A stretch of 38,636 bases of DNA from Nitrospiraceae bacterium (GTDB taxonomy: Bacteria; Nitrospirota; Nitrospiria; Nitrospirales; Nitrospiraceae), in the NCBI GenBank assembly GCA_919902665.1, contig CAKKRK010000189.1, forward strand, positions 1-38,636. Direction: 5' to 3'. A program made the position numbers and the translations under genes. Shown here one piece after another: positions 1 through 38,636 of the stretch. Below the pieces are notes generated by a model. That model searched no databases, had not been told where the DNA came from, and was given only the letters and a program-made list of their open reading frames with translations. Position 1 is the first letter of the stretch, and each line of letters starts with the position of its first letter.

Positions 1-377
1 CCCTGCCGTTTCTTTCCCTCAATCCGCCGATTCTGTGAACCCTTCGTCGGCTTGGTCGGCCTTCGCTTCTTGCGCGGGATGGCGACGCTCTGAATTAAAA
101 GGCGGAGCCGCTCCAGCGCGTCCTCACGGTTTCGCTCCTGTGTCCGATGTTGCTGTGCCTTGATCGTGATGACGCCGTCGGCTGATACGCGGTGATCTCG
201 CAGCTTCAACAATTCTTCTTTGTAGAACGGTGGCAGGGAAGAGGCGCAAATATCGAATTGTAGATGGATGGCCGTCGAGACCTTGTTGACGTTTTGCCCG
301 CCAGCGCCCTGTGAGCGGATGGCATGAATCTCGATTTCATGATCGGGGATAGAAACCGATGAAGAAATGGGCAGCAT
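1..377 (-). CDS. arfB: Peptidyl-tRNA hydrolase ArfB (class I release-factor-like), 3' end cut by window
   Basis: I translated this by hand from the reverse strand; the frame is open from ATG at 377 to the window edge, about 125 residues. The N-terminal part carries the release-factor GGQ motif in the context SQGAGGQNVNK, near residues 23-33. The C-terminal part is rich in Lys and Arg (IPRKKRRPTKPTK), as in ArfB/YaeJ/ICT1, where the basic tail enters the empty mRNA channel of a stalled ribosome. Known role of the family: GGQ-dependent hydrolysis of peptidyl-tRNA on non-stop ribosomes without a stop codon. There is no codon-recognition domain, which separates it from RF1/RF2. The stop codon lies outside the window. 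It is transcribed away from the DUF2490 gene. Confidence 0.9.
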   Translation of the reverse strand, partial: MLPISSSVSIPDHEIEIHAIRSQGAGGQNVNKVSTAIHLQFDICASSLPPFYKEELLKLRDHRVSADGVITIKAQQHRTQERNREDALERLRLLIQSVAIPRKKRRPTKPTKGSQNRRIEGKKRQ

Positions 378-629
378 GATGAGTAGCTAGCATAATCACG
401 CTACGGGCGCAATCCATGGCACCAGATGCGTTGCACCCCTCACATTTTTGACTAGCGTTTCTCCTCCTAGAAAAGGTACAAGGTCTGCCGAAAGCGATCT
501 ACAGAGTTGTCTGCCTCGACCAAGGATTGTGAGGAGCTGAGAAAGGCAGAAATGGAGATCGCGTTCCTCGAGAACAGGATACGGGGATATCTCGAGAATA
601 TCGGGCATATGCCTGCTTAAGGAGGAATT

Positions 630-1391
630 ATGTCGGGTGCAACAGCCAATCAACGAGCACGTCAGTGGGGGCAGGGGATCGCCATCGTGGCTTTTGTGTG
701 GAGTCTGCTCGTTGGGGGGGAAGCCTTCGCTCAATCCACCTCGACATTCAGCCAGGACTTCCGTCTATGGTCACCCGTGTTTATGACGGTGAAGCTGCCG
801 TCATCTTTTCTTGCTTACATGGAAGTTCAACCGCGCTTCGCGGATCTGGACGAGGACGGCCATATCGATCAGCTGCTACTTCGTCCGGCTCTTGGCTATC
901 AACTGACGGAACATCTCTCCATTTGGCAAGGCTATGCCTGGGTCGGCAACTATAATCAGAAGCATACGCCCCCTCAGTCGCCGTTCTTCGACGAGAGTCG
1001 CATCTATCAGCAGGTGTTGTATAAGCGAAAGTTCGACTCCTTCACGATCACCAGCCGCACACGTCTTGAGGAGCGTTGGATCGAGCATGTGGACGGCACC
1101 GCCGTCCGGTTCCGCACGATGTTGCGGGGGCAGTATCCACTACCGATGGCTCCAGAATGGGCACTGGTTGTGGCGGATGAAATTTTCGTTCACCTGAACA
1201 CAGTTGGCGCGCGTGGACCCCAGGCCGGCTTCGACCAGAACCGGGTCTTTGTTGGGATCAACCGGACGTTTTCGAAATATGTCAATCTGGACGTGGGTTA
1301 CCAAAATCAGCTCCTCAACAGCCGGTCGATTCCCAACTTGGCGAATCAGATGAACCACGTCATCTTATTTCAGCTGTTTATCAATCTGTAA
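630..1391 (+). CDS. DUF2490 family outer-membrane-type protein
   Basis: The product is 253 residues. A signal peptide is visible: basic residues, then a hydrophobic stretch (IAIVAFVWSLLVGGEA), then a likely cleavage after AFA near residue 34. The mature part alternates polar and aromatic residues and resembles DUF2490 proteins, which are predicted small beta-barrels (segments such as LRPALGYQLTEHLSIWQGYAWVGNY and a final strand ending in Phe-Ile-Asn-Leu). The start is well supported: AAGGAGG at 619-625 lies 4 nt before the ATG. It appears monocistronic, divergent from arfB and convergent with the next small gene. Family assignment is by recognition of the sequence pattern. The molecular function of DUF2490 is not established. 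Confidence 0.75.
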   Translation: MSGATANQRARQWGQGIAIVAFVWSLLVGGEAFAQSTSTFSQDFRLWSPVFMTVKLPSSFLAYMEVQPRFADLDEDGHIDQLLLRPALGYQLTEHLSIWQGYAWVGNYNQKHTPPQSPFFDESRIYQQVLYKRKFDSFTITSRTRLEERWIEHVDGTAVRFRTMLRGQYPLPMAPEWALVVADEIFVHLNTVGARGPQAGFDQNRVFVGINRTFSKYVNLDVGYQNQLLNSRSIPNLANQMNHVILFQLFINL

Positions 1392-1506
1392 GAGAGCATG
1401 GCACAGATCGGTCTGGCTAGGACTCTCACCAATCGGGATGGGTGGGGGAGGGATCGAACCAGGATGATGGCCTTCGTGACCCGCTACCCTCTACGAGGCA
1501 GGTTGC

Positions 1507-1731
1507 CTACTGGAGTTCGGGTAGGCGATCGATGATGCGAAGTCGCAAGTCATTCCCGAGTCGGATCTGCACCATTTTGCTGGCGAGCTTCTCTCGGATC
1601 TGTCGCATCTCCTCGGGAGTGAATTGCAATTCCCCTCCACACCGATCAACGAGATGATAGACAAGCAGGGACGTCAGGTAGTGAACTTCCTCATCGCTGG
1701 CGTGCTGGCTCAAATTTAAGAATTGTGACAT
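1507..1731 (-). CDS. Small hypothetical protein
   Basis: A 74-residue protein starting MSQFLNLSQHASDEEV. The open frame extends upstream to 1827, but the extra 32 residues look non-coding, so the ATG at 1731 is preferred. The ribosome site in front of it is weak. The sequence reads as soluble and mostly helical, with a Glu-rich segment (FTPEEMRQIREKLASKMVQIRLGNDLRLRIIDRLPEL). There is no signal peptide or membrane segment, and the single Cys is in DRCGGEL. I do not recognise the family. It is flanked by non-coding DNA and is not in an evident operon. Confidence 0.5.
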   Translation of the reverse strand: MSQFLNLSQHASDEEVHYLTSLLVYHLVDRCGGELQFTPEEMRQIREKLASKMVQIRLGNDLRLRIIDRLPELQ

Positions 1732-2064
1732 GGTGAAAGCTGCTCGTGACCGGTGCCTGTCACTTATCGCTGAGCCGACCGGGCTTCCACAATGCCTCAA
1801 ATGTAGGGGTGTGGCGCTCTTTCTCAAGAGCTCAGAGCCTTCTTCTCAATCATGCATAGGGTCAGGGCCATCGTACGATGGTGCAGCTGGTGTGCACTGA
1901 GACGCGATCTCATCGTGCCATGAGTAGCGAGTAGCCGTGGGGGAAACCGTCCAATGATATCGACACCGCCGTCACCAGCTTCAAGTGGTAGGTCCACCTG
2001 ACGCCGGTGATGGGGCACTGGGATAGAGGGCTAGCAGGGGGTGAGAAACCCTGGCCTATTCAGG
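1732..2064. other. Intergenic stretch, no gene seen
   Basis: This gap of about 330 bp lies between two minus-strand genes. An open frame exists on the minus strand (1824-2018), but its composition (many His, Arg, Ser; no recognisable motif) does not look like a real protein. The only structure I see is a perfect 14-nt palindrome at 1868-1881 (CCATCGTACGATGG) and weak hairpins without a U-tract. Confidence 0.5.
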
Positions 2065-3018
2065 CTACTCCTTCGGTGGAACCGCAGATGAATGGTGGCT
2101 GGTAATCAGCCATTGTTTCCCATCCCACTTGTACGTAAAGGTGTATCGGGCTTTGACACTGGCCCCGGTTTTCTGAAATCTGAAGGTGTAGAGTCCCGTG
2201 TCGATCGCCGTGTTGCAATCGATCTCGATTTCACGCGAGTCAATGCTTCCCACTGGGTGGTTCTCGAGAAAATGGTGGAAGTAGTCCTCCTTGTCAACAG
2301 CTGTAAATCGGGGTCTGCTCGATACGGTCGGTAGAAGAAGGGATGTTGGTGCGTAATTAGCCGCAACCTTATGAACGTCTCCCGTCTGGAGGGCTCCATT
2401 CCAGCGGTCGAATAAGGCGGCGATCTGCTCCTCGCTGGCCTCCACACATTCTTCCGCATGTTGCGCAACTACTTGGTGAACATGTGTCGGAGGTGCGTCC
2501 ACCGTGGGCAGAGCGGACGAATGGTGGGTGGTGATCAACCATTGTTTCCCGTCCCACTTGTAGGTAAACGTATACCGCGCTTTCACAGCGGCACCGGTCT
2601 TCTTGAAGGTGAAGGTATAGAGTCCTGTATCGATCGCGGAATTGCAGTCAATCTCGATTTCACGAGCGTCTTGAGAGTCGATGTGCCCGACCGGTTGGTT
2701 TTCCAGAAAATGGTGAAAGTAGTCTTCTTTATCGTAGGGTGTGAGTCGTGGTTTGCTCGACACTGTCGGAAGCAACACGGACTTTGGCGCGTAGTTGGCG
2801 GAGACCTTATGAACATCCCCAGTTTGTAGTGAGGTATTCCAGCGGTCAAACAACGCTGCAATATCCTCCTCGGTGGCCGCCACACACACTTCGGAATGTT
2901 TCGGGACCACGTGGTTAAATTTATGAAGGGAATCGGCTTTCGCCGTTTCAACTGGTTTTCCCGCACAGCCCACTACGGTCACAGCAACAGCCGCCAGCAA
3001 TAAAAAAAATGCCCTCAT
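2065..3018 (-). CDS. Lipoprotein with two SgcJ/EcaC (SnoaL-like) domains
   Basis: The product is 317 residues from ATG 3018, which has a GGAGGAGAGG site just upstream; a longer frame to 3102 is less likely. The N-terminus is a lipoprotein signal (AFFLLLAAVAVTVVGCAG), so the protein is probably anchored in a membrane facing the periplasm. It contains two near-identical domains, roughly residues 45-165 and 180-315. Each has the SgcJ/EcaC-type pattern: CVAATEEDIAALFDRWN, then GDVHKV, then YAPKSVLLPTVSS, then EIDCNSAIDTGLYTF, then YTFTYKWDGKQWLITTHHSS. This fold (NTF2/SnoaL-like) covers small enzymes and ligand-binding proteins; the ligand here is unknown. The next gene upstream (3269-4156) encodes a paralogue with the same double-domain design. 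The second domain lacks a few residues between GSID and SREIEID relative to the first, so the copies have begun to diverge. Confidence 0.8.
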   Translation of the reverse strand: MRAFFLLLAAVAVTVVGCAGKPVETAKADSLHKFNHVVPKHSEVCVAATEEDIAALFDRWNTSLQTGDVHKVSANYAPKSVLLPTVSSKPRLTPYDKEDYFHHFLENQPVGHIDSQDAREIEIDCNSAIDTGLYTFTFKKTGAAVKARYTFTYKWDGKQWLITTHHSSALPTVDAPPTHVHQVVAQHAEECVEASEEQIAALFDRWNGALQTGDVHKVAANYAPTSLLLPTVSSRPRFTAVDKEDYFHHFLENHPVGSIDSREIEIDCNTAIDTGLYTFRFQKTGASVKARYTFTYKWDGKQWLITSHHSSAVPPKE

Positions 3019-3268
3019 GACCTCTCCTCCCCTTGTGGATTGATCACCCCCTGGGACGTTATGGATATGTAAAAACAGGTTGCCACGTGAAACAGAGCTC
3101 AAACTAAGGGGCCCAGTATAGTTTCGAGGAAGTCAGATTCGCAACTAGCCGTTCGTGGGAGGAGAGGATGCTTGGTAAGGTAGATACGTGTTCCTAAGTT
3201 ACTGGGTAGAAACTTGTCAGGCAGGGCGGTGTCCAGAGCTTTGAACACGACTCTGGCATTCGCTAAAG

Positions 3269-4156
3269 TTATTGAGGGTAGATTGACGAGTGGTCACTGG
3301 TGATCAACCATTGGAGGCCATCCCACTTGTAGATGATGCTGTATCGGGCGTTGACGATGGTTCCGGCCTTCTGGAAGGTAAAGGTATAGAGGCCTTCGTC
3401 GATTGCCGTGTTGCAGTCGATCTCGATCGTGCGGGACTGGACTTGCACCGAAGGTCGGTCTCTCAGGAAATGGCGAAAATAGTCTTCCTTGTCGTCCAGC
3501 GTGAGTCGGGGTTTCGTCGACGAGAGGGGAAGTAACACGGACTTCGCGGCGTAATGGGTCATGACCTTGTGGGCGTTGCCGCTCTGAAGTGATTCCTTCC
3601 ATCGATCCAAGAGGGCCTCGATTTCTTTTTCACTGGCGGCCACACACACTTCTGAATGTCGGGCCACCGCGTGGACGGGTTCCTCCGGTGGCGCTTGCTC
3701 TGCCGGCAACCTGGACGAATGGTGGCTGGTGATGAGCCACTGCGTTCCATCCCACTTATAGGTGAAGGTGTATCGGGCTTTCACGGTGACCCCGGTTTTC
3801 TGCAAGGTGAAGGAGTACAGGCCCTCATCGATTGCCGTATTGCAATCGAGCTCGATCGTACGGGACTCAATGCGGCCTTCCGGCTGATTCAGCTGGAAAT
3901 CACGGAAATAATCCACCTTCTCCTCAACGGTAAAGCGAGGCTTGCTCGAGAGCGTGGCGAGTAACACGGATTTTGGAGCGTAGTGGGCGACCACCTTGTG
4001 CGGATCGCCCGTCTTGAGCGATTCATTCCAGCGGTCGAACAGGGTGGCAATGTCTTGTTCACTTGCCGCGACGCAGACTTCCGTATGCTGCGGCACATCG
4101 GCAAAGCTCACGGTGGGAACGACGACAAGTACAAGCCACAACAAAAGTACTCGCAT
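3269..4156 (-). CDS. Secreted protein with two SgcJ/EcaC (SnoaL-like) domains
   Basis: The product is 295 residues from ATG 4156 (MRVLLLWLVLVVVP). AAAGG lies 7 nt upstream, which fits this ATG better than the in-frame TTG at 4162. The N-terminus is a cleavable signal peptide (cleavage likely after SFA) with no lipobox Cys, unlike its downstream paralogue. Two tandem domains follow, at about residues 25-150 and 165-295. Each repeats the pattern CVAASEQDIATLFDRWNESL, GDPHKV, YAPKSVLL, ELDCNTAIDEGLYSF and YTFTYKWDGTQWLITSHHSS. With the neighbouring gene this makes four related domains in about 2.1 kb, from gene and domain duplication. The fold is NTF2-like and the substrate is unknown. The two genes may share a transcript, although the 250-bp gap between them leaves room for a second promoter. 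Confidence 0.8.
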   Translation of the reverse strand: MRVLLLWLVLVVVPTVSFADVPQHTEVCVAASEQDIATLFDRWNESLKTGDPHKVVAHYAPKSVLLATLSSKPRFTVEEKVDYFRDFQLNQPEGRIESRTIELDCNTAIDEGLYSFTLQKTGVTVKARYTFTYKWDGTQWLITSHHSSRLPAEQAPPEEPVHAVARHSEVCVAASEKEIEALLDRWKESLQSGNAHKVMTHYAAKSVLLPLSSTKPRLTLDDKEDYFRHFLRDRPSVQVQSRTIEIDCNTAIDEGLYTFTFQKAGTIVNARYSIIYKWDGLQWLITSDHSSIYPQ

Positions 4157-4308
4157 GTACAAACCTTTCTCTGGTGCGAGGCGATTATCTTGGGCCTATA
4201 GTGGACAACATCATGATGCAAGCGCTGATAGAAATATTATATACCAGCTTTCATGTTTGGCTAGGATCCGGTCAATATCAGACCAACAACCGACTGTCAG
4301 AGATGAAA

Positions 4309-4641
4309 CTATTTCTGTTTCCCAAAGTATTCCTGGCGGCCGACGGCGACATCAGCGACATACATGAAGCCGGAATGCCGTTCGAAGAGGGGGCGAAGGC
4401 CGGCAAGAATGGGCTCGACCTTTTCTTCCGGGACGACCGTGAGGATCATTTCGAGGCTCTCTTGCTCGCTGAACATGAAGTGTGCCTCCCGAACTCCATG
4501 GTGTCCTTTGCCTGAAATATTTCCGATAATTGTGTAGCCGGAGGCCTGGACTCGGTCCAACAGCTCGGTCACGAATGCGCGATGCTCACCCGCGACGATC
4601 ACACGAACTTCTTTCATTGGATGCAAACTTGCCTTGCCCAT
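4309..4641 (-). CDS. PII-like regulatory protein linked to the DAB operon
   Basis: The product is 110 residues from ATG 4641, with AAGGAG 7 nt upstream; the in-frame TTG just before it is too close to that site. The sequence has the ferredoxin-like pattern of PII/PII-like signal proteins: MKEVRVIVAGEHRAFVTELL, then ASGYTIIGNISGKGHHG in the T-loop region, then LTVVPEEKVEPILAGLRPLFERHSGFMYV as the C-terminal strand and helix. The canonical uridylylation Tyr of GlnB is not evident, so control by an adenylate nucleotide or bicarbonate is more likely (inference). It starts 34 bp after dabA ends and is on the same strand. PII-like genes next to bicarbonate transporters are a known theme (for example SbtB and the carboxysome-associated PII), so this one probably gates DabAB activity. 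Confidence 0.8.
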   Translation of the reverse strand: MGKASLHPMKEVRVIVAGEHRAFVTELLDRVQASGYTIIGNISGKGHHGVREAHFMFSEQESLEMILTVVPEEKVEPILAGLRPLFERHSGFMYVADVAVGRQEYFGKQK

Positions 4642-4675
4642 CAAGAATCTCCTTTCCGGCCCCCGGTTCTTCTGA

Positions 4676-7600
4676 TCACGAAATCAGCGATGTCACTTGT
4701 GATACGTCTTGTATGATGCGGGTCCATGCTCCGTTGGGTCGATATCGATACCAGGTCCTGTCCTCTGGGTCGAGCACGACGAGATGGACCCACTCGTTGT
4801 GATAATAGTGCTGAAGCACTTCGTGTCGGGCAATCAATTTCTCGATTCCCTTCCGTGGGGCTTCAACCATCGTCAATAAACGCATCGGCTCGTGGTACGG
4901 CATCTCGCCGTTCATGACGGTCTGTCTGGCTAATCCAAGCCGGAGGTCGCTCCAAGGGCCGGACATGATGCCGAACCGTCCCACCACGTTGTGGTAGATC
5001 TTGCTGGCGCTCCCATAGACTTCGTTATCGACGGCGGAGAAATAATGCTCCATGTTGATCCATTGCGCCACGACCTGTGGAGCGGTAAGCAGCACCTCCA
5101 GGAAGCGATGGCTGGGATCTTCTCGATAGTCATACGAATGCATGAACACACGCCCCTGAAAATCCAAGCCCTTTGTCAAATCACGTCTGGCGATCAGGAA
5201 GGTGGTGTTGCTCGAGAGCCCCCACTCTGGGCGGACCTGACTCCAGTCGACACTCCGCTGGCGTACATGGGCTGAAGCCTGCGAGTCAGTGAGGGCCGGT
5301 AGGAGTTCAGGGAATCGGCCGCACCGCTCTTGGCTGGCTAGCTGCGCGGCTTCTTTCAAATCTTCCTGCAGTCTCGCCAAGTCAGTACGATGGGTGGGCG
5401 GGACGTCTTCCAGGTCGAACAGCTCAACGGCATCGGTGGTCGTATCCATCTGTCCAGCGAGGAAATGCGTGTCGGATGGAATCTCAAGGCCGGTCTTCCT
5501 CAAGCGATCCCTTACGAGATGACTGTTTGCCATCATGGCCAGCACACGCGCATTGGGTTTGCCTTCATTGCCTCCACAGGCTCCGCAATCGAGGGCCGAC
5601 TCATAGGGATTATTCTCCGACGTGCTACCGTGGGCACAGAACAGCACGAGGCGGGCAAAGTTCTTGGTCAGCCCCATCATCCGCAGCGCAGTGTCGACGG
5701 TCAGCGTCTGCTCCTCCAGCGTAAACCCGGTTCTCGTCAGCCGTTCCTTGTATCGCGACGAAGCCCGGGGATTCAGATCGTACTCTCGTTGCAGGGCCGT
5801 GACGAACGCATCGAGTGCCTCTGCCTTCAGGCCTACGCTCTCGGCCTCCTTGAGGTACAGCGCTTCCTGTGGGTTGGTTTCTTGAAGGACCCGCTGTCGG
5901 AGCCCTTCAATGAGTGAGGGCGTCATCCTGGCACTGCGCAATCCAAGTCTTTCCACAAGCGCCCTCCGAATCAGCTCCTGTTGTTCGACTTTGAGCATCT
6001 CTCGAGTCTCACTGGGTGACAGTTTGTCGACTGTGAGCGTCGTTGGGAGCGACGGCACGAACTGTTGCCGAAGCCAATTCGCAATCCGCCGGTAGAGAGA
6101 CGGAAGGAGCGTCTTTCCAAAGATCGGAAGGCTGTAAAACCAGCCGATCGATTCGACCATCACGTACGGTGTGATGACGTTTTCTTTCAGGTCATGCAGC
6201 AGGGTGTGCCCGGCATGGACCCACTTGGCCCAGGCCTGGTGCTTTGAAACCTGGTGATCGAGGTAGCTGCGAGGTATTTCACGGACTTCATTCTTTGCGC
6301 GCATGATGACCGGGAACTGTTCGGTGTCATGTTCCGTTCCCCACGCACGGTAGCGGATGAAGGCAGCGAAGAAACCGGCAAAGCCGAACGTCTCATGCGG
6401 CCCGACTGTTTCGAGGTGGCGACGAAACGGTTCCGATCGCACATCAATGCAGTAGACCGACTGTGAGTAGGGGCGAATCGAAGCGACTGCGTCGGGAGGT
6501 CCTGCCGAACGTCGGGAAGCCTCGATGAGTTGTCCAATCAGAGGCTCGTGATAGCCAGCCTCAAAGGCCTTCAGCCATATCGGTCCATGGTTCGATTCCG
6601 GGAAGGCTTCTATCCATTCAATGGCTTGTTTGAGATCCTGGGCCTGGCTCTCGGCCAACTGCACACCCTCGATACCCAGCGATCGCCCCAGCGTGAGGAG
6701 TCGGCGCGCGGCACCACGCCGACTTGCAGCCTGCTGCCTGGGAACGACGTCGGTACGGTAGCGAGTAAGCACCGTGCTCCACCCTTGGCCTTTCCGATGG
6801 GCCAACCGATCGACTTCTTCGGCATACAGTGCAGGCAAGTGGCCGGCGATCCGCTGCCGCCGCAGATAGTATTCTTCCGAATAGTCACGCATGTACGCGG
6901 CGATGTCCTCGAATCGTCCCTGAATGTCCAGGTAGTCCCGACAGGTTGCCTGCACAAGTTCTCGTGCATACCACAAGCGGATCGCCAGGAACTTCACAAG
7001 ACCCACGGGGTGGGTTTGCTGCCACGGGTAGTCCCGCTCCTCACCGCGCCATTTAATAAAGCCGGCCCAGCCGGGCAAGGCGGTCAACTGCAGCGACAAA
7101 TAATCTTGCTGCAGTTCCATCGGAATGCCCAACATCTCTAGGCTTTCCAGGAGCACGTCTTCCGGATAATCGGGTAGTGCGGCGATCTTGCGGCGGCTGT
7201 CGGCGATACCGAGAAGCGACCATTCTTGGCCCGCCAGGCGCTTCCACGCGTGGTAGAGTCCCTCCTCACGATCGGGCATGGGCCAGGCGGCATGGCCCTC
7301 GTCGAGAAAGGCTGAGCACCACTTGATCATTTGGTCATTGATACTTTGCACGATCGTGGTGCCGAGGGTGTCGTCACACCAGTGAGACAATGTCAGCCAC
7401 CGACAGAGCGAGGACTGGTTGTCAGTCACGACTTTTTGGATTCGATCGTCCAGAGAAGGCGTCTCAAGAACGAGTTCCAATTGGCGCGCAATGCGCTCAA
7501 TGAGATCTCTATCGGGATCTTCCAGCTGGTCATCGAGCGGCTCACGCGCCGGTGAGCAGAGTCCTTCCGTCAGACAGGCTCGCAACACCTCACCATGCGT

Positions 7601-7921
7601 GACCGTTCGCGAGCCAAGGGTGATCTGTCGATCCTGCGTCAACGGCTGCAGTGCGGTAGCCACATGCTCGAGGCGGATTCGACCGGAGGTCAGGTAGGCT
7701 CGATACACGTCGCTCGGGAGATAGCCGTCGCCGTTCAGAAACTGCTTGCCGCGTCGGACGGTTTCCTCAAAGGGAAGGTATTCCAGACTGTGGAGTGGAT
7801 TGTGGTGAACAAAGGTCCGCATCGGCCAGTACTGTGCGATCACTTCGCCGGCGAGTCGAACCACGCCGCGCAATTCCATTCGTCTCGATTCGAGGTCCAT
7901 CACGTCGTTCATTGTTGCCAT
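4676..7921 (-). CDS. dabA: DabA, inorganic carbon pump catalytic subunit (DUF2309)
   Basis: A 1081-residue DUF2309 protein, longer than the roughly 830-residue DabA of Halothiobacillus. DabA is a beta-carbonic-anhydrase-like zinc protein that, with membrane partner DabB, makes bicarbonate accumulation energy-dependent. The expected metal and catalytic residues are visible: C491 and D493 in YCIDVRSE, H764 in FCAHGS, and the Cys pair C779/C782 in DCGACGG. The N-terminal family signature FVHHNPLHSLEYLPFEE is also present. The start at 7921 is chosen because GAGGT lies 5 nt upstream; the frame is open to 8038 but that part overlaps the preceding gene. A second possible ATG at 7912 would give an ATGA overlap with the upstream stop. 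It is third in a four-gene operon and translationally coupled to the gene before it. Confidence 0.93.
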   Translation of the reverse strand: MATMNDVMDLESRRMELRGVVRLAGEVIAQYWPMRTFVHHNPLHSLEYLPFEETVRRGKQFLNGDGYLPSDVYRAYLTSGRIRLEHVATALQPLTQDRQITLGSRTVTHGEVLRACLTEGLCSPAREPLDDQLEDPDRDLIERIARQLELVLETPSLDDRIQKVVTDNQSSLCRWLTLSHWCDDTLGTTIVQSINDQMIKWCSAFLDEGHAAWPMPDREEGLYHAWKRLAGQEWSLLGIADSRRKIAALPDYPEDVLLESLEMLGIPMELQQDYLSLQLTALPGWAGFIKWRGEERDYPWQQTHPVGLVKFLAIRLWYARELVQATCRDYLDIQGRFEDIAAYMRDYSEEYYLRRQRIAGHLPALYAEEVDRLAHRKGQGWSTVLTRYRTDVVPRQQAASRRGAARRLLTLGRSLGIEGVQLAESQAQDLKQAIEWIEAFPESNHGPIWLKAFEAGYHEPLIGQLIEASRRSAGPPDAVASIRPYSQSVYCIDVRSEPFRRHLETVGPHETFGFAGFFAAFIRYRAWGTEHDTEQFPVIMRAKNEVREIPRSYLDHQVSKHQAWAKWVHAGHTLLHDLKENVITPYVMVESIGWFYSLPIFGKTLLPSLYRRIANWLRQQFVPSLPTTLTVDKLSPSETREMLKVEQQELIRRALVERLGLRSARMTPSLIEGLRQRVLQETNPQEALYLKEAESVGLKAEALDAFVTALQREYDLNPRASSRYKERLTRTGFTLEEQTLTVDTALRMMGLTKNFARLVLFCAHGSTSENNPYESALDCGACGGNEGKPNARVLAMMANSHLVRDRLRKTGLEIPSDTHFLAGQMDTTTDAVELFDLEDVPPTHRTDLARLQEDLKEAAQLASQERCGRFPELLPALTDSQASAHVRQRSVDWSQVRPEWGLSSNTTFLIARRDLTKGLDFQGRVFMHSYDYREDPSHRFLEVLLTAPQVVAQWINMEHYFSAVDNEVYGSASKIYHNVVGRFGIMSGPWSDLRLGLARQTVMNGEMPYHEPMRLLTMVEAPRKGIEKLIARHEVLQHYYHNEWVHLVVLDPEDRTWYRYRPNGAWTRIIQDVSQVTSLIS

Positions 7922-9213
7922 ATGGTACCTCGAGAAACTCCGTCGACCGGCTGTGTGGCCATGGTGGACGCAAACCAGTTGTTCGGGGCCAATCCGAGCA
8001 GAGCCAATACCAGAATCGTGGCGACGAGTGCCCCCCATTCACCGGGTACGACGTCGTGATGCCGTATGTCACTCCGCTTCACGCCGAATAACAGCCGTTG
8101 GACAGCGCTCATGATGTACCAGGAGGCGGCCAGCCATGCTGAAAGAATAATAAGAAGACCGAACAGCGAGGGGATCGGTGAATGGAGCAGCAACCCCATG
8201 AAGCCCGCGAACACCCCGAAGGGCGGCAGGCCCATCGCCGCCAGCGCGAGGAGCGAGAGCAGGACTCCATAGCTCGGCATGAACGAGGCCAACCCACTGA
8301 TCGACAGCGGATCCACATCATCCCCGTACCTCGTCCGGATGATTTGCCAGGCAATAAGCAGCCCGCACGTGGCGAGGCTGATCGCTGCGATGAGTACGGC
8401 CGCGCGCGAGGTCGCCATATGCGACGTGGCGGCAAACCACCAGAGCACTGAGAAGAAGGAAAGACTGCCGTAGGACAACATCAGTCGAACGCGTGTCTGT
8501 GCCAGCGCCTTGACCGCCCCATAGAGGGCGCCGGCCAGGGCAAAGAGGCTGACGAGACCGGTGATGCTACTGGGTACGGTCGGAAGCATCGCAACCATGA
8601 CGTGCAGGCCGACGGAAGGGAGGAGGACCGCAGCAAAAGACGGGAGGTTGCCCGGTAGGCGCGTGAGCGCCGTCAGATATCCGGTATGGAACGGGAGGAG
8701 CGGGATGAGGACCACGCAGGTCAGGAACGCGGCTGAGGACGACATCGGAGGATCAGTGAACGCAGCCATGATCACACCCAAGCCCGCGAGACCGAAGAGG
8801 CCGATGCCCCACCAGGAAATGGGCCACAGGGTCGTGTGGTGTTTGATCAACAGGCCGGTGATGGTGGCCAGCAGTGCCAGCAAGAAAAAGTGGCCAATCA
8901 CACTAGGATGGGAGATGACCCCAATTCCCAACCCGAGACAGAGCAGAGTCATCAGCCAGGAAAGACGGTGGTCCTGATGAGTCGGTTGTCCCAAGAGTGA
9001 GATGATTGAGGCGATCGGGAGCAGATACAGCAGCAAGGGACCTTCCGGCGCGGTCACACCCGCCGCGGCAATCGGGGCCAGACTGAGAACCGACCAGAGC
9101 AGGCAGGATGTCTTGAGTTGGTGTGGGTCCCGCCAGCAGAATATTCGACCGGTCAGCGCACCGATCAGCGGCACAGTAGTCGAGAGCCAGGGGAAAAGGG
9201 CGTGGCCCGTCAT
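7909..9213 (-). CDS. NuoM/MrpD-like membrane subunit in the dab operon
   Basis: The product is 434 residues, almost entirely hydrophobic, with about a dozen predicted membrane helices. It resembles the antiporter-like subunits of complex I (NuoL/M/N). The segment GAVKALAQTRVRLMLSYGSLSFFSVL matches the family stretch normally written as Q-(T/D)-(D)-(I/L)-K-(K/R)-(L)-(L/I)-A-Y-S-S, and GLPPFGVFAGFMGLL matches the late-helix motif GIPPxxGFxxK. The usual Asp and Lys of the first motif are replaced by Arg-Val-Arg, and the Lys after the second motif is absent, so it may be degenerate as an ion pump. The start is the ATG at 9213, which overlaps the dabB stop as ATGA; an in-frame GTG at 9222 is less likely. 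It sits between dabB and dabA, so it probably belongs to the same membrane complex. Two-gene dabAB operons lack it. Confidence 0.8.
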   Translation of the reverse strand: MTGHALFPWLSTTVPLIGALTGRIFCWRDPHQLKTSCLLWSVLSLAPIAAAGVTAPEGPLLLYLLPIASIISLLGQPTHQDHRLSWLMTLLCLGLGIGVISHPSVIGHFFLLALLATITGLLIKHHTTLWPISWWGIGLFGLAGLGVIMAAFTDPPMSSSAAFLTCVVLIPLLPFHTGYLTALTRLPGNLPSFAAVLLPSVGLHVMVAMLPTVPSSITGLVSLFALAGALYGAVKALAQTRVRLMLSYGSLSFFSVLWWFAATSHMATSRAAVLIAAISLATCGLLIAWQIIRTRYGDDVDPLSISGLASFMPSYGVLLSLLALAAMGLPPFGVFAGFMGLLLHSPIPSLFGLLIILSAWLAASWYIMSAVQRLLFGVKRSDIRHHDVVPGEWGALVATILVLALLGLAPNNWFASTMATQPVDGVSRGTIWQQ

Positions 9214-10925
9214 CGTGACCACCCCTGCTCCTGCTTATCGATCCAATGGACCACTCGCATGATGGCGCGTCCGGCGCGAGCATACAATTCGTCTGCATAG
9301 AGTCGGTTCATGAGGGCCACGTAGAGTCGATTGCGGACATGATCGATCCAGGACGGCATCCACACACGTCGCCCATGGGCTTGCAGGTAGAGATAACACC
9401 AGCCGAGCACCGTCAGCCCAGTGGAGCCGACGATGATGAGGTCGAACAGCCAGTCGGGAAGGTCCGCCGCCTTGAAATAAGATGCCACTTCCGCAGGGTT
9501 CGGATAGAGGAACGCCGTGAACGACTCAACGGCAAACAGATAGATGAAGATGACGAACAGCAAGGTCACCAACATGGTCGACGAGACTTTCCAGGAAGCG
9601 ACCGCCCGTAGTCGTGTGAGCGTCAAAATCGCTTGCGACGACGTGATCCAGATGAAGAAGAGGATGATGACAGTCCCCTGTGATTCCAAGAGCGGAATAT
9701 GCAGGACACCATGCGTCACCAGCAGAATGAGCAGCGGGATGACCAGCGTCGTCGCGAACCCGGTTGACCAGGTGAGTCTGGAAAGTTGTCCCTCCTCATG
9801 GTGCGCCTGGTCGTGTTTCGTGTGGGGAAAGTGCGGCTCCAAACGGGCTTTCTGAATGACGTTTCCGCAATTGAGGAAGACGGTGGCCTTGAAGAGGCCG
9901 TGCGCGATGAGGTGGAACACCGCGAGCGAGAAGGCGCCCAAGCCGCACTCCATGATCATGTAGCCCATCTGGCCGATCGTCGAAAGCCCGAGCGTCTTTT
10001 TGATGTCGTTCTGCACCAGCATCATGGAGGCGCCGATGACCGCCGTCGCGGTGCCGATCACAAAGGCCACATGCAGGGTGGTGGAACTCATGCCGAAGAG
10101 CGGGGCCAACCGATTGATCAAGAACCCGCCCGCATTGATGATGCCGGCATGCAGGAGGCCATGCACGGGGGTCGGGGCAAACAGCGAACTCGGTAACCAC
10201 AAGTGGAGCGGGAACTGGGCGGACTTGCCCATGGCCCCCACGAACATCAGCAACGTAATGGCCGTGGCGGCATCGATGTCCATGCCGGGCCAGAGCGCGA
10301 CCGTCGTGCGCGAGGCGGTCGCTCGTGCAAACAGGTCCGGCAGCTCGAGTGTACCGTACACTTGGTAGGCGAGGATGATCCCCATCAGCAAGGCCATGTC
10401 GGCAAGGCGCAGGACGGTAAACGTCTTATACGCGCCCTCAAGGGTTGGGGTGTGGCTATGATTGTGGGCCAGGAGGTAAAGCAGGTAGCTGAGTAGCTGC
10501 CAAAATAAAAACAGCATCATGAGATTCGAGCTCGACACCATGCAGATCAGCACAAAATCCGTGAGGCAGATAAGCGCCAGGTACCGGCGGTAGTGGAGAT
10601 CTTGATACATGTAGTTCGTGGAATAGGCATAGATGATCGTACAAACAGCGGCAATCAGCGTCATCATGACCCCGCTGAGCCGGTCGATGTAGAAGCCGAT
10701 CGGGATGGTCAAGGAAGCGGCCGTAGCTGGGGCATAGAACCGGATGGTTATTGGCCCGGAGGTCGTGACGACGTAGAGCGTGACGGCCGACCCGATACAG
10801 GCCGCCCCTATCAGCCACGTGGCGATCTTCGCGTGAGCATATCGAGTCGCGTCCTCGGCGCAGAGCACGACCAGTGCGGCTACCAGCGGAAGAAACGGGA
10901 CAAGTAGGAACACCCAGGTCAACAC
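9210..10925 (-). CDS. dabB: DabB, NuoL-like membrane subunit of the inorganic carbon pump
   Basis: A 571-residue NuoL/ND5-like protein with many membrane helices. Recognisable segments are IPIGFYIDRLSGVMM, the core FVGAMGKSAQFPLHLWLP with its conserved Lys, and the half-channel motif LVQNDIKKTLGLSTIGQMGYM, followed by HLIAHGLFKATVFLNCG. DabB is the membrane partner that energises DabA with an ion gradient. The GTG at 10925 is preferred because AGAGG lies 7 nt upstream; the frame is open to a GTG at 10958, but those residues overlap the U-tract of the leader hairpin. At the position of NuoL Glu144 the sequence has Gln (LFLFWQLLSYLL, Q143). The C-terminus (MNRLYADELYARAGRAIMRV) follows the NuoL pattern. 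It is the first gene of the operon. Confidence 0.9.
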   Translation of the reverse strand: MLTWVFLLVPFLPLVAALVVLCAEDATRYAHAKIATWLIGAACIGSAVTLYVVTTSGPITIRFYAPATAASLTIPIGFYIDRLSGVMMTLIAAVCTIIYAYSTNYMYQDLHYRRYLALICLTDFVLICMVSSSNLMMLFLFWQLLSYLLYLLAHNHSHTPTLEGAYKTFTVLRLADMALLMGIILAYQVYGTLELPDLFARATASRTTVALWPGMDIDAATAITLLMFVGAMGKSAQFPLHLWLPSSLFAPTPVHGLLHAGIINAGGFLINRLAPLFGMSSTTLHVAFVIGTATAVIGASMMLVQNDIKKTLGLSTIGQMGYMIMECGLGAFSLAVFHLIAHGLFKATVFLNCGNVIQKARLEPHFPHTKHDQAHHEEGQLSRLTWSTGFATTLVIPLLILLVTHGVLHIPLLESQGTVIILFFIWITSSQAILTLTRLRAVASWKVSSTMLVTLLFVIFIYLFAVESFTAFLYPNPAEVASYFKAADLPDWLFDLIIVGSTGLTVLGWCYLYLQAHGRRVWMPSWIDHVRNRLYVALMNRLYADELYARAGRAIMRVVHWIDKQEQGWSR

Positions 10926-10940
10926 ACGATCGCCTCTGAA

Positions 10941-10995
10941 AAGAAAAAAGCCAACCACAATAGGACGATGCGAAATCGTCCCAGACGGTTGGCTT
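10941..10995 (-). terminator. Terminator-like hairpin with U-tract just before dabB (candidate attenuator)
   Basis: Read on the minus strand, AAGCCAACC (10987-10995) pairs perfectly with GGTTGGCTT (10948-10956). Inside it a second stem, GGACGAT with ATCGTCC (10963-10969 and 10975-10981), closes a 5-nt loop. The hairpin is followed at once by TTTTTTCTTTT (10940-10950), the hallmark of an intrinsic terminator. It ends about 15 nt before the dabB GTG. No gene is transcribed toward it within 1.2 kb upstream on this strand except the distant vapBC pair, so attenuation of dabB is more likely than ordinary termination. Confidence 0.7.
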
Positions 10996-11123
10996 GTACT
11001 GCGACCGGCCTCTCATGCGAACTGCTGGTCGCCCTACGGCCCAATGAGGGAAGAACCAGGCATTCTGCCTATCCACAAGAAATTATGAGGATGGACAGCA
11101 TTGCCGTACTAGTAAATGCGGCA
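10996..11123 (-). promoter_or_regulatory. Structured 5' leader of the dab operon
   Basis: Between the candidate promoter and the terminator-like hairpin the minus strand can form several further helices. AGGCA pairs with TGCCT around a 3-nt loop (11058-11070). GCGACC pairs with GGTCGC (11027-11032 with 11001-11006). CTCAT (11044-11048) could pair with ATGAG (11012-11016), which conflicts with the GCGACC helix region. I could not match this to a known riboswitch class by eye. Together with the downstream hairpin it makes a leader of about 190 nt. Confidence 0.45.
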
Positions 11124-11129
11124 CCATGA

Positions 11130-11156
11130 ATAATACGGTTCGGAGGACAACGTCAA
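11130..11156 (-). promoter_or_regulatory. Candidate sigma-70 promoter for the dab operon
   Basis: On the minus strand there is TTGACG (11151-11156) and, 15 nt further on, TATTAT (11130-11135). The spacer is 2 nt shorter than ideal. Transcription from it would give a leader of about 195 nt before dabB. Support is sequence pattern only. Confidence 0.4.
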
Positions 11157-11299
11157 GGTTCATCTCAAGCACTGGGTCTCTCAACCATCGGAAGCCAGGG
11201 TTCCCAAAGCCCAACTATCGGCTGGGGATGAAGACGAAAGTCCTAAGCCAACACTTGTTCGGCTCGTTATGCGACTCTATAATCGACCGGGAAGAACGT

Positions 11300-11644
11300 A
11301 TGGAAAACGCGATACGCAGCGCAATCATCAAGTTCGAGCAGGAGTTCCTTGGACGAGGTCCGGATGAGGTTCGTGCGCTGGTCGCACGAGACCTCGTTGT
11401 TGTCCGGCTGAAGGGCGTTCTCACGCCGGCTGAGCGGCAGCTGGCCAAGACAACGGAAGGGGTCGAGATGGTAAAGCAACTTCGGCAAAACTTGATTGCT
11501 CAGGGCCGTGATAAGCTCTGCGAACAGGTCAGTGAGATCACCGGGGCCAAAGTTCTTGGCCTGTTCACCGATATCGATGTGCAGCTCGGAGAACGGGTGT
11601 TCGTCTTTACAATGGATCGAGAACTTCAGAATGGAGCTCGGTAG
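11300..11644 (+). CDS. DUF2294 domain protein
   Basis: The product is 114 residues from ATG 11300 with GGAAG 5 nt upstream. The frame extends back to 11126, but that part would overlap the dab promoter and has no family similarity. The protein matches the DUF2294 pattern: FEQEFLGRGPDEVRALVARD, then VVVRLKGVLTPAERQLAKT, then GVEMVKQLRQNLI, then TDIDVQLGERVFVFTMDREL. The family is small, soluble and of unknown biochemical function. It is divergent from the dab operon, so the two could share control elements in the 374-bp gap. A relic of the same gene lies at 12905-13013 and a distant homologue at 14721-15113. Confidence 0.85.
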   Translation: MENAIRSAIIKFEQEFLGRGPDEVRALVARDLVVVRLKGVLTPAERQLAKTTEGVEMVKQLRQNLIAQGRDKLCEQVSEITGAKVLGLFTDIDVQLGERVFVFTMDRELQNGAR

Positions 11645-11649
11645 TGGAC

Positions 11650-11697
11650 CGCCGGATTGTGGATCTTGAGGTGGCCAGTTAGACGCCAGTCATCCAC
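11650..11697. repeat. Imperfect direct repeat, copy A (left of vapBC)
   Basis: The stretch begins CGCCGGATTGTGGATCTTG and ends TCATCCAC, directly after the DUF2294 stop. It matches 12513-12561 with a few substitutions and one 1-nt gap. The two copies bracket the vapBC pair. No function is evident. Confidence 0.6.
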
Positions 11698-11785
11698 TTC
11701 ATAACTCTTCTATTCCTATTCGTATGGCTGCGTAGATGGAGGTCAGTGGCTTAACGCCTAGCGGGACTCATTTGCGGGTAACTCA

Positions 11786-12175
11786 TCAGGTAGAGACTGG
11801 CACGTACAGCCGCAGGCCAGGAATCTTCTTGAAATGAGTATCCAAACTGTAGACGCGGCAATCGTGCTCGATTGCCAAGGTGGCAATGAGCAGGTCCGAG
11901 AGAGGCAACGTCACGCCCTTGCGGAGCAACTGCGCCGAAAGATCACCTGTTCGGAGCCATGTGGTCTGAGTCACTTCAAAGTAGAACAAGGCTAAAAGGG
12001 ACTCGGAGAGCGTGGCTCGTTCAGTCAAAGTCCGGCAACCCTGGAGCAATTCAGCCAGCACGACACCGACCAACGCAACCTCGTCTGCGTCAATAAGCAT
12101 GTCGAGGGAGGTCTTTTCGGGGGAATCTGGTCGATTAAAGAAGGGGATCCAAACTGACGTGTCAGCGATGACCAT
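11786..12175 (-). CDS. vapC: VapC-type PIN-domain toxin
   Basis: A 129-residue PIN-domain protein. The acidic residues expected at the metal site are present: D4 in VIADTSVWI, the Glu in VLAELLQGCR, the Asp in LPLSDLLIATLA, and the Asp in YSLDTHFKKI. VapC toxins are Mg2+-dependent RNases that usually cut tRNA or rRNA and are held inactive by VapB. The ATG at 12175 overlaps the end of the antitoxin gene by 14 bp, the usual translationally coupled order antitoxin-toxin. It sits between two imperfect direct repeats in a patchwork region, consistent with mobility. Confidence 0.9.
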   Translation of the reverse strand: MVIADTSVWIPFFNRPDSPEKTSLDMLIDADEVALVGVVLAELLQGCRTLTERATLSESLLALFYFEVTQTTWLRTGDLSAQLLRKGVTLPLSDLLIATLAIEHDCRVYSLDTHFKKIPGLRLYVPVST

Positions 12176-12401
12176 GGCGGCGGCGCTTCAACACAGTTTG
12201 ATGACGGATCTCAGCTTGTTCCAAGCTCTTCCAGTTGAGGTCAAGATGAATTGTGCCGCTTAACGATTTGAGTTGATCCAACTTCTTTCTCCGAATCAAC
12301 TCGGCTGCAGCTTGATGAATCGCCTCGGTTTTCGTTTTGGCGGCAGTCACATCCATGAGTTCCCGAATGAGCTTCTCGTTGAGATCCAGAGTCGTGCGCA
12401 T
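12162..12401 (-). CDS. vapB: VapB-type antitoxin
   Basis: A 79-residue protein of the VapB family that starts MRTTLDLNEKLIRELMDVTA, a ribbon-helix-helix DNA-binding beginning followed by KTKTEAIHQAAAELIRRKKL. The C-terminal half (IHLDLNWKSLEQAE) would be the toxin-binding tail. ATG 12401 is chosen because AGGA lies 6 nt upstream; the open frame continues to 12566 without family similarity. Antitoxins of this type repress their own operon, and a strong promoter lies just upstream at 12429-12457. Confidence 0.88.
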   Translation of the reverse strand: MRTTLDLNEKLIRELMDVTAAKTKTEAIHQAAAELIRRKKLDQLKSLSGTIHLDLNWKSLEQAEIRHQTVLKRRRHGHR

Positions 12402-12428
12402 GAGCAATCCTGTTGTGAGTGTGCTTGT

Positions 12429-12457
12429 ATCGTATGTACTGGGTATGCAGATGTCAA
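12429..12457 (-). promoter_or_regulatory. Promoter of vapBC
   Basis: On the minus strand, a perfect -35 box TTGACA (12452-12457) is followed after exactly 17 nt by TACGAT (12429-12434), a good -10 box. The vapB ATG lies 28 nt beyond the -10 box, leaving room for a short leader. Confidence 0.7.
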
Positions 12458-12512
12458 TCGTTCTTGCATCATGTACACCCGTAAACTGGAGAAAAGGAGC
12501 AGTTAGGGAAAA

Positions 12513-12561
12513 CGCCGGATTGTAGATCTTGAGGTCGCAGGTCCGAAACCCAATCATCCAC
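12513..12561. repeat. Imperfect direct repeat, copy B (right of vapBC)
   Basis: It begins CGCCGGATTGTAGATCTTG and ends TCATCCAC, matching copy A at 11650-11697 in the same orientation. The 100 bp to its right, up to 12662, hold no gene that I can see. Confidence 0.6.
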
Positions 12562-12662
12562 TCCAATTCTTTACTTCGATGCAGGGTGCAGCGGCGGTGA
12601 TCGTGTGCAGAAAGCGGTCAACGGCAGAGTAGGGTGGCCCGATTCTTCAGCACTCTTCTCAC

Positions 12663-12881
12663 TCAGAACCTGCGGGCATTGATCCACATGTGGACAAGAA
12701 TGCTCGCGCCATACCCAAGCGCAATCGCGGAAGTCCACTTAAGATGACCGAAAAACGTATATTCCCCTTTCGCCTGCCCCATCAGCGCGACACCGACCAG
12801 GTGAGAGAGTGCGTTGCCGATGATGTTCGTGGTGACTGCGAGAATCGTAAAGCCGAACAAGATGAGCGTCAGCCACTGCAT
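12663..12881 (-). CDS. Small two-helix membrane protein, unrecognised
   Basis: A 72-residue product from ATG 12881. The first hydrophobic helix is WLTLILFGFTILAVTTNIIG (about residues 3-22), with a second near SAIALGYGASILVHMW (about 50-66). The frame extends to 12953, but the extra codons overlap the DUF2294 relic, so the shorter start is preferred even though the nearest purine-rich site (AAGGG) is about 16 nt away. I do not recognise the family, and its neighbours give no clue. Confidence 0.5.
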   Translation of the reverse strand: MQWLTLILFGFTILAVTTNIIGNALSHLVGVALMGQAKGEYTFFGHLKWTSAIALGYGASILVHMWINARRF

Positions 12882-12904
12882 CGGTTCTATTACATTTCCC
12901 TTCG

Positions 12905-13013
12905 AGAACGAAGGATGAGAGGTTCTTGCGCGCCGGCGGAACGGCATGTGCAACTCGGTGAGCGGGTGTTCGTCTTTACGATGGATCGAGAACTGCAGAA
13001 CGGGAATAGGTAG
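12905..13013 (+). pseudogene. DUF2294 relic with internal deletion
   Basis: The segment 12948-13013 encodes QLGERVFVFTMDRELQNGNR and a stop, almost identical in DNA to the 3' end of the intact DUF2294 gene at 11300-11644. Just before it, 12920-12946 resembles the middle of that gene (around 11410-11440, the LTPAERQ codons) but with the intervening part missing. This is best read as a duplicated copy that has lost its beginning and most of its middle. No start codon with a ribosome site precedes it. Confidence 0.65.
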
Positions 13014-13113
13014 CGGTGAACTGAGTCTCGTGAAAAACCGGCGGCAAAGACGATCGGAAACTCATGCCCGTCGTAGTTCCCATGGGTTCCAAGCCAAGGC
13101 CCTTTCACAGAAT

Positions 13114-13222
13114 GCTGAAAAAGTCCTCCAGCGGCGTCCTCGCATCACTCAGGGGCTCAACGTACCGAAGCGTACGCCTCGCCTCTTCGCTCTCTGCGGC
13201 CTTGCTGGACGGCCTTTTTGAG
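13114..13222. repeat. MITE-like palindromic repeat, copy 1
   Basis: A 109-bp element with imperfect terminal inverted repeats of about 19 bp: GCTGAAAAAGTCCTCCAGC at the left, and CTCAAAAAGGCCGTCCAGC when the right end is read inverted. Its centre has a small hairpin (CGTAC, 6-nt loop, GTACG). A second copy lies at 26243-26353. No coding capacity. Both arms end in a T-run after a GC stem, so transcripts crossing it could meet a terminator-like structure. Confidence 0.8.
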
Positions 13223-13687
13223 TATTCTGAGATGTAGAGTGCCAGAGGTCTTTCTGTCATCGTGCAACGGTGCGCGAAGCAGAATTCGAGTTTTTCAGCA
13301 GACTGTTCATAAGTTCCGACAAACAGGCTTCTCTCTTCATCTCTTTCGCCGCTTTCTCGGCATCGTTGACGTCGTAGCCAACCTGTCGGGCAGAAGGCAG
13401 CCGCTCGATCTGATGAAAAAGGTAAGCCGGACCGGTTCGTGGCCGCACGAGCGTGCCACGGATTGGATTGGGTCTACGCTGATACGCCGGAGCCACGAAC
13501 GATCAGGGTGCAGCCGAATACCATTGCATGGGCAAGCGGGCATCAGATTCTTTGCGCGGCCGAAGTGGGCCGCGCATGAACGTCGAAACTGTCATCCGAA
13601 TCGACATTCATCAGGATTCAGGCTGGCAAGTACTCAATTGTCCACGACGATGCCGTACCCACCGTATTGGCTTCCATGGCGCACGAG
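13223..13687. other. Intergenic stretch, no convincing gene
   Basis: Open frames exist on both strands here (13218-13751 plus, 13257-13496 minus), but they are rich in Arg, Ser and Pro, lack ribosome sites and show no family motif. A short TGCTGAAAAACTC (minus strand, 13289-13301) resembles the arm of the neighbouring repeat. I see no RNA gene. Confidence 0.45.
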
Positions 13688-14326
13688 TTACATAAACTTC
13701 GCTGGAAACTGTTTCACCAAGGCGGCCGTGAGGGCATCGGCAATCACATAGATATGATGCTCCATCACCGGCCAGGTTTCTTCCTCGCCGGCGTAATCTT
13801 TGTCTTGGAACTTGTTGATTTGAGCCACATGATGGTCAACATTCGTGGCAAATAGATTTCGGACCGTCTCTTTGGAAAGGTGAGGATTGATCCCACTAAA
13901 AAAGGTGGCCATTTCGTCGGTGATCGAGGCAAATTCGACCATGGTTGCATCCTGGCGGCGCTTATTCCCATCCACAGTGGCCTTGGAGTAGGCTTTAATC
14001 ACGCCATAGTGCCTCGTCAGCAAGGTGCGGAACCGTTCAGAGGCCGCATCGCCGTAGAACGGAGCAAATGTCTTCGCCATATCTCTTGTGTTGGTCGCTA
14101 CGGCCTTCTCCGCAAAATCTCGAGACCTCAGATCACTTTTCGCGTTGTCCAAGACAACGTTGCGAATCCAGAAGAGGTGTCGAGACCATTCATCACGCAA
14201 GACGGCTTGCATATCCGCCGCAGTGACGGGATGTGGCTCTGACATCGAGGACCACTCGTGCGCGCAACCCCCAATGCCGATAACGGTGAAGACCAGTAGT
14301 GCCATGGACCGACGTATGTAGTTCAT
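13688..14326 (-). CDS. Helical lipoprotein of unknown function
   Basis: A 212-residue protein from ATG 14326 with AAGGAG 5 nt upstream. The N-terminus is a lipoprotein signal with a lipobox Cys (ALLVFTVIGIGGCAH, Cys at about residue 21). The rest is polar and appears mainly alpha-helical, with many Asp, Glu, His and Trp (EWSRHLFWIRNVVLDNAKSD, HYGVIKAYSKATVDG, NVDHHVAQINKFQDKDY, VMEHHIYVIADALTAALVKQF). This looks like a helical bundle, and the repeated His residues could bind metal or haem, but that is speculation. I do not recognise the family. It appears to be a single-gene unit. Confidence 0.75.
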   Translation of the reverse strand: MNYIRRSMALLVFTVIGIGGCAHEWSSMSEPHPVTAADMQAVLRDEWSRHLFWIRNVVLDNAKSDLRSRDFAEKAVATNTRDMAKTFAPFYGDAASERFRTLLTRHYGVIKAYSKATVDGNKRRQDATMVEFASITDEMATFFSGINPHLSKETVRNLFATNVDHHVAQINKFQDKDYAGEEETWPVMEHHIYVIADALTAALVKQFPAKFM

Positions 14327-14720
14327 GCCAACTCCTTTCCTATGATTGAAGTGGACTCAGCTCTCTCCCTGCAGGCAGACGATGGCGTTGACCTTCAGGC
14401 GCGTACGTGTGTGACAGATCCGAACCACTCATATAATGCATTCTCGTATCCGGTATATAACCAGCATGTAAACAACAAGTAAACAATCACTCAGTTCATG
14501 GACACATAGATACATTGTCTCGGACCCATCTCGAAATAGATGCTGGGATGCGCGCCAGGTGTTCTGAAAAACTCGTCAGAACGACGAACTCAGAAGAACG
14601 TGATCTAGTGCTCGTTCGGTGTGACTTGCATCGGCGTGGTCACAATGACAGCGTTCTCTCGCTGCAAGGTTCCAGGGATGAAAACCGCAACGATCTGAAT
14701 TTGAGGGATAGCCAATTCGT
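14327..14720. other. Intergenic stretch, no gene with a start codon
   Basis: This 390-bp gap should hold the promoter of the lipoprotein gene, but no clear -35/-10 pair stands out. Its AT-rich part (14440-14515) is the likeliest regulatory stretch. One minus-strand frame (about 14609-14750) reads like protein but has no start codon; see the findings. Confidence 0.4.
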
Positions 14721-15113
14721 CTAACTGTTCGAGGGACGTGCAGTGGAAGTGGTAAGAGATTCTTGCAGCCGGATGATGAGCGTGGTTCTTCCGGCTGACG
14801 GATCGACATCTGCGATGAGGCTCTGCACCTTCGCCCCGATCGCGTCCTCAATTCGCGTACACAAAAGGCTCTGACACGAGTCGAACATGGCTCGGTGAAA
14901 CTGGCGAAGAAGCGCACGCCCTTCAGTCGACCTTGCCAGCTGGTTTTCGGCTGGAATAGAGGTGGTTCTCGCCAACGCAACTTCGATGAGTTCATCACAC
15001 ACATGCACATGGACGCTGGAATAATGGGCCTTCATGAATTCCGTGTGAAAGTCCAACACGGCCAACGTGATTGCATACTCCATTTCAGCTTTATTGGTCA
15101 ACGCACTCGCCAT
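14721..15113 (-). CDS. Divergent DUF2294-like protein
   Basis: A 130-residue protein from ATG 15113 with GGAGG 8 nt upstream. It aligns with the DUF2294 gene at 11300-11644 along its length: VLDFHTEFMKAHYSSV for the first helix, IPAENQLARSTEGRALLRQFHRAM for the central motif, and IGAKVQSLIADVDPSAGRTTLIIRL for the C-terminal strands. The GRGP motif is missing and the C-terminal MDREL is replaced by LQESL, so it is a distant paralogue. It begins 3 bp after the stop of a small upstream frame (15117-15329), so the two may be co-transcribed. The function of the family is unknown. Confidence 0.75.
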   Translation of the reverse strand: MASALTNKAEMEYAITLAVLDFHTEFMKAHYSSVHVHVCDELIEVALARTTSIPAENQLARSTEGRALLRQFHRAMFDSCQSLLCTRIEDAIGAKVQSLIADVDPSAGRTTLIIRLQESLTTSTARPSNS

Positions 15114-15116
15114 GGT

Positions 15117-15329
15117 CTACCCCTCCGTGCGCCACGAACGAATCCAACGTCCGGTTCGTGGATCTTCGAGTTTTGTGCTGTAGTGCTCGCGAAGAAACGC
15201 TTCATGTTCAGACGAAAGGCAGGGTGTGCCAACACCCAAGTCTTTGGACGAGCAGACCCTATCCATGTCGTGGAGTGAGGTAATGTCCTCTGACGTGATA
15301 GCCATCTCTGCTGTCGCTAAGGACTTCAT
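15117..15329 (-). CDS. Small hypothetical protein upstream of DUF2294-like gene
   Basis: A 70-residue frame that ends 3 bp before the next gene starts; the ribosome site of that gene lies inside its last codons. It contains EHEAFLREHYSTKLEDPRTGRW near its C-terminus, which reads like real protein, plus two Cys residues. The ATG at 15329 has only a weak purine-rich site. No family is recognised. Tight spacing with the DUF2294-like gene is the main support. Confidence 0.4.
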   Translation of the reverse strand: MKSLATAEMAITSEDITSLHDMDRVCSSKDLGVGTPCLSSEHEAFLREHYSTKLEDPRTGRWIRSWRTEG

Positions 15330-15744
15330 CGTGCGTCTCTTAGGGGTGGGACTGACGAGTCACTCGGTGGCGCCTTCGCGCCTACCGGACTGTCCCGTCT
15401 ATCAATAGGCTTTGTTGAATCCAGGTTCTCCGTCGTAGGTCCACAACCTCTGGAAGGGCAATCGGACCATCCGTTCACTCAAGTGATGGTAAATGCAAAT
15501 CAGAGTCCAGACTGTTTGAAGTCTGCACGGCAGGCACGCATCTAAACAATTCAAATACATGCGTGGGAAATAGGGATTCGCGAATTGCGTCGAAGAAGCG
15601 GGTGTCTCAACATGGTAAATTGCTCGTGCATCAGCGCACGGGTCGCACTGCAACCTGTGCATCGATGCTCGGCTACTATGTTAGCGACTCTAGAAACTGT
15701 CGGGAGAGTGGCTTAGATGTGGAGTTGAGTTAGTGGGGTTCGCA
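15330..15744. other. Intergenic stretch with a possible insertion-sequence end
   Basis: No convincing gene lies in these 415 bp; the minus-strand frame 15402-15662 has no motif. At 15408-15420 the sequence GGCTTTGTTGAAT equals, as I recall it, the first 13 bases of IS903-type (IS5 family) terminal repeats. I found no partner end and no transposase, so it would be a remnant if real. Confidence 0.3.
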
Positions 15745-16146
15745 CTAAGGCGAACGAACCAAAAGCACCGAGGCATCAATCTTGGAGATCAACTGTTCAG
15801 CGACTGAACCGATGACCCACCGTTCCAGCGCTCCGCGATGTGAGCTTCCCACCACCACAAGATCAGCGCCCCATTCTCGTGCACCGTTTGCGAGGGCGTC
15901 GACGATTCCAGTCACGCCGTACATGGCCTCGGTGTGTAGGACACGGGTGTCTACGGTCACTCCGTCGTCAACGGCGGATTTGGCCTGCGCCAACAGCCTA
16001 AGACTGGATTTCTGGTCGGTATCCTCGGTGGCAACATAGACAATGCGGAGTGTTCCATGGTTGGAGACAGCCATGCGCTTCGCTTCCATCAATGCTTTCA
16101 TGGAACTGTCTTTCCCGTCGATCGCCGCCAGAATTTTGATGAACAT
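15745..16146 (-). CDS. Universal stress protein (UspA family)
   Basis: A 133-residue single-domain UspA protein. It opens with FIKILAAIDGKDSSMKALMEA and ends with the nucleotide-binding signature GADLVVVGSSHRGALERWVIGSVAEQLI, in which the G-x2-G-x9-G-(S/T) spacing is essentially kept, then ASVLLVRSP. ATP binding is therefore plausible. These proteins act in the cytoplasm in stress survival and often accompany ion transporters. It is 104 bp downstream of the sulP gene on the same strand and may be co-transcribed. The ribosome site is poor. Confidence 0.9.
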   Translation of the reverse strand: MFIKILAAIDGKDSSMKALMEAKRMAVSNHGTLRIVYVATEDTDQKSSLRLLAQAKSAVDDGVTVDTRVLHTEAMYGVTGIVDALANGAREWGADLVVVGSSHRGALERWVIGSVAEQLISKIDASVLLVRSP

Positions 16147-16250
16147 GGAGAGGCGTTCCCCTTAATCGGTGATAGGTGAGTGAAGGAGGCCACTAGTCGT
16201 CTCCCCATCCTCGTGGCTCTTAACCCTGTGATCAATGTGGAGTGAATTTT

Positions 16251-17621
16251 CTAGCTGACATCACCGCCATTCTTCTTGAGATCATCAAGGTATCGTTTGA
16301 CAATCACACTTCCGGGCATTTTTTCAATATTGACATACATCATATAGTGTACGATCCCGTGAACTGCCATCGCAATCAACAATCCTTCAAAAATCCCGAT
16401 CTTAAAGACCAGAATTCCGCATAAAATAGCCAGGATCATGGCATAGGGACCATGGTGGGTTACATGGATGAGGCCCTCAATCATCTTCCAGCCTGTGAAG
16501 ATCATGATCACGGCCAAGGCAAACTTCGGGAGATAGGCCAGCGCGTGTGTGTTGAAGGTAAAGAAGGTCACCACACATCCGATGATGAGGACGGAAAATT
16601 TGGTGTAGGCCCCAGCCAAGCGATTGGTCGTGCTCTTGGCCAACCCATCTAGATTGGTCATGCCGCCAAAGAAACTGGCACCCATATTAGCGATCCAGAT
16701 CGCCAGCAGACTATTGTTGCTGTTGCATTTCCTCTTGAGCGGGTCGATCTTTTCAATCGCAGCATTGCTCATCACCTGTTCGATGACGTCAATCATGGCC
16801 AGCATCACTGCAAACCCTACTATGGCGATAACCATGAAGGGGCTATCAAAGTGCGGGATTGGCAGCGCAAACTTGAGATCCGTATCTTCCATGGATAGCA
16901 TCGGCACCGTGACGAATTGCGCGAGGATCGTTCCTGCCGCAATCAGTGCGAAATAGGGAATGGCAGGTTGTGTCTTCTTAAACTTGAGGAAGAGATAGAC
17001 GAAGACGCCGTAACCAACCATGGAGATCAGGATCATCTGGATACGCGCGCTGTTCAGAAACGAATCAGCGTCTTCCATGCCTGGGGGGAGCTCATAGGTG
17101 AAGGTCAGAAACTTGAGTGCGATTTTCAGCCCGACACCGGCCAACAGCCCCTCAACGAGGTAGACCGGAACGGCGACCAAAATATAGCGCTGCCAATTGA
17201 ATTGCCAGATGATGGCTTGGATGGTCGCCGTCAGAAAAATCGCGAAGGCCATATTCTCCATGCCAAAGGTGGCAACGCCGACGGCCAACACCGGTGCCAG
17301 ACCCGCCGCGATTCCTGGACAGCCGATGTAGTTGCCTGGTCTGAACCAGGCATTGATCCAGCCGATAAAGCAGGCAAACGCAACGGTCGCCAGTCCAACT
17401 TTGATAGGATACTCGGACATCATGGCGATGCCCACCGTCAAGGGGATCGCCATCGATCCGGCGATCAAGCCGGCAGCGAAATCACGTCCAGCATATTTTG
17501 CCTGGAAAGCGGCTGATCCAGGTGTGGCAACCGGCTCTGTCAGGACAGGTTGATCACTCCCGGTATCATGAAGTTCATCTTCGGCTGACTCTACATTTCT
17601 TTCTGCTTCATACGTTGTCAT
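16251..17621 (-). CDS. SulP/SLC26-family anion transporter, no STAS domain
   Basis: A 456-residue membrane protein with an acidic cytoplasmic N-terminus of about 45 residues followed by 10-12 hydrophobic helices. Family-like stretches are FAAGLIAGSMAIPLTVGIAMMSEYPIKVGL near the start, ANMGASFFGGMTNLDGLAKSTTNRLAGA in the later half, and DVIEQVMSNAAIEKIDP. SulP proteins carry sulfate, bicarbonate or other anions. It ends soon after the last helix and so lacks the C-terminal STAS domain. Given the neighbouring NhaD and Nqr genes, Na+-linked bicarbonate uptake (as in BicA) is a reasonable guess, not a demonstrated one. ATG 17621 has a weak ribosome site. It follows the sigma-54 regulator gene by 333 bp. 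Confidence 0.85.
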   Translation of the reverse strand: MTTYEAERNVESAEDELHDTGSDQPVLTEPVATPGSAAFQAKYAGRDFAAGLIAGSMAIPLTVGIAMMSEYPIKVGLATVAFACFIGWINAWFRPGNYIGCPGIAAGLAPVLAVGVATFGMENMAFAIFLTATIQAIIWQFNWQRYILVAVPVYLVEGLLAGVGLKIALKFLTFTYELPPGMEDADSFLNSARIQMILISMVGYGVFVYLFLKFKKTQPAIPYFALIAAGTILAQFVTVPMLSMEDTDLKFALPIPHFDSPFMVIAIVGFAVMLAMIDVIEQVMSNAAIEKIDPLKRKCNSNNSLLAIWIANMGASFFGGMTNLDGLAKSTTNRLAGAYTKFSVLIIGCVVTFFTFNTHALAYLPKFALAVIMIFTGWKMIEGLIHVTHHGPYAMILAILCGILVFKIGIFEGLLIAMAVHGIVHYMMYVNIEKMPGSVIVKRYLDDLKKNGGDVS

Positions 17622-17954
17622 AGGCGGTGTCTCAATATTGTTCGGGCCGATTGAATTGGATCATTTGACTTGCTGGCACTCGGTCGCGCTCAAGAAACTC
17701 ATCTCGTTATTACTAAAAGAGACAGCAAGAAGGAGGCCGTACATCCTGGCTGTGGTCCCGTGACTCAAACCGGCATAGTTAAAGGAAAAATGACGAGAGG
17801 CTCAGGCTAGACTCTAGGTCACTACGACCAGAAATCCAAGAGACTGAGTGCGGGCGCACATGCCCGTGCGTCTATGCACGGATCGGGAAAGCTATGATGC
17901 AGGGTAGAAGTTCCAGTAGAGCAGATATGAAGGGTTTGGCGACCCCAAACTACC
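17622..17954 (-). promoter_or_regulatory. Upstream region of sulP with a weak sigma-54-like site
   Basis: This gap of 333 bp contains no gene. On the minus strand at 17724-17739, CGGCCTCCTTCTTGCT has GG and TTGC at the spacing of the -24/-12 elements of sigma-54 promoters, about 100 nt before the sulP ATG. The first base of the TGGC element is off, so the match is imperfect. No sigma-70 promoter stands out. Confidence 0.3.
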
Positions 17955-19358
17955 TTAAGAATCGGGCTTTCGTCGGCGATTGAGCATCCAACGGGTAATG
18001 CCGAGATGTTTGGCGGCAAGGGATTTATTTCCGTCGGAACGTCTCAAGACTTCGTTGATGATGCGGTCCTCGAGATCGGACAGCGACTCGCCGAGGCGGA
18101 AGGTCACGTGGACCTGATCGAGATCCGCCGTGTCAGAAAAAGTGGATGTAGGCTGGGCCATATCCATCGCTGGCTGTGAAGGATACCCTTGCATGTCGGA
18201 CGGAAAATGAACCGATTCGAGTGTATCCCCCGGACAGAAAAGCACCGCGCGTTCTATGAGATTGCTCAACTCGCGCACATTGCCGGGGAAATAGTATCGC
18301 AACAGAATGGCTTGTGCGCTGTCTCCGAAATGACGAACCGGTTTTCTCAGTGAAAGAGCCGATCGGGTCAAGAATTGCTCGGCTAATGGCATGATGTCAT
18401 CCTGCCGCTCCCGCAGGGGGGGGATCATGAGAGTCACGACATTCAGTCTGAAGTAGAGGTCTTCACGAAACTCACCTTTGGTGACCGCCTCTTTCAAATT
18501 CCGATTCGTTGCGGCCATGAAGCGAACATCCACGGGTATGTTGGCTGACCCGCCCACGCGCCGGAATGTACGTTCCTCGATCACGCGTAACAACTTCGCT
18601 TGCAACGGGAGGGGGAGGTCCCCGATCTCATCAAAAAGGACCGTCCCTCCCTCTGCCAATTCGATCAATCCGGTTTTGCGGCCGGTCGCGCCGGTGAACG
18701 AGCCTTTCTCGTGCCCGAACAGTTCGCTTTCAAAGAGTTCCCGTGGAATCGAAGGACAGTCCACCTCAATACAGGGCTTTTGGGCCCTGGCGCCGTTCGA
18801 GTGGATCACGCGGCTGATGTATTGCTTCCCGGTGCCGGTTTCTCCTTGGAGCAGCACGGTCACACGGTCGTTCTTGGCGAGTTCACGGACCTGGCTCATG
18901 AAGGACTGCGTTGCCGGGCTTTTGGCAATAACGCGGCTGAGCGCATAGCGTTCTGCATCTTGCCCACTCTGCAAATGAACCTGGCGCTGCAGCGTGAGCA
19001 GCTGAGTCGCCCTGGTCAAGGCGTGCTGCAGGTCTTCCATATCGATGGACTTGGCGACAAAGTCGAACGCGCCAAGCCTCGTCGCTTCAACCGCATCCTT
19101 CACCGTACCCCTGGCGGTCAACAGAATGACGAGCAAGTTGGGGGAGGTCTGCTTGACACGTTCGAGCACATCCATGCCGGACAGATTCGGCATCACAAGG
19201 TCTAGCACCAGAATATCCGGTTCAAAGGTCTTCAGCAGGGTCAAACATTCTTCTCCAGATCCTGCCGTCTGCACGGCGTAGCCTTGATCGGCAAGGCGCA
19301 GGGCGAACGCTTCGCGGACCGAGGCTTCGTCTTCCACCAATAGGAGTTGCCAGGTCAT
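17955..19358 (-). CDS. Sigma-54-dependent response regulator (NtrC family)
   Basis: A 467-residue three-domain regulator. The receiver domain is at about 1-120, with acidic E9/D10 and phospho-acceptor D53 in LVLDLVMP. The AAA+ domain is at about 140-380, with Walker A GETGTGK (172-178), the sigma-54 contact loop GSFTGA (219-224; Ser in place of the more usual Ala) and Walker B LFDEIG (241-246). The C-terminal Fis-type helix-turn-helix is at about 425-467 (NKSLAAKHLGITRWMLNRRRK). It would activate promoters read by RpoN RNA polymerase after phosphorylation. It starts 1 nt after the stop of the histidine kinase gene, so the pair is co-translated. Candidate -24/-12 sites lie near sulP and nhaD. 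Confidence 0.95.
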   Translation of the reverse strand: MTWQLLLVEDEASVREAFALRLADQGYAVQTAGSGEECLTLLKTFEPDILVLDLVMPNLSGMDVLERVKQTSPNLLVILLTARGTVKDAVEATRLGAFDFVAKSIDMEDLQHALTRATQLLTLQRQVHLQSGQDAERYALSRVIAKSPATQSFMSQVRELAKNDRVTVLLQGETGTGKQYISRVIHSNGARAQKPCIEVDCPSIPRELFESELFGHEKGSFTGATGRKTGLIELAEGGTVLFDEIGDLPLPLQAKLLRVIEERTFRRVGGSANIPVDVRFMAATNRNLKEAVTKGEFREDLYFRLNVVTLMIPPLRERQDDIMPLAEQFLTRSALSLRKPVRHFGDSAQAILLRYYFPGNVRELSNLIERAVLFCPGDTLESVHFPSDMQGYPSQPAMDMAQPTSTFSDTADLDQVHVTFRLGESLSDLEDRIINEVLRRSDGNKSLAAKHLGITRWMLNRRRKPDS

Positions 19359-19359
19359 A

Positions 19360-21345
19360 TTAGGTCTCTCGCTTCAGGGGCAGCCACACCTCGACGATTG
19401 CTCCACTTCCGGGAGGGCTGCTAATCGCCAATTGCCCGCCGTGTCGCTCGACGATGTCGTGGGTGATCGTCAAGCCCAGGCCGACTCCTTTCGCCTTCCC
19501 ATTCGTAAAGAACGGTTCGAAGATTCGCTGTAGATCCTCGGGCTCGATGCCTTTCCCCGTATCGGAGAACGTCACCGAAATCCCCGGACCTTGTTTTGCT
19601 ATCAAGGCGGTTCGGATCGTCAATTCTCCTCCGTTCCCCATGGCGTCGATCGCATTCATTGAGATATTCAGAAAGGCTTGTTGCAGGTGGGTACGGGAGG
19701 CATCCACCACAGGAACCTCCGGGATGATCTTTTTCACAAAAATCCGCTGCCTGCTGAGATTGGGCTGTAGCAGTGTCAGCATGTCGTCGATCAGGGATGG
19801 GAGATCGCAGGGCTGGAGATCAAATGGGCGTGGCCGCAGCTGGCCTAAATGGGATTCCAGCAGCTCGTCGATACGGGCTGCTTCGCGCGCGATGAGCGCG
19901 CAGCGGTCTCTGGCGGCCCGGGGCAATTGTTCCTGTTCTGCGAGATGCGTCGCCAGACTTCCGAGTCCGATTAATGGATTGCGGACTTCATGCAAGATGC
20001 CGCCGGCCAGTTGGCCGATCAATTTCACCTGTTCAGCGTGGCGCAGGGCTTCCAGCATCTGCTCTCGCTCGCTGAGATCCGTTAAAATCGCCAAATAGAA
20101 TTGCGTAGTCCCGTCACGATCTTTGACGGGGCTCACGCTTTCCCAGACCAGGAACTCCGATCCGTCCTTCCGGCGATTGACGAAACGATCCACGAACGCC
20201 AGTCCAGAGTGGATCGCTTGCCAGAGTCGTTCATAGAACTCCGGAGGATGCTTGCCTGACTTCAAGAGTGATGGCCGCTGGCCGAGTGCCTCGTCACGTG
20301 TCCAACCCGTCATACGCTCGATGGCCGGGTTCCACTCCAGAATGTACCCTTTGGTGTCGGTCAGCATGATCCCATCCTGCGCCGACATGAACAATCGATG
20401 ATAGAGATCTCGCTGTGTATCGGCACGGCGACGTCGTTCCAGGACCGTTGCTACGGTATTCGCAACCGTACAGAGAAACTCGAGTTCCTTGACTGTGAAG
20501 TCACGAACCGTCTTGGAATGGGCCGTCATGGCTCCGTACACCCGGTCCTCAACCAGCATCGGCACACACATGCCCGCGATGCCGCCATGCTCGGTCAGAA
20601 GCTTTGAGGGCGTGAACCGCGTTTCCTTTCGCAAATCCCGCATGACAACCGGCAGCCGTTCCCGGATGGCGTATCCGGCCTGGGAATGTGTCCCTCCTTC
20701 GATCGTCAGCTTGCCGATCAATTCCGGTTCAAGACCGATTCCTGCCACCACAGCCAAGTGATCGTCTGATTCTCGCGGAACAAGAATCTTGCACATCTCG
20801 AGTTCGAGGGCCTCAGCGGTATGCTTCACGGCTTCGCTCATCAGTTCCTGCGCCGGGGCATCACTGACGGCCAAGGTGCCGATCCGGGCCAGCACCGATT
20901 GAAATCGAGCGATTTGTGATGCTTCCTGTACCAGCTCCGTATGTTCTGTCACGTTTCGGAGAACCAAGAGCACTCCGGTCTCCCCATGGTACGGGACGAC
21001 GCTGTAGCGGCACTCATAAATAAGCGGTTGGCCTTCGCGGTCAGCGAGCCGATAGGTTTGACTGCCCCTAGATCCCAAGGTTTCCTTATTCCAGGCCATC
21101 GAATCGGCAAACAGGTGAGCACGTATACCCGTCTCATCCCGGGTGGGTCGGTCACGCGGCACGGCAGCAGCTTCGACCAGTTCGCCGAACTGCGCGTTCT
21201 CAAAAATCAGGAGTCCTTTGGCGGTGAGACAGAGTCCGCCTTCCAGACAATCGCTCACCCAGGCCAACACCTCGGCAGCGGCGACTTCGGGTTTGGATTG
21301 AACCGGATTTTTAGCAGGAGAAGAATGCGTTGTGCGGTTCTTCAC
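19360..21345 (-). CDS. Soluble PAS-GAF-PAS sensor histidine kinase
   Basis: A 661-residue kinase with no membrane helix, so it senses a cytoplasmic signal. Order of domains: an N-terminal PAS-like part (about 25-135), a GAF domain (about 150-300), a PAS domain (about 310-430, with GYILEWNPAIERMTGWTRDEALG), then HisKA with phospho-acceptor H452 in GGILHEVRNPL. The ATPase domain follows, with N-box NISMNAIDAM, G1 DTGKG and G2 KGVGLGL. The start is GTG at 21345 with AGAGG 6 nt upstream. It is followed directly by its response regulator. GAF and PAS domains bind many small ligands or cofactors, and the signal cannot be read from the sequence. It lies 87 bp after nhaD on the same strand, so nhaD-kinase-regulator may form one operon. 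Confidence 0.95.
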   Translation of the reverse strand: MKNRTTHSSPAKNPVQSKPEVAAAEVLAWVSDCLEGGLCLTAKGLLIFENAQFGELVEAAAVPRDRPTRDETGIRAHLFADSMAWNKETLGSRGSQTYRLADREGQPLIYECRYSVVPYHGETGVLLVLRNVTEHTELVQEASQIARFQSVLARIGTLAVSDAPAQELMSEAVKHTAEALELEMCKILVPRESDDHLAVVAGIGLEPELIGKLTIEGGTHSQAGYAIRERLPVVMRDLRKETRFTPSKLLTEHGGIAGMCVPMLVEDRVYGAMTAHSKTVRDFTVKELEFLCTVANTVATVLERRRRADTQRDLYHRLFMSAQDGIMLTDTKGYILEWNPAIERMTGWTRDEALGQRPSLLKSGKHPPEFYERLWQAIHSGLAFVDRFVNRRKDGSEFLVWESVSPVKDRDGTTQFYLAILTDLSEREQMLEALRHAEQVKLIGQLAGGILHEVRNPLIGLGSLATHLAEQEQLPRAARDRCALIAREAARIDELLESHLGQLRPRPFDLQPCDLPSLIDDMLTLLQPNLSRQRIFVKKIIPEVPVVDASRTHLQQAFLNISMNAIDAMGNGGELTIRTALIAKQGPGISVTFSDTGKGIEPEDLQRIFEPFFTNGKAKGVGLGLTITHDIVERHGGQLAISSPPGSGAIVEVWLPLKRET

Positions 21346-21432
21346 GCGCGGCCTCTGTCTGGAAAAGGGGTCCTATCGAGACAACGTAGTATACCGAGCC
21401 GACAGCGACATCGTCGAGAAGGATGAGACGTT

Positions 21433-22821
21433 CTAGTGCGCCGGCGCCTCGGTTGGTTGCGCAACAGAAGACGTTGTGACCGGCGGATCGCCGCGTTTGG
21501 GAGTGGGGTGCCAGCCCATGACCGCGAGCAGCACCAAGAAGCTGATGATATACGCCACCGCGACATGCCAGCCGTGATACACCCAGCGACCGACGTTCTT
21601 CGCATCTGGATATATGTTGGACAAGGCCACGCCGGCCGACGAGCCGAACCAGATCATCGAGCCGCCGAACCCCACCGTGTAGGCGAGCATGCCCCAGTCA
21701 TAGCCGCCTTGTTTCAGCGCGAGCGCGGTGAGCGGGATGTTGTCGAACACTGCAGAGATGAACCCGAGCCCCATGGCCGATGGCCAGGAGGCGACCGGCA
21801 ATTTTTCCACAGGCATCATCGAGGCACAGGTGACCAGTGCGAGCAGAAAAATCGTGCCTTTGGTCGCGTCGGGTAACAGGCTCCAATCTGGTTTGCGTAA
21901 CGGCGCCGAGACCAGGATCGCCAGGGCCACGGCTACGCCGATGAATGGGAAGCTATCGGCGATTTCGGCGTGCGCCAAGTTGATGTACACGTTGGTGGAA
22001 ATCGCCGTTACCAAAATGAACGCCACAACACCGACGCGGCCCCAATCCACATGCGCACCACCGGGCTCATAGGCCATCAACGGTGAATGCTTGTTCTGCT
22101 GCAACGCGGCCGGAATGCCGAACAGAACCAGTGCGATCACCGCGGCGACATACGCGTGGAGTACGTCAACCGGGCTCACGCCGTCGATCCACATCATCGT
22201 GGTCGTGGTGTCGCCCACCACGCTGCCCGCACCGCCCGCATTAGAGGCGGCGACAATCCCGGCGAGGTACCCAATGTGGACCTTGCCGCGAAAGACGGTG
22301 TGTGCCATGGCGCCTCCAATCATCGCCGCGGCGATGTTGTCGAGAAACGAGGACAGCACGAACACCATCGCAAGCAGCGCGAATGCACCCTTTGCATGTC
22401 CCGGCAGGTACTTTGGGAGCACTGCGGGAACATGGCTTTCCTCGAAGTGCTTGGATAGCAACGCAAAGCCCAGCAACAGGCACAGCAGATTGGAAAGAAT
22501 GACCCACTCATGGGCCAGGTGGCCGACCAAGCCTGGCAGGCCATCGCCGGTCTTGAACCCGGTGAACGCCAATTTGTACAACGCGATCGTTCCGAGTCCA
22601 GTGAGCGCCACCTGCAGCGTATGGTGGTGGAACAGCGCCACGCCGAGCAGCGTGAGGGCGAACAAGATGAAATCGAACGGGATGCCAAACGCGGTGGGTG
22701 GGTCAGTCGCCGCGATAGCAAGCGAGGGGGCGAGCCATAATGCGAACGCGGCTCCGGCGATGACCAGCCGCGGACCGATGCCCGCCTGCGACGATGGAAT
22801 CTTCTGCTCTTCAAGACGCAT
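21433..22821 (-). CDS. nhaD: NhaD-type Na+/H+ antiporter (ArsB/NhaD superfamily)
   Basis: A 462-residue membrane protein with about 12 helices. The start is ATG 22821 with GGGGAG 4 nt upstream; the frame is open further upstream without membrane-protein character. Its N-terminus (IAGAAFALWLAPSLAIAA) is a hydrophobic signal or first helix. Superfamily segments include SSFLDNIAAAMIGGAMAHTV, IVAASNAGGAGSVVGDTTTTMMWI and ISAVFDNIPLTALALKQGGYDWGMLAYTVGFGGSM, whose paired S-x-x-x-DN repeats are typical of NhaD. It would expel Na+ in exchange for H+ at high pH or salt. With Nqr 1 kb away it suggests a Na+ cycle. Because NhaD, ArsB and citrate carriers share a fold, the ion is inferred. Confidence 0.87.
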   Translation of the reverse strand: MRLEEQKIPSSQAGIGPRLVIAGAAFALWLAPSLAIAATDPPTAFGIPFDFILFALTLLGVALFHHHTLQVALTGLGTIALYKLAFTGFKTGDGLPGLVGHLAHEWVILSNLLCLLLGFALLSKHFEESHVPAVLPKYLPGHAKGAFALLAMVFVLSSFLDNIAAAMIGGAMAHTVFRGKVHIGYLAGIVAASNAGGAGSVVGDTTTTMMWIDGVSPVDVLHAYVAAVIALVLFGIPAALQQNKHSPLMAYEPGGAHVDWGRVGVVAFILVTAISTNVYINLAHAEIADSFPFIGVAVALAILVSAPLRKPDWSLLPDATKGTIFLLALVTCASMMPVEKLPVASWPSAMGLGFISAVFDNIPLTALALKQGGYDWGMLAYTVGFGGSMIWFGSSAGVALSNIYPDAKNVGRWVYHGWHVAVAYIISFLVLLAVMGWHPTPKRGDPPVTTSSVAQPTEAPAH

Positions 22822-23183
22822 GACGCTCCCCTGCTTCTCGTTGATCCTCGCAATACGAGCAGCGAGTCCGCCACCATCGCAAAGCGGTCGTCGTACAAGC
22901 GCCCGATCAGGCGACTGTCGACGAGAAGTTTGTTGAATTTCCTGAGGTCGTGGTTCGAAGTGACGACCGAACGATCCAGATACACCGGAAATCCAAAGGA
23001 AACCAGAAGCTACACAGGCAGATGAGTATAAATCAAGGCAAACTTTCCACGGAGCATGCGTCGAAGACAACTCGGTGAGATTTCCGGCCTGCGTTTCACC
23101 GGTGATGCAAGGGGGACATCACCAACACCCGGTTTTCCGTTCAATGAGCGCGAGTGGCTTGAAATGTTGCGTCGAAACCTGAG
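22822..23183 (-). promoter_or_regulatory. Upstream region of nhaD with a weak sigma-54-like site
   Basis: This gap of 362 bp lies between the second usp gene and nhaD. On the minus strand at 22858-22873, TGGCGGACTCGCTGCT keeps TGGC and TGC at -24/-12 spacing, about 37 nt before the nhaD ATG. By chance alone a few such sites are expected in a window of this size. A protein-like minus-strand frame from GTG 22985 runs into nhaD; see the findings. Confidence 0.3.
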
Positions 23184-23615
23184 TCATTTGACCAGCGTGA
23201 CGGGGATCTGGGTCAGATGGACGACCTTGGTGGTGACCGAGCCCATCACGAGCCCAGCAATACGCCCGAGTCCACGCGATCCCATGACAATTTCGCCGGC
23301 CCCAACTGCTTTGGCGCACTCGACAATCTTTTCGGCGGCATCGCCTTCCTCCGTACTGCTCGCGAACGCTACGCCCGACGCGCGCAGCACGTGCTCTGCC
23401 GGTTCGAGAAGCTCACGATTATACTGTGCTGCCATTTCCGCTGCTTTCTTGTCGCCCACGTAGACCTGGATTTCTCCGTACACGCGTAGCGGGGGGTGCA
23501 CCGTTACGAGATGCACGCGACTTTGTGGTTTTTCACGTGCTCGCTCAACAGCAAGATGTAGTGCACGCATCGCGCTCTCCGAGCCATCGAACGGAACCAA
23601 GATTGTGTTAGGCAT
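23184..23615 (-). CDS. Universal stress protein (UspA family)
   Basis: A 143-residue UspA protein. ATG 23615 is preferred over the frame start at 23645 because AGAGG lies 5 nt upstream and the sequence then begins MPNTILVPFDGSESAMRALHLA, the standard Usp start. The C-terminus carries IVMGSRGLGRIAGLVMGSVTTKVVHLTQIPVTLVK, with a G-x2-G-x9-G-S nucleotide-binding pattern. It is distinct in sequence from the Usp at 15745-16146. It lies between nqrM and nhaD on the same strand. Likely cytoplasmic, with a role in stress or in tuning nearby transporters (inference). Confidence 0.92.
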   Translation of the reverse strand: MPNTILVPFDGSESAMRALHLAVERAREKPQSRVHLVTVHPPLRVYGEIQVYVGDKKAAEMAAQYNRELLEPAEHVLRASGVAFASSTEEGDAAEKIVECAKAVGAGEIVMGSRGLGRIAGLVMGSVTTKVVHLTQIPVTLVK

Positions 23616-23730
23616 AACGGCCTCTTTCAAGCCAGTGGCGACCAATTAAAGAAAATCAATACACCCTATATCTCGCGGATTCAAGTAGCCAGTGCATAAA
23701 TTCACCGAGGGCGTGGTTGTCTTGGCCCTC

Positions 23731-23931
23731 TTACAGCAGTTCTTTCCTCGGAGACTGCAGACGGGCAAGACGTTCCGGGCAGGGCTTGTCGCAGCCGGCA
23801 TCACACTCCAGACCAAGGCGCTCAAGACCGCCACAACTGCCGCCGATCGGACGGCGACCGAGCAGGACACCCACCGCCATCGCCAGGATCGCAATTACCA
23901 TGACAAGAAAAGTCACCAGGAAAATCGTCAT
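23731..23931 (-). CDS. nqrM: NqrM, Fe-delivery/maturation factor of Na+-NQR
   Basis: A 66-residue protein with one N-terminal membrane helix (FLVTFLVMVIAILAMAVGVLLG), then RRPIGGSCGGLERLGLEC and three further Cys positions. The Cys are C33, C43, C47 and C51. This is the NqrM (DUF539) pattern. NqrM is known to be needed for iron insertion at the Cys4 site between NqrD and NqrE. The ATG overlaps the apbE stop as ATGA, with GGAGGAG upstream, so it is the last gene of the nqr unit and translationally coupled. The C-terminal tail after C51 (PERLARLQSPRKELL) is basic and somewhat longer than I would expect. Confidence 0.9.
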   Translation of the reverse strand: MTIFLVTFLVMVIAILAMAVGVLLGRRPIGGSCGGLERLGLECDAGCDKPCPERLARLQSPRKELL

Positions 23932-24986
23932 GACAACTCCTCCTGTTTCCGGTACCGTTGGAAGGCACAGCAGACGCGTTCCTCAAACTGTCCATCACGT
24001 TCGATGACGAAGAGGACGGGAAGGTTGAGCCGTTCCGCGATGGCCATGCCACGCTCAGGTCCCAACACCTGAAACGCAGTGGCCCAGGCGTCGGCTCGCA
24101 TGCTGGTTTCGGCCAGCACCGTCACCGACACCAGATGATTGTCGATCGGCCAGCCGGTGGTCGGATCGATGGTATGGGAATAGCGTCGCCCGGCGATTTC
24201 AAAAAAGTTTCGATAATTGCCCGAGGTGGCGAGCGCGATGTCGCTGAGGGCCAGCATCGTCTGCACCGAACGTTCGCCTGACAACGGTTTCTCAATCGCG
24301 ATCCGCCAAGGTGTATCGTGCTCCTTGAGCCCGCGTACCCGTATCTCGCCCCCGATCTCCACCATATAATGTTCAATGCCGTGCGCGGTCATGAGTTCAG
24401 CCACTCGGTCCACCCCGTAGCCCTTGGCGATTCCGGAAAGATCCAGGAAGACATCAGGGCGGTACTTGCGTATTGCCTGCTGAGCCTCACTGAGTGTGAC
24501 TTTGTCGAGACCGCTGCGCCTGCGCGCGGCGGCAATGTCGGCTTCAAGCGGGATGCGGTCCGGATGAAACTCGGGGCCGAAGCCCCAGAGATTGACCAGA
24601 GGACCAACTGTGATATCAAACGCCCCTTCGCTCTGGGTCCCGATCTCAAGCGCGGCTTTGAGCACGGCACGGAGCGAAGCCGATGCGGGTACCCAGTCGG
24701 TAGTGCGCAGACGGTTAAAGCGCGACAGCTCCGATTCCGGGTCATAGGTAGACATGGTGTGATTGATCTCGGCCAGCAAGGCATCCACTTCTGTTTGCAT
24801 CGCCTTCAGTGCCGGAGCGTTCTGGGTGGGGCGGTATTTGACGTTATAGGTGGTCCCCATGGTGCGACCACTCATATGCAGCTCTGGGACAGGCGGATCA
24901 GGACGCAGCAGGCTGAAGCCGGCACCGGCAGCGAGTAGAGCGATCAAGGCAATCAGCGTACGCAGGCGCGGAATGGAGGGATACAT
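23928..24986 (-). CDS. apbE: FAD:protein FMN transferase ApbE
   Basis: A 352-residue ApbE-family protein. An N-terminal hydrophobic segment (TLIALIALLAAGAGFSLL) would export or anchor it on the periplasmic side, where Nqr flavins are attached. Family motifs are present: MSGRTMGTTYNVKY, AFDITVGPLVNLWGFG, DLSGIAKGYGVDRVAE, MVEIGGEIRVRG, LATSGNYRNFFEIAGRRYSHTIDPTTGWPI, and a final TSMRADAWATAFQVLG. The enzyme transfers FMN from FAD to Thr in the flavin sites of NqrB and NqrC, whose target motifs are visible upstream. It starts 6 bp after nqrF ends, with GGAGG inside the nqrF stop region. Confidence 0.95.
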   Translation of the reverse strand: MYPSIPRLRTLIALIALLAAGAGFSLLRPDPPVPELHMSGRTMGTTYNVKYRPTQNAPALKAMQTEVDALLAEINHTMSTYDPESELSRFNRLRTTDWVPASASLRAVLKAALEIGTQSEGAFDITVGPLVNLWGFGPEFHPDRIPLEADIAAARRRSGLDKVTLSEAQQAIRKYRPDVFLDLSGIAKGYGVDRVAELMTAHGIEHYMVEIGGEIRVRGLKEHDTPWRIAIEKPLSGERSVQTMLALSDIALATSGNYRNFFEIAGRRYSHTIDPTTGWPIDNHLVSVTVLAETSMRADAWATAFQVLGPERGMAIAERLNLPVLFVIERDGQFEERVCCAFQRYRKQEELS

Positions 24987-24992
24987 GGACGG

Positions 24993-26213
24993 TCATCCTC
25001 CGAAATCATCGAGCATGATGTTTTCCCGCTCGACTCCCAGATCCAATAGCATCTTGATCACGGCAGCATTCATCATCGGCGGTCCGCAGAGGTAGTACTC
25101 ACAATCCTCTGGCGCCGGATGGGTCTTCAGATACTCATTATACAGCACGTTATGGATGAAGCCGGCATAGCCGCTCCAGTTGTCCTCTGGGAGAGCGTCG
25201 GACAAGGCAACATGCCACTTGAAGTTGTCATGCGCGGCGTCCAGCTTATCGAAATCGTCGACATAGAACATCTCACGCTTCGATCGAGCTCCGTACCAGA
25301 AGGACATCTTGCGTGTGGTCTTGAGGCGGCCCAACTGATCGAAAATATGCGAACGCATGGGCGCCATCCCTGCCCCGCCGCCAATGAACACCATCTCATT
25401 GTCGGTGTCACGCGCAAAGAATTCGCCGAACGGCCCTGAGATGGTGACCTTGTCCCCTGGTTTCAGTCCAAACAGGTAGGAGGACATTTTCCCCGGCGGC
25501 AGATTTTGCGTGCGCGGTGGGGGCGTGGCGATACGAATATTGAGCATAATGATGCCACGTTCTTCTGGGTAGTTGGCCATGGAGTAGGCGCGCTCGAGGG
25601 GTTCATTGACCTTGGACACAAGCTCCCAAAGTTTCAGCCGGTCCCAGTCGCTGCGAAACCGTTCTTCGATATCAAAATTCTTAAACGGGTGCTCATACGG
25701 AGGACAGAAAATCTGGATATACCCTCCGGCACGGAAATCGACATATTCATCCTGGGGAAGCTCCAGGACTAGTTCCTTGATGAAGGTGGCCACATTGTGG
25801 TTGGAGCGGACGGTACACTCCCATTTCTTGACCCCAAACACTTCATCTGGAACCTCGATCTTCAGGTTCTGTTTGACTGCCACTTGGCAAGAGAGACGGT
25901 AGCCCTCGCGCGCTTCACGCTTGTTGATATGCGAGGTTTCGGTCGGCAGAATGACTCCACCCCCTTCGAAGACCTTGACCCGGCACACGCCACACGTACC
26001 ACCGCCGCCGCAGGCGGAACTGACAAAAATCTTGGCGTCGCCAAGCGCATTGAGCAACTTGCCTCCGATCGGGGTCTCGATCGATTTCTTGTCGTTGATG
26101 GTGATCGTGATATTGCCGCTGGCCACCAGTTTGGAGCGCGCACTCAGAATGAAGACGACGAGAATGAGGACGAACCCGGTGAAGACACCGACTCCTAAGA
26201 GGATCTCGATCAT
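24993..26213 (-). CDS. nqrF: NqrF, NADH-oxidising subunit of Na+-NQR
   Basis: A 406-residue protein. It has one N-terminal membrane helix (about 4-24) and a [2Fe-2S] ferredoxin domain with C68, C74, C77 ([13 protein letters not shown]) and C109 (SCQV). The FAD-binding domain has RAYSMAN (208-214) and GPFGEFF (260-266), and the NADH-binding domain has [11 protein letters not shown] (278-288) and LCGPPMM near 376. This is the electron entry point: NADH to FAD to the 2Fe-2S centre, then on to the membrane flavins. Length is normal for the family. It is separated from nqrE by 222 bp that contain a MITE-like repeat, whereas the other nqr genes touch or overlap. The ribosome site is modest (GAGAG). 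Confidence 0.97.
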
Positions 26214-26242
26214 ACGCGGTCTCTCATTAGACTCAGCGGGAT

Positions 26243-26353
26243 GCTGAAAAAGTCCGCCAGCATTGTTCTCGCGTCGCTCAGAGGCTCAACATACGGCACA
26301 GAGTACGATTCGCCTCTTCGCTCGCTACGGCCTCGCTGGACGGCCATTTTGAG
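26243..26353. repeat. MITE-like palindromic repeat, copy 2, inside the nqr operon
   Basis: A 111-bp element related to 13114-13222 and in the same orientation. The left arm is GCTGAAAAAGTCCGCCAGC and the right arm read inverted is CTCAAAATGGCCGTCCAGC. The central part has decayed relative to copy 1. It fills half of the nqrE-nqrF gap. Read in the direction of the operon it can form a GC stem followed by TTTTT, so it might reduce read-through into nqrF. Confidence 0.8.
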
Positions 26354-26435
26354 TCTCCCGCATGGATAGTTGGTGTCGCTTTGCATATCGCACGTTGGCA
26401 TGGCTAGGGAGGTCCAAATGAGTTTTCCCAGCCTG

Positions 26436-27044
26436 TTAGAGTTGAATTCCAGAAAAGGCCATGAACCCGAGGGCCATCAACCCCGCGGTGATGAATGTGA
26501 CACCCAGTCCCTGCAAGCCTTCTGGTATGTCGGAATACTTGAGCTTTTCACGCACCCCTGCCATGGCCACGATCGCGAGCGCCCATCCGAAACCGGAGCC
26601 CACGCCATAGGTAACGCTCTCGCTAAAGGTATAGTCACGTTCGACCATAAACAGACAGCCTCCGAGAATGGCGCAGTTGACGGTAATCAGCGGCAAAAAG
26701 ATCCCCAGTGAGTTGTACAGGCTCGGGACGTATCGGTCGAGAAACATTTCCAGGACCTGGACGACCGCCGCAATGACGCTGATGTAGGTGATGAGCCCAA
26801 GGAAATCCAGACTCATCTCAGAGAGCCCCGCCCATGCCAGCGCACCGTCACGGATCAGAAACTGATAGATCAGATTATTGATCGGGATAGTTAGACTTTG
26901 GACGACGACCACTGCAATGCCGAGTCCGAGTGCCGTGCCGATTTTTTTCGAGACGGCCAGAAACGTGCACATGCCAAGAAAAAACGTCAGCGCGAGATTC
27001 TCGACGAAGACCGCTTTGATAAACAGATTGACCAGGTCCATCAT
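26436..27044 (-). CDS. nqrE: NqrE, membrane subunit of Na+-NQR
   Basis: A 202-residue protein, the usual length, with six hydrophobic helices. Typical stretches are [28 protein letters not shown] and [26 protein letters not shown], the latter holding the conserved Cys of the family that binds iron together with NqrD. Later segments are [25 protein letters not shown] and a final [15 protein letters not shown]. It is paralogous to NqrD and shares the RnfA fold. Its ATG overlaps the nqrD stop as ATGA, with a second ATG 3 nt further in that could also serve. It is followed by the repeat-containing gap before nqrF. Confidence 0.97.
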
Positions 27045-27706
27045 GAGGCCACCTCGGGACGAGGGGCGTGATAGATCTTGAATTCAGGTTGCTCGACTTG
27101 TGCCGGCTTCCAGGAGCGCACCACCCAAATAATCATACCGATCAGGAAAAATGCACTCGGAGGCAGAAGTAATAAGCCGTTCGGCACATACCACCCGCCA
27201 TCTCGATCAAGTGGGAGGATCGGATACCCGAACAGGGAACCGGCCCCCAACAGCTCGCGAATGATCCCGACGACCATTAACAGTGCGCTGTAGCCGAGGC
27301 CGTTGCCGAGCCCATCAAGGAAACTGGGGAGCGGGGGATGTTTCATCGCATAGGCTTCAGCGCGTCCCATGACGATACAGTTGGTGATGATCAACCCGAC
27401 GAAGACCGACAGGTCTTTGCTGATACTGAACGCATAGGCTTTGATGAATTGATCGGTGACGATGACCAGCGACGAAATAATGGTCATCTGCACGATGATG
27501 CGAATGCTGCTCGGGATATGATTGCGGACCAGACTGATGGCGGCATTGGAGAAGGCTGTGACCACGGTCAGCGCGATGCACATCGTGATCGTGGTCGAGA
27601 GTTTCGAGGTTACGGCCAGTGCCGAGCAAATCCCCAGGACTTGTAGGATGACGGGGTTATTGTCGACGATCGGGTCGAACATGATTTTCTTGTGTTGGTA
27701 CGACAT
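27041..27706 (-). CDS. nqrD: NqrD, membrane subunit of Na+-NQR
   Basis: A 221-residue protein with about six helices. Diagnostic parts are [78 protein letters not shown] and [22 protein letters not shown]. The Cys in LGICSALA and that in ITNCIVMGR are the expected iron ligands shared with NqrE. It lies 5 bp after nqrC and overlaps nqrE. Together NqrD and NqrE form the Fe-containing channel part through which Na+ movement is coupled. Confidence 0.97.
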
Positions 27707-27711
27707 GCGCG

Positions 27712-28521
27712 TTAGCTCCTTTCGCGACGCAACCGGGACAGGTACGGCCCGTACCCCTTGTCGCTCAACCAGAACTTCAGCAAATTCTCCACCCCTCGGG
27801 AGGTGATGGTGGCGCCAGCAAGTGCGTCAACCTGGTGGTGAGACTCCGGGGTGGAACTGTCAACCGCGACCTTCGTCACTTCAACTTGCACCTTCCAGTT
27901 CTCGTCGAAGAGGACTTTGCCGGTCCATTGTGCCCGCCACTTGGGATTGTCGACCTCACCGCCGAGCCCAGGGGTCTCGGCATGCTGATAGAAGCGGAGG
28001 CCCTGCACCGTTCGTAGATCTTCCTCAAGGGCAAGAAATCCGTACATCGTGGACCAGAGCCCGTAGCCGTACACCGGCAGGATCAGTTTCTTCAAGTCGC
28101 CGTTCTCACCGACAATCCGATAGATCGGCAGATAGCGCGGTTCGCGTCTGATCCCCGCCAGGTCTTCTCTGCGGGTGAGTTCGATAGAGATTGCGGGATC
28201 CTTTCCGGCCTTGACGATATTAAAGGTGTCAGGATCGATCCCCTTCACCTCGTCGCCGGTTGCCAGTTCGACCATACGAGCGTCAATCCGTTTCAGCGCT
28301 TGTTCTTCCGTCAGTCCCTCTTTAAGGAGGCCGGAGACCTCAATCACATTCCGTATGAGGTCGGCCTTCTTATTCGTTTCCTGAATTGGTCGAAGGAGCA
28401 CCGCCGCACCGGCGACCACCACCGAGCAGACCAGACAGACCACAAAGGTCACCAGCAGCGTCCGGCTCGCACTCTCAACCGGCGCAGTGGAGACGGCGGA
28501 ATCGGATTCAGACGCGGACAT
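27712..28521 (-). CDS. nqrC: NqrC, FMN-carrying subunit of Na+-NQR
   Basis: A 269-residue protein with one N-terminal membrane helix ([22 protein letters not shown], about 22-43) and a large periplasmic domain. The flavinylation site is [10 protein letters not shown], with T238 as the likely FMN-Thr. The residue before GAT is Ala where the ApbE target motif usually has Ser or Thr. Other family stretches are [19 protein letters not shown] and [26 protein letters not shown] 28521 overlaps nqrB by 14 bp. ApbE, the enzyme that attaches the FMN, is encoded at the end of the same cluster. Confidence 0.97.
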
Positions 28522-29722
28522 GGCGGCGAAGCCTCCGTCGGATATTCAGCTGAATGACCGTATAATCAATCAGGGGTGCGAATACATTAGCAAACAAAAT
28601 CGTGAGCATCACGCCTTCAGGAAACGCGGGATTCGCCACGCGGATCAGCACGGTCATCGCCCCGATCAGAATACCGAAGGCCCAGCGCCCGGCACTCGTC
28701 ATGGCGGCCGACACGGGGTCAGTGGCCATGAAGACCGCGCCGAAGGCAAACCCGCCCAGCACCAGGTGCCAGTACCAGGGCATCGCCACCATAGGATTGG
28801 TCTCGCTGCCGATCATATTGAACAGGAGCGAAGCTCCGACCATTCCTACAAAGCACCCGACGATAATGCGCCAGGAAGCGACTCCTGTATAGATCAGGAA
28901 TGCTGCGCCGAGCAGACAGGCCAGAGTGGAGGTTTCCCCCATAGAGCCGGGTATCAGGCCGAGAAAGGCATCCCACCAGGTCGTGCCCCCGCGGATGATC
29001 TCCTCGACGCCGCCCACTTTCCCCAGGCTGAGCGCGGTCGCACCGGAATAGCCATCTACCGCCACCCACACCCGATCACCGGAGATTTCGGCGGGATAGG
29101 CGAAAAACAGAAACGCCCGCGCGGTTAGGGCGGGATTGAGAAAATTCTTGCCGGTCCCGCCGAAGATTTCTTTGCCGAGGACTACGCCGAAGCTGATCCC
29201 GATGGCGACCATCCAGAGAGGCATATTGGGTGGCAGCGTCAGCGTGAAGAGCATGGAGGTGACCAGGAAACCTTCATTGATTTCTTTCTGGCGCACCGTG
29301 GAGAAGACCGTTTCCCAGATACCGCCAACGATTAAGGTCACCAGATAGATCGGAAAAAAGTACAAGAAGCCATGGACCGTATTGGCCAGAATACTGCCAG
29401 CATCAAACCCGATATGGAGCGTTGCCAGCAGGTCATACCGCCAGCCTGTCTTGGCCATCCCCATTTTGGCGAGGGCCAGATTCGCCTGATAGCCGGTGTT
29501 GAACCAGCTCCACAGGATGCAGGGAATCAGCGCCACCACCACGTACACCATCAATCGTTTCAGATCGATGCCATCTCGCACATGCGGCGCGTGGTGCGTG
29601 GTTTCGGGAGAGGAATAGAAGAACCCGTCGACCATCTCGAACACGGGATAGTACTTTTCATACTGGCCGCCCTTGGCAAACAGGGGCCGGAGACGATCGA
29701 GATAGCGTTTCATACCTGCCAT
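28508..29722 (-). CDS. nqrB: NqrB, main membrane subunit of Na+-NQR
   Basis: A 404-residue protein with about ten membrane helices. The ApbE target motif is perfect: DGYSGAT, with T229 as the likely FMN-Thr. Family stretches include [67 protein letters not shown] and [20 protein letters not shown]. NqrB also binds riboflavin and ubiquinone and carries the Na+ path in characterised enzymes. The ATG at 29722 shares one base with the nqrA stop (TGATG), so translation is coupled; an alternative ATG lies 9 nt further in. Confidence 0.97.
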
Positions 29723-31077
29723 CAGCCTTCTTCCTCAATCTGGCTCAGCACGTTTCGTAGCACCGGGCCGTAGTCGTTCTTGCCGACACACACAAAGGAG
29801 CATAATGCGAGGTCTTCCTCATCCAGTTCCATGCAGCCCAACTGTTGCGCCATGTCAGTGTCGCCCACCATCAGATAGCGCAGCAACTGCGTCGGGAGGA
29901 TGTCCAGCGGCATGATATCTTCGAAGTTGCCGAAGGGCACCATGGCGCGTAGACCTCCGTTTAGCCCGGTGGTCAACCCAAACTCTTCCCGTCGGTAACG
30001 GAAGAGACTCGATAGCATGACGTTACTCTGGGAGAATGTGTTCCGCCCAGGTGTGAACCAGCCCATGAACGTTCGTTCGACCCCTTCCGGAATCACGGAT
30101 ATCTGAAGGTGATGGCGCCCCAGATAGGACGACCAGCTAGCTGCGTGACGCCCCGACAAGATCGAACCGGAGATGACGCGGCTCTCACCGTCTTGAACCT
30201 CATCCTCGATCAATTCCTCGATACAGGCGCCGAGCCTGGTCTGCAACAGGCGTGGCTGTTTCACGTGAGGTCCGCCTAGCGCGACGATGCGCGTGGTCGA
30301 TAAGCGGCCGCTGGTAAACAGCTTGCCGATCGCGATTACCTCTTGGTAGTTGAGGTGCCAGACCACCTTGTTGACGTCGACCGGTTCGAGAAAATGAATG
30401 TGAGTCCCCGGCAGACCGGCCGGGTGGGGGCCTTCAAAACTGGCCTGGCGTAGATGGCCTATACCCTGTGGTAATGGCAGTTCAGCTGCCGGCGACGTGC
30501 ACACCCACAGCGGCATGGTACCCAGGCGCGACAGCACTGTCAGGCCATGGCCGAACGATTCAGCCTCTGCGGTGATAATGGCAATAGGATTGGCGGCCAG
30601 CGGGTTGCTGTCCATCGCCGTCACGAAGATGGCCGCTGGCCGTGTGGTCGGGTCGGCGATCTTGCTATACGGACGCGCACGTACGGCCACCCACAGACCT
30701 GATGCCAAGAGATTGTCCACCACCTGCGTGTCGGTCAGGCTGGCCAGTTGGTCGACAGGGTAGGATGTAAAGGTCTCCTCGTCTTCGGTGTCGTCGAGCC
30801 GGATGACGACCGACTGGAGCAGGCGTTGCGCTCCACGGTGGATCGCACGCACTGTGCCGGCACCCGGGGCCGTGATGCGTACGCCGGGTAACTTCTTGTG
30901 CTCGAACAATGCTTGGCCGAGCTTCACCTTGTCCCCTTCGGCGACGAGCATGGCGGGCTTCAGATCAACATGATCCAGGCCAAGCACGCCAACGTGGCGG
31001 ACAGGTTTGGCGACATGGACTAGCTGCTCCGGTTTCCCGCTGATCGGCACATCCAGTCCCTTTTTAATTCTGATCAT
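29722..31077 (-). CDS. nqrA: NqrA, quinone-side subunit of Na+-NQR
   Basis: A 451-residue soluble subunit. The start ATG 31077 gives [18 protein letters not shown], the standard NqrA N-terminus; an adjacent ATG at 31080 and a longer frame to 31119 are possible, and no good ribosome site is visible for any of them. Family segments are [26 protein letters not shown] and [20 protein letters not shown] (a biotinyl-lipoyl-like barrel), then [38 protein letters not shown] and [20 protein letters not shown]. NqrA takes part in quinone reduction on the cytoplasmic side. It is the first gene of the operon; a candidate promoter with an inverted repeat lies about 140 bp upstream. Confidence 0.97.
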
Positions 31078-31203
31078 CATGGCAGTTGCAAAGACAGTCA
31101 CGCTGTCGAGTTGGGTCAACGAGCGATCGTTAAAGGGTGAAGTATTGTTTACACCACCGGATGAGCGTTTCCTTTTTATCCATCATGAGCGTCGCCATAT
31201 AGG

Positions 31204-31241
31204 GCGGCAGTAATTTATAGGATCAAACTGCCGCAGTACAA
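31204..31241 (-). promoter_or_regulatory. Candidate nqr promoter overlapped by an inverted repeat
   Basis: On the minus strand there is TTGTAC (31236-31241), a 16-nt spacer, then TATAAA (31214-31219). A perfect 8-bp inverted repeat, GCGGCAGT and ACTGCCGC (31227-31234 and 31204-31211), brackets the -10 box with a 15-nt spacing. This fits an operator for a dimeric regulator, or an RNA hairpin. It leaves a leader of about 130 nt before nqrA. No known riboswitch was recognised in that leader. Confidence 0.45.
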
Positions 31242-31376
31242 CTGTTTGGACACCTTGCTGTCAACCCTCATTCTTGTGATAGGAATGTCAGATGGCTTGC
31301 CTGGGATATGCCTTTTAATCAGAACGGACCTCCTGTCATCGATGAACGTGAGTAAGTGGCGAAATCCGAGGGCGTC

Positions 31377-32867
31377 ATGGTACACAGAACCATGACGCAG
31401 CGTACCGTAGAAACGCTCTCCTTCGACAATACCTATGCTCGGATGCCACAAGCCTTTTACTCGCGAGTGAACCCCACTCCCTTTCATGCTCCACCGTATC
31501 TCATTCACACCAATTCAGCCGCCGCCGAGTTGATCGATCTCGACCCAGAACAATGTACGAGGCCAGAATTCTCAGCGCTCTTTGGTGGGAGTTCATTGGC
31601 GCCTGGCATGGAGCCGCTGGCCATGCTGTACTCCGGCCATCAGTTCGGTGTCTATGTTCCGCAACTTGGTGACGGACGTGCGATCCTGCTTGGGGAGGCA
31701 ACGAACGAACGAGGAGAACGGTGGGATCTGCACCTGAAAGGGGCGGGGATGACACCGTTCTCACGCGATGGAGACGGCCGGGCGGTGCTGCGCTCGACGA
31801 TCCGTGAGTATCTCTGCTGCGCGGCCATGCAGGGCCTCGGCATCCCGACGACGCAGGCACTCTGCCTCGTCGGCAGTGACGACAAAGTCTATCGCGAACA
31901 GATCGAAACTGGCGCGATGGTGGTCCGCATGGCGCCGTCACATGTCCGCTTCGGCACATTCGAGGTCTTCTACTACCGAAAGCAACATGAGCATCTGAAA
32001 ACGCTGGCCGACTATGTGATCGAGCACCACTTTCCACATCTTCGTGATGATGGCGACAAGTACGCCCGGTTCTTTACCGATGTCGTTGAGCGCACTGCAC
32101 GGTTGATCGCTCAATGGCAGGCCGTTGGTTGGGCACATGGGGTCATGAATACCGACAATATGTCGATCCTCGGCCTGACGCTGGACTATGGGCCGTACGG
32201 CTTCATGGATGAGTACGACGCCGGCTTCATCTGTAATCACTCAGACCACAACGGCCGCTATGCCTTCAATCAGCAGCCCTACATCGGGCTCTGGAATCTG
32301 AGCTGCTTGGCACAAGCCTTGTTGCCATTGGTGGAAAAAGCTGTGTTGAAAGCAGGCCTGGAGACCTATCAGCCCCTATTTGATCAGGAATATCAGAGGC
32401 AGATGCGGGCGAAACTCGGATTGGTCGACGCGCAGCCGGAAGACGACGAACTCATTCGCAACTTCATGGGCTTACTCCAGGGCAGCCATGCGGATTACAC
32501 AATCGTATTCAGGGAATTGAGCACGTTTTCCACTGCGGAAGACGCGACGAACGACAGACTGCGAGAACACTTCCTCAGCCGTGATCAGTTTAACGAGTGG
32601 GCCGCGCGCTATCGAGATCGCCTGCGGAGTGAACGCAGCCATGACGACGACCGGCGTGAGAGGATGAATCGTGCGAATCCTAAGTACGTGTTGCGTAACT
32701 ATCTTGCTCAGACCGCGATTGAGAAAGCACAAAACAAGGACTTCTCTGAGATCGACCGCCTCTTCACACTGCTGCAAGATCCCTTCAGCGACCAACCAGA
32801 CATGGACGCCTACGCCCTTCCGCCACCCAACTGGGGCAGACATCTCTCCGTGAGCTGCTCGTCGTAG
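31377..32867 (+). CDS. selO: Protein adenylyltransferase SelO (YdiU/UPF0061)
   Basis: A 496-residue pseudokinase-fold enzyme that transfers AMP from ATP to protein hydroxyl groups, linked to redox stress in other bacteria. The start ATG 31377 has GAGGG 5 nt upstream; a GTG at 31356 is in frame but poorly placed. Family motifs are PLAMLYSGHQFGVYVPQLGDGRAILLGE, DLHLKGAGMTPFSRDGDGRAVLRSTIREYL, then the catalytic region WAHGVMNTDNMSILGLTLDYGPYGFMDEYD and NQQPYIGLWNLSCLAQALLPL. It ends in SVSCSS; the Cys sits where vertebrate SelO has selenocysteine. It is divergent from the nqr operon, with about 300 bp between the two starts. Confidence 0.95.
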   Translation: MVHRTMTQRTVETLSFDNTYARMPQAFYSRVNPTPFHAPPYLIHTNSAAAELIDLDPEQCTRPEFSALFGGSSLAPGMEPLAMLYSGHQFGVYVPQLGDGRAILLGEATNERGERWDLHLKGAGMTPFSRDGDGRAVLRSTIREYLCCAAMQGLGIPTTQALCLVGSDDKVYREQIETGAMVVRMAPSHVRFGTFEVFYYRKQHEHLKTLADYVIEHHFPHLRDDGDKYARFFTDVVERTARLIAQWQAVGWAHGVMNTDNMSILGLTLDYGPYGFMDEYDAGFICNHSDHNGRYAFNQQPYIGLWNLSCLAQALLPLVEKAVLKAGLETYQPLFDQEYQRQMRAKLGLVDAQPEDDELIRNFMGLLQGSHADYTIVFRELSTFSTAEDATNDRLREHFLSRDQFNEWAARYRDRLRSERSHDDDRRERMNRANPKYVLRNYLAQTAIEKAQNKDFSEIDRLFTLLQDPFSDQPDMDAYALPPPNWGRHLSVSCSS

Positions 32868-32995
32868 TCGGCTGTGACTTTTGCAATTGCGTTGTAAGGG
32901 ACCTCGGCTTCACTCTCAGGACGGTCTGCTGTAGAGTGTCGCGCGTGGCATCTACACGAAGATCTCTCTGACGCACCACATCTCTGAGAAGCCAG

Positions 32996-35900
32996 ATGGC
33001 GAAAAAACAAAGCGATTCCAAGATAGCGGTGGCAGGTGCCCTCACGCTTGTGCTGGCGCTGGCCGGCGTCATGTTGGTGAAAGAACCGCTGCGCAGCTCT
33101 CGACCAGTCGGGACGGGATTGGATATGAGAGCGACCGTCGAGGAGCAAACAGTGCGTGCCCGTTTGTGGGAAGATCCCGTCGCGGCAGTTCAGCGGGGCC
33201 TACGGGAAGTCAAGACGAGCCGGCCCTCCACCACTCCTGTTCCGCCGCTCACACAGCGGCTCCGATCACTCCGACACGCGATCGCAGATCGGGTCAAGGA
33301 TGGCCATCACGTCACGGTCCTGCTGGTGACGACCAGCGGAGGACCCTATGTCGAAAGTACCGAGTCGAGGGTTCGTGATCGCTATGCCGTCGGGACTGCT
33401 CTCGGAGTGGCCTGTTATGTGCCGGAACAGGAGGGCCAACTGTCCTTTGTCGAGTGGGATCCGCAGGGCCCTCTTTCAGCCTTGCCGTACGAATGGTACC
33501 GACTCCGGAAGACGAGGGTGTGTGGCGAGGAAGGGGCTCGTGCTCAGGACGTGCTGGTGGTTTGGTTTCCGGACGACGCACTGAGCCGGGGATTTTTCGC
33601 GAGTCTGACAGCGTTCTCGCAAGCGCTCGTCTGCCGAGAAGCTGAGAAGAAAAGCGAGTGCCTCCTCACGAATGATACGCGCAGGCTTGTTCGGTTGAAT
33701 CCGAACCTGCAACAGGCCGTCACCTTCAAAATCCTCGGACCTCGTACGTCCTCGGCATTTCGGGCACTCCTGGCCGAGGCGGGTGAATCGTATGCCGAGC
33801 CTCATGAAGGGGTCGGGGTCTGGCCGAATGTCGACGGCTGGATCGAGCTGTACTCCCCATGGAGCAGCGCGATGAAAGGGCTTCTGGCCTACGGACTCAA
33901 CACGGATGGTGGAAAAGGTACAGCCTGTGCCACGTATGCCGCCTGCGAGCAGGAATTCGCTCGCCGGTTGTCGGACGCGAATATCCGCTTGGCCTATGAT
34001 ATCGGGTCCGATGATCAGTTGTTCGACTCGTTAGTCGAGGAGTTGGAGCGCCGGCAGGTGCGGCTTGGGTGGGATGCCGTCATCCTGATTGGGGAATGGG
34101 ATTCGTTCTATGGGCGAGCCCTTCCCATTGAATTTCGGGCCGCTGCCTGCACAAAAGTTGCGACGTTGTCCGAGTGGGATCTGGAACGCATCAAGGTGCC
34201 GGTGGAGATTAAGAGTTGGTGTTCCACGATTCCACAGGCCGTTGACCTACAGATTCAACGACAGGCCGACTATGAATCTCTGACCCTCAACGTCCATCGG
34301 TATAGCTACTTGAGCGGCCTTGATGGGGAAGTCCCGGGGGAGGACAAGGGAAAAGCCGCTCGTGCCGACAACGGCAAGGAGAGCCAGCGGGATCGTCCGG
34401 AAGGGACGAGTCAGGTCGATTATGTACGGGCCTTGGTGGATCGAATCCATGACGAGGGGGAGGGGGCTCGCGCCATCGGCATTTTGGGGACGGATCCCTA
34501 TGATTCGCTCTTGATCATCAAAGCCCTCCGTCCTGCATTCCCGCACGCCATTTTCTTTACGGTTGGCCTTGATGGCCGGCATCTGCACCCGAGCGAGTAT
34601 AAATGGACACGTAACATGGTCATCGCCTCTCCCTTCGGGTTGCAGTTGGATGGTGGTCTGCAGCGAGATGTCCCGCCCTTCCGCAGCAGCTATCAGACCT
34701 CCACTTATTTCGCCGCGTTACGGGCGGTCGGCCATGTCCTGTGCCGCCGTGATGAGCAGGTTGGAACCCCGAGTGGTCCCTGTACGACCACCTACCATGC
34801 GGCATTGACACCCGACGACCGTCTCTACGATGCGGGATCTCATATCAGACTATTCGAGGCAGGCCGGAATGGGGCGGTGGACGTGAGCATCGTGAAGCAA
34901 GAAGCGGTGCGCACCATTCATCCTTTGCGCCCCGATCTGGCCCATACGGATGGATACGGCCAGCTGAGACAAGGCGTCGGATTTGACAATGCCGCGGTGG
35001 CCGCAGCGACAGCGGTGGGATTTGTCCTTGTGGTGGTGGTGGCCTGGAGCAATCAGCGCCTCTGGTCGGGCATCGTACGGTCTCCGCGTGCGCTGAGTAC
35101 CGCGGCAGTGGTTCTTGTGGCGCTGTTTGCGGTGTTTGTCTTAGCTGGAGGGGCCGAGGCGTTGCTGGCCGGGCATGATAAAGGGGAGCCGTTCTCATGG
35201 ACGGCCGGTGTCAGTATCTGGCCGAGCGAGCTGTTGCGGTTCTTCGTGGTGGTCCTGACCGTCCTCTTGTTTGTGAAGGGTGCCCGCGATCTCCAGAAAA
35301 ACGGTGATCAGATCAGCGAGAAGTTTCGGTTTGAAGCGACATCAGGACGGTACCGCCTTTCACTTCAGACCGTCTGGACCAATCTCCAGCGGGTCTACCA
35401 TCCCCTCGCCACCATCGCCCCAATGAAGCTGGATCAGGCCTGGGTCCGGTATCGAGAAGCCAGTCGGCTGAGCCAGGGGATTGTTCGCACGCTTCTGTTG
35501 TTCATTATCTATGCAGGAGCGATGTGGGCCATCGGCTATTTTGTGTTGGACGAAGAATATATCCATCCCTGTCGTGGGGCCCTGAGTTGCAACGTGGACT
35601 CGGTCATGACGCTCGCCAGCGTCGGTATCGTGGTGCTGCTGAACCTGGCGGTATTCGATGCGGTGATGCTATGCCGCCGGTGGATCGGATGGGTCATCAA
35701 TTCGACGGGAGGGTGGTCCGACCACATCCGGAACGAGTATCTGCGGAACTACGGGTTGGGTGAAGCGCAGAAAACAGAGTTCGAAAAATTACAGTGTCTC
35801 GCTGTGGTAGACCTGATCGCGCAGCGGACGGAGGTGGTCAATCGACTGATCCGGTACCCCTTCATCGCGCTCTTAATCATGATCGCGGCGCGCAACGAAT

Positions 35901-36220
35901 ATTTCGATATCTGGAATTATCCGCTGCTACTCTTGCTCTCGTGGTCGGTGAATGTGTTGCTGGCGCTCCTTGGCGCCTTCCTCCTCTATCAATCGGCAAG
36001 CCGGGCAAAAGCGGCGATGCTCGCCGGGCTCAACCGGCAAATCGTCCAGACCTTGGGAATCGGGAAGGATCACGACGTCCGAGTGAAACAGATCCAGCAC
36101 GTCATCAGCGAAGTGGAAGACAACGAACGGGGGGCCTTTGTCCCTCTCTATCAGCAGCCGGTCGTTGAATCGTCTCTGTATGGGTTGGTGGCGCTGCTTC
36201 AATATCTGTATCTTAGTTAG
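32996..36220 (+). CDS. Large uncharacterised membrane protein with a big extracytoplasmic domain
   Basis: A 1074-residue protein that I do not recognise. One helix near the N-terminus (about 10-28, VAGALTLVLALAGVML) precedes a soluble region of about 640 residues, which should lie outside the cytoplasm. Its last part, about 470-600, includes a stretch (ARAIGILGTDPYDSLLIIKALRPAFPH and following) that recalls periplasmic binding-protein folds. Seven or so hydrophobic helices follow at roughly 664-684, 700-720, 745-762, 828-850, 870-893, 953-968 and 973-998, then a cytoplasmic tail. The ribosome site is weak (GAGAAGCC). It runs 8 bp into the next gene and probably heads an operon with two hydrolases and a tiny Cys protein. 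A sensing or transport role is possible but unproven. Confidence 0.8.
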   Translation: MAKKQSDSKIAVAGALTLVLALAGVMLVKEPLRSSRPVGTGLDMRATVEEQTVRARLWEDPVAAVQRGLREVKTSRPSTTPVPPLTQRLRSLRHAIADRVKDGHHVTVLLVTTSGGPYVESTESRVRDRYAVGTALGVACYVPEQEGQLSFVEWDPQGPLSALPYEWYRLRKTRVCGEEGARAQDVLVVWFPDDALSRGFFASLTAFSQALVCREAEKKSECLLTNDTRRLVRLNPNLQQAVTFKILGPRTSSAFRALLAEAGESYAEPHEGVGVWPNVDGWIELYSPWSSAMKGLLAYGLNTDGGKGTACATYAACEQEFARRLSDANIRLAYDIGSDDQLFDSLVEELERRQVRLGWDAVILIGEWDSFYGRALPIEFRAAACTKVATLSEWDLERIKVPVEIKSWCSTIPQAVDLQIQRQADYESLTLNVHRYSYLSGLDGEVPGEDKGKAARADNGKESQRDRPEGTSQVDYVRALVDRIHDEGEGARAIGILGTDPYDSLLIIKALRPAFPHAIFFTVGLDGRHLHPSEYKWTRNMVIASPFGLQLDGGLQRDVPPFRSSYQTSTYFAALRAVGHVLCRRDEQVGTPSGPCTTTYHAALTPDDRLYDAGSHIRLFEAGRNGAVDVSIVKQEAVRTIHPLRPDLAHTDGYGQLRQGVGFDNAAVAAATAVGFVLVVVVAWSNQRLWSGIVRSPRALSTAAVVLVALFAVFVLAGGAEALLAGHDKGEPFSWTAGVSIWPSELLRFFVVVLTVLLFVKGARDLQKNGDQISEKFRFEATSGRYRLSLQTVWTNLQRVYHPLATIAPMKLDQAWVRYREASRLSQGIVRTLLLFIIYAGAMWAIGYFVLDEEYIHPCRGALSCNVDSVMTLASVGIVVLLNLAVFDAVMLCRRWIGWVINSTGGWSDHIRNEYLRNYGLGEAQKTEFEKLQCLAVVDLIAQRTEVVNRLIRYPFIALLIMIAARNEYFDIWNYPLLLLLSWSVNVLLALLGAFLLYQSASRAKAAMLAGLNRQIVQTLGIGKDHDVRVKQIQHVISEVEDNERGAFVPLYQQPVVESSLYGLVALLQYLYLS

Positions 36221-36228
36221 GGGGCTGC

Positions 36229-36945
36229 ATGCGTGAAGTGTCAGTCGGTGGATTAAAGGTTCGGCTCACCGGCGGAGTAGACGGGCAGGGGGGTGGTGAC
36301 GGCCCTCTCGTCATGCTCCTTCACGGATTTGGCGCACCGGGGGACGATTTGGTGCCGCTGGCGGATGTGATCGATGTTCCGGCCAAGACCCGCTGGCTCT
36401 TCCCGGAAGCACCGCTCTCGCTCAACATGGGATTCGGCGATTCGCGCGCCTGGTGGATCATCGACTTCACGCGCATCCAGGAAGATCGCGCCGCAGGCCG
36501 CATTCGTGATCTGTCTGTGGAAGTTCCTCAAGGCCTGGCCCTAGCACGTGAACGGTTACTAGCCTTTCTCAAAGAACTCCCGAAACAGCTCCCGATCGAT
36601 TACAAGAAAACCGTGATCGGCGGCTTTTCACAGGGAGCGATGCTCACCTGTGATGCCGTCTTGCAGACCGACTATCCATTCGCTGGGCTGGTGCAGCTAT
36701 CCGGGAACTTGCTGGCTCAGGCGGTCTGGGGGCCACGTATGCCGAAGCGGAAGGGGCTCCCGGTCTTCCAAAGTCATGGCACGCAAGACGATGTTCTTCC
36801 GAACATCGGAGCCGAGCGTCTTCGTGATGCGCTGACGCAAGCGGGCCTCGCCGTGGAGTGGCACAGCTTCCGAGGTGGGCATGCGATTCCCGAAGCGGTG
36901 CTGCGGCGACTGGGGCCGTTCATCACAAAGAGATTCGGAGGATGA
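36229..36945 (+). CDS. Alpha/beta hydrolase, carboxylesterase/phospholipase type
   Basis: A 238-residue serine hydrolase of the carboxylesterase (YpfH/phospholipase-carboxylesterase) group. The oxyanion-side motif is MLLHGFGAPGDDLVPLA, the nucleophile elbow is GGFSQGAML, and the remaining triad members are the Asp in SHGTQDDVLP and the His in FRGGHAIP. There is no signal peptide, so it is cytoplasmic. The natural substrate cannot be read from sequence. AGGGGG lies just before the ATG, 8 bp after the membrane-protein gene, and its stop touches the next hydrolase gene, so the three are likely co-transcribed. Confidence 0.9.
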   Translation: MREVSVGGLKVRLTGGVDGQGGGDGPLVMLLHGFGAPGDDLVPLADVIDVPAKTRWLFPEAPLSLNMGFGDSRAWWIIDFTRIQEDRAAGRIRDLSVEVPQGLALARERLLAFLKELPKQLPIDYKKTVIGGFSQGAMLTCDAVLQTDYPFAGLVQLSGNLLAQAVWGPRMPKRKGLPVFQSHGTQDDVLPNIGAERLRDALTQAGLAVEWHSFRGGHAIPEAVLRRLGPFITKRFGG

Positions 36946-36947
36946 AC

Positions 36948-37706
36948 ATGCAGCCTTTCGAGCTCATCGGTGCAGATGGCAAACGCATCAAAGGTGATCG
37001 CGGCAATGGCGAAAATCGGCAGATCCTCTTCATCACCGGTTTTCTGTCCAAGCGGTGGGGCAATAAGAGTAAGGCGCTGGCGCAATGGTGTCAGGAGAAG
37101 GGGTGGGGGTTTTGTTGTTACGACGTGCGTGGGTTCGGTGATTCAGAAGGACAGTTCACGGACTACACCCTTTCGGATTGGATTGCCGATGCACGGATAG
37201 TAGTGAAGTCGATCGAGGCTGGGCCACCCGTCACCATCGTAGGCAATTCGCTTGGCAGTTGGATCGCCTGGCTGGTCGCGCAGGAATTCTCAGTTGTAGA
37301 AGAACTGATTTTGATCGCGCCGGCATTTAACATGATGGGTGAGCGAGCCAAGACCATCCCCCAGGAACGGCTCCACGACTGGCATACCGCCGGATGGATG
37401 CCGTGGGACGATGATCCGGTACATCGGGATTGGCCCTTGTCCTGGACGTGGGTGGAGGAAAGCGAACAGTACTGGGCCAAGACATGTGACATCACCCGTC
37501 ACGTCAAGACGACGATTCTTCATGGGCAGGATGATATCGTCATTTCCCCGGATGGAAGCCGGCGGTTTGCCGATGAACTGCGTCGTCGCGATCCCAGTTT
37601 TCCACTTGATCTCAGACTAATTCCAGGCGACCATCGGTTGAGTAGTCCTGAACATCTGGAGCTGTTTCACCGATTAGTCACGAGGGAGGTCTCATGCTCG
37701 TCTTGA
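36948..37706 (+). CDS. Alpha/beta hydrolase
   Basis: A 252-residue hydrolase unlike the preceding one. Start choice: GGAGG at 36937-36941 places the ATG at 36948 at a good 6-nt distance; the ATG at 36942, which overlaps the previous stop, is too close to that site. Motifs are LFITGFLSKRWGNKSKALAQWCQ, then CYDVRGFGDSEG, then the nucleophile elbow IVGNSLGSWIAWL. The acid is probably the Asp in LHGQDDIVIS and the base the His in PGDHRLSS. Cytoplasmic. Related proteins are often annotated as hydrolases of the serine aminopeptidase type. It overlaps the next small gene by 13 bp. Confidence 0.88.
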   Translation: MQPFELIGADGKRIKGDRGNGENRQILFITGFLSKRWGNKSKALAQWCQEKGWGFCCYDVRGFGDSEGQFTDYTLSDWIADARIVVKSIEAGPPVTIVGNSLGSWIAWLVAQEFSVVEELILIAPAFNMMGERAKTIPQERLHDWHTAGWMPWDDDPVHRDWPLSWTWVEESEQYWAKTCDITRHVKTTILHGQDDIVISPDGSRRFADELRRRDPSFPLDLRLIPGDHRLSSPEHLELFHRLVTREVSCSS

Positions 37707-37861
37707 TTCACAAGGAATGCGGAGGGCCAGCTCTGGACGAATCGCCGGTGGGAGAGGTCTGTGCGATTCCCGTCGACCGGTTTCCCTTCTCCTGTTTTAC
37801 CTGCCTGGAAGAGATCGATGACGAATCGGAAGTGCGGCTGTCGCAAGACTTGGGGATCTAG
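37694..37861 (+). CDS. Tiny Cys-containing protein (55 residues)
   Basis: Found by hand translation. ATG 37694 has GGAGG 4 nt upstream, inside the end of the hydrolase gene. The protein begins MLVLIHKECGGPALDESP and continues with VCAIPVDRFPFSCFTCLEEID before a short acidic tail and TAG. The CxxC (SCFTC) together with the Cys in KECGG suggests a small zinc-binding knuckle. Overlap with the upstream gene and the strong ribosome site support it as a real last gene of this operon. No function is assigned. Confidence 0.7.
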   Translation: MLVLIHKECGGPALDESPVGEVCAIPVDRFPFSCFTCLEEIDDESEVRLSQDLGI

Positions 37862-37872
37862 CAGATCCTAGA

Positions 37873-38223
37873 TTAGGATGATGGCTTCTTCTCAAGGGAC
37901 GTGAGAAGTTGTGCGATCCTGATCTTCAACGTCGGTAAGTCTCGCTCGACCACATCCCAGACCAGCTGCAGATTGATACCGAAATAGTCGTGGATGAGTT
38001 TGTCCCGCATCCCGGCGATGGGCTTCCACGAAATATCAGGATGAGCGTCTTTGAGCGCCTGGGACAGGCGTTTTGTCGCTTCGCCGATTATTTCCAGATT
38101 GCGCACCACTGCATCCTGGGTCTTACGGTCGGCAAAGAAGCTCTCCCGGCCGGCTTCAGTGTAGGTGAGAATATGCTGAATGGCGTCCCGAATGTGGAAG
38201 AGGTAGATGCGATCGTCCTTCAT
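37873..38223 (-). CDS. hepT: HepT-like toxin (DUF86 family RNase)
   Basis: A 116-residue HEPN-family protein. The RNase motif R-x4-H-x-Y is present in MRDKLIHDYFGI. Other family parts are DDRIYLFHIRDAIQHI, AVVRNLEIIGEATKRLS and VWDVVERDLPTLKIRI. HepT toxins are mRNA or tRNA nucleases kept harmless by adenylylation of the motif Tyr by the partner MntA. It follows the mntA gene with a 4-bp overlap and the same strand, the standard arrangement. It lies tail to tail with the hydrolase operon (12 bp apart). Confidence 0.92.
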   Translation of the reverse strand: MKDDRIYLFHIRDAIQHILTYTEAGRESFFADRKTQDAVVRNLEIIGEATKRLSQALKDAHPDISWKPIAGMRDKLIHDYFGINLQLVWDVVERDLPTLKIRIAQLLTSLEKKPSS

Positions 38224-38510
38224 AGTGGGACGGCTTCGGCCTGGATGCGCTCTTTCAAATAGGGGCTGAGGCCTTCATCCGTGAGGACATCGACTTTGCG
38301 CTGCAGAATGGATTCCAGCTCCTGAGTCAGTCCAATCAAATCCAAGAGGCTGCGTCCGCTGTCCATCTGCACCAGGAGGTCAACGTCGCTGGCCGCTCCT
38401 GCTTCACCGCGGGCAACCGATCCAAACACACGGACATGGTGCGCGCCATGTTGTGAGGCGAGTCGAAGGATGTCGTTGCGTTTGATCTTCAGAACATCAA
38501 TCGTGGTCAT
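38220..38510 (-). CDS. mntA: MntA-like nucleotidyltransferase antitoxin
   Basis: A 96-residue minimal nucleotidyltransferase. The catalytic signature G-S-x10-D-x-D is exact in VFGSVARGEAGAASDVDLLV. The C-terminal half (RSLLDLIGLTQELESILQRKVDVLTDEGLSPYLKERI) is typical of the family. It neutralises HepT by adding AMP to it. ATG 38510 is the frame start; the ribosome site is weak. It is the first gene of the pair. Confidence 0.92.
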   Translation of the reverse strand: MTTIDVLKIKRNDILRLASQHGAHHVRVFGSVARGEAGAASDVDLLVQMDSGRSLLDLIGLTQELESILQRKVDVLTDEGLSPYLKERIQAEAVPL

Positions 38511-38600
38511 AGTTGGTTCTCTGATGCGTACGTACCAGGATACTGATTTGTCTCAATTCTGACAAGCATGCCAATGTTCGGCTGTAGCTAGCACATCATC

Positions 38601-38636
38601 TGTCCGGTTTTTGTAGCACGTGAAGTGTCCGGTTTA
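38601..38636. repeat. Short direct repeats at window edge, possible mobile-element end
   Basis: TGTCCGGTTT occurs at 38601-38610 and again at 38626-38635, 25 nt apart in the same orientation. Repeated short motifs starting with TGT are seen at the ends of some insertion sequences (for example IS21 or IS481 types). The window stops before any transposase could be seen. Confidence 0.3.

Follow-up and report, generated by a model that had tools for sequence, protein, structure and literature searches.

The leader of dabB in a Nitrospiraceae genome was found to carry a conserved RNA element, in which an aptamer-like hairpin is followed directly by a strong intrinsic terminator (11045–10942, minus strand) and then by the dabB start. 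We consider it probable that this element is a cis-acting, riboswitch-like transcription attenuator of inorganic-carbon uptake genes in the Nitrospirales, which would be OFF by default and turned ON by a carbon-status signal. The stretch of DNA analyzed here, referred to as the window, was 38,636 nucleotides long and lay on contig C189 of a 3.56-Mb Nitrospira assembly. Its minus strand encodes an operon in the order dabB, a second NuoM/N-like membrane subunit, and dabA (Table 1). As read from the sequence, dabB starts with GTG at 10925, and AGAGG is located upstream at 10937–10933. The neighbor upstream of the leader, mpsC, is divergent and no co-directional gene lies upstream, which agrees with the preliminary description, where no upstream gene requiring a terminator had been seen. 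A divergent mpsC also adjoins many other copies of the element (e.g., L101, 2726–3274, minus strand), and mpsC may encode a component for the uptake of carbon or ions. SnoaL/CaMKII_AD-like domain proteins are encoded next to dabA in the window (2065–3102 and 3269–4162, minus strand), and one is encoded between SulP and dabA in L119 (2384–3286); they are possibly an unrecognized accessory to carbon uptake.

Table 1. Features of the dabB leader, the dab operon, and the divergent neighbor in the window.
Feature	Coordinates	Strand	Basis or remark
Intrinsic terminator (GCC common to terminator and core)	10942..10995	-	Folding, anchor alignment
Aptamer-like core	10991..11042	-	122 anchor-aligned copies; mutual information; pair counts
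Accessory hairpin P0 (GGCA..TGCC outer, CTGTCCATCC..GGATAGGCAG inner)	11059..11105	-	RNAalifold consensus of 32 leaders with the same promoter
Promoter-like TTGACG-N15-TATTAT	11130..11156	-	Consensus match and constant position only
dabB, putative regulated gene	9210..10925	-	PF00361 and PF00662; start from sequence
Second NuoM/N-like membrane subunit of the dab operon	7909..9222	-	PF00361; NuoM/N-type NCBIfam matches
dabA, inorganic carbon transporter subunit	4676..8038	-	PF10070, 863 bits
mpsC, divergent neighbor upstream of the dabB leader	11300-11644	+	PF10057; start probably 11300, not 11126

The terminator consists of an outer stem (AAGCCAACC/GGTTGGCTT) and an inner stem (GGGACGAT/ATCGTCC) at 10995–10948 on the minus strand, followed by TTTTTTCTTTT, and the sequence bore out the 9-bp outer stem, inner stem, and U-run that had been described before dabB. 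Its stability was −24.1 kcal/mol in the folding of L173, the element of which is identical to that of the window. The 183-nt stretch before dabB folded at −71.5 kcal/mol (z = −3.95), and none of 200 shuffles was equally stable. The core in the window comprises GGC(C), the short P1 (GUA:UAC, 11037–11035 with 10998–10996), a GG/AG internal loop, P2 (11032–11024 with 11009–11001), an AA linker, and GCC (10993–10991). The accessory hairpin P0 belongs to the promoter-bearing type of leader and was not evident upstream of the core in copies outside this type. Three upstream helices, two of them mutually exclusive, had been proposed; the helices are present as P0, P1, and P2, while the exclusive pair was redefined. 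It is best defined as the extension of P1 (GGC at ~11041–11039 with GCC at 10993–10991) versus the terminator base, in which this GCC pairs with GGC at 10952–10950.

A promoter-like site was identified upstream of these structures; in most dabB leaders of Nitrospira, its TTGACG occupies a constant position ~88 nt upstream of GTAGGG. In a promoter scan over all leaders, the best scores were little higher than those in shuffles (7.5 and 7.1, respectively). From the location of this predicted promoter, transcription probably starts upstream of the hairpin and not downstream, the latter being the outcome that the preliminary description had named as speaking against a leader RNA. In tandem dab loci (L017, L020, L036, and others), the second dabB has a similar promoter-like site (TTGACG-N15-TATTAA) upstream but no RNA element.

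The conservation of the element was evaluated using 122 copies aligned via conserved anchors alone, with structure not being used. The consensus was GGY-N(0-3)-GUA-GG-[P2, 9 bp]-AG-URC-AA-GCC, after which came the terminator. Among the eight closest dabB genes (protein identity of 83–100%), the leaders have in common the core GTAGGG, a hairpin, and CAGTACAAGCC, then the terminator, whereas the terminator loop and much else vary. In one of the eight (L031; G034:C51, ~5420–5540), the terminator was kept and the core was degenerate, having lost the half that contains GTAGGG; this locus is the second dab copy of its genome and represents a natural broken copy of the element. When the 1653 column pairs were ranked by corrected mutual information, the top seven were all predicted P2 or terminator pairs, and the eighth joined facing bases of the internal loop, where GxG goes with AxA. 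In a MAFFT alignment of 66 diverse copies, two-sided changes were observed at 16 of the 22 pairs, in 151 cells as compared to 49 ± 7 in shuffles, and 93% of the cells were paired as compared to at most 47% when the partners were slid. The first 28 leaders gave a matching picture. The covarying pairs that had been called for as a check were thus found, with the stems conserved among relatives. Independently of the terminator, the core upstream of it shows high conservation and covariation, so that the 5′ leader holds a conserved, covarying aptamer-like domain, as terminator-type riboswitches do.

The sequence GCC, at the junction of the core and the terminator, was constant in 121 of the 122 copies, the exception being ACC in L109, and it can be used twice, either in the terminator base or as the partner of the upstream GGY. 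Because GCC can pair with the upstream GGY instead, the aptamer and the terminator are mutually exclusive. GGY was complementary to GCC in 111 of the 122 copies, as compared to 28.6 ± 4.5 when the upstream letters were shuffled. Folding of transcripts ending just after GCC gave a mean probability of 0.92 for the GGY:GCC helix; for the full transcript, the probability was 0.00, and that of the terminator base was 1.00. A control calls for caution: when the upstream block was shuffled, GCC still paired somewhere in the block with a probability of 0.57, as compared to 0.91. The GGY:GCC helix hardly varies and its covariation is weak, with one full compensation (GGT with ACC in L109). Folding and complementarity, less clearly borne out by this control, are thus the evidence for a strand common to the aptamer and the expression platform in exclusive folds, as expected for a riboswitch. 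A conserved antiterminator pairing with AACC in the terminator arm was rejected, as many copies before SulP genes have GGTT there and a compensated 3′ arm.

The layout is that of an ON-type transcriptional riboswitch, and its simplest reading is an ON switch that is OFF by default. RNA polymerase would first make the elongated hairpin composed of GGY, GUA:UAC, the GG/AG internal loop, P2, AA, and GCC. If this hairpin were held closed, it would keep GCC from the terminator base and the polymerase would read into dabB; if not, the terminator would zip up with GCC and transcription would stop ~25 nt before the start codon. Candidates for holding the hairpin are an ion, a protein, and a small molecule; uptake would be turned ON once a carbon-status signal had bound to the conserved internal loop. 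We infer that the RNA terminates transcription in the cell, that the switch is of the ON type, that a small molecule and not a protein is bound, and that the signal reports carbon status.

Genomes were searched for the element by pattern and by covariance models. A total of 29 distinct leaders were gathered by pattern, and a covariance model (R1) was built from 28 of them. R1 searches of whole genomes, performed without regard to genes, retrieved the element in 63 of 79 genomes of the genus and in 113 of 396 genomes across the phylum, all of which belonged to three families of one order. With a broader model (R2) built from 66 diverse copies and matches accepted at E up to 0.05, the element was found in 186 of the 236 genomes and 30 of the 37 genera of the Nitrospirales. 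When 84,980 species genomes were scanned by pattern, 64 stretches were retrieved; one came from an assembly labeled Nitrosospira and the others from Nitrospirota. Among 34 genus relatives searched, all 24 with a DabB match below E = 1e-200 carried the element; of the other ten, only three did (G008, G009, and G021), with copies before SulP or dabA. Within the genus, the element thus accompanies dab. A dab locus can nevertheless lack it: N. moscoviensis (G060) carries a single copy for five dabA matches, and in G088 dabA occurs with no copy at all. The window genome contains a single confident copy, which is that at dabB. A weak R2 match (24.7 bits) was located at G039:C1:1396139–1396236 (minus strand), directly before a dabA match (1393165–1396050), and degenerate or variant copies below the threshold therefore probably exist. 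In L044 (G019:C7), an intact dabA follows a dabB match that is confined to the last 104 residues (94% identity), and no element was found in the genome.

The first downstream gene was assigned by translated search for 134 distinct copies, which are distinct sequences and not independent events, and the families were confirmed by Pfam on examples. For 130 copies, the element directly preceded dabB (76), a SulP family gene (20), mnhE of an Mrp operon (19), or a stand-alone dabA (15); the remaining four were other genes (three) or cut off (one). In L101 (G042), three copies in a row precede SulP, dabA, and mnhE, and this set is repeated in G471. The Mrp operon is located directly after dabA at many target loci and thus probably has a part in carbon uptake. 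Matches of the SulP proteins to BicA score far below the BicA equivalog cut-off, and bicarbonate is therefore only their presumed substrate; with this proviso, the downstream genes have a function in common, as do those behind terminator-type riboswitches. The copy in L179 precedes a 365-aa protein (2094–3191) that remotely resembles carboxysomal carbonic anhydrase (PF20686, 24.1 bits with a cut-off of 21.5; far below the NCBIfam cut-off) and sits outside any carboxysome locus. One copy precedes a 790-aa protein without a Pfam match; in L160 (4018–7439), two copies flank this protein, the second being located before dabB. An insert of ~140–300 nt, common to L046, L049, and L054 in three genomes, separates the element from dabB and is perhaps a small mobile element.

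This gene set favors inorganic-carbon status over Na+ alone as the signal. Tentatively, we put forward as a plausible reading a class of riboswitches for inorganic carbon itself (bicarbonate, carbonate, or CO2), or for a metabolite signaling that these autotrophs are short of carbon, which would coordinate the carbon uptake systems of the Nitrospirales. Bicarbonate as the ligand would fit an OFF logic better than an ON logic, and a metabolite rising when carboxylation stalls would fit the latter. The hairpin could instead be the site for an RNA-binding antiterminator protein, as the RAT hairpin is for LicT and SacY, which we regard as unlikely yet the weightiest of the other explanations. A protein could make equal use of the conserved loop bases, and the targets of BglG and LicT are hairpins with internal loops that overlap the 5′ arm of a terminator. 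The element shows the analogous arrangement, although RAT hairpins are shorter. The BglG-type RNA-binding domain (PF03123) was detected in four control genomes and in none of 59 genomes of the genus, the ANTAR domain (PF03861) was absent from the window genome and from 47 of the 59, and no regulator gene was consistently found beside the copies; an effector from an undescribed family of RNA-binding proteins is conceivable. Two other attenuator types were rejected: a short ORF with a ribosome-binding site, as in a leader-peptide attenuator, was present in 2 of 121 leaders as compared to 9.2 expected from shuffles and was thus depleted, and a PyrR-like reading of the GAGAGGC motif was dropped, since copies with a short GTTTCGG loop lack the motif.

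The Mrp/Mnh antiporter operons among the targets might suggest a Na+- or pH-sensing riboswitch that adjusts ion-coupled transporters and is functionally akin to the Na+-I and Li+ riboswitches, and the terminator-based ON logic proposed here is also that of Na+-I switches (PMC9337991). We consider this improbable, as the target Mrp operons are often directly behind dabA, none of the classified copies is located at a PF00999 Na+/H+ exchanger even though such exchangers are present in element-bearing genomes, and the Rfam library gave no match. Still more improbable, almost to the point of dismissal, is that the leader holds just an intrinsic terminator, or a small independent RNA, and does no regulatory switching. 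The most stable feature is indeed an ordinary terminator, and one weak match (L198, 36 bits), which is the third of the three copies before other genes, resembles a plain terminator; against this stand the conservation and covariation of the core itself, the location of nearly all copies before one functional group of genes, and the divergent upstream gene in the window. A carbon-responsive attenuator is the reading that we retain. The regulatory leader RNA of the preliminary description was upheld in its conserved leader with a terminator, competing fold, and coherent genes, and the carbon- or ion-sensing small-molecule riboswitch is a further step that we infer.

The 4227 families of Rfam gave no match at the gathering threshold for the window and seven loci, with only unrelated chance matches at relaxed E-values. 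The literature searched yielded neither a bicarbonate or CO2 riboswitch in those words nor any other RNA that senses inorganic carbon. In this literature, riboswitches were not mentioned together with DUF2309, as DabA was formerly called, and no orphan riboswitch candidate was linked to dabA or bicarbonate. A genome survey of the Nitrospirales from 2025 deals with guanidine where it speaks of riboswitches, and neither bicarbonate nor carbonic anhydrase appears in it (PMC12342949). In the Na+-I riboswitch (DUF1646 motif), which precedes ion-transport genes, the aptamer overlaps the terminator stem and the ligand blocks termination (PMC9337991). The element would be alike in its terminator-type ON logic; however, Na+-I is built from two separate substructures, the conserved bases of which lie at the bottom of P1 and in the P2 loop, whereas the element is a single elongated hairpin, in which the internal loops are conserved and the loop varies, and precedes inorganic-carbon rather than sodium genes. 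The Li+-I and Li+-II riboswitches (nhaA-I and nhaA-II) are likewise small leader RNAs that control transporter genes, mostly through ribosome access according to the authors (PMC9646797), and differ in conserved sequence. With the orphan riboswitch candidates from comparative genomics, the element has in common a covarying leader RNA and coherent genes. The absence of an Rfam match and of literature on such a switch supports the novelty claimed earlier; the element appears to be a new class that would work like a terminator-type riboswitch, with riboswitch status in the strict sense hinging on ligand binding.

Nitrospira are widespread nitrite oxidizers, and to our knowledge, little is known about the sensing of inorganic carbon in chemolithoautotrophs other than cyanobacteria. 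Since four kinds of carbon uptake gene stand behind one small RNA element, this question can be tested directly with purified RNA and a few candidate signals. If the signal were inorganic carbon, this would be the first such RNA sensor known to us. The covariance model also offers a route to unrecognized carbon uptake genes in the Nitrospirales, as the carbonic-anhydrase-like gene suggests.
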